From the IMG/VR virus record IMGVR_UViG_3300000233_000015, positions 1-34,889 of that record: a stretch of 34,889 nt of DNA; one strand, 5' to 3'. How positions within the stretch are numbered: position 1 is the stretch's first letter; each line of letters begins with the position of its first letter. The position numbers and the translations under genes were made by a program. Below the pieces are notes generated by a model that was not told the DNA's origin, did no database searches, and saw only the letters and a list, made by a program, of their open reading frames with translations. Positions 1-34,889 of the stretch are shown here, piece after piece. Source of the DNA: a virus.

Positions 1-1
1 T

Positions 2-118
2 CAGACCAGTGCCGCAATGGAGCAGAAAGCTTCGGCAGCATTGCAGAGTGGCAAGAGCAGCGGTCTTACCAAGACACTCGCTGGGTCAGTACTGTCGCAA
101 TCGAACAAGAGTCGGTAA
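2..118 (+). CDS. C-terminal fragment of an unidentified protein
   Basis: An open frame enters from the left edge and ends at a TAA at 116-118. The 38 visible residues are rich in Ala, Ser, Gln and Lys and end in SNKSR, like the helical or disordered tail of a larger protein. A gene with a good ribosome-binding site starts 22 bases downstream on the same strand, which fits an operon. No family can be named from so short a piece, and the frame could be open by chance. Confidence 0.45.
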   Translation, partial: QTSAAMEQKASAALQSGKSSGLTKTLAGSVLSQSNKSR

Positions 119-140
119 TAACATCGGAAGGGAGCAAAAA

Positions 141-983
141 ATGCTAGACGAAAAATACAAACAAGCAATCGCAGATATTGATAACCCTGCGTATACGATA
201 AGACATGGCGCATTTTACACATTTCTGAAGGAATGTGTAACAAACGAAGTGCATAAGCTTCCAGACTATTTGACTGATTATTTCTCAAAATATTCTGATG
301 CTAGAAGACAGATTATTGAGAGAATTCCCGCATTATTGACTAACTACTATTTTTGCGTTAAATATCCGTTAGCTTCAATGCAGATCCACTCAATATTCGA
401 ATTGAATCCAGGAATACATCGATTCACCAAGCACATCTGCGAACGCCCACATTTTGCCACTTGGATAAAGCTGGTTGAATTGGCAATTGTACAGTCAAAT
501 GATTATAAACAAGTTGAACTAGATGTGGGCAGCTGCCCGTATTCTCCTGGAAAAGCTCCTGAAACTCGGATCGCAGAAATACTCAATGAGAATGGTTACA
601 TTCTTATTGATTCATCCCTGGCGAACACGGCTTTCCGAGTTGTTGGACTTGAATCATTTGGTGCAAACGCTTTTTCAGGTCAGTTGCGCAAACTACTTGA
701 TGCCGAGTTCCCTCAACTAACTTACGTTGATATGCAATATCATCAACAACCTCCAGTTATGGAGATTGATGTCACCAAGGATATTGATGACAATATGGCG
801 ATGGGAAATTTCAGTATTATTCAAAGCGCCTTTGACTATGCAAAAGGAATCATTGCTCGCGGCGGTTATGTTGCGTTTTTGAAGAAGTATGTAAACTCAG
901 TACCATTACCTGTCAGGTATGTTTTCCATCAGAAAGATCTAGAAGAAATCTATTCAAAAATTTGCGTACGAATGAATCGCTAG
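141..983 (+). CDS. Unidentified 280-residue protein
   Basis: I do not recognise this protein. The frame is open further upstream to position 9, but ATG 141 is the better start because GGAAGGGAG lies just before it. The product looks soluble: no signal peptide or membrane segment is visible, aromatic residues and Ile are frequent, and the N-terminal half (MLDEKYKQAI, then DARRQIIERI) looks mainly helical. It ends with TAG, and a possible terminator follows. The gene downstream is convergent. Codon use looks more A+T-rich than the late structural genes to the right, so it may be accessory cargo or host DNA. Confidence is high that it is coding and nil for function. Confidence 0.7.
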   Translation: MLDEKYKQAIADIDNPAYTIRHGAFYTFLKECVTNEVHKLPDYLTDYFSKYSDARRQIIERIPALLTNYYFCVKYPLASMQIHSIFELNPGIHRFTKHICERPHFATWIKLVELAIVQSNDYKQVELDVGSCPYSPGKAPETRIAEILNENGYILIDSSLANTAFRVVGLESFGANAFSGQLRKLLDAEFPQLTYVDMQYHQQPPVMEIDVTKDIDDNMAMGNFSIIQSAFDYAKGIIARGGYVAFLKKYVNSVPLPVRYVFHQKDLEEIYSKICVRMNR

Positions 984-1004
984 TTTTTGATTCAGAGGTT
1001 AATG

Positions 1005-1049
1005 GCAAGGGCATATTCAGCTTTGCATGGATTTGCCCTTCGCTTTTTT
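1005..1049 (+). terminator. Possible rho-independent terminator
   Basis: GCAAGGGCA at 1005-1013 can pair with TGCCCTT at 1034-1040 across a loop of about 20 bases. A run of six T follows at 1044-1049. It would end the plus-strand transcript of the gene at 141-983. It overlaps the 3' end of the convergent gene, so the pairing could also be a chance feature of that coding sequence. Confidence 0.35.
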
Positions 1050-1919
1050 CCTTTCTCCTTGCATCAGCAACCATCCCATGGCTTTCGGATGCTTGGACCA
1101 GGCATATTCCAGTGGAATGGCATACATCTGCGCTTCGCTAATATCCCCAGGTGAGTAAGAATCCAACGGCATCTTGGGGAATTTTCCTTTGCCGACCAAG
1201 AATTTCTCCGTGTGTGAATTCTGCTTGCGGGCGCGACCCAGAGCTTCAACCGCCCGAGCCTCGTCTCCCTCGATCAGGTGCTCAAGAACTTTTCCCCAAG
1301 CAAAAACGGTGTGGTAGCTCACTTCATCGTATAGCTTGTACATTGCCTTGACTTGCTTGAGCATTCCCATTGCGAGCAATCCGCATAGCAGATAATATCG
1401 GACACCTTGGTTATCGTTCGGATTTAGCACGAGTATGGATTGCCATTCCTTGCAGGCTTCTTCCAGGCGGCCAAGCTCCAGAAGTTTGTGGGCGATTTGT
1501 TCCTTGATCCGCATGTAGGGTCTTGTTTCTGATACTAGCCAGAAATTACCCTTGGCTTCCTTGAACAATTTCTTGCCAAGTTGCTTTTCGGAAAAGGCGA
1601 GCATTTTGCGAAGGACATCCAGTTCCGCTTCTGGAATCAATTGCAAATGGTTTACAAGCTCAGTCATGATCTGAATATTATTCGGATCGATCTCAAGCGC
1701 CTGCTCAAGAAGGCTCTTGGTCTTGGACGGCGTGCGGGCCATCATGGAATCCTCAAACAGGTCCCAGGCGCGTTCCTGATTCGCCTCAGTGGCTGCAGGC
1801 TGGCCTTCTAATGCTTTGGTGAGCACGGATGGGACAAGTGGGATAATCTTTTGCATACTGTACCAACTAGGGAAATCAATAGTCTGGGTTTCCTTCAAAG
1901 GTACAAATAGAGCCCTCAC
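1017..1919 (-). CDS. Helical-repeat (TPR-like) protein, ST7-like in layout
   Basis: A roughly 300-residue soluble protein. Residues about 45-105 include LLEQALEIDPNN, and residues about 145-180 include LEEACKEWQSILVLNPND. Both follow the tetratricopeptide pattern, an amphipathic helix pair ending in a D/N-P turn, so it probably binds other proteins. The spacing resembles proteins annotated as tetratricopeptide or ST7-like. The frame opens with GTG at 1919, which has no Shine-Dalgarno site. ATG at 1856 (MQKIIPL) is an equally plausible start, also without a clear site. It is transcribed away from the TGCCGA-rich intergenic region and converges on the preceding gene. It does not belong to the phage structural module and could be host or cargo. 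The TPR call rests on motif appearance alone. Confidence 0.65.
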   Translation of the reverse strand: MRALFVPLKETQTIDFPSWYSMQKIIPLVPSVLTKALEGQPAATEANQERAWDLFEDSMMARTPSKTKSLLEQALEIDPNNIQIMTELVNHLQLIPEAELDVLRKMLAFSEKQLGKKLFKEAKGNFWLVSETRPYMRIKEQIAHKLLELGRLEEACKEWQSILVLNPNDNQGVRYYLLCGLLAMGMLKQVKAMYKLYDEVSYHTVFAWGKVLEHLIEGDEARAVEALGRARKQNSHTEKFLVGKGKFPKMPLDSYSPGDISEAQMYAIPLEYAWSKHPKAMGWLLMQGERKKAKGKSMQS

Positions 1920-1935
1920 GCCGGTATTGCCTGAA

Positions 1936-2240
1936 TGCCGAAAGCAAACATTCGGCAGCTCGGAACATTAATCGGCGGTGCAAGCCCTTATTCTATATGG
2001 GATTTCAGTCCGCGCCGAAAGTGCCGATCGTTTTCAGAGGTATGTCCCCCTACACACGTGTATTTTTTCTTTCCTCTCACTTCTGCTACTTGGAGAGAAT
2101 TCATTCACGCATTGTGATATACTTCTTCTTTCTTTCTACTCTTTCTAATTAAACATAAACAAACCCATATAAACCCTAGGCTCGTGGCCTGCCGATTGGG
2201 TCTGCCGAAAGTCCATTTATGCCGAATGGTGGTATCGGCA
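1936..2240. repeat. Cluster of TGCCGA hexamers in a noncoding stretch
   Basis: The stretch 1920-2334 has no gene. It contains TGCCGA or its complement TCGGCA at 1936, 1952, 2022, 2190, 2203, 2220 and 2235, and the near match CGCCGA at 2014 and its complement TCGGCG at 1972. The forward consensus is roughly TGCCGAWWG. The first two form a perfect inverted repeat, TGCCGAA, 8 bases, TTCGGCA (1936-1957). The four copies at 2190-2240 are spaced 13, 17 and 15 bp. About 0.15 copies of a hexamer (both strands) would be expected in 310 bp. Binding sites for a regulator, recombinase arm sites or origin iterons are all possible. Confidence 0.55.
2115..2123 (+). promoter_or_regulatory. Possible extended -10 promoter
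   Basis: TGATATACT matches the extended -10 form (TG, one base, TATACT). No -35 box stands at 17 bp; TTGGAG at 2090-2095 is 22 bp away, too far. A T-rich and then A-rich stretch follows. If used, it would give a leader of about 200 bases before the gene at 2335, and that leader would include four TGCCGA sites and the first conserved leader element. Confidence 0.3.
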
Positions 2241-2266
2241 AATTTCCGCGCAATTCCTCAATGCAT

Positions 2267-2325
2267 CGTCATCCTCCTGCCAATTCCGGTAGGAATAGGG
2301 AAACCAAGTATGAACCGGTTCCCTA
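2267..2325 (+). promoter_or_regulatory. Conserved phage leader element, copy 1 of 5
   Basis: CGTCAT at 2267-2272 and TCCGGTAGGAAT at 2285-2296 start 18 bp apart, as in the other copies (8503, 15510, 20863, 29789). A hairpin follows: TAGGGAAACC (2296-2305) pairs with GGTTCCCTA (2317-2325) with one bulged A, giving 9 bp. The stem abuts the likely Shine-Dalgarno sequence AGGAAG (2325-2330) of the gene at 2335, so folding could affect its translation. Function is inferred only from recurrence and position. Confidence 0.6.
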
Positions 2326-2334
2326 GGAAGATCG

Positions 2335-3348
2335 ATGGCATCCATGCTCCAGAACATGACCAGGCTCGGAGTCCTCCCTGACTCTGGAAAGCCCCTTTGC
2401 AAGTCCAAGGCAAAAACACCTGACGCAATCCCCCCTACGAAGCCCCTCAGTGCCATTTACGTTTCCACAGGCCTCAAGGTCCTCACTCCTTCCGACCTTG
2501 GCCCTGAAACAAAGGAATACGAGCAGGACAGCGTTAAATACCGCAGACTTGATCCTGAATACCTCGCATGGCTTCAGGAGCGCATGTTCAAGGCCCAGGC
2601 GGCACACCGGAATGGAAAGCTGCCCGATAAGCAATGGCAGTTCCTCCGCGAGAGCTTCAATGCTATCCAGGCATGGGCAAAATCAGCATTCACCCGTAAG
2701 CCAGCTCCTCAACCTGAAGTCGAACAATCCGACGAAGAGTTCTTTGCCTCCGCAGGGCCTGCAATCCCTGCACGAAGCAAACCGGAAGGATGGTGCTATC
2801 CACAATCCGGAAGCTTCCCATTCTTTGAAACTGTGCCCGATGCCTCCGTCCAGGCAGTGATGGCAATACGCGATGAGGCCTTATCCAAAGGCTGGTCCGA
2901 AGCCAGTCTCCTGCAAAATCGCGCACATCTGCTATTCCCCATAGGACATGACTGGGGCCTCGTCTGTTATCTCGGTGAAGGAAGAGAAATAAAGACTATT
3001 TCCCGAGAATTCATTGAAATAGTCCATCACGAAAAAAGTAACCGTACAAGCCTGCTCAGGTTCCAGAACCCGGATCTAATGCGAGGCTCCATTCCATCGC
3101 AAGGAGAACACAATGCCACGTTACGCCAATGCCCTGGAGATCCTTCCCAGGGAGCTCCTCGTCGAAGTCCAGAAGCACTTCTCAGGAAACCTGTGGATCC
3201 CGCATCCCAAAGCGTTCTACGACAGCCGCAGAGAACTCGTGCTCCAGCTATTCCGAAAAGGAACCACCACCAAGGAAATCTCAGCCTTGGCAAGCCTGAC
3301 CACAAGACGAGTTTGCCAAATTCTAGTCGAAGCACGTCAAACCGGTGA
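2335..3348 (+). CDS. Unidentified phage protein; C-terminal part overlaps the next gene
   Basis: I do not recognise the family. ATG 2335 follows AGGAAG at a good distance; later ATGs at residues 4 and 8 are possible. Residues 1-260 look like a real soluble protein, with a helical part around YLAWLQERMFKAQAAHR and QWQFLRESFNAIQAWAKSA, then a compact part around HDWGLVCYLGEGREIKTI. From about residue 260 the sequence becomes rich in Pro, Arg, Ser and Gln, and this part runs 236 bases through the next gene in another frame. That tail looks like an artefact of a lost stop codon or frameshift. The leader element lies 38 bases upstream. A role in early or regulatory functions is a guess from position. 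Confidence 0.6.
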   Translation: MASMLQNMTRLGVLPDSGKPLCKSKAKTPDAIPPTKPLSAIYVSTGLKVLTPSDLGPETKEYEQDSVKYRRLDPEYLAWLQERMFKAQAAHRNGKLPDKQWQFLRESFNAIQAWAKSAFTRKPAPQPEVEQSDEEFFASAGPAIPARSKPEGWCYPQSGSFPFFETVPDASVQAVMAIRDEALSKGWSEASLLQNRAHLLFPIGHDWGLVCYLGEGREIKTISREFIEIVHHEKSNRTSLLRFQNPDLMRGSIPSQGEHNATLRQCPGDPSQGAPRRSPEALLRKPVDPASQSVLRQPQRTRAPAIPKRNHHQGNLSLGKPDHKTSLPNSSRSTSNR

Positions 3349-3364
3349 GATTCCCAGTAAGTAA
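3113..3364 (+). CDS. Small HTH protein, CD3324/Mor-like putative transcription regulator
   Basis: An 83-residue protein with AAGGAG six bases before its ATG. The N-terminal part (YANALEILPRELLVEVQKHF, then IPHP) fits the pattern of CD3324-family and Mor-type activators: ILPxELLxEVQ, then a short strand with IP. Residues about 40-75 (RRELVLQLFRKG, KEISALASLTTRRVCQILVE) form a clear helix-turn-helix. Mor of phage Mu activates middle promoters, and related small proteins control phage transcription. Lying just before the terminase genes, this is the best candidate here for a late-gene activator. It overlaps the end of the preceding frame by 236 bases. The coding and HTH calls are firm; the family and role are inference. 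Confidence 0.75.
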   Translation: MPRYANALEILPRELLVEVQKHFSGNLWIPHPKAFYDSRRELVLQLFRKGTTTKEISALASLTTRRVCQILVEARQTGEIPSK

Positions 3365-3460
3365 TAAAATGCAGCTCGGCGTGGGCGTGTGGTGGCAAAA
3401 TTCGCATCCCGCCCCGCTGGCTGACCAAAAAAATACGAAACGACAATGTGGAGCGCTTCT

Positions 3461-4006
3461 GTGACCAAGAAAAAAACGAATATGGTTGAGCAAAAGGACT
3501 TTGTCCGCTGGCAGCAAAGCGCAGCCCAGATCGAAGAGAAGACCAAGGAAAAAAGCAAGCACCATGGGAATATCAACGCACTCAAGCATGGCATCTTTGC
3601 CAGCCGCATCCTGACTCCAGAGGAAAAGGAGCTCTTTGATATTCTGGTGGAGAAGCTTTACGGTGACTTCCAGTTCAACAAGTCGAGCGACTTCCTGCAG
3701 GTTGAATTGATCGGTGTCTATTCGGTCAAGTTGATGCGGGCCCAGATGGCTGGCGACACTGATGCGGCAGAGCGGCTCGACAGGATGATTCGTGCACACA
3801 TGCGCGAACTCAAGACCACAAAGATTGCCCGCGAAGGTGAGCAGCCCCAGCAATCCCAAACCTCGCCAGCCGAATGGGCATCGGCTCTTCTCGACAAGGC
3901 AGCCGAAGTCACCGAGAAAACCCAGGGCAAGAAAACGGCGTCCAAGAAAAAGCCAGAAACAATTGCCGATAACACCGGAGAGCCTGAAGAGGGAGCCTCG
4001 GAGTAA
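3461..4006 (+). CDS. Putative small terminase subunit
   Basis: A protein of about 181 residues. Its N-terminal third has the motif GNINALKHGIFASR followed by LTPEEKELFDILVEKLY, a pattern common in small phage proteins encoded just before the large terminase and often annotated as the DNA-recognising small terminase. The C-terminal 60 residues are Lys-, Glu- and Pro-rich and probably disordered. The frame is open from ATG 3446, but GTG 3461 has GGAG seven bases upstream and is preferred; ATG 3482 is also possible. Its partner, the large terminase, starts 1.7 kb downstream, with a minus-strand recombinase block between them, which is unusual. A strong terminator follows. The subunit assignment rests on motif and position. 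Confidence 0.6.
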   Translation: MTKKKTNMVEQKDFVRWQQSAAQIEEKTKEKSKHHGNINALKHGIFASRILTPEEKELFDILVEKLYGDFQFNKSSDFLQVELIGVYSVKLMRAQMAGDTDAAERLDRMIRAHMRELKTTKIAREGEQPQQSQTSPAEWASALLDKAAEVTEKTQGKKTASKKKPETIADNTGEPEEGASE

Positions 4007-4120
4007 CGGGGGCTCGTGGGTGGCACCGATGCTTGAAGGTGCAGATAATACCTGTTACTCCTTATAGGTGCTCGGCAAAAGACTGGCGGAAAATTAAGTC
4101 GAGAAAAATTTCCTCACGAC
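4007..4120. other. Short noncoding stretch, no clear feature
   Basis: There is no gene between the small-terminase-like gene and the terminator. GCACC and GGTGC (about 4023-4042) and ACCT and AGGT (about 4050-4069) could form weak hairpins, and one TCGGCA hexamer lies at 4072-4077. As the nearest noncoding DNA to the recombinase 3' end it could hold an attachment site, but no repeat supports that. Confidence 0.25.
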
Positions 4121-4149
4121 AAAGGGTGGCTCTTCCGGGCCACCCTTTT
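4121..4149. terminator. Strong rho-independent terminator, possibly bidirectional
   Basis: AAAGGGTGGC (4121-4130) pairs perfectly with GCCACCCTTT (4139-4148) around the loop TCTTCCGG, and TTTT lies at 4146-4149. It lies between the converging ends of the small-terminase-like gene and the recombinase. It should end the plus-strand transcript and, with a shorter T run, the minus-strand one. Confidence 0.8.
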
Positions 4150-4164
4150 CCAATTGGAATGAAG

Positions 4165-5052
4165 CTAAAGCAATTCTAGTGCGGCTTCCAACTGGTCGTC
4201 TACGAGGTGAGTGTAAATCTGCGTGGTTGATATATCGCGATGTCCCAAAGCTTTCTGGACCACAAGAAGATCTCGGGATGCCGCGTAAAGATGTGTGGCA
4301 AAGGTATGCCGCAGGCTGTGCGGCGTGAGAGGTTTGTCGATTCCAATCTTTCCAAGCCAGTGCCCGATGCGGTTTGCAATCTGTCGGAGAGAAAGCCGTC
4401 GGCCTTGATTGGAAAGGAACAATCCCTGCTCCTCATCGGTCACCATCCTGCGCCGGAGTTCTAGGTATCTCCTGAGCAAAACTCGAAGGTCTGTTTTGAG
4501 AAATCGAATCTGAGGAATATTTCCTTTGGCACGAATGCGTAGGTGCTTGGATACCAAGTCCACGTCTTCGATGTTGAGCCTAGCGAGTTCACCAATGCGA
4601 ATTCCGGTGCCAAGCAGGATCTCGCAAATGACTCGGTCGCGGAAATCTTGTGCATCGCTCCTCGACCTCAGTTCCTTCAAAAGTGTGCGTTTCTCACTTA
4701 CTGTCATGAACTGTGGCGGGGCCTGAGTTAGTCGGTGAGTTCGGATTGCCCTGGCAGGGTTCGATACGCAAGCCCCCGATTCATTGGCCCAGGCAAAGAA
4801 CGAGCGGATCACAGACTTGAATCTGTGAAGCGATGCGTCCGCCCTTGGGGCGCTACCAGACTTCGCTATGCGGTCATCAAGAATGGCTTGTTCAAGATGC
4901 TGGCCGGTATAATGGTCAATATCCAATTCAGGGAAAAGGCTTTCTAGAACGCCTGCCACTTGCCACAGGTCTCTGCGGTAGGCTGCAATTGTTCCAGGAG
5001 CCTTCTGGGAAGCCTGGAGATGGTTGCAGAAATTCTCCAGGCACGTTTCCAT
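4165..5052 (-). CDS. Tyrosine recombinase (phage integrase, XerD-like)
   Basis: A 295-residue site-specific recombinase from ATG 5052. Residues 1-105 form a SAM-like core-binding domain (TIAAYRRDLWQV, then FKSVIRSFFAWA). Residues about 115-295 are the catalytic domain, with the usual set visible: Arg152 (GTGIRIGEL), Lys176 (RAKGN), His245 and Arg248 (HSLRHTFATHL), His271 (LGHRD) and the nucleophile Tyr280 (STTQIYTHL). The length matches XerC/XerD enzymes. The frame is open upstream to 5169, but ATG 5052 starts two bases after the stop of the preceding gene and gives a standard N-terminus. It would carry out integration or excision or resolve dimers. It lacks an obvious arm-binding N-terminal domain. 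Confidence 0.92.
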   Translation of the reverse strand: METCLENFCNHLQASQKAPGTIAAYRRDLWQVAGVLESLFPELDIDHYTGQHLEQAILDDRIAKSGSAPRADASLHRFKSVIRSFFAWANESGACVSNPARAIRTHRLTQAPPQFMTVSEKRTLLKELRSRSDAQDFRDRVICEILLGTGIRIGELARLNIEDVDLVSKHLRIRAKGNIPQIRFLKTDLRVLLRRYLELRRRMVTDEEQGLFLSNQGRRLSLRQIANRIGHWLGKIGIDKPLTPHSLRHTFATHLYAASRDLLVVQKALGHRDISTTQIYTHLVDDQLEAALELL

Positions 5053-5053
5053 C

Positions 5054-5434
5054 TTAGTCGGCACTTTCGCCCTCAGGGGTTTCATCCTGCTTGGATCCAC
5101 TGTGGCCCATCGGTGTGCTCTTGGGCAATGGCAGTTCATCAATCCAGCCATTGTTCTTTGCGTGGACAAGCATCATACGAAAGACGCGCACAGTCTTTTC
5201 AATCGTTCTTGCTGCGCGAGGTTCCCCGTTTGGCTTCTTCATCAGGGAATCCCCTTTGAGGAATTTCCCAACTTGGAGCAGGCGCATTTCCTTGATGTCC
5301 TTGTCTCCGTGAAAGAAGGCTTCGACGATTTCGAGGTCTTTCCGGTATGTATAGATGGTGCGTTCACTTTTGCCGTTCTCCTTGAGGTGCTCAAGGAATT
5401 TGGCAGAGGCTTGTGCGATAGTCATTGTATTCAT
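5054..5434 (-). CDS. Stand-alone integrase core-binding-domain protein
   Basis: A 126-residue protein that resembles only the N-terminal SAM-like DNA-binding domain of tyrosine recombinases: TIAQASAKFLEHLKENGKSE, then TIYTYRKDLEIVEAFF, and TIEKTVRVFRMMLVHAKNNG. There is no catalytic domain. It ends in an acidic, disordered tail. AAAAGG stands seven bases before ATG 5434. The stop codon lies just before the start of the full recombinase, so the two are co-transcribed. It could be a directionality or specificity factor that binds the same core sites, or the remnant of a duplicated recombinase. The domain assignment is good; the role is inference. Confidence 0.75.
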   Translation of the reverse strand: MNTMTIAQASAKFLEHLKENGKSERTIYTYRKDLEIVEAFFHGDKDIKEMRLLQVGKFLKGDSLMKKPNGEPRAARTIEKTVRVFRMMLVHAKNNGWIDELPLPKSTPMGHSGSKQDETPEGESAD

Positions 5435-5452
5435 GTTTTTCCTTTTGTGTGT

Positions 5453-5641
5453 TTAGCAGTTCATGAACTGATGGATCTCGTTGAGTTCTTCGATAACGTG
5501 CCCGAGGGAACCGACGTGACTCCAGTCCACTTTTTCACCTTTGCCAAACTGGTTGACCTTGGTTCTGATTTCCTTTATCAATCGTTCGATGGTTTCCTTT
5601 CGGTCCTTGAAGGCTAGAGCGGCGTTGTTGTTCTGTGCCAT
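5453..5641 (-). CDS. Small unidentified protein of the recombinase block
   Basis: A 62-residue protein from ATG 5641, which has AAGGAG seven bases upstream; the frame is open to 5674 but without a better start. It is charged and mostly helical (FKDRKETIERLIKEIRTKV, then SLGHVIEELNEIHQFM) with no membrane segment. It is the first gene of a three-gene minus-strand block ending in the recombinase. Small helical proteins in that position are sometimes excisionases or regulators, but nothing in the sequence proves this. Confidence 0.6.
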   Translation of the reverse strand: MAQNNNAALAFKDRKETIERLIKEIRTKVNQFGKGEKVDWSHVGSLGHVIEELNEIHQFMNC

Positions 5642-5666
5642 CTGGGGTCTCCTTTTCGAGCATGTT

Positions 5667-5688
5667 GTGCGCATGTGTAATAACGCAC
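5667..5688. promoter_or_regulatory. Inverted repeat in the divergent intergenic region
   Basis: GTGCG (5667-5671) and CGCAC (5684-5688) form a short inverted repeat, 12 bases apart, in the 93 bp between the divergent recombinase block and the large terminase gene. It may be an operator. I could not assign a convincing -35/-10 pair on either strand. Confidence 0.25.
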
Positions 5689-5734
5689 TTACTCCGGGTT
5701 ATATCAAGTCAATTATGAAAGGTCTGCGATAATT

Positions 5735-8491
5735 ATGGGAGTACTTACCGAACGGGAACAGAAATTGGCGGAGACTCTCCGCAATCCGGTCCTTTGGGGG
5801 CAGTCATATCTGCATAACCGGGACGGCAAGCCTCGTAGCTACTGGGATCACCAGACCGAAGACCTGCTCAGCCAGGACCGCAATATCATCCATTTGGATG
5901 GCCGCGATGTTGGCAAGTGTCTGGCCGGTGCTACCCTCGTTACCGATTATGCAACTGGAGAGCGCATTCGCCTAGATCAATTGAAAGAGGGGCGCTCGAT
6001 TGCAGTGCTTGGCCCGGACCAAAAGCTTCATCAAATCTCCGATTATCAAATTCTGAACAATGGCAGAAAGCCTTGCTGGCGCTTGACCACAGTCCTCGGG
6101 CGCTCGATCGTGGCAACCTTCAACCATCCATTCCTGACCGACCATGGTTGGGTGCCGCTCGAAGATTTGAATGTGGGTGGATGGATTGCAGTTCCATCAC
6201 AGTGCCCAACAATGGTGCCGGAAAACCCGGATATCACCGACGATGAGTTGAGGCTCCTCGCACTATTCATTGCCGACGGCGGAGTTGGCTATAGTTCCGC
6301 AGTATTCACCAAGAAAGACACCGTCCTGGTGGATGAGTTCAAAGGAGCCGTAGCCGCTGTATTCCCTGACTTGTTCGTTGTCCCATCTGGTGAATTTGGC
6401 TACAGGGTATCGACGCGAAAAAGAGGGAGCAAGAATTCCTGCGTCACTTGGCTAAGGCGACTTGGTGTCATGGGCAATACCAGCGCAAGCAAGGAAATAC
6501 CCTCGATTATTTTTTCCTGTTCAAGGCGGCAACAGGCACTATTCCTTTCCCGTCTGTACGCCTGCGATGGCTGGTCCTCTTATGGTGGGACTGGTTCTTC
6601 GGAAATAGGTTATTGTTCGGCTTCATATAAATTGGCAGAGGCTGTTGGGCATCTGTTGCTGCGCTTCGGGATTCAGTCGACACTGCGGGAAAGGCTGGTG
6701 AATGATAAGTCCTATTGGTGTGTGGAAGTGCGCTCCTGGCTACACATTGAACGCTTCATACGCTGCATTGGAATGACAGGAATCAAGGGAGCCTGCCTTG
6801 AGGAATTCACTCAACTAAAACCGCTCAACCCAAGAAATGCCCACGACCGCATTCCTTTTGGTCTTGTCGCACCGATTGTCGCCCGACTGAAAAAGTCTGG
6901 GCTGTCTACGCAAGCAATCACTGGTTCCACGACCCGGAGGCTCAGGCTAGGCACCTATTCGCCAATGCGTGATACTGTGATGGATTACGCAGTGAACACC
7001 GAAGAGGAATCCCTGTTTCACTTGGCAGCCTCTGACATCTATTGGGATCAGGTTTTGCAGATCGAGTATGTCGGCGAGATGGAAACCTACGATTTGTCCG
7101 TTCCGCTCTATCACAACTTCGTTGCCAACGACATCATAGTTCACAACAGTATCGTGCTTTCCACCGATGCCTTGCACTTTGCGTTCACGACCAGGGGCGG
7201 CCAAGGATTGATTGCTGCGCCTCACCAAGGGCACCTCGACACGCTGGTTGAAGAAATCGAATTCCAGTTGGACCAGAACCCAGACTTGATGCGTTCGATT
7301 GCGATCACGAACTATGGGAAGCCAAAGATCCATCGCAAGCCCTATTTCCGCATAGAGTTCACCAATGGCTCCGTTCTCTATTTTCGCCCGGCAGGTGCAT
7401 ATGGAGATGCGTTTCGTTCGCTCCATGTGGATCGCGTCTGGGTGGATGAAGGTGCCTGGCTAACCGAGAAGGCATGGAAAGCGCTGCGGCAATGTTTGAA
7501 GACTGGTGGCCGATTGAAGATCTATTCCACTCCCAATGGAATGCGCAACTCCACTTACTATCGCCTGACTCATTCCGAGCAGTTCAAAGTGTTTCGTTGG
7601 CCCTCCTGGTTGAACCCTGGGTGGACAATGGAGCGCGAAGGTGAGTTGCTGGAATTCTACGGAGGGCGGGACACCTCTGGTTGGCAGCACGAAGTCGCTG
7701 GTGAACATGGCAAGCCGAGCTACGGCGCATTTAATATCGAACAGTTTAATCTTTGCAGGCAGGACGTGTTTGAATACCAGAAGGTGGTAATCACGGGCCG
7801 GGAACTCAAGGATTGCGACAGCGAAGCCGCTGCAGCAGACCGGCTGGAGCTCTTGCTCAACCTGACTCCAAAGACAGGAATGTACTGGATCGGGGGCGAC
7901 CTTGGCTACACGAATGACCCAACCGAACTCGTCGTATTCCAAGAAACATCCCTGGGCGACCGGAGCATCGTCTCCATGGTTCTTCGCATTCATATGGAGC
8001 ACGTCGCATACCCGCACATTGCCCAAACCATCGCTTTGCTCGACCGCTACTTTACGCCGGTTGGCATCGGTGTGGACAATGGCGGCAATGGTCTGTCAGT
8101 GGTTCAGGAGCTTCTCACGTTGGACAAGTACAAGGACCTTCAGTTGGAAGGCCGTTTGAAAGGATTGGACTTCGGTGGCATGACGTGCCTTTCCAATCGC
8201 AACGACAAGGAAATCAAGAAGCGGACCAAGGAACTGATGACGAGCCTAATCAACGGCATGCTCCAACGCAAGCAGTTGATCTTCCCGGCCGAGGATCTGG
8301 AGATTGAAGATGAATTCATCACCCACACTTACACACTTCGTGATGGCAAGGTGATCTATTCCAAGGGCAACGACCATATTGTGGATGCAGTTCGTTGTGC
8401 GGTGCTCGTCCGTGAATTGAGCAGCATGGAAGACGCAAAAGAGGAAACTGTGCATCTCATTCCCGTATTGACCAACCCGATCTTCATTTAG
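5735..8491 (+). CDS. terL: Large terminase subunit, interrupted by an intein
   Basis: A 918-residue precursor of the packaging motor. Removal of the 410-residue intein leaves 508 residues, normal for the family. The ATPase Walker A is split: GRDVGK ends at residue 61 and continues with SIVLST after the intein. Walker B is in DRVWVDEG and the coupling motif in LKIYSTPNG. The RNase H-like nuclease domain shows acidic residues in WIGGDLGYTND, VDNGGNG and NDHIVDAVR. It cuts concatemeric DNA and pumps it through the portal. The ribosome-binding site is weak (GAAAGG about 12 bases upstream). It ends with TAG. The P-loop is incomplete until splicing, so no active ATPase should form from unspliced precursor. 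Confidence 0.95.
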   Translation: MGVLTEREQKLAETLRNPVLWGQSYLHNRDGKPRSYWDHQTEDLLSQDRNIIHLDGRDVGKCLAGATLVTDYATGERIRLDQLKEGRSIAVLGPDQKLHQISDYQILNNGRKPCWRLTTVLGRSIVATFNHPFLTDHGWVPLEDLNVGGWIAVPSQCPTMVPENPDITDDELRLLALFIADGGVGYSSAVFTKKDTVLVDEFKGAVAAVFPDLFVVPSGEFGYRVSTRKRGSKNSCVTWLRRLGVMGNTSASKEIPSIIFSCSRRQQALFLSRLYACDGWSSYGGTGSSEIGYCSASYKLAEAVGHLLLRFGIQSTLRERLVNDKSYWCVEVRSWLHIERFIRCIGMTGIKGACLEEFTQLKPLNPRNAHDRIPFGLVAPIVARLKKSGLSTQAITGSTTRRLRLGTYSPMRDTVMDYAVNTEEESLFHLAASDIYWDQVLQIEYVGEMETYDLSVPLYHNFVANDIIVHNSIVLSTDALHFAFTTRGGQGLIAAPHQGHLDTLVEEIEFQLDQNPDLMRSIAITNYGKPKIHRKPYFRIEFTNGSVLYFRPAGAYGDAFRSLHVDRVWVDEGAWLTEKAWKALRQCLKTGGRLKIYSTPNGMRNSTYYRLTHSEQFKVFRWPSWLNPGWTMEREGELLEFYGGRDTSGWQHEVAGEHGKPSYGAFNIEQFNLCRQDVFEYQKVVITGRELKDCDSEAAAADRLELLLNLTPKTGMYWIGGDLGYTNDPTELVVFQETSLGDRSIVSMVLRIHMEHVAYPHIAQTIALLDRYFTPVGIGVDNGGNGLSVVQELLTLDKYKDLQLEGRLKGLDFGGMTCLSNRNDKEIKKRTKELMTSLINGMLQRKQLIFPAEDLEIEDEFITHTYTLRDGKVIYSKGNDHIVDAVRCAVLVRELSSMEDAKEETVHLIPVLTNPIFI
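5918..7147 (+). other. Intein with LAGLIDADG homing endonuclease in TerL
   Basis: A 410-residue insertion starting with Cys (TGT 5918) and ending His-Asn before Ser (AGT 7148), the standard splice residues. Block A is CLAGATLV. Block B is VATFNHPFL with Thr67 and His70 of the intein. Block F/G is near YDLSVPLYHNF and NDIIVHN. Between them are two endonuclease dodecapeptides, LALFIADGG (114-122) and FLSRLYACDGW (209-219), each with the expected acidic residue. The intein looks full-length and active. It interrupts Walker A between Lys and Ser, a highly conserved spot that favours homing. It is spliced at the protein level, so the terminase remains one reading frame. Confidence 0.93.
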
Positions 8492-8502
8492 GCCAGGCAT
8501 CC

Positions 8503-8553
8503 CGTCATGTGGCCTTCGTTTCCGGTATGAAAGGCAGGTAACGCCTGATTGCC
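8503..8553 (+). promoter_or_regulatory. Conserved phage leader element, copy 2 of 5
   Basis: CGTCAT (8503-8508) and TCCGGTATGAAA (8521-8532) start 18 bp apart. A hairpin follows: CAGG (8535-8538) and CCTG (8544-8547) around TAACG, with GGC and GCC further out (8533-8535, 8551-8553) and a bulge. It occupies the gap between the large terminase and portal genes, ending 42 bases before ATG 8575. Confidence 0.6.
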
Positions 8554-8574
8554 CATAGCGGGCACGACGGAACG

Positions 8575-10101
8575 ATGTGCGGAACCTATGCGGGAATAAT
8601 CGTGAAGAAAAGCAATCAAAACCGAAACGACCAACGCCAGACCCAGGGTGCACCTGTTCCACAGAAGGCAACGGCGGCAGCCCTGGATAGTTCCGTTTTC
8701 AGCAAGGTAAGCGCCACTGATGCTATCCCCGTTACTTGGGATGAACGCGGCCGGAAGGCTTGGGAATACTACATCGAAGAACCCCTGGTCAAGAACTGCA
8801 TCAACTCGTGGAGGACCTTTGCCGTAGGCGACGAGATCAAAGTCACGAGCGATGATGAGAAACTCAAGCTGGCAGCGATTGATACATCATACACACTGAA
8901 GGTCTCGCAGTTCATCAAAGACATGATTCTGCAATTGCTGGTGAAGGGCGATGCGATCGGGTTTCGTCGCTACAATGCCAAGGCGACAGACATTGCCGAA
9001 CTGGTGTGTGTTAATCCCATCACAGTCAAGGTCAAGTATTCCGAAGGCAACCTGATTGAAGCGATTCAATACGGCGAACACGGCAGCGTGGGAGGCGATG
9101 GCATTGACCTTCCCGTGGAACATGTATTGCATCTCAAGTGGGATGCGCCCTCGTTCTCGCCCCGTGGCAACTCCATGGTACTTCCTGCCTTCCAGGCCAT
9201 TGAACTTCTGAGGGATTATCGCAAGGCTGAGCAGGCGATTGCAAAGCGCTGGGCAACTCCATTTAGGCTCCTCAAAGTTGGCGGAGCCTTTGGCCAGAAG
9301 ATGGTGATGCCCGACCAGCGGATGCTTGAGCAAGTCCGCGACATGGTGAACAAGATGGATATGAAGAGCGGCCTGGTGGTGCCATTTTATGTGAATGTGG
9401 AAACTCACGGCACCGATGGACAGGTTCTGAATGTCGAGGCCAAGGTGAAGGAAGTCAAAGAGGACATCATTGTTGCCCTTGGCTTATCGCGCTCTTTGGT
9501 ATCGGGCGATGGACCCAACTTCGCCACGGCATCGGTGAGCATGCAGAAGATGATGGTGATGATCCGGGAAATCAAACAGGCAGCGCGAGTCATTCTCGAC
9601 TGGATCTTTGACGATTGGATTCGTCTCAATGGCTTTGATGGAAAGGTTCTGCACTACATCTTCAATGACCTTGATCCAAGCGATGCCGTTGATTTCAAGA
9701 AGCTGCTCTTGGAACTCTATGACCGCAAGCTCATCAGCCGATCCAGCCTGCAGTTGAAAATGGAACTGGATCCGGAAGTCGAGAATGCCAATCGGGAAAC
9801 GGAAAAACAGCATATCGACATCATGGATGAAAAGCAGGTCAAACCCGTGGTCGACATGGTTTTGGCGGGAATCCTCAGCGTAGAAAAAGCGAGAGCAATT
9901 CTCGGCCTTCCTGCGGATAGTGGTACCCCAGCGGCACAGGCGCAAACAGTGCATCATGGAGAACTAAACAGCCAAGGAGATGCACACATTTGCGACGAGT
10001 GCTCGCATTATGATTCTGGCAGTGGCCGTTGCCGAGTGCATGCCTCGGAGCGGGCGTTTGAAGCCCCTGCGTGCCGGTTCTTTGCGGGGCGGGCAAGCTG
10101 A
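8575..10101 (+). CDS. Portal protein with a C-terminal cysteine motif
   Basis: A portal of about 508 residues, the dodecameric ring at the capsid vertex through which DNA passes. Features typical of the family: YYIEEPLVKNCINSW near the N-terminus; a middle region with HVLHLKWDAPSF and GNSMVLPAFQAIELLRDY; and ALGLSRSLVSGDG, then the long helical part with MMVMIREIKQAARVILDW. ATG 8575 is given as the start; GTG 8602 is also possible. Near the C-terminus CDECSHYDSGSGRC and a later PACRFF give four cysteines spaced C-x2-C-x9-C-x13-C, a likely metal site unusual for a portal. Its stop overlaps the next start (TGATG). It lies directly after terminase, as expected. Confidence 0.88.
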   Translation: MCGTYAGIIVKKSNQNRNDQRQTQGAPVPQKATAAALDSSVFSKVSATDAIPVTWDERGRKAWEYYIEEPLVKNCINSWRTFAVGDEIKVTSDDEKLKLAAIDTSYTLKVSQFIKDMILQLLVKGDAIGFRRYNAKATDIAELVCVNPITVKVKYSEGNLIEAIQYGEHGSVGGDGIDLPVEHVLHLKWDAPSFSPRGNSMVLPAFQAIELLRDYRKAEQAIAKRWATPFRLLKVGGAFGQKMVMPDQRMLEQVRDMVNKMDMKSGLVVPFYVNVETHGTDGQVLNVEAKVKEVKEDIIVALGLSRSLVSGDGPNFATASVSMQKMMVMIREIKQAARVILDWIFDDWIRLNGFDGKVLHYIFNDLDPSDAVDFKKLLLELYDRKLISRSSLQLKMELDPEVENANRETEKQHIDIMDEKQVKPVVDMVLAGILSVEKARAILGLPADSGTPAAQAQTVHHGELNSQGDAHICDECSHYDSGSGRCRVHASERAFEAPACRFFAGRAS

Positions 10102-13100
10102 TGGCGTCACCACTGGCAGAACGCATTCGAAAGGCAACACAGGCGGGTTTGGAACGCCGGGACCAGTATGACGCCCAAACGGCAGCAGGACTGACAGAGG
10201 GCTTAATGGATGCCCAGGATCAAGTTGCCAAGGCAATACTGAAATACAAAACCCTGGGTAGCCTTCCCGACAATAAGCTGGCGGCGCTTACTGGTCTTGA
10301 AAAGCTTCAGGGAGAGTTGGCCCAGATCATGCGCGAGCTGAAGCAAGCTCAGACCCTTGCGTTCCGCAAATCTACCCGCGAAGCATTCCGGCTTGGGATT
10401 GGTAGCGGCATTGGGGAACTCACCCAGGCAGCCCTTCCGTTCTACCAGGATCTCACACCCTCAAGTATCGACAAGCTAACATCGAAAGTGTTCACCATCG
10501 TAGATACAGATGCCTTGGATTTCATGACTCAATACAACCTGACGCTTGCAGGTGACGTGCATCGGGAACTTTCCGATGGAATCAAGCGAACCATTCTCAA
10601 TGGCATCGCAACAGGCAAAGGTGCCGACGACATTGTAAGGGATCTTGGTACGGTAATCAAAGACAAGGAGTCCTTTCGGCAGACCGGCACGAAGGTGTTC
10701 AACAAGGCCCAGTATCGAATGGAGATGATTGCTCGGACAGAAGTACTCAGGGCACACAACATGGGCCGCATGAAATTCCATCAGCGAGCAGGAGTTCAGC
10801 GCCTGGAATGGATGGCCATGGATGACGAGCGCATGTGCCCCGTGTGTGGCGCTCAGGACGGTAAGGTTTATCCGATCGAGAAGTTTCCAATGCAGCCTGC
10901 GCATCCGCATTGTCGCTGCACCAACATGGTTGCCTCGCCAATGACTATCTGCGGAGGACCTTTGCAGAGCGTGGCTGCACCCACCGAGCTACAGGGCGAT
11001 ACTTGCATTTTGCCACCGCACGTACTGGAAGGCATGGCCGAGGCGCAGGCAGCAGAAGTGGCAAAGCTACAGGGCGCATTCGAGAATGGATCTCAGGAGG
11101 AACTCAACGCTCTCACAGTCAAGCAACTCCAGACACTAGCCAAAGGCAACGGAATCGCTATTGCAAGAACCAAGTCTGATTTTATGAAGTTGCTCGATGC
11201 GGCCGAACCAGGTGTCGACCATTCCGAACTCGCAGGCACCACACTCCAAGAAAAACTGAAAGCCTACAAGATCGGGCTTCTGAGATCTAAGGAAGACTTG
11301 GCTGTGCTTCTGGCGCAGAAACAGCAGCAATTCAAGCAGGCAAAGCTTCTCGCGGAGCAACAGTCCAAGATTCCGAATGCCGGTGGCTTGAGCGGGTTGA
11401 GTACGCAGCAGCTGAAAGACATGGCCAAGGAAAATGGCATCTCTCAGAATATCACCAAAGAAGATGCGATCGAACTTTTGGACAAGCTTGAACCTGGAGT
11501 AAATCATTCGGGACTTCAGGGCAAGGACCTGGCAGCCTTGAAGCAAAAGCATGGTATCGGGATACTGAAAAACAAGGAGCAGCTGGTCGAAGCATTGCAA
11601 AAGAAAGCAGGCTCCGATCTCGCCGAGAACACAAAGAAGAAAGCCTTAGATGAAGTAACGCAGAAGCTGATCCAGAAACAAAAAGCCGATGTGGAATCGT
11701 TGGTTCAGGGCGTTGGCGTTCCTGCCAATCCCAAGGATTACAAAGTATTCCTTGATTCAGTGCAGAAGGCAGAATCGGCCATTGGTAGTGCAGGCTCTTT
11801 GCCTCAAGACATGCTGGCAGGCCACGCCAAGGAGCTGGCGTTGAAGAAGCAGTTATTCGCGGAGCAAGTCGGCAATCTGAAATCCAGCGACCTGAAGACT
11901 ATCGCAAAGGATACTAAAGTCCAATACTGGCAATGGGCCAACAAGGACGAGCTGACAACTTTGTTCTCGGAGACGGATCCGGCCAAACTTGCGGCTGCCA
12001 AAAAATCAATTGAACAAAAGCATACTGAGTGGGCCACGAAACATGGATCGAAACAGAAAGAGGAAAAGCCTGCGCCAATTGCCGCCCAGAAGCCTGTGCC
12101 TGAGCCCATGCCCGCGAAGCCGCCAAAGAAGGCTAGTGAATTCAGCGATGCAGATCAGGAGTGGCATGCGAAGGGCAAAAATGCGGCCTTCAAATTGGAA
12201 GGGAAAGCCGTTGTTGGAGGTGCGCATGAAAAGGAATTCTGGACTGACGAAAAGGGTCAGAAGTGGCTTTTCAAGCCTGCTGCAAAATCGGCTGACGACT
12301 TTGTTTCCCACGGCGAAGAAACTGCTTATCGGATCGGAAGGCTCCTGAAGGCCGATGCCATTGAAGTCCGAAGCATAAGCCTCAATGGACGGACAGGATC
12401 GATTCAAAAATGGAAATCGGATTTGAAGGAGGACTTCGATTTTCGTTCTACGAATCCTCAGGACCTCACCACTGTTGAACTGGAGCAAATCCAGAAGGAA
12501 CATGTTCTGGACTGGTTGATCGCAAACCATGACGGGCACTCCAAGCAATTTATCCGTAGCCAAGGTGGCCAAGTCTACGGCATCGATAAAGGACAAGCCT
12601 TCAAGTTTCTGGGCAAGGATAAGCTGGATATCGACTACCATCCCAACGGAGCACTGGGTGAAGAAGAACCCTATTACAACAAGGTATTCCGGGCCGCCAA
12701 AGAAGGAAAGATCAAACCGAACCCACAAGTCACCTTCAATGCGATTCAAAATGTAGAACGCATTGCGGATGATGACTATCTGGACTTACTGAAACCTTAC
12801 GCTGAGGGGCGCTTTGGGAAAGATGCCAAAGGCCTTAAGCAATTCTACGAGCAGGCCCTAGAGCGCAAGCATGGCTTGCGTAAAGATTTCGAGCAATACT
12901 ATTCCAATGTGCTAGGCCAGAAGGATTTCCGCTTTGAGGCTGTTCCATTGAAATTGGAAAACCGAAAGATCCTGAATGCCGAAGGCGAAAAATTGGTTGA
13001 AGAAGCTCGCAAGCTTGGCTGGCAGGGTAAAACATTGCCCTTTGATAGCGGTGATGTGGAAGATCAGAATGCATTGATCTTCAGCGATGAGTTCAAAGGA

Positions 13101-14651
13101 AAAGAGCGGACTGTAATCAAAATGAAGATCCGTCCTGAGACCAACAAGAAATTGGTTGCAGCGCTACAGAGCCAAATGGGGCCTGGATCGGCAAAGGTTG
13201 GAGAGCCCCTGGATGATGACAACTTCTATGCCTCGATGCTGAGTGCAGTAAAGACCGCGAACCATCATGCAAGCGATGGGAAATACAATCAGGCAACTCT
13301 GGACAAGGCCTTGCAGATGAGAGACAAATTGGCGGAACTGGCCAAAGGCAAGGATCCGCAGGCGAAAGCGATGGCGGAGAATTATCTCAAGTGGATCGAT
13401 GAACTGAAGACTGCCGTGAATGAGAAGCGAACCCTCAATGGAGTCTTTGAGCAATACACATCCAAACAGGTCGAAGCTCCGAATAAGAAGCCTGAATTCA
13501 AAGTCGATAAGAGCAAAGTAACACACACCAAAAGAAGCCTCAGCAAGGGCAAGGTTATCGCATCGGCAGAGGACGTCGACAACCATGGCATTTTTGGAGG
13601 CAAAAGTCTTCAGAGTGGTGTTCAGTTCAATGCATCCTTTGATGATGGAACGAAGCTTAGGTACCGGCCTCGGGACGATGCCAATCTTTATGCTCAGCGT
13701 GGCGAACTTGAACTAGTCATTGATGGAAAAGCCAGCGGCAAGAATGTGGATGCCATGCTTGAAAAACTAAGCAAGCTAGGCATTGATGCCCAGGTAAGTT
13801 CACCGGAACACACGGAGCGCATGTACCTGGAGAAGATGGCCTACATCCGTAAGGTTGACCATACCTCGGGCTACAAGTCTTTGCAGAAGTCGTTGGAGGA
13901 TCGAGATGCATCCCTTACCGAGCGCGTGCAAGCGATGCGCGGATATTGGCAAAAAGAACTGAACGTGAAGGACATCACGAAGCTTCCAGGCTATGATCCA
14001 ACGGGGGCCTATCAGGAAGGCTTCTTGGATCGGGGAATCAAAGGTGGCTATCGGCATCAGTTCCGATTCGACATTTCGGATGCGGATCTGGAAAAGAACA
14101 TGAAGGGCTATTCCCTTGTGCATAAGCTCACCAACAGTGAAGGTATGGCTGATTTTATCGATACGGTCATGGACAACAATGGGGCCATGGTTAGCACTGT
14201 TGAAAAAATGCGCATGGGCGTCGCACCTGGTGGCATGTCGCCTGTAGCGGATATGCAAAGTGGAGGCGCGAGCTACTTCTTTACACGCATCCAGAAAGAT
14301 CCGCCAAGCAATCCATCACCAGGACTGTACTTCAAGAAGCAGATGCTGCGGCGCATGGATGCCATCAGTTACGGTCATGACGCCTACGGCAAAGTTGTGG
14401 ATGATTATGTCACCAAGAACCGTGGAGCCTCGTTTGAGCAATGGAAAGACTTCTCGGAGAAAAGCAGCAACGAGACCATCTTCAAGTATTCGGTGACTCT
14501 ACTGGATAACATCGAACACATCGTTGCAGGCTCCGCAAATGAGAGAAATCGAATTATTGAAAGTTTCACCAAGCGAGGAATCACGGTGCTTCCCGATGGT
14601 CGCAAGGTTGGCGATGTAGTGCAAACTCCAGGAACATGGGCATCGAGGTAA
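10101..14651 (+). CDS. Giant MuF-type head protein with SAP-like repeats and kinase-like domain
   Basis: A 1516-residue protein starting at ATG 10101, overlapping the portal stop. Residues about 130-280 are a Mu gpF/SPP1 gp7 minor head domain (IARTEVLRAHNMGRMKF, CPVCGAQDG, HPHCRC; Cys246, 249, 271, 273). Residues about 330-505 hold two tandem SAP/Rho-N-like repeats (LTVKQLQTLAKGNGI and LSTQQLKDMAKENGI, both with EPGVxHS), with a weaker third near 590-625. Residues about 690-890 look like an atypical HipA/PI3K-like kinase: WLFKP near 720, NHDGHSKQF with Asp811, GIDKG with Asp829. Residues 900-1516 are unassigned and end with LPDGRKVGDVVQ. The normal family length is 250-600 residues. It may be injected with DNA; that is inference. 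Confidence 0.85.
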   Translation: MASPLAERIRKATQAGLERRDQYDAQTAAGLTEGLMDAQDQVAKAILKYKTLGSLPDNKLAALTGLEKLQGELAQIMRELKQAQTLAFRKSTREAFRLGIGSGIGELTQAALPFYQDLTPSSIDKLTSKVFTIVDTDALDFMTQYNLTLAGDVHRELSDGIKRTILNGIATGKGADDIVRDLGTVIKDKESFRQTGTKVFNKAQYRMEMIARTEVLRAHNMGRMKFHQRAGVQRLEWMAMDDERMCPVCGAQDGKVYPIEKFPMQPAHPHCRCTNMVASPMTICGGPLQSVAAPTELQGDTCILPPHVLEGMAEAQAAEVAKLQGAFENGSQEELNALTVKQLQTLAKGNGIAIARTKSDFMKLLDAAEPGVDHSELAGTTLQEKLKAYKIGLLRSKEDLAVLLAQKQQQFKQAKLLAEQQSKIPNAGGLSGLSTQQLKDMAKENGISQNITKEDAIELLDKLEPGVNHSGLQGKDLAALKQKHGIGILKNKEQLVEALQKKAGSDLAENTKKKALDEVTQKLIQKQKADVESLVQGVGVPANPKDYKVFLDSVQKAESAIGSAGSLPQDMLAGHAKELALKKQLFAEQVGNLKSSDLKTIAKDTKVQYWQWANKDELTTLFSETDPAKLAAAKKSIEQKHTEWATKHGSKQKEEKPAPIAAQKPVPEPMPAKPPKKASEFSDADQEWHAKGKNAAFKLEGKAVVGGAHEKEFWTDEKGQKWLFKPAAKSADDFVSHGEETAYRIGRLLKADAIEVRSISLNGRTGSIQKWKSDLKEDFDFRSTNPQDLTTVELEQIQKEHVLDWLIANHDGHSKQFIRSQGGQVYGIDKGQAFKFLGKDKLDIDYHPNGALGEEEPYYNKVFRAAKEGKIKPNPQVTFNAIQNVERIADDDYLDLLKPYAEGRFGKDAKGLKQFYEQALERKHGLRKDFEQYYSNVLGQKDFRFEAVPLKLENRKILNAEGEKLVEEARKLGWQGKTLPFDSGDVEDQNALIFSDEFKGKERTVIKMKIRPETNKKLVAALQSQMGPGSAKVGEPLDDDNFYASMLSAVKTANHHASDGKYNQATLDKALQMRDKLAELAKGKDPQAKAMAENYLKWIDELKTAVNEKRTLNGVFEQYTSKQVEAPNKKPEFKVDKSKVTHTKRSLSKGKVIASAEDVDNHGIFGGKSLQSGVQFNASFDDGTKLRYRPRDDANLYAQRGELELVIDGKASGKNVDAMLEKLSKLGIDAQVSSPEHTERMYLEKMAYIRKVDHTSGYKSLQKSLEDRDASLTERVQAMRGYWQKELNVKDITKLPGYDPTGAYQEGFLDRGIKGGYRHQFRFDISDADLEKNMKGYSLVHKLTNSEGMADFIDTVMDNNGAMVSTVEKMRMGVAPGGMSPVADMQSGGASYFFTRIQKDPPSNPSPGLYFKKQMLRRMDAISYGHDAYGKVVDDYVTKNRGASFEQWKDFSEKSSNETIFKYSVTLLDNIEHIVAGSANERNRIIESFTKRGITVLPDGRKVGDVVQTPGTWASR

Positions 14652-14655
14652 TGGA

Positions 14656-15165
14656 ATGAAGGATTTTATTGAAACGGAAAAGCGCGTTATTCAGGATTTC
14701 TTCTTCCTCCTGAATGATGGCGGCTGTCGCATTAAAGTATTCGATGGCAGTAGCACACCCCTCATCGATACAATTGCCGTGCAGTTTATTGTCACAAGAA
14801 TTGCGCCACACTTTGATTCGAAAGGCGATTACCTCAGTTCTGACTTTTGGCTTTTATGGAAAGAAATCGGCTATCTGGAGGGAGTGCAATATGCGCATAC
14901 AATCAAGGTGGTTGCTTGTCGGGTTGAGGATTCCAAGGATGTAATGGCAGATGGCCGGGATATCCGTGCATGGTTGTCCGCAGACCTTACTGATGATCTG
15001 GGTCGTAGGCATCGGGTGGAGCTTATCGATTCCTGCGCAGAACCAAATCAGGCCTACGATTGGAAACAATGGCTGAAATTCCGGGACAACAACAAAGTCA
15101 TGCTGAATCAGATTGATCAGCAGATCCTAGAAGAACACATAAAACAGGCAGAGGAGTGGAAATGA
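14656..15165 (+). CDS. Unidentified 169-residue phage protein
   Basis: I do not recognise this protein. ATG 14656 follows GAGGTAATGG, just after the giant head gene's stop. The N-terminus is helical (FIETEKRVIQDFFFLLND), the middle mixed, and the C-terminus helical and charged (IDQQILEEHIKQAEEW). No signal peptide, membrane segment or catalytic motif is visible. It overlaps the next start by four bases, so the two are probably translated together. Placed between head genes, it may be a virion or assembly protein, or an immunity partner for part of the giant head protein; both are guesses. Confidence 0.75.
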   Translation: MKDFIETEKRVIQDFFFLLNDGGCRIKVFDGSSTPLIDTIAVQFIVTRIAPHFDSKGDYLSSDFWLLWKEIGYLEGVQYAHTIKVVACRVEDSKDVMADGRDIRAWLSADLTDDLGRRHRVELIDSCAEPNQAYDWKQWLKFRDNNKVMLNQIDQQILEEHIKQAEEWK

Positions 15166-15488
15166 GACTACGCTACATGATCGATCACATTCGGGTCGGC
15201 AAAAGCATACCACCGCAATATGAAGCCGTAGGAATCTGGGTGCAAGGATTCGGGCCCGGTCTCGACATTGAGATGTTCTATAAGGACACAAAGCTCGCAA
15301 AAGAAAGGGAGCAGGAAGTATCGTGGGTGATCAATCGCCTAGTTGATTCCGGTCAAGCATCACTGGATGTCGAGTTCCTGGAGTACCATCAGAACCAAAG
15401 ATCACCATACGATGGCGTATTCAGTCAGATTGTGGTGACTGATTCATTCTCAAGCATGGTCCTTTGTGCCAGGTCAATTCTTGGCTGA
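15162..15488 (+). CDS. Unidentified 108-residue phage protein
   Basis: I do not recognise this protein. ATG 15162 overlaps the previous gene and has GAGGAG six bases upstream; the frame opens two codons earlier with GTG. The product is small and mixed alpha/beta with no membrane segment. Segments such as AVGIWVQGFGPGLDIEMF and WVINRLVDSGQASLDVEFLE look like a compact domain. It is the last gene before the 100-base gap holding leader copy 3, so it probably ends this block of co-translated genes. Confidence 0.7.
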   Translation: MRLRYMIDHIRVGKSIPPQYEAVGIWVQGFGPGLDIEMFYKDTKLAKEREQEVSWVINRLVDSGQASLDVEFLEYHQNQRSPYDGVFSQIVVTDSFSSMVLCARSILG

Positions 15489-15509
15489 GAAAAAACATTC
15501 TAATAGTCT

Positions 15510-15569
15510 CGTCATCTGAAACGAGCCTCCGGTAAGAAACCAAAGAACCGCTTTTTGCGGACTCTTTGG
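15510..15569 (+). promoter_or_regulatory. Conserved phage leader element, copy 3 of 5
   Basis: CGTCAT (15510-15515) and TCCGGTAAGAAA (15528-15539) start 18 bp apart. The strongest hairpin of the set follows: CCAAAGA (15540-15546) pairs with TCTTTGG (15563-15569), and CCGC (15548-15551) with GCGG (15557-15560) around TTTTT. A smaller stem CTCGT/ACGAG (15509-15513, 15520-15524 region) encloses the first motif. No T run follows, so it is not a simple terminator. It ends 18 bases before ATG 15588. Confidence 0.65.
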
Positions 15570-15587
15570 CCTTAAACGGAGTTGTGA

Positions 15588-17960
15588 ATGGAACTATTTG
15601 CCACAGATCGTGAGAAATTGGCGTTTCTCCTGGAAGTGGATGCTGCGCTTGCGGTGGAGGACGAGGAACTCCAAAGCCAGGCTGCGGCTGAGGGTACCCC
15701 GGATCCCGCCACTTCAGAGGATCGCCCCAAGTATATCACCAACTACATCGGAAGCAAACAGAAGCTTGTGGATTGGATCTGGAAGCACACACCGGATACT
15801 GCAAATTCGGTGGTCGATGCGTTTTCTGGTTCCTCTGTCGTTGCCTACATGTACAAGAGCAAAGGCATGAAGGTCTTTGCAAATGACCGCTTGAGGTATT
15901 CCTACCATGCAGCCCGAGCCATCATTGAGAATAGTTCTTCACGCCTAAGCGACGACGAAATCGATGCGCTCCTAGCGGATAACGGCAAGGCGGGATCCTT
16001 TGTTCAGGATAACTTCAAGGGACTGTTCTTCGGTAAAGGGGTCCATGCCATCATTGATTCCGTGCGGGCCAATTGCGATGCGCTTTCGGGCTTCAAGAAG
16101 GACATCGCTCTTTTTGGTCTCGGAAAAACCTGTGCGAGCGGTGGCTTCGGTCATTTCTCTTCATCGACCCACACGGGTATGCGCATGGCGACTCCGGATA
16201 AGTTCCGGGAAAGCCTAAAAGCGAATTTGCAGCGGATCAATGCGCTGGTCTTCGATAATGGCAAAGAGAACAAGGCCTACCAGAAGGATGTGAACGAGCT
16301 TCTACCCAAAGTGAATGCTGATCTGGCCTACTTTGACCCACCTTACGCAACAGAGTTCTCCACCACAAACTATGAGAAGTCCTACCACTTTGTGGAAGGA
16401 CTCATGACCTATTGGGAAGGCAAGAAAATCGTGGCGGACTCGAAGACTAAGTTCTACGAGACCGACCATGTGACGGTGAGCAAGACCAACGCCGATGAGT
16501 TCTTCAGAACCTTTCTGGGCAATGCCACAAGCATCCCCCAATGGCTGATTTCATACCGGGATCACGCATATCCCAATGAACAACAGATGAAGAAGATCAT
16601 CGCCGACCACGGTCGCACATCTTCCATGAAATCGAAAAGCCATCTATACACTATCACGGCCAAACGAGGTGCAGCCTCAAGCGCCCAGGAACGGCTATTC
16701 ATTTGCCAAAAGGCAGAAGGCTCCCGTAGCAACGCCGACAATACGGACACCCCAGCACTTGAGTCCCAGGCGAACTTCCATACCTCATTTCCGGTCAACT
16801 TGTCTGCCAAGGGTGGCGTTCTATCTACCGAGGCCATTGAAACCGGATCCACGGTAGATCCTCAGTTCTCCTTTGTGCTTTGCAGAACAGGCACTAATAA
16901 GAATGGCGACCACTTCACAGTGGAGGAACTCTCCTCACGGTACATGACTGCGATCAACAAGAAGGTTGACCTTCAGCATTCCCAAGAGTTCTCAGACATT
17001 GTAGGCGGCATTGTAGCAGCCGAATATCGTGAAGATGAAAATGGCGGGCGCGTAGAATGCGTTGGCGAACTGTTCACCAATGAGAGTGTGCATGCCCGGC
17101 TCTCCCACAAGCTAATGAAGCGCGGCATCATTTCCCAAGTATCCATGGAGTGCGACTATGTGGAAGGGGAATGTTCCGTTTGCAGCAAGCGCTTCAAGAG
17201 CAAGGCGGATTACTGCACGCACTTGCGCAAGTACAAGGGCAGCGAAATGGCTGGCAAGCCAGTCTATGAAATCCTTCATGGCGTGACCTTCACAGGCCTT
17301 GGCCTCCTCGACCGCAAAGGTGCCGACGAGAACGCAAGGATTCTTCAGGTTGCCTCACGAAATCAAGACACAAAAGAAACACCCAATCAAGGAGATCCGT
17401 CCATGGACGACAATAACGAGAATCACGGTGAACCAAACGCCGAGGCTGCCAAGAAGGGCAAGGAACCAGCAGGAGGTGGTGCCACTCCACCTGCGGACAT
17501 CGACCTGAAGAAGGAAAACCAGCAATTGAAGGCAAAGGTATCCGAACTTCAGAAGCGTATCCAGGAGCTTGAAGCCGAGCAAAAAGCCGCAGCCTGCAAG
17601 ACCCGCGCTGAAAAGCTCATGGAAAAGATCGAAAAGCAAGGTGTGCGCTTTGCTTCCGATGATGAGCGTCAGACCGAATTCAAACGGTTGACCGCACTTT
17701 CTGACGAGGCCTTTGCAGCCACAGAAGCCGCCTTTTCACGTATTCCTGCCACGGAAACCAAGAAGGATGAACCTCAGGGGGACAAGGGTGGCGAACGCCG
17801 CTCCCAGGGCAACGAGAAGCCGAACCGGGCCGAGGCCAGCATTCGACCACGCGACATCAACGACGGAAAGAGTTCCCTGGAGGATCGCCTGAAGTCGGGA
17901 TTTATGGCGGCCTACAAGAACCGCATTGGCACTGAACAAGACAACAACGCAAACCAGTAA
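15588..17960 (+). CDS. DNA adenine methyltransferase / prohead protease / scaffold fusion
   Basis: A 790-residue fusion starting at ATG 15588 after ACGGAG. Residues about 48-370 are a D12-class adenine-N6 methyltransferase: GSKQKL (55-60), the AdoMet-binding DAFSGSSVV (77-85) and the catalytic DPPY (250-253). Residues about 425-595 look like a capsid maturation protease, with His464 in LQHSQEF and Ser519 in SQVSMEC as likely catalytic pair, and a zinc-like cluster Cys529, Cys532, Cys543, His545. From about 600 the chain is acidic and disordered, then a coiled coil (ENQQLKAKVSELQKRIQELE), typical of scaffold. The major capsid gene follows closely. Protease plus scaffold in one frame is known; adding a methyltransferase is unusual. 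There is no stop or frameshift between the parts. Confidence 0.88.
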   Translation: MELFATDREKLAFLLEVDAALAVEDEELQSQAAAEGTPDPATSEDRPKYITNYIGSKQKLVDWIWKHTPDTANSVVDAFSGSSVVAYMYKSKGMKVFANDRLRYSYHAARAIIENSSSRLSDDEIDALLADNGKAGSFVQDNFKGLFFGKGVHAIIDSVRANCDALSGFKKDIALFGLGKTCASGGFGHFSSSTHTGMRMATPDKFRESLKANLQRINALVFDNGKENKAYQKDVNELLPKVNADLAYFDPPYATEFSTTNYEKSYHFVEGLMTYWEGKKIVADSKTKFYETDHVTVSKTNADEFFRTFLGNATSIPQWLISYRDHAYPNEQQMKKIIADHGRTSSMKSKSHLYTITAKRGAASSAQERLFICQKAEGSRSNADNTDTPALESQANFHTSFPVNLSAKGGVLSTEAIETGSTVDPQFSFVLCRTGTNKNGDHFTVEELSSRYMTAINKKVDLQHSQEFSDIVGGIVAAEYREDENGGRVECVGELFTNESVHARLSHKLMKRGIISQVSMECDYVEGECSVCSKRFKSKADYCTHLRKYKGSEMAGKPVYEILHGVTFTGLGLLDRKGADENARILQVASRNQDTKETPNQGDPSMDDNNENHGEPNAEAAKKGKEPAGGGATPPADIDLKKENQQLKAKVSELQKRIQELEAEQKAAACKTRAEKLMEKIEKQGVRFASDDERQTEFKRLTALSDEAFAATEAAFSRIPATETKKDEPQGDKGGERRSQGNEKPNRAEASIRPRDINDGKSSLEDRLKSGFMAAYKNRIGTEQDNNANQ
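17403..17960 (+). CDS. Nested internal start: separate scaffold protein (185 residues)
   Basis: Inside the fusion gene, in the same frame, ATG 17403 is preceded by AAGGAG (17389-17394) eight bases upstream, as good as any start in the window. It opens exactly where the protease-like part ends and the acidic coiled-coil part begins. The product (MDDNNENHGE onward) would be a free scaffold of 185 residues, like Nu3 inside gene C of phage lambda. Internal translation would let scaffold outnumber protease. The site is seen in the sequence; its use is inference. Confidence 0.7.
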   Translation: MDDNNENHGEPNAEAAKKGKEPAGGGATPPADIDLKKENQQLKAKVSELQKRIQELEAEQKAAACKTRAEKLMEKIEKQGVRFASDDERQTEFKRLTALSDEAFAATEAAFSRIPATETKKDEPQGDKGGERRSQGNEKPNRAEASIRPRDINDGKSSLEDRLKSGFMAAYKNRIGTEQDNNANQ

Positions 17961-17969
17961 GGAGAGAAT

Positions 17970-18332
17970 ATGGGATTTATCAATCCATGCCATCGCGGAA
18001 GGGCCTACGGCGATGGTTACATACAAGGCGAAGGTTCCATCGGTCAGCTTGTGAAAGTTGTCGGCGATGATCTATTCGCGGTCAACACTGACAGTACCGC
18101 CCGGTCATTCGGAATCCTGATCAAGACATACAAGAGTGGTGAAATGCCAGGCATTTACACCGAAGGCGGTGTTTATGAAACGGATGTCTACGAAGGCAAC
18201 ATCGTAGCCGGAGACCTCTTGAAGGTTTCTGCTTCCGGCAAGATCACGGCAGGCGTTACCGCTGGTGACCTTGTGATCGGCCAAGCCCTGACTGCCAAGA
18301 GTGGCACCATCAAATTCCAGCTTCACCTGTAA
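17970..18332 (+). CDS. Probable head decoration protein
   Basis: A 120-residue protein with AAGGAG just before ATG 17970. It is Gly-, Val- and Ile-rich with short strands and no helix of note (ETDVYEGNIVAGDLLKVSAS, then DLVIGQALTAKSGTIKFQL). This repetitive beta pattern, with a stretch about loading and reporting values on a capsid-like lattice absent, resembles small decoration or DUF2190-like proteins encoded between scaffold and major capsid genes. It would bind the outside of the expanded capsid. The call rests mostly on position and fold impression. Confidence 0.6.
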   Translation: MGFINPCHRGRAYGDGYIQGEGSIGQLVKVVGDDLFAVNTDSTARSFGILIKTYKSGEMPGIYTEGGVYETDVYEGNIVAGDLLKVSASGKITAGVTAGDLVIGQALTAKSGTIKFQLHL

Positions 18333-18339
18333 GGAGTGC

Positions 18340-19203
18340 ATGATGAAGGTTGAACACGATATCCATAGCCAAGAATACATGGAAACCATGGGCAAGCTGA
18401 TGAGCGAAGCCATGGAATCTCCGGAGGGCATGCAGGCATTGGCGGCAGCAATTGCGGCCCCCATCGAACAGGAAGTCAAGCGTAAGGAAATTTCCTCCTT
18501 GCTTTTGACGCGTCACACCTTGCCCAAGGGAGAGCGTGCCGTGTATCAGAAGAAACCTCTCGTAAAGGCCTTCTGGATCAGCAAGGACGGCGAAGCGCAG
18601 GAGCAGGAAGTCGGTGAAGATGAAGTCGAATTTCCGACCAATCGAATCCACTCGAACCCCATGGTCGATGTGTCCGTGTTGAAGAACGGCAACATCGGAA
18701 CCCTCATGGATATCCAGAGCAGCGCCGCTGATTCCATCCGTAAGGAGATGGACCGTCGTACTCTGAATGTGCTTTCCAATGCGGTACCTGCTGCGAACAC
18801 CATCGAAGTCACTGGCAATGTCCTGACCGAAGAGGCGCTCAATGAGGCCATTTCGATCATTGAAGACATGGAGCTTACGGTGAAGTATATCGTGATGCGC
18901 GGTCGCCGTTTCAATGATATCCGTGATTGGGATCTTGATCCACAGACCACACTTGAGCTACGCCAGAAGGGCGTGGTTAAGAACTACGGTACCGGTGGCA
19001 TCCTTCTCACGGCAGCAATGCCTATGGATGAGATTCTCATCATTCCCGATGAGGAAATCGGCAAGATGCCTGTGCGCGAAGCTCTCAAGTCCGAGTCCGT
19101 GGACAAGAAAACCCGTTTCAAAACGGGCTGGCTGGTCTGGTCTGAAATCGGCCAGGGCGTAACCCGTCCTGACATCATGGCAAAAATCAAGCTCGGAGCA
19201 TAA
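18340..19203 (+). CDS. Major capsid protein (HK97-fold candidate)
   Basis: A protein of about 287 residues that forms the capsid shell. Its start is ATG 18340 or 18343, behind AAGGAG (18331-18336). It has a helical acidic N-terminus (residues 1-50), then features common in capsid proteins: FPTNRIHSNPMVDVSVL, MDRRTLNVLSNAV, a long helix in LNEAISIIEDMELTVKYI, and IMRGRRFNDIRDW-like central strands (MRGRRFNDIRDW). The position after protease, scaffold and decoration genes is that expected, and the strong ribosome-binding site fits high expression. The N-terminal helical part may be cut by the maturation protease. I infer the HK97 fold from gene order and length rather than from a diagnostic motif. 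Confidence 0.8.
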   Translation: MMKVEHDIHSQEYMETMGKLMSEAMESPEGMQALAAAIAAPIEQEVKRKEISSLLLTRHTLPKGERAVYQKKPLVKAFWISKDGEAQEQEVGEDEVEFPTNRIHSNPMVDVSVLKNGNIGTLMDIQSSAADSIRKEMDRRTLNVLSNAVPAANTIEVTGNVLTEEALNEAISIIEDMELTVKYIVMRGRRFNDIRDWDLDPQTTLELRQKGVVKNYGTGGILLTAAMPMDEILIIPDEEIGKMPVREALKSESVDKKTRFKTGWLVWSEIGQGVTRPDIMAKIKLGA

Positions 19204-19212
19204 GGAGGTTCT

Positions 19213-19581
19213 ATGATCTTGAAAAGTACACGCCCTGGAATCCTAATGGTGCCCGACGCTGGTTTGAAACTTCGGTTGCATGAGACTGTTCACCTTGATA
19301 AGACGACTCCTCAATTGGATGCGGCAATCAAGCGTGGGCACCTTGTTATGGTCGAAGCCCCGATCAAGGAGGAGAGCGCTCCTGCAGCGACTTCGGCACC
19401 TTTGGGGTCGAGCACAACAGAACCGCTGACGTTGCTCAACGCAACGGATGCAATCGCCCGTGTAGGTCAGGTTTCAGACCCGGCAGCATTGAAGGAACTC
19501 CTGGGTTCTGAGAAGCGCAAGTCGGTGCTGGATGCCCTGAAGATTCGCCTGCAAGAGGTAAAGGGCGATGACCCCGACTGA
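19213..19581 (+). CDS. Small phage protein after the capsid gene
   Basis: A 122-residue protein with a very strong AAGGAGG before ATG 19213. Residues 1-50 form a compact basic part (LKLRLHETVHL, then LDAAIKRGHLVMV), residues 55-75 a Ser/Thr/Pro-rich linker, and the rest a helical part (PAALKELLGSEKRKSVLDAL). The N-terminal layout resembles that of the small protein at 21472, so the two may share a fold. It overlaps the following gene by 14 bases. It may be a minor head or head-tail joining component; the function is unknown. Confidence 0.65.
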   Translation: MILKSTRPGILMVPDAGLKLRLHETVHLDKTTPQLDAAIKRGHLVMVEAPIKEESAPAATSAPLGSSTTEPLTLLNATDAIARVGQVSDPAALKELLGSEKRKSVLDALKIRLQEVKGDDPD

Positions 19582-20032
19582 ACTCATGTGGAACCTTCGC
19601 CTGGATCTAGGAGACCAAGCGTCGGTTCTTTTTGATGAAGCTCAACTGGAGCGATGTCTCCGGCGTGGATTGATACAGATCAATGGCGATCTGGACACCT
19701 CATACCTTTGGGTTACAAACGGTGCCGATCTTGCCATGACGACAACCACGTCGGAGCTTCTGCTCCTTTGTGCCCAGATCAATGCCTGCAATCTAATGAG
19801 AGTGCACACGGCCAATGCCTTCTCATTTTCGTCTGGAGACAAGCGGGTTGATAAGACTAAGCAGACAGAAAAGTGGGCGGAACTTGCCGCAGACCTTGGA
19901 GCGGATTACAAAGCCAAGTTGAAGCTTCTGAAGCCAGATATTGGTACTGGAGCGGATGATTACATAATTAGACCGCAAGGACTAATGCCGGTCATCTACG
20001 AGTTAGGAATCGACAATGAGTTTGATGTCTGA
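19568..20032 (+). CDS. Head-tail connector (adaptor) protein
   Basis: A 154-residue, mostly helical protein. The N-terminal helices (TPTELMWNLRLDLGD, FDEAQLERCLRRGL) and the later KQTEKWAELAADLGADYKAKL match the pattern of gp6-like connector proteins, which form the ring under the portal. The length fits the family. Its start overlaps the preceding gene, and its stop overlaps the following one by 17 bases, so all are co-translated. Gene order (capsid, small protein, adaptor, stopper, completion) is that of a typical head-tail joining block. Confidence 0.7.
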   Translation: MTPTELMWNLRLDLGDQASVLFDEAQLERCLRRGLIQINGDLDTSYLWVTNGADLAMTTTTSELLLLCAQINACNLMRVHTANAFSFSSGDKRVDKTKQTEKWAELAADLGADYKAKLKLLKPDIGTGADDYIIRPQGLMPVIYELGIDNEFDV

Positions 20033-20378
20033 AAATGAACTGGAGGCCTGCTGTCAAGATGTCCGCGATCTCATCGTGGCTTCAGGAATATCCGCAGAGG
20101 TTCTTCGGCCTTCCGGACAAGAACGTCTCTATGGTACCGATGACGAAGGCTTCACACTTGTTTTTGAAATGATAATCGAGCTCAAAGAGGAACCCAAGGA
20201 AGAACTCTCCGGAAAGATTGATGCAACGGCCTCGGTGTTGCCGGATTCTGGTATTCAGGTAGAAGACGTGTTGCGTATTGGCACTCGCCACTTCCGCGTG
20301 CAAACCGTTGAGCCTGCATACTTCTTTGGAACTCGAACACATCTAACATTGAACCTGGTGGAAATCCATGGGAGTTGA
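20016..20378 (+). CDS. Putative head closure (stopper) protein
   Basis: A 120-residue mixed protein, with an N-terminal helix (ENELEACCQDVRDLIVAS) and then strands (EGFTLVFEMIIELKEE, RIGTRHFRVQTVEP, HLTLNLVEI). The beta-rich second half and the place between the adaptor and the gp10/gpG-like gene fit a head closure protein that plugs the connector after packaging. It overlaps both neighbours. No single motif proves this, so the call depends on gene order. Confidence 0.55.
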   Translation: MSLMSENELEACCQDVRDLIVASGISAEVLRPSGQERLYGTDDEGFTLVFEMIIELKEEPKEELSGKIDATASVLPDSGIQVEDVLRIGTRHFRVQTVEPAYFFGTRTHLTLNLVEIHGS

Positions 20379-20859
20379 ACGCTTCGGCGATTGGGACAAG
20401 GTCAAGGCAAAACTGAATGGCTCCCTCGGAGTGAAGCTCGCAATGGCACTGCGACAGGCTACCCTCAGGAATGCCTTGTTGCTAGTTCGTGAAATTCAAA
20501 AGGGAATCAAGAGCCAGGCTCCCGGTGGTGTGGCGTTTGTGAAGCTTTCGGAAAGCACCATTGAAAAGCGTAAGGGGCACTCGACCAAAGCCTTGATCGA
20601 TACGGGCTTTTTGATCAATTCCATTACCCAGAAGATTATGGGCGACGCAGCCTTTGTTGGTTTGCTCCGGACTTCAATCAGCAAGGATGGTGAAAGTATG
20701 GCGAACATTGGCGCGATCATGGAATATGGAGCCACAATCAGCCATCCAAGCGGTGCTACGATCATCATTCCTGCACGCCCATTCTTGCACCCTGTGATGG
20801 CACAATACCGGGAACAAATTCAGAAGAATTACCGGGATGCGATCAATAGTGTGATGTGA
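20368..20859 (+). CDS. Virion morphogenesis protein (Mu gpG / HK97 gp10-like)
   Basis: A 163-residue protein. Helical N-terminal residues 10-50 are followed by the section LIDTGFLINSITQKI and the hallmark IPARPFLHPVMAQYREQI near the C-terminus, shared by phage virion morphogenesis and HK97 gp10-like neck or tail completion proteins. The length is typical. It would join head and tail or complete the tail end. It overlaps the preceding gene by 11 bases and is the last gene before leader copy 4, which begins four bases after its stop. Confidence 0.8.
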   Translation: MGVERFGDWDKVKAKLNGSLGVKLAMALRQATLRNALLLVREIQKGIKSQAPGGVAFVKLSESTIEKRKGHSTKALIDTGFLINSITQKIMGDAAFVGLLRTSISKDGESMANIGAIMEYGATISHPSGATIIIPARPFLHPVMAQYREQIQKNYRDAINSVM

Positions 20860-20862
20860 TCT

Positions 20863-20905
20863 CGTCATTTGCACAGACACTCCGGTAAGAAATGGGAAAC
20901 CACCC
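20863..20905 (+). promoter_or_regulatory. Conserved phage leader element, copy 4 of 5
   Basis: CGTCAT (20863-20868) and TCCGGTAAGAAA (20881-20892) start 18 bp apart. The following hairpin is the weakest of the set (GGG 20894-20896 with CCC 20903-20905), but GGGAAACC is also present in copy 1. The element fills almost the whole 58-base gap and ends 12 bases before ATG 20918. Confidence 0.6.
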
Positions 20906-20917
20906 CTAAGGCACCGG

Positions 20918-21460
20918 ATGATCCAACAAGCAACTGAATCTCTCATTCGAATCATCAAGCGCGAAGTACACGAAAATAGCGTGATCGTATTTGGGGATGA
21001 CGTCTTTGAAGTGAAGCGCCTCCCTTCGGTAATTCTGCAAGGGCCCTCCCTTGCCGAGAACAAGTTGCGTCGCTGTGTAGCGGCAAGCTTCAACAATAAC
21101 ATCCAGGCGATGACCACCGAGAGAAGCAAGCACCCGCGCTGCTACCATCTGGAATTTGAACTCATCGTGACCACCGGCAAAGAAGTCGAAATGCTACAGA
21201 TGCAAGAAAAGGTCGCAGCGTTCCTGGATGCCTATCCTTCGATTGATGTTGGCAATTGGGGTTCCCTGAACCTTGTTGAACTGACTCCGCTTGGCGCTCA
21301 CCGCAGAGTCAATCTCTCGAATTTGCATCAATGTTCTGGAAAAATCCGTATTGAGGACTGCCCGATATTTGCTGGTGAAGTCGTGGTCGGTCGCCTTGTT
21401 TCGAACATGACCTTTCAATTCTCAGGCGATGTAAATCGCGAATTCATCGTAAAACCATAA
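20918..21460 (+). CDS. Putative tail completion or terminator protein
   Basis: A 180-residue mixed alpha/beta protein with no membrane segment. The central part (HPRCYHLEFELIVTTGKEVE, then MQEKVAAFLDAYPSIDVG) is a strand followed by a helix, and the C-terminal half (FAGEVVVGRLVSNMTFQFS) is beta-rich. This layout and the position just before the sheath genes suit a tail terminator or completion protein, but I see no family signature. The ribosome-binding site is weak (AAGG, nine bases upstream), and the gene lies directly under leader copy 4, so its expression may depend on that element. Confidence 0.6.
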   Translation: MIQQATESLIRIIKREVHENSVIVFGDDVFEVKRLPSVILQGPSLAENKLRRCVAASFNNNIQAMTTERSKHPRCYHLEFELIVTTGKEVEMLQMQEKVAAFLDAYPSIDVGNWGSLNLVELTPLGAHRRVNLSNLHQCSGKIRIEDCPIFAGEVVVGRLVSNMTFQFSGDVNREFIVKP

Positions 21461-21471
21461 GGAGAACCATT

Positions 21472-21696
21472 GTGTTGACTATCCGAAATCGAAAGAACCA
21501 GCCATTCACCTTCCACTTGAAGGATGGCAAGGCTTTGTATCTGGGCCCCAAGGCCTCCCAACAGATCCAGAGTTCCGCACTGTCGGTGGAATTGCAGAAA
21601 GCCTGTGACCGTGGTTTGCTGGAAATCCAAGAAAATCCCCAGGATGATGTAGCAGAAACAACTGGCACAGAAGGCCAGACCAAGAGGAGGAAGTAA
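21472..21696 (+). CDS. Small pre-sheath protein
   Basis: A 74-residue protein starting at GTG 21472, with AAGGAG seven bases upstream. The first 50 residues (TIRNRKNQPFTFHLKDGKAL, then YLGPKAS) form a small beta unit with a short helix, and the rest is a polar tail ending KRRK. Small proteins of this sort are common directly upstream of contractile tail sheath genes. Its stop overlaps the sheath ATG by one base, so the two are coupled. It resembles the N-terminal part of the protein at 19213. Function unknown. Confidence 0.65.
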   Translation: MLTIRNRKNQPFTFHLKDGKALYLGPKASQQIQSSALSVELQKACDRGLLEIQENPQDDVAETTGTEGQTKRRK

Positions 21697-23224
21697 TGGG
21701 AAGCTATTTATCGCCAGGCCTATATCCTAAGGAAACCGACTTTAGTTTCTATGTGAAGCAGATCTCCACCTCAGTCGCAGCCATGGTGGGAATCGCAGAA
21801 AAGGGACCGATCAACAAGCCGGTACTGGTCACAAGCTGGGAACAGTTCACCCGGTCCTTTGGGGCCTACATTGCAGAAAGCTATCTGGCCTATGCTGCAC
21901 GAGCATTCTTCGATAACGGCGGTGCTGTGCTTTGGGTGGTGCGTGTTGCCCACTATGGAACCATTACCGACAAGTCCACACTTGCAGCAAAAAGATCGAC
22001 TGCGGTCATTCAGGACACCCAGGCAACGCCTGTGGATTTGTTCCGCATTTCCGCACTGAACGAAGGAAGCTGGGGCGACAAAGTTTCCATTGCCATTTCG
22101 GCCAATGAAGATGTTCCTGCGTCACTATTCGATATTACCGTTCTGCATAGAGGGAACAAGGTCGAGAAGTTCGTGGGCATTTCCATGGACCGCAGCCAGG
22201 AGTCATTCATTGAAACAGCTTTAAACGATCGTTCCACTTACATCACAGTGGAAGACATTGGAGTTGCAACTGCTGGCACTTTGAGACTTCCTGCGCTCAT
22301 TACCATTGCCATGACAAGTGGAAACGATGGGTTGGACAGTCTGAGCGACATGGACTTTGTCGGAGACCCATCCATTAGGACCGGCATCTTTGCAACGTCG
22401 GAAATCGATGAGTTGAATATGCTGATGGTGCCAGGCATTAGCTCAGCAAGTTTGATTTCCTCTGCGATTGGTTATGCAGAGTCCCGTAAGGATCTACTGT
22501 TTATCGCCGAGGCTGCCGCGCATTTGGAGCCATCGGAAGTAGTAGAGTTTCGCAAGGGCCAAGGTGCCTATACCCACGCGGCATTTAACTCGTCCTATGC
22601 GTCGCTGTATTATCCATGGCTTGAGATTCAGGATCCGTTGACTTCGAAGTCCAAACTGATCCCTCCGAGCGGCGCTGTGGCGGGGTGCATTGCAAGAAGC
22701 GATCAGAAGACGCAAGTCTGGTATGCGCCAGCGGGTACGATCGTGGGCGAATCTTTGGCATCCTAGGCCTTGCCTATAAGACAAGCCAAGGGGAAAGGGA
22801 TACCCTGTATCCTTCTGGTGTCAATGTCATCGCCTCCTTCACAGACAGCGGCGTGAATATCTGGGGCCAGCGAACCTTGCAGAGTCAACCCTCGGCAACG
22901 GACCGGATCAATGTGCGTCGCTTGATGATGTACATGGAAAAAGCGATTTCCCAGTCTTCACGTTTTGTTGTTTTCGAGCCCAACCACCAGCAGACCTGGC
23001 GCTCGCTTGCGAGGACAGTCGAGCCCTTCTTGCAGGATATCAAGATCAAGGGCGGGCTTTACGATTTCGCATTCCAGTGCGATGAGGAAACCAATACTCC
23101 AGCAGTCATTGACCGCAATGAAATGATCGCCAGAGTGTTTGTGAAGCCAACCAGGACTGCAGAATTTATCGAGCTCAATTTCATTCTCACCAGTTCCGGT
23201 GCGGATTTCAGCGAAGTGCTGTAA
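21696..23224 (+). pseudogene. Tail sheath protein, broken by a one-base frameshift
   Basis: The contractile sheath. The first frame (21696-22766) holds the N-terminal part (YLSPGLYPKETDFS, SVAAMVGIAEKGP, AFFDNGGAVLWVVRV). After WYAPAG the matching sequence continues in the -1 frame to 23224 (RGRIFGILGLAY, TDRINVRRLMMYMEKAI, VVFEPNHQQTWRSL, and near the end FVKPTRTAEFIELNFIL). The 1529-base region lacks one base of being a 509-residue gene. The switch lies at about 22733-22745, where homologues read PAG-x-x-RG, consistent with a lost base after GGTAC. There is no good slippery heptamer. Unless it is a sequence error, no sheath is made. A strong ribosome-binding site is retained for the next gene. 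Confidence 0.85.
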
Positions 23225-23236
23225 GGAGGATTTGCA

Positions 23237-23698
23237 ATGAGAAGTGGCAATATGCCCAAGAGCCTGTACCAGAACTGGCAGTTCGCAATCGAGATCAATG
23301 GATTCGATGTGGCTCTGTTCAGTAAGGGATAGGAGCCCAAAACGGAATTCGAGGAAGTTGTCTTCGCTCCCGCTGGATCCATGTTTGACCAGAAGGTTGC
23401 GGGTCGTGTTAAGTTCGAGGACATCACTCTTGAAAAGGGAGTGCTGCAAGAAGGACTTGATTTCGCGGCCTTGCTTTGGCTGAAGCTGCAGGTCGAGGTC
23501 AACCTCGCCGTTGGCGGGCTACCCGATACCTATATGCGCAATGTGGATATCGTCCGTTATAACCGCATGGGCATTGAAACCCGTCGTTGGACTCTGCATG
23601 GCGCTTGGATCAAGGCCTTGGAATACGATGCGCTGGAAGGTGGCAACACAGAAAATACCCTCGAAAAAATCACCATTTGCTACCAATACTGGACCTGA
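23237..23698 (+). pseudogene. Tail tube protein with an in-frame amber codon
   Basis: Tail tube gene, with AAGGAGG before ATG 23237. Codon 32 is TAG (23330-23332), between FSKG and EPKTEFEE, and the same frame stays open and homologous-looking to 23698 (FAPAGSMFDQKVAGRVKFED, then TRRWTLHGAWIKALEYDALE, and the typical end NTLEKITICYQYW). Restored, it would be 153 residues, normal for tubes. A CAG to TAG change (Gln to stop) fits best. TAG is used as a normal stop by other genes here, so general reassignment is unlikely. A suppressor tRNA, a sequence error or decay remain possible. Confidence 0.85.
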
Positions 23699-23710
23699 TA
23701 AGGAGGCCTT

Positions 23711-24385
23711 ATGTACACATATACTTTGCCAAGTGGCATCGAAATTGAACTGCGCGAAATGACAGGCCTTGAAGAAGAACTCCTGACCAATCAACGTCTG
23801 CTGCGAAGTGGTGATGCAATCAACCAGGTGCTCAAGAATTGCATTGTGAGGCTTGGCGATGAGACGACTGTGACAGTCAACCATGTTCAAGATTTATTGA
23901 GCGGTGATCGCCTGTTTTTGCTTGTGCGGCTTCGCCAGATTTCATTGGGTGACACCGTGGATCTGGAACTGCAATGCACAAATCCTGCCTGCAAGAATCG
24001 CAACATTCTGAGCGTATGCCTGGATGAGCTGGAATCGACAAGCTATGGTGAAGAACGTGAATTCGACTTTCTTCTTCCTGCAAGCAAGGTCAGCGTGAAG
24101 TTCACCCATCTGGATGGGAACAAAGAAAAGCGCCTGGCATTGCTTAAGGAGCCCAATATCACTTCGGCGATGATGATGCGCATTGTCTCGGTAAATGACA
24201 AACCACCATCCAAGAAGATCCTTGCCGATATGTCCATGCGGGATCGTACAGCTCTACGTGCTGAAATGACTCGTGTGGATGCGGGAATTGACACCGTGGT
24301 GGAATGCGATTGCGATCAATGCGGAACCAAACTCAAGACACGTCTGGAGGCGGAGCCCGCTTTTTTGTTCCCCGGTGTACGCTGA
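23711..24385 (+). CDS. Tail assembly chaperone (T4 baseplate gp26-like), short form
   Basis: A 224-residue protein, with AAGGAGG before ATG 23711. The pattern MTGLEEELLTNQRL, then LLSGDRLFLLVRLRQISLGD, and two cysteine pairs (CTNPACK and CDCDQC) resembles the T4 baseplate/gp26-type family seen before tape measure genes. Such genes make a short chaperone and a longer frameshifted one that guide tape measure and tube assembly. A slippery T_TTT_TTG (24361-24367) lies just before the stop, and the -1 frame stays open to 24534, directly before the tape measure gene. The long form would be about 274 residues. Confidence 0.8.
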   Translation: MYTYTLPSGIEIELREMTGLEEELLTNQRLLRSGDAINQVLKNCIVRLGDETTVTVNHVQDLLSGDRLFLLVRLRQISLGDTVDLELQCTNPACKNRNILSVCLDELESTSYGEEREFDFLLPASKVSVKFTHLDGNKEKRLALLKEPNITSAMMMRIVSVNDKPPSKKILADMSMRDRTALRAEMTRVDAGIDTVVECDCDQCGTKLKTRLEAEPAFLFPGVR

Positions 24386-24534
24386 TCAAGGACGCGTTCT
24401 TCCTGGCGTATGGCGGGCTTCACTGGACCTTCAGTGAGGTCCGCACCTTGTCTTTGCGTACCCGACAAACCTTCGTCGAGGTTCTTGAAAATCAGTTGGC
24501 CTTCGAGCGTGAAAAAATGGAAAAGCGTAAATGA
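24361..24534 (+). CDS. Frameshift extension of the tail assembly chaperone
   Basis: From the heptamer T TTT TTG (24361-24367), a -1 slip makes ribosomes read GTT CCC CGG and on, to the TGA at 24532-24534, adding 55 residues (VPRCTLIKDAFFLAYGGLHW onward, ending EKMEKRK). The extension has no good start codon of its own after the first stop. It is rich in helix-forming residues and overlaps the tape measure start (ATGA). The G/GT arrangement directly before a tape measure gene is widely conserved in tailed phages, which supports the frameshift. Efficiency cannot be judged from sequence. Confidence 0.75.
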   Translation, partial: FFVPRCTLIKDAFFLAYGGLHWTFSEVRTLSLRTRQTFVEVLENQLAFEREKMEKRK

Positions 24535-27500
24535 CTGGAGACTTAGGGCTAGGCATTGTGGTGTCCATGAAGGACGCTTTTACTCGCAATGCGGGAAGAA
24601 TCCAAAACGCCATGATGGACCTCGATGCTTCCGTTTCTGCATCGAGTGAGAGAATGAGTAGGAATATGGACCGCATTCAGAAAGGCACCATGATGGTAGG
24701 TGCCGGTCTTTCACTGCTTGCGATTCCTACGGCATTGATCGCTTCCACTGCGGCGACTCAGAAGGCTCTGGGTGAAATGGCATCTCTGGGTGTGAAGGAT
24801 CTCGGTGCCATTGAAGATGCCGCTGAGTCCTTTTCGAATCAATGGGCTGGCGCAAACAAGGCTGAATTTGTCGGCGCAACCTACGATGTGAAATCGGCTC
24901 TGGCCAACCTGAGTGATGAGGCTGTGGGTGTGTTCACTGGCATGGCTGCGCTGACAGCGAAGGCAACAAAAGCTACCACACAAGAAATGGTCGGCACCTT
25001 CACAACGGCTTATGGTATTTTCAAACCAATGATGTCCGACATGAATGACATGGAATGGGCCACGGCATTCTCTGGTGCCATGTCTCAGACTGTAGCAGCA
25101 TTTAAGACCAATGGAACTCAGATGGCTGATGCAATCAAAAACATCGGAGCGGTTGCTGCTGCATCCAACATTCCGCTTGAAGAACAGCTTGCGGTACTTG
25201 GCCAGTTGCAGACAACCATGCCGGGCTCAGAAGCCGGTACCCTTTACAAAGCATTCATCATGAAGGCTGCGGAAGCTGGACAAGATCTGGGGCTTTCTTT
25301 TGTCGATGGCATGGGACACATGAAGGGAGTCATTCCAATCCTACAGGAGATCCAGAAAAAGTTCCCGGATCTCAGCCAGGCGGCCGCCCAGGTACAATTG
25401 AAAAAGGCCTTTGGATCAGACGAAGCGGTAAAGTTTGTACTCCAGATGTCTTCGGGTATGTCTGCGCTAGAAGGAAATATCCAAAGCGTTGGAGCAGCCA
25501 TGAAAAACGGAACAGCAGTCACGGAACAAATGGCAACGGCAATGAATCAAGACATCGGTGCCCAGTGGCGATTGATTCAGCAGCAGTTCAGCAACCTATC
25601 GGAGATCTTGGGAAAGACATTACTTCCTGTTATTTCCCCAATCATGCAGGGAGTTTCCCGGTTTATCTTGTTCCTACAAAAGCTTGCGAAGTCGATGCCC
25701 AATGTGACCCGAGTCGTGTTGACACTCTCCATGGCGTTGGGTGGCATTCTTGTCGTTGCTGGAAGTGTTGTCGCAGCAATCGGAACCATCGGTGTTGTGC
25801 TCCCTGCAATCCAGGCGGGGCTTGCTGCGGTTGGAACAGTGGCAGCAGGAATCGGTGCAGTAATTTCCACGTACTTATTGCCCGTGATCGCCATCGCCGC
25901 CGCAGTCGTGCTTGCGGTTGTGTTGCTGAAGAAAGCATGGGAAACCAATTTCGGGGGAATCCGTGATTTTGTGATGGGCACATGGGATAAGGTGAAGCTT
26001 GCCTTTGATGGGATCAAAGCATTGGTTTCATCACTGAACGGGGGCGTTGGGCAAATGTCGGCGGATCTCGCGGGCAAGCTTCAGCAGGTTGGATTGCTCG
26101 ATTTCGTGGTGACAGTCTTCATGGTTTACTATCGCATAAGAGAATTCTTGCGCGGGCTTTGGGACGCATTCTCCTCTGCTTTTCAAAAGATCCAGGCGAT
26201 CCTTGAACCAGTGGTCTCCAGTTTGATTGATGCATTCTCTGAACTCTTCAAGGCTGGCTTCTCCATATTTGAAGTGCTCGGCCTGGTGAGCACAGCAGCC
26301 GATGGAAGTGCATTCTATTCCTTTGGAAGTGCGGTCGGATCCGTGCTTGGAATCGTGGCCACCGTTGGTGCCTATTTGATCAAATTCTTCATGATGCCCC
26401 TGACGCTTGCGATTCGAATCATTGCGTTGACGACATCTGCCGTCGTCTGGTTTGTAAAGACTACCGTGGAAGGCTTCATCGCCGCTGGAAAATGGGCCTC
26501 CAAGTTCCTCTTGCCGGTTCGAATGGTTATGGCATATCTGGGTTTTCTGAAAGATGCTATTCTAACGGTCTTCGGAGTTCTCAAAGGAGACGTAGGAATC
26601 GCTGCGGGATTTCAGGCCATTGGGCAATCGATTGTGACCTACCTGATGACGCCATTCTATTGGGTGCGCGATACCGTCACCAGTGTTTGGACTTTTATCA
26701 GCGGCCTATTCGGTAGCCTTACAGGCTTCTTCTCGGGCATCGCGAGCACCTTGTTTCAAGTCTTCTTAAACTTGCCATTGGTGAGCGCAATCAGAGGTGC
26801 CTTCGATGGAGTGCTGAGTTTTCTCAATGGTGACGTTTTATCGCTTCTATTCACCTCTGGGCAAAAACTGCTGACCACCATTGCCGAGGGAATCAAATCG
26901 GCGGCAATGGCACCTGTCAAGGCTGTAGAAAGTGGTCTTGCAAAAGTCAGGGAATACCTGCCCTTCTCAGATGCGAAGGTGGGCCCGCTATCATCTTTGA
27001 CCGCATCAGGACAAGCGTTGTTGGGCACCGTTGCGCAGGGCATGCAACAGTCGGAAGCAGTCCCAGCTGAAGCAATGAGCCAAGCCTCCTCTGGAATGAT
27101 GGGGGTATTGAGTGGCCTATGGTCTGGCATTGGGAAACAGGGTGAGTTAGCAGGCAATGGACTTCTCAATGGTGCTACTGCTGGATTTGAAAAGGCCAAG
27201 GGTTTACTTGGTTCGTTCACTGGGCTACTTCCAGAATTCCCAGGACTTGGAATTAAGCCCGATGCTGGTGGATCCATTGCCCAGCCACCAAAGTCTTCAA
27301 GTCCGTTGCAAGGCATTCTTCCTTCTCCAATCCTATCGGCTGGTCAGGGCATGATGGATGGCATTATGAACCTTGTGCCGAAACTCAACGGTTCCCTGGT
27401 TCCAAAGGTTTTACAGGCCGCCCTGAGCCTTTCTCCGGTAATGGCAAGCGAAGTGCCTCCCCTGAATAGTACAATGCCCGTAGCCCTGGAAAGCCGCGTT

Positions 27501-27818
27501 GAAAAGGCACAGACAGTCGTTAGTCCTGTTCTTCCCATTGCCAATACCACAACGCCGCAAACCAATGCAACAACTGTTGCAGGTCAACCTGCAGGATTGA
27601 TCACACCCATTGAGAAGCCCGGCGCTGTCAACGGACCAACAACCGACTTGGCTTCGATTCAAATGTTGCTCCAGCAAATGACGACTGCTATCACCGAACT
27701 AGGTCAGCGCAAAATGGATGTCTCTGTGGTGACCCAGATTGACGGCCGCAAAGTCGCTGAGGCGGTTTACAAGGATATGCAGGAAAAGAAAATGCGCAAC
27801 TACGAGACGCTCTCATGA
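24531..27818 (+). CDS. Tail tape measure protein
   Basis: A 1095-residue protein that sets tail length. The N-terminal 370 residues match the TP901-type tape measure core (LGLGIVVSMKDAFTRNAG, QKALGEMASLGVKD, and EEQLAVLGQLQTTMPGSEAG). Residues about 390-465 and 520-760 contain long hydrophobic, Ala-, Val- and Gly-rich segments that can be membrane-seeking, as in other tape measures. A Pro- and Ser-rich part follows at about 830-1030, and a short helical end (GRKVAEAVYKDMQEKK). By the usual rule of about 0.15 nm per residue the tail would be about 160 nm. It overlaps the chaperone extension by ATGA, and the next gene by ATGA as well. Confidence 0.93.
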   Translation: MTGDLGLGIVVSMKDAFTRNAGRIQNAMMDLDASVSASSERMSRNMDRIQKGTMMVGAGLSLLAIPTALIASTAATQKALGEMASLGVKDLGAIEDAAESFSNQWAGANKAEFVGATYDVKSALANLSDEAVGVFTGMAALTAKATKATTQEMVGTFTTAYGIFKPMMSDMNDMEWATAFSGAMSQTVAAFKTNGTQMADAIKNIGAVAAASNIPLEEQLAVLGQLQTTMPGSEAGTLYKAFIMKAAEAGQDLGLSFVDGMGHMKGVIPILQEIQKKFPDLSQAAAQVQLKKAFGSDEAVKFVLQMSSGMSALEGNIQSVGAAMKNGTAVTEQMATAMNQDIGAQWRLIQQQFSNLSEILGKTLLPVISPIMQGVSRFILFLQKLAKSMPNVTRVVLTLSMALGGILVVAGSVVAAIGTIGVVLPAIQAGLAAVGTVAAGIGAVISTYLLPVIAIAAAVVLAVVLLKKAWETNFGGIRDFVMGTWDKVKLAFDGIKALVSSLNGGVGQMSADLAGKLQQVGLLDFVVTVFMVYYRIREFLRGLWDAFSSAFQKIQAILEPVVSSLIDAFSELFKAGFSIFEVLGLVSTAADGSAFYSFGSAVGSVLGIVATVGAYLIKFFMMPLTLAIRIIALTTSAVVWFVKTTVEGFIAAGKWASKFLLPVRMVMAYLGFLKDAILTVFGVLKGDVGIAAGFQAIGQSIVTYLMTPFYWVRDTVTSVWTFISGLFGSLTGFFSGIASTLFQVFLNLPLVSAIRGAFDGVLSFLNGDVLSLLFTSGQKLLTTIAEGIKSAAMAPVKAVESGLAKVREYLPFSDAKVGPLSSLTASGQALLGTVAQGMQQSEAVPAEAMSQASSGMMGVLSGLWSGIGKQGELAGNGLLNGATAGFEKAKGLLGSFTGLLPEFPGLGIKPDAGGSIAQPPKSSSPLQGILPSPILSAGQGMMDGIMNLVPKLNGSLVPKVLQAALSLSPVMASEVPPLNSTMPVALESRVEKAQTVVSPVLPIANTTTPQTNATTVAGQPAGLITPIEKPGAVNGPTTDLASIQMLLQQMTTAITELGQRKMDVSVVTQIDGRKVAEAVYKDMQEKKMRNYETLS

Positions 27819-28294
27819 TGAACATGAATTGGGAAAAAACGGCCATTGCTGCATACCTTGTGGACTTGATCACAAACGAGAGATTGGAGTTCCAGTACAA
27901 TCCAGAGAACATCAGCGATAGCAAGACAACGGATTATGCCACCATCAAAATTCCCGGACTGAGCCACCCTCGGTACCAGTATGTTTCGGGAGGTGCACGG
28001 CAGATCAATTTCAAATTATCCCTCTTCATGAAGGATGTGAAAAAGACCGTTGAGTGGATTCAGGCGTTGCAATATCCAACGCACGAAGGCACCATGCTGA
28101 AGAATGCACCGCACCGTGTGCTGCTCGTGGTTGGCGATCTATACCCTGGACTTGAGTGCGTTGTGAAGCAAGTCAAAGCGACCTATTTCGGTCTCTTTGA
28201 TCCTGCGAGCCTGTTGCCTCAGCAAGCGGATGTTGATTTATCGCTGGAGGAATTCGTAAGTGCGTCCGTTTCTTTTGGGAGCATTCGCAAATGA
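27815..28294 (+). CDS. Tube/hub adaptor protein (contractile-injection-system tube-like)
   Basis: A 159-residue protein. Residues 20-75 (LEFQYNPENISDSKTTDYAT, IPGLSHPRYQYVSGGARQIN) match the pattern of the CIS tube and LysM-adaptor family (FQYNPE, then GxSHPxYQxVSGGxR) that caps the tube and joins it to the hub. A beta-rich second half follows. Its ATG overlaps the tape measure stop (ATGA), and its stop overlaps the next gene, so it is translated with both. The family call is good and the exact position in the tail is inferred. Confidence 0.75.
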   Translation: MMNMNWEKTAIAAYLVDLITNERLEFQYNPENISDSKTTDYATIKIPGLSHPRYQYVSGGARQINFKLSLFMKDVKKTVEWIQALQYPTHEGTMLKNAPHRVLLVVGDLYPGLECVVKQVKATYFGLFDPASLLPQQADVDLSLEEFVSASVSFGSIRK

Positions 28295-28584
28295 TCACCA
28301 AGCGTTCTCGTTATGCTGGGTGCATTCTATACCGAGACGGCTCTGAGGAGTTTGTCGGATTTCGCAGCCCCATCAATAAAATGGAAAGACCTGATGATCG
28401 GTTCCATAGAGTTCTTGCAGGGGATCGCATCGACTTGTTGGCATTTCGATATCTGGGTGATGCCAAGCTTTGGTGGGTGATCTGCGATTATAACGACATC
28501 GCCTTTCCCCTGGTAATAGAGGAAGGGCGAGTGCTTAGGATTCCGTCAATGGAGCATGTGATGATGCGGGTTATGATAGGCTAG
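28291..28584 (+). CDS. Baseplate wedge/LysM-type protein (gpX or gp53-like)
   Basis: A 97-residue protein with the pattern RIDLLAFRYLGDAKLWWVIC followed by DYNDIAFPL and VLRIPS. This is the LysM-like arrangement of P2 gpX and T4 gp53-type proteins, often next to hub genes. It ends with TAG at 28582-28584, where the convergent accessory genes begin, so its 3' end marks the insertion point of that cassette. In related phages it would be followed directly by the gpD-like hub gene. Confidence 0.8.
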   Translation: MITKRSRYAGCILYRDGSEEFVGFRSPINKMERPDDRFHRVLAGDRIDLLAFRYLGDAKLWWVICDYNDIAFPLVIEEGRVLRIPSMEHVMMRVMIG

Positions 28585-29321
28585 AGTTTTGAGCCAGCCT
28601 TCTTCGTTATTTCCCTTTTGTCCTGTTCAATTCTATTGCTAATGACTGAGAGTGAATCAATAATCCTTCTATTTGTCACCGAGATTCCGTAAGGATTATA
28701 TGGCCCATCATTCGAATTGCACATGCCGCTGCAAATGCATTTTGAATTATTTGACGCTAAATCTTTCTTGGTATATTCAGGGAATCCTATGAGGATCTCT
28801 ACATCCCCGAGAACTTTTGAAAGCCTTACAAGATTATCGGGATATCCTTCAGACTTGTATATCTTTTTCTGGAAATTTCCATATTTTTCAGAAAAGGTTT
28901 TAATGAAGAAGTCAAATTCTGCGCAAGTTAGATTGTTGGGTGTTTCCCATCGATAAAACAGATACGATGCAGAATCTGGCGCAAGATTATTAGGCCCATA
29001 AAAATTCGATCCAATTAAGCTTAATTCGACTTCTTGTTCATGACCAGAAAACTTGTATCTATGTGTTGATCTCTTATAGTAGATTTCCGGACTATTTAAC
29101 CCTCGATCCTTACCAACTTGTGATAGAGAATTTTGAAAATCAGCGACTCGACTAGAATGATCTGGTTTCATTCCTGCAAATACTAAAGATGAGGTCGAAT
29201 CGAGATTTACGCCCCAGTATTCACTCAAAAATCCACTATACGATTTTGGCGTTTGGGCAAAAGACAACTGCATTGAAAACACAGCCAACATGACAAAATA
29301 GATTGAACGACTTATTATCAT
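28581..29321 (-). CDS. Secreted protein of unknown function (accessory cargo)
   Basis: A 246-residue protein with a clear signal peptide: basic start, hydrophobic core SIYFVMLAVFSMQLSFAQ, probable cut after AQ. The mature part has an odd cluster KCICSGMCNS near residue 195 that may form disulfides or bind metal. GAGGTG stands six bases before ATG 29321. It lies opposite to the tail genes, and base use is A+T-rich: the 60 bases from 29041 contain 20 G or C. This suggests a moron, a lysogenic-conversion gene acquired from elsewhere. The stop overlaps the end of the converging baseplate gene by four bases. I cannot name a family. Confidence 0.75.
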   Translation of the reverse strand: MIISRSIYFVMLAVFSMQLSFAQTPKSYSGFLSEYWGVNLDSTSSLVFAGMKPDHSSRVADFQNSLSQVGKDRGLNSPEIYYKRSTHRYKFSGHEQEVELSLIGSNFYGPNNLAPDSASYLFYRWETPNNLTCAEFDFFIKTFSEKYGNFQKKIYKSEGYPDNLVRLSKVLGDVEILIGFPEYTKKDLASNNSKCICSGMCNSNDGPYNPYGISVTNRRIIDSLSVISNRIEQDKREITKKAGSKL

Positions 29322-29323
29322 GA

Positions 29324-29701
29324 TTACACCTCGTTATTTTCGGAACCAGTCCAAAGATATTTTCTTATCAGTTCACTTTTTTTGGTTTTGAATTGGCGTT
29401 TATCAATATTTATGACTTGCTTAAGAAGCCAACCAGACTCTTTTCCAGCCTCTGATATTGCGTAGTCATTCCCATTTTTTTCTGGATCATGTTTCTTGTA
29501 TAGGCGAATCATTGCAGTGCCTTGCCAGAAATAGTTGTCTCCCCCCATCAAATCTCTCATTGAAAACCATTCATTCTTTCTGTTCTTGCACCATGAATAA
29601 ACGGCTCCTTGTATAAACGCAAGAATGAGATCTTTCTCTTGTGAAGTCAAATTTGAAACATTCCGAATCGCTCCAGCTTCCTTGTCGTTTTCAAATGCCA
29701 T
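29324..29701 (-). CDS. Unidentified 125-residue accessory protein
   Basis: A soluble protein with GGGAG six bases before ATG 29701. Helical segments (LTSQEKDLILAFIQGAVYSW, then AGKESGWLLKQVINID) and conserved-looking aromatic residues (EWFSMRDLMGGDNYFWQG) suggest a real domain, perhaps shared by other mobile-element genes, but I do not recognise it. It is translated just before the secreted protein (three-base gap), so the two form an operon. A+T-rich like its partner. It could be an immunity or regulatory partner; that is a guess. Confidence 0.65.
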   Translation of the reverse strand: MAFENDKEAGAIRNVSNLTSQEKDLILAFIQGAVYSWCKNRKNEWFSMRDLMGGDNYFWQGTAMIRLYKKHDPEKNGNDYAISEAGKESGWLLKQVINIDKRQFKTKKSELIRKYLWTGSENNEV

Positions 29702-29788
29702 ACTTTGCTCCCAAATTCAGAGTGTAATTGAATATTAATTCGACGGTTCGTGATTACTGCAATATACAACCCAATCTGTGCCTTTTGA

Positions 29789-29848
29789 GGTCAAATCACC
29801 AACCTTTCCGGTAAGAAAGTCCATAACCACCAACCGGATTGGCTATGG
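29789..29848 (+). promoter_or_regulatory. Conserved phage leader element, copy 5 of 5
   Basis: GGTCAA (29789-29794), the most divergent first part, and TCCGGTAAGAAA (29807-29818), identical to copies 3 and 4, start 18 bp apart. The hairpin CCATA/TATGG (29821-29825, 29844-29848) encloses CCAA/TTGG (29830-29833, 29839-29842) and contains the ATG of the next gene (29845), which has no clear Shine-Dalgarno sequence. Folding would hide that start. It sits just after the accessory cassette, where the tail genes resume. Confidence 0.6.
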
Positions 29849-31110
29849 CGCTGGACTATTTCACACCTCTGTTCCTCATCGAGATCGAAGGGAAATCCCT
29901 ATCGAAGGATATTACCCAGGAGATAACGTCTTTTTCGTTCACGGATAACGAGAAGGAACTCGATGTCCTGGAACTCAACATCACCAACCGGAATCTGCAG
30001 TTCAGCGACGACCCCCTGTTTCAAGAGGGCAACGAGATCCACTTCCGCTTTGGTTATGCCGACCAGCTATCTCCCGTCAAGAAGGCTCTGATCAAAGAAA
30101 TCGAATACGATTTCCCGGAGTCCGGAGAACCAACGCTTCGGCTCAAGGCATTCGACAAGGGCTGCAAGCTTGCAGGCAAAAAGAACCAGAAGGTTTGGCA
30201 AAAGCCTGCGCCTGGCATTCTCTATTCTGAAATTGCCGAAGAAATAGCAACCAAGGCAGGGCTCACGCCGGTGGTCACCCCTACAGTGGGTCGCCATCTG
30301 CGGGTGGTGCAAAGCCACATTTCCGATGCAAAACTCCTCCAAGATCTTGCCGCAAAGGCTAGGGACCGCGATGGTGCTGGCACTGCTGGGTATGTGTTCT
30401 TCATCCAGGATGATGAGCTTCATTTCCACCCCAGGGCCCTCAAGGATGCTCCGGCTATCAAGCTCACATACTCTGTGGATCCGAATGGAATCCTCCGCTC
30501 ATTTTCTCCGAGAACCCAAGCGCAAGGTGCCAAAGGTGCAGGCGTAGAAACAAAGAGCGTCGGCGTCGACCCCAGAAAAAAGAAGGCCGAAGTTCACAAG
30601 GCCAATAACGCAACCACCGGTGAGCGCGTATCCCTGGGCGAAAAGACATTCCTTATCGATGGCAATACCGGAGAGCGTCGCTTCCAAGGTCAAGAATCCG
30701 GGAAGATTATCCCCAACTACGAATCCAGTTCATCCGCACATCAAAAGACAACCCAAGCAAGTGGTAAGGCCAAGGCCGAAGGTGCATTCAAAGAAGCCGA
30801 GCTAAACCAGATTGAGGCGAGCGCTGTCATCGTTGGTCTGCCTCAGTTGAAGGCGAAACAGAACATCGAGATCGCAGGTGTCGGGCTCAAATTCAGCGGT
30901 GTGTATTACTGCGAATCCATCCGCCATACGATTGGTTCGGGGTATTCCTGCGAGCTCAAGTTGAAGCGCAATGCCGTAGGGAAAGGTGCGGGCGAAAAGA
31001 GCGGCAAAACGAGCGGAGTCACCAACAAGAAAGAAGCCCCAGCCAAGGGGGCAACGGCCAGCCCACCAGCCATGGTCAAGTTCGATGCAAACACAGGTAA
31101 GAGACTTTAA
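29845..31110 (+). CDS. Tail hub protein, gpD (late control D)-like
   Basis: A 421-residue protein from ATG 29845; TTG 29839 is also in frame. Residues 1-230 follow gpD/gp27-like hubs: DYFTPLFLIEIEGKSL, ITSFSFTDNEKELDVLELNI, GNEIHFRFGYADQ, and later GYVFFIQDDELHFHPRA. Around 320-380 the family's last strand region appears (VIVGLPQLKAKQNIEIAGVG, YYCESIRHTIGSGYSCEL). The C-terminus is a Lys/Gly/Ala-rich, probably disordered tail. It would form the trimeric hub holding the spike. The ATG lies inside the leader hairpin. In order it belongs directly after the 97-residue baseplate gene, from which the accessory cassette separates it. Confidence 0.85.
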   Translation: MALDYFTPLFLIEIEGKSLSKDITQEITSFSFTDNEKELDVLELNITNRNLQFSDDPLFQEGNEIHFRFGYADQLSPVKKALIKEIEYDFPESGEPTLRLKAFDKGCKLAGKKNQKVWQKPAPGILYSEIAEEIATKAGLTPVVTPTVGRHLRVVQSHISDAKLLQDLAAKARDRDGAGTAGYVFFIQDDELHFHPRALKDAPAIKLTYSVDPNGILRSFSPRTQAQGAKGAGVETKSVGVDPRKKKAEVHKANNATTGERVSLGEKTFLIDGNTGERRFQGQESGKIIPNYESSSSAHQKTTQASGKAKAEGAFKEAELNQIEASAVIVGLPQLKAKQNIEIAGVGLKFSGVYYCESIRHTIGSGYSCELKLKRNAVGKGAGEKSGKTSGVTNKKEAPAKGATASPPAMVKFDANTGKRL

Positions 31111-31121
31111 CGGAGGACATA

Positions 31122-31493
31122 ATGGGAAATATTTCAAAGGACTTTAATCGCAGTGAGTTTGCCTGCACGGGCAAAGATTGCTGTGGCGGAGCGGCTCCAA
31201 TGCATCCGGATCTGGTGACTGCGCTGCAGCACTTGCGAGACCTTGCCGGGGTACCACTCAAGGTGAACAGTGGCTTTCGCTGCATTAAGCACAACAAGGA
31301 AGTGGGTGGCAAGCCTGATGGTTATCACCCCTTGGGAATGGCCGCTGATGTTGCGGTACCACCGCGAATGAGCGCAGTGCAACTCGTAGCACTAGCAGAG
31401 CAAGTTCCGCAATTTGCAAACGGCGGCATTGGAATCTACAGCACATGGATTCATGTCGATGTGCGCTCGGGAAAAGCGAGGTGGAGAATATGA
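31122..31493 (+). CDS. M15-family peptidoglycan peptidase
   Basis: A 123-residue protein after a weak GGAGG-like site. It fits the peptidase M15A fold: Zn ligands His69 and Asp76 in GYHPLGMAADV and His111 in WIHVDVR, plus VNSGFRCIKHNKEVGG. The N-terminal CTGKDCC is also common in this group. It would cut peptidoglycan cross-bridges or stems. Location among hub and spike genes suggests a tail-associated lytic enzyme, though it could be the endolysin. No signal peptide is visible. It is followed directly by the DUF1353 gene, with which it overlaps. Confidence 0.85.
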   Translation: MGNISKDFNRSEFACTGKDCCGGAAPMHPDLVTALQHLRDLAGVPLKVNSGFRCIKHNKEVGGKPDGYHPLGMAADVAVPPRMSAVQLVALAEQVPQFANGGIGIYSTWIHVDVRSGKARWRI

Positions 31494-31891
31494 TGAATGA
31501 CAAGATGATGGGTCACACCGTTGGGCTGAATGGTCCATTGCGCATAGAGCTTATGCCCAATGGAATCAGCGCAATCCTTGTGCGCCCCTTTATTGTACGT
31601 TGTAAATCAGGTCGAATCGTCGAAGTGCCTGCGGGCTTCCAGACCGACTTTGCATCGGTGCCCAGGGCTTTCTGGAGATTGATACCACCTTGGGGTCCTT
31701 ATTCATCTGCCGCAGTAGTGCATGATTATCTGTATGCAACGGGCCTAGTTTCCAGAGCCGAAGCCGACAAGATCTTCCTTGAGCTCATGAAGCGACTCGA
31801 CGTTCCGGTGTGGAAGCGCAACGTCATGTACTGGGCTGTTCGCATGGCAGGCGCATCGCGTTACACCAAGGCAAAGAAGCGCAATGTCTGA
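31490..31891 (+). CDS. DUF1353 family protein
   Basis: A protein of about 133 residues from ATG 31490 or 31493, with GAGGTGGAG upstream. The core VPAGFQTDFASVPRAFW, IPPWGPYSSAAVVHDYLY and the end MYWAVRMAGA match DUF1353, a small phage-associated family often next to tail or lysis genes. Its function is not known to me. It overlaps the peptidase stop by four bases and the spike start by eight, so it is part of the same co-translated block. Confidence 0.8.
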   Translation: MMNDKMMGHTVGLNGPLRIELMPNGISAILVRPFIVRCKSGRIVEVPAGFQTDFASVPRAFWRLIPPWGPYSSAAVVHDYLYATGLVSRAEADKIFLELMKRLDVPVWKRNVMYWAVRMAGASRYTKAKKRNV

Positions 31892-32900
31892 AGGCTTGTT
31901 CTACGGCAAATACAGGGCCTTCGTGAAGGACAACAACGACCCAGAGCGATTGGGGCGTGTCCGCATGGAAGTGCCCGCCGTACTTGGCGTTGGGGAGGAA
32001 TGCTGGTCCGACTGGGGCTGGCCTTGTTTTCCTTATGGCGGAAATGAGGATTCAGGTATGTTCCTGGTGCCCGAAGAAGGAGCTTCTGTGTGGGCCGAAT
32101 TTGAGGGTGGCGATCCACAATTTCCAATCTGGAGCGGAGTATGGCTTGCCGGTAGCAATCCTGGTGAACAGCCCAAGGAGAGTTCCAGAACTTGCGCCCA
32201 GGCCGACTGTAAGGATTGCGAGGATAAAGCCGATCATCAAGCCAACCCGCAGGATCATGCAGAGCACAAAAAATACCATGCGCATCCGCCATACTATTGT
32301 CCTCGCTTCAAGGTCCTTTTTAAATCCGAGACCGGGCATACCATTCTAGCGGACGACAAAGATGGCAAAGAGCTTTTGAAACTCTTAGATCGCTCTGGCC
32401 AGACGATTGAATTCTCTGCCCCCGTCAAGCCTTCAAAGCAGTCCGGAAACCCCCTGCGTCGCGGTGAGAAGGATTGCGGAAAATCCACTGGTCTTGACTT
32501 GAAAAGTCATGTTGTCGATGGCAAAGCCCATATTGCGCTGATCGACTTATCCAATCAGAAGATCCGTCTTGACGCCTGGCAAGATGAAGAGAAGGTGCAT
32601 ATCCTCTCTGGTGATTCGGCAGGAACCCGGTGGCAGAAAGTGCTTCTCGATACAACCAAGGGCAGAGAGAAAGTGACACTCTTTGGCCTGTGCGGAAAGC
32701 AATCGATTGTGATCAGTTCCGTAAAAGGCAAAGAATCAATTTCGTTCACCGATGCCGCAGGGCAAAAAATTCTCATGAGTGCAGCACCAGGAATGGAAAG
32801 CATCACCATGACAGATAAATCAGGAAGCGTAATCAAAATGGATGGGTTGGCTGGAATCATCCAGGTCAAGTCAACAGCGCAAGTTTTCATCAACACTTGA
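31884..32900 (+). CDS. Baseplate spike protein, gpV/gp5-like, with a Cys/His insert
   Basis: A 338-residue protein. Residues 1-90 are an OB-fold gpV-like domain (GKYRAFVKDNNDPERLGRVR, LVPEEGASVWAEFEGGD, FPIWSGVW). Residues about 104-139 form an unusual segment rich in Cys and His (Cys104, 109, 112, 139; His118, 125, 128, 132, 134), a possible metal-binding insert. From about 145 the chain has repeats of short strands (LLKLLDRSGQTIEF, SIVISSVKGKESISF, ESITMTDKSGSVIKM), as in the triple-helical shaft of spikes. It would form the trimer that pierces the outer membrane. The PAAR tip gene lies just downstream, as expected. Confidence 0.88.
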   Translation: MSEGLFYGKYRAFVKDNNDPERLGRVRMEVPAVLGVGEECWSDWGWPCFPYGGNEDSGMFLVPEEGASVWAEFEGGDPQFPIWSGVWLAGSNPGEQPKESSRTCAQADCKDCEDKADHQANPQDHAEHKKYHAHPPYYCPRFKVLFKSETGHTILADDKDGKELLKLLDRSGQTIEFSAPVKPSKQSGNPLRRGEKDCGKSTGLDLKSHVVDGKAHIALIDLSNQKIRLDAWQDEEKVHILSGDSAGTRWQKVLLDTTKGREKVTLFGLCGKQSIVISSVKGKESISFTDAAGQKILMSAAPGMESITMTDKSGSVIKMDGLAGIIQVKSTAQVFINT

Positions 32901-32915
32901 CTCAAGGATTCAGAA

Positions 32916-33272
32916 ATGGAAAACCAGAATTATACGATCACCAAAGAAATGCTCGCACAAACCTTCGACAGTTGGCGTGATGAATTTCGTGATATTCTTG
33001 AAAGCCATCGACGAGAAATTCAGGCTCGGCTTGAGATGATCGAACGGGAAATCGAGAAGAAGTCTGACAAAGAAAATGTGGACATTCTCGTGCGCAATAT
33101 CCATGAAGAACTGCGCCGACATGCAGAAGAGCTCAACCGCATTCACGGTCGCGTATCAGCTAAGATGGGAACCGAAACCATGTGGAAAATCGTAGGCTTG
33201 ACGCTTTCGCTGGGCACCCTTATCGGTGGCCTGGTTGGGTTCATGCTGAACATTATGCTCAGGATCAAGTAA
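32916..33272 (+). CDS. XhlA-like coiled-coil membrane protein
   Basis: A 118-residue protein. Residues about 10-80 are a charged coiled coil (SHRREIQARLEMIEREIEKK, then IHEELRRHAEELNRIHGR), followed by one membrane segment at about 90-115 (IVGLTLSLGTLIGGLVGFML) and a short basic end. This matches the layout of haemolysin XhlA and related small phage lysis proteins, which act with holins. A tail protein with a membrane anchor is an alternative, since neighbours are spike and PAAR genes. The start has AAGGA at a fair distance. It overlaps the next gene by one base. Confidence 0.6.
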   Translation: MENQNYTITKEMLAQTFDSWRDEFRDILESHRREIQARLEMIEREIEKKSDKENVDILVRNIHEELRRHAEELNRIHGRVSAKMGTETMWKIVGLTLSLGTLIGGLVGFMLNIMLRIK

Positions 33273-33538
33273 TGGCTGCTCCGCTTGCAAAGATGGGAGA
33301 TCTCACGAGCCATGGTGGCGTTATCGTAAGTGGCGCTACTCGTAGCTTATTGGAGGGCGCTCCAATTGCAAGAATGGGAGATCTACACGCGTGCCCAATT
33401 CCTGGCCATGCTGTGAATCCCATCATTACAGGGAGCGTCACCACAATGGTGGAAGGAGCTCCAGCGGCTCGGATGGGTGACTTAACTGCATGTGGGGCCA
33501 TGATCATTGCAAGTTCCGCAACCACTCTTGATAACTGA
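33272..33538 (+). CDS. PAAR spike tip protein
   Basis: An 88-residue protein starting at ATG 33272, sharing one base with the preceding TAA. It shows the PAAR repeat twice or more: MGDLTSHGGVIVSGATR, EGAPIARMGDLHACP and EGAPAARMGDLTACG, with several His and Cys as zinc ligands (His14, His38-Cys40 region, His46, Cys73). The protein forms the sharp cone at the tip of the gpV-like spike. The length is typical for a bare PAAR protein with no effector extension. Gene order spike, membrane protein, PAAR is unbroken. Confidence 0.92.
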   Translation: MAAPLAKMGDLTSHGGVIVSGATRSLLEGAPIARMGDLHACPIPGHAVNPIITGSVTTMVEGAPAARMGDLTACGAMIIASSATTLDN

Positions 33539-33548
33539 CGAGGTCAAA

Positions 33549-34550
33549 ATGAGCTGTGCAGATTTAATCTACTGGTCCGTATTTCCGGAGAACATCAATT
33601 TGTCCAAAACGGACTTTGAACAGATCATTCCATTGTCGTTCCGGGGCCAAGTTTCAGAACCTTTGTGCTTTAGTTCCAACCCTGCAGTGGCGCGAGTAGA
33701 CGAAAACTTCTGCGTTCGAGTAGGGCTTGCTACCGGCCGCTCTATGATTGGAATTTGGCAAGATGCCACACGCAAGTCTCTGCGCTATGTATGCGTAGAG
33801 GTCGGTGCAATATGCTTGGTGAACGCAGATGGCGGTGGGTCTGGTGGCAATACCGGTAATATTGCGATCAACGGAACAGTGGTCAACCAGTCTAGTGGAA
33901 CCTTAGTTGCTTCAGGCACCGTCCGCATTCTCGACGGTTCTGGGAGTGTTGTGCGTGAGATAGCGATTTCAAACGGAACCTTTCAGACCACATTGCCTTC
34001 TGGGTCATACGGAATACAGGTAAACTCCGATGGATTCCAAGCCTATTCTGGTACGCTTACGGTCAGCAGCACAGTGGTCACGGGTGCCAATATTTCAATG
34101 TCTCCAATCGTTCTCAGCGGTGGCTTGGCCATGATTACCTTGGAATGGAATACACCCTCGCTGCAATTGGAAGCTCACCTCACTGGCCCCAAGCTTGCAG
34201 GTGGGCCTCATTTTCACATTTACCATGACCATCTGGAAGAGCCAAGTGAGGCTCGTTTGGTTCGCTTCACGGGAACCCGCCGTCAGCAAATTCAGGTATT
34301 CCGCTATAACCACGATCAATACCGTTTCTATGTACACAACTTGGGAGCCCGATATGAAAACCCATCGACATCCCTGGGAAATTCTGGTGCCCGCGTCAGC
34401 ATAGAAACAAGCCAGGGAACTCAAGTATTCCAGGTTCCCGTCGGCGCAGGCAACCTTTGGCGGATGCTTGAAATTGATGGCAATACAGGCCAAGTCCATG
34501 CAATCAATGCGTTGGGATATCTGGTAGACCCCGCACAACCAGGGATGTAA
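33549..34550 (+). CDS. Beta-rich distal tail protein (Ig-like plus DUF2135-like)
   Basis: A 333-residue protein from ATG 33549, with GAGG seven bases upstream. Residues 1-95 are unassigned. After a Gly/Ser linker (about 98-105), residues about 106-190 look like a carboxypeptidase-regulatory or Ig-like domain (INGTVVNQSSGTLVASGTVR, then LPSGSYGIQVNSDGFQAY). Residues about 200-325 resemble DUF2135/YfaP-type domains (MITLEWNTPSLQLEAHLTGP, FHIYHDH, then YRFYVHNLGARY). No signal peptide. Position after the PAAR gene suggests a baseplate or receptor-binding structure. Both domain calls are from pattern only. Confidence 0.65.
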   Translation: MSCADLIYWSVFPENINLSKTDFEQIIPLSFRGQVSEPLCFSSNPAVARVDENFCVRVGLATGRSMIGIWQDATRKSLRYVCVEVGAICLVNADGGGSGGNTGNIAINGTVVNQSSGTLVASGTVRILDGSGSVVREIAISNGTFQTTLPSGSYGIQVNSDGFQAYSGTLTVSSTVVTGANISMSPIVLSGGLAMITLEWNTPSLQLEAHLTGPKLAGGPHFHIYHDHLEEPSEARLVRFTGTRRQQIQVFRYNHDQYRFYVHNLGARYENPSTSLGNSGARVSIETSQGTQVFQVPVGAGNLWRMLEIDGNTGQVHAINALGYLVDPAQPGM

Positions 34551-34551
34551 T

Positions 34552-34889
34552 ATGAACGGCGTTTTTGAGACCACCTTTTCCGATCCAAGTGCGAGAGCAT
34601 TGCACGGCATTCTTTGCGTTCTCACAGAAATGAAAACGGACATGAATTCCATGCGCACATCGATGGAAACGATTGCAGAGCTCTATTCGGAGTCTACCGA
34701 AATGACTCGCGAATCTCAAGCAAAGGCATCGGAGATTCTTGCAGCGCATCAGGAGCGAATCGACCAGTACAATAGCACAAATGGAAATGGAGCAACACCT
34801 CCACCAGATCTCTATCCATTAAAGGATGCACCTGCAGGGACTGTTGCCGCAGATCTTCCCAGTGGGCAAAGGCTGCTTACTCTGTCCAA
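34552..34889 (+). CDS. Partial unidentified tail-region gene
   Basis: The gene starts at ATG 34552, next to the preceding TAA, and runs off the window edge with 112 complete codons visible. The first 75 residues are helical and polar (LCVLTEMKTDMNSMRTSMET, EMTRESQAKASEILAAHQE), possibly a coiled coil. A Pro-rich linker follows (GATPPPDLYPLKDAPAG). It may be a baseplate or fibre protein with an N-terminal attachment part; too little is present to decide. Confidence 0.6.
   Translation, partial: MNGVFETTFSDPSARALHGILCVLTEMKTDMNSMRTSMETIAELYSESTEMTRESQAKASEILAAHQERIDQYNSTNGNGATPPPDLYPLKDAPAGTVAADLPSGQRLLTLS

Follow-up and report, generated by a model that had tools for sequence, protein, structure and literature searches.

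A phage head-assembly gene joining a D12-class DNA methyltransferase to a prohead protease and a scaffold with a predicted start of its own

In phage lambda, the C/Nu3 gene encodes a protease and a scaffold in one reading frame, within which a further in-frame start codon also gives the scaffold. The protease is of the S49 family, and C/Nu3 carries no methyltransferase (MTase). The Dar proteins of phage P1, including the methylase-helicase DarB, are packaged into the head and co-ejected with the DNA, which they protect against type I restriction (PMC12810830, PMC5512222). In the present study, we analysed a viral DNA stretch of 34,889 nt from IMG/VR (IMGVR_UViG_3300000233_000015; hereafter the window), in which a single gene combines an MTase, a prohead protease and a scaffold. 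Like lambda gpC/Nu3, this is a nested protease-scaffold gene for which an internal scaffold start is predicted; unlike gpC/Nu3, its protease has the herpesvirus/gp21 fold and is preceded by one or two N-terminal MTases. In its proposed function, the MTase would parallel P1 DarB, an adenine methylase associated with the head for which a role in protecting entering DNA has been proposed (PMC5512222, PMC12810830). DarB, in contrast, is a separate protein of about 2,000 aa in which an MTase of EcoKI/TaqI type, not D12, is fused to an SWI2/SNF2 helicase, and no helicase domain was found in the composite ORF with Pfam or PHROG. When the composite ORF, which is multidomain and lies in a head operon, was compared by text terms with the domain set of the polyvalent proteins (Iyer et al. 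2017), 'D12' was absent from that text and 'prohead' and 'protease' appeared in its reference list only. A literature search, the scope of which left out most subscription journals, found no paper describing an MTase-protease-scaffold fusion. Nested protease-scaffold genes and virion-borne methylases are each known; their combination was not found reported. We read the locus as a composite head-assembly gene whose MTase would travel as cargo of the procapsid, be released by the protease and enter the new cell along with the DNA to act against restriction in the manner of DarB, and we give this reading a probability of about 0.55. The features on which the analysis draws are the following.

8575..10101 (+): portal protein (phrog_2739, E 3e-61)
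10071..14651 (+): minor head protein of the MuF/SPP1 gp7 type, very much extended at its C-terminus (PF04233, E 2e-14; TIGR01641)
15577..15581 (+): CGGAG, ribosome-binding site for full-length translation, 6 nt 5' of ATG 15588
15588..17960 (+): composite ORF, MTase - prohead protease - scaffold (PHROG 27806 match; 135 fused ORFs)
15588..15725 (+): N-terminal segment, residues 1-46, with the conserved motif FLLE-[ATV]-[DE]-A
15726..16727 (+): D12-class N6-adenine DNA MTase, residues 47-380 (PF02086, PADLOC MTase_II, DPPY)
16728..16835 (+): variable linker, residues 381-416, ending in LSTEA (412-416), a candidate cleavage site
16836..17363 (+): prohead protease, residues 417-592, modelled herpesvirus/T4 gp21 fold (H464, S519, H545, D441)
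17172..17222 (+): zinc-finger-like insert within the protease, C529-x2-C532 ... C543-x-H545, invariant in alignment A2
17389..17394 (+): predicted internal Shine-Dalgarno AAGGAG of the free scaffold (43/48 lineages against 19/2063 elsewhere)
17403..17960 (+): predicted internal in-frame scaffold gene, 185 aa from M606 (start codon kept, helices in model)
17970..18332 (+): head decoration-like protein (phrog_673, E 1e-9), kept adjacent to the fusion
18343..19203 (+): major capsid protein, HK97 fold (phrog_2522, E 2e-90; NF042927, 288 bits)

The composite ORF is a single open frame which starts at an ATG and encodes 790 aa. Gene order in the window is TerL (with an intein), portal, MuF, two small ORFs, the fusion, the decoration-like protein and the major capsid protein (MCP), and the order portal-MuF-fusion-decoration-MCP is conserved in complete genomes. 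The ORF thus occupies the usual place of a head protease-scaffold gene. PHROG 27806 represents the same protein (1126.8 bits in a profile search, residues 1-789 of 798 matched), and its annotation, 'DNA methyltransferase' only, omits the protease and the scaffold. An earlier note, made from the letters of this DNA, had proposed one frame holding a D12 MTase, a protease and a coiled-coil scaffold in that order; the ORF analysis, Pfam and the fold model confirmed it, and GSKQKL, DAFSGSS and DPPY lie at the positions claimed. The accompanying view of a single product needs correction, as two products are probably made from the ORF by way of the internal scaffold start. The full-length AlphaFold model (pLDDT 49) was too poor for the relative placement of the domains. 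A GGAG-type site ahead of M1 is common to most relatives inspected. In the N-terminal segment, T6, D7 and F13-E16 are invariant in alignment A1, and the FLLE/FILE motif is also present in most diverged double-MTase forms; the segment is missing from MTase-less relatives, and no second copy of FLLE was found in the window. A hairpin-like stretch (15520-15580) in the gap that separates the preceding gene from the fusion's M1 apparently occurs in relatives too, where the alignment gave only 4 alignable pairs.

The fusion is widespread and long conserved. Searching IMG/VR with the composite protein returned 67 loci, and further loci were found in bacterial genomes; across both sources, MTase, protease and scaffold stand in one frame in 135 ORFs, 48 of them non-redundant after clustering at 90% identity. 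Fused ORFs are present in two complete chromosomes (Sulfidibacter corallicola and Desulfosarcina alkanivorans), in the isolates Desulfobulbus rhabdoformis, Desulfocarbo indianensis and Pontiellaceae B12219, and in metagenome bins assigned to Acidobacteriota, Armatimonadota and Calditrichota. The phages and prophages of this lineage belong for the most part to sulphate reducers and to other bacteria of the environment. A search that used solely the protease region as query kept 80 loci, and the MTase was present in all that were long enough to tell. The N-terminal MTase on a protease-scaffold gene had been called rare; within this lineage it is the rule, and many members carry two. The same note had allowed that separate ORFs in all close relatives would betray a lost stop codon, and the relatives proved to be fused. 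A sequencing or assembly error, or the chance loss of a stop codon between two neighbouring genes, could draw on a few split frames: one inside the protease (L039), one inside the MTase (L060) and one broken in several places, protease and scaffold among them (L217). None of these splits falls cleanly between domains, and they look like frameshifts, which would break a frame within domains in just this way. With 48 non-redundant continuous fusions, also in complete chromosomes, we give such an origin almost no credence, and a lost stop codon or chimeric assembly was rejected on these grounds.

The MTase belongs to the D12 family, since Pfam MethyltransfD12 (PF02086) matches residues 53-303 above its cut-off (E 3.9e-25, 89.5 bits against 22) and both motif I (DAFSGSS) and motif IV (DPPY) are present; PADLOC MTase_II also matches the domain (E 3e-48). 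DPPY is kept in every MTase copy examined, and motif I was found, with the pattern used, in all but two fused copies. The ratio omega (dN/dS) is 0.04-0.09 for the MTase, 0.02-0.07 for the protease and about 0.1-0.2 for the scaffold, and is higher in the linker (about 0.2-0.6). All three domains are under purifying selection. An enzyme inactive for lack of key residues had been named as a possible objection; the motifs and the selection on the enzyme proved intact. The Dam (GATC) subfamily was considered and rejected, as TIGR00571 scored 26.7 bits against a cut-off of 114.85, and the GATC count of the window, near expectation (0.96), is uninformative on specificity. A sequence search of solved structures found no relative of the MTase.

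The closest free-standing relatives of the fused MTases are type II methyltransferases. Where two copies are fused, both match best the C-terminal half of a two-domain 643-aa enzyme, and a free-standing member of that family adjoins an AlwI-type endonuclease. Among known groups, the AlwI/FokI-type D12 MTases of type IIS systems give the best profile match to the fused MTases; those systems include an endonuclease, whereas none is present here, and the phage MTases form a group of their own, apart from the free-standing ones sampled (99 SH-aLRT in the tree). The one sequence labelled as free-standing but placed among the fused ones, L060, is a fusion broken by a frameshift. At another locus, an MTase 66% identical to that of the window lies inside a different phage gene (L056:7749-9668), and an adjacent copy of that gene with the same start (L056:9672-10622) has no MTase match; module transfer or chimeric assembly would account for this arrangement.

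The protease region gave no significant match in Pfam, and PHROG 'head maturation protease' families matched most members weakly. An AlphaFold (AF2) model of the domain, built with 22 sequences, reached a pLDDT of 90.6. VIA-align matched this model best to T4 gp21 (5jbl; Z 11.0, 127 residues, 2.7 A), followed by herpesvirus assemblins, the best at Z about 8-10, and the matches in BFVD included phage G gp19 and many prohead proteases; Foldseek by itself gave no significant match against the PDB. On VIA-align and BFVD, the modelled domain has the herpesvirus/T4 gp21-type prohead protease fold. D441, H464, S519 and H545 are invariant across the fused group, the MTase-less L067 family and phage G (alignment A3), and the conserved His and Ser of gp21/assemblin-type proteases are found as H464 and S519. 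From this conservation, H464 and S519 are the more probable catalytic residues, possibly joined by H545, and the candidates for a third member are H545 and D441. The order is His-Ser-His, with 26 residues between S519 and H545; the corresponding Ser-His spacing in the protease of the herpesvirus HCMV is 25. In addition, H545 is part of the Cys/His cluster (C529, C532, C543, H545), a weak match to Pfam zf-C2H2; in the L067 family, the cysteines of this insert are absent and the His is kept. Accordingly, the maturation protease claimed earlier stood, with a gp21 fold, and the Cys/His cluster given as part of it did not stand as a protease signature, being a zinc-finger-like insert. The domain thus shares with T4 gp21 and the herpesvirus assemblins the fold, the invariant His and Ser and a second His, here 26 residues past the Ser, and differs from them in the zinc-finger-like insert after the Ser and the N-terminal MTase. 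Two uncultured phage proteins annotated as Dps/ferritin (BFVD A0A6J5N5R9 and A0A6J5RFH1) contain the same prohead-protease fold; judged by their names, fusion of a cargo to a capsid protease may be more widespread.

The scaffold region comprises residues 606-790, with a coiled coil at about residues 636-683 (helices in the model), and PF06810 (Phage_scaffold) matched the scaffolds of relatives weakly. Directly before it, AAGGAG (17389-17394) stands 8 nt ahead of ATG 17403, the codon of residue 606. A 6-nt Shine-Dalgarno with an in-frame start at the protease/scaffold junction was found in 43 of the 48 lineages, a few of these matches being weaker or differently placed (e.g. L050), and a 5-nt match in two more; at all other positions of these ORFs, the 6-nt site preceded 19 of 2063 in-frame start codons (0.9%). 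The junction residue is M, V or L, and its codon is always ATG, GTG or TTG where the site was found. An internal ribosome site and start of the lambda C/Nu3 type are thus present, and the gene probably yields abundant free scaffold together with a minor MTase-protease-scaffold form. The site also occurs in relatives that have no MTase: the MTase-less Sulfidibacter copy has AAAGGAGACACT then TTG at the same scaffold junction, and the L067 family has AGGAG then ATG in 13/13 members checked. The nested scaffold start is therefore independent of the MTase and, judged from these sequences, probably predates it. No other recurrent internal start was found in the fused ORFs, and none ahead of the protease, so that the protease seems never to be translated without the enzyme and every protease molecule would bring an MTase.

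These MTase-less relatives bear on what the enzyme is for. A second Sulfidibacter prophage (L301) encodes a 425-aa protease-scaffold without MTase, its protease 44% identical, next to portal-, MuF- and MCP-like ORFs; the L067 family of IMG/VR has protease-scaffold, decoration protein and MCP without MTase. Together with phage G gp19 (protease only), they share with the fused ORFs a homologous protease with a capsid protein downstream; for L301 and the L067 family, the scaffold and its internal Shine-Dalgarno and start are common features too. They differ in having no MTase and in starting about 40-80 residues before the protease. As the same gene set is kept in these relatives, assembly does not need the MTase, which would thus be an add-on domain kept for another reason. 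The MTase-less state is likely ancestral; in the protease tree, the outgroup branches at the root are saturated.

We also found that 30 of the 48 non-redundant fused lineages have a tandem pair of D12 domains. In the MTase tree, the second copies fall into a single clade, and single MTases group with first copies; switches between single and double forms occur several times in the protease tree. The chromosome of D. alkanivorans PL12 holds one two-MTase and one one-MTase prophage (G001:C1 300947-304771 and 389136-391508). AlwI/FokI-like two-domain enzymes methylate asymmetric sites, one strand per domain. By analogy with these type II relatives, the tandem forms may methylate both strands of an asymmetric site, each MTase serving one strand. 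A variable dose of one or two MTases that has changed repeatedly suits an arms race.

According to the delivery reading, full-length translation would give a minor MTase-protease-scaffold protein, and translation from ATG 17403 would give an excess of free scaffold. Through its scaffold domain, the long form would bring protease and MTase together into the procapsid, where the herpesvirus-type protease would cut the scaffold away, mature the head and probably free the MTase. The freed enzyme would stay in the head, be injected with the DNA and, most likely, methylate the incoming phage DNA and so blunt restriction. Entry into the procapsid by way of the scaffold, as suggested before, is supported by the gene structure, and since the scaffold has a conserved internal start of its own and the protease has none, the MTase would come with the protease. 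In a more specific form of this reading, which we hold at somewhat less than an even chance, scaffold and protease act as a loading and release device: one or two MTases, as the N-terminus of the protease, would enter the procapsid at protease copy number, be cut free, be co-injected and methylate the DNA on arrival, the two-enzyme forms modifying both strands of an asymmetric site. As regards release, the motif L-x-[STD]-E-A-hydrophobic occurs in the MTase-protease linker (including LSTEA 412-416), in the scaffold and at the MCP N-terminus; these are 3 of its 4 matches in the window, with about 0.4 expected, the motif having been picked post hoc after these sites were seen. As putative cleavage sites they are only a lead.

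The enzyme could instead work in the producing cell, before or during packaging, on progeny DNA or on the packaging site while the long form is on procapsids, and then be destroyed with the scaffold and never delivered. Many phages protect their DNA by modification before packaging, and P1 pac cutting depends on adenine methylation; an enzyme tied to procapsids stands where the DNA enters, and S-adenosylmethionine is available in the cell. For such a task a free-standing gene would be simpler, yet an intact MTase gene of its own beside the protease was found in none of the lineages, and we regard this account as possible but doubtful. We consider it quite improbable that the MTase domain serves chiefly to bind DNA or as a structural element of the protease-scaffold, for instance by holding DNA or the portal during assembly, with catalysis secondary. 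The covalent tie to the scaffold in all lineages and the conserved N-terminal segment, which has no assigned role, would fit a structural part; however, the catalytic motifs are intact in every copy, and the MTase-less relatives argue that assembly proceeds without the domain.

If delivery of the MTase with the DNA is correct, the gene would show how an active enzyme can be loaded into a phage head by simple genetic means, through fusion to the protease, transport by the scaffold and possibly release on maturation, and virion-borne anti-restriction would extend past P1-like phages to those of sulphate reducers and other environmental phyla. It would offer a natural blueprint for cargo loading, and the timing of methylation of incoming phage DNA becomes directly testable in cultured lysogens. 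The analysis also corrects genes annotated 'DNA methyltransferase' only.

Some further observations were made on the neighbouring genes. The family matched by the protein at 17970-18332, phrog_673, is annotated 'head scaffolding protein', and the position of the gene before the MCP suggests a decoration protein. The MuF-type protein (10071-14651) has 1526 aa with a C-terminal extension of about 1000 residues; orthologues in other prophages have about 534-548 aa (L088:6669-8273; L082:8258-9904), so the extension is the variable part, possibly a cargo, and a weak HipA_C-like match lies near residues 800-845. At 5735-8491 of the window, an intein that contains a LAGLIDADG endonuclease splits TerL (about residues 61-473).
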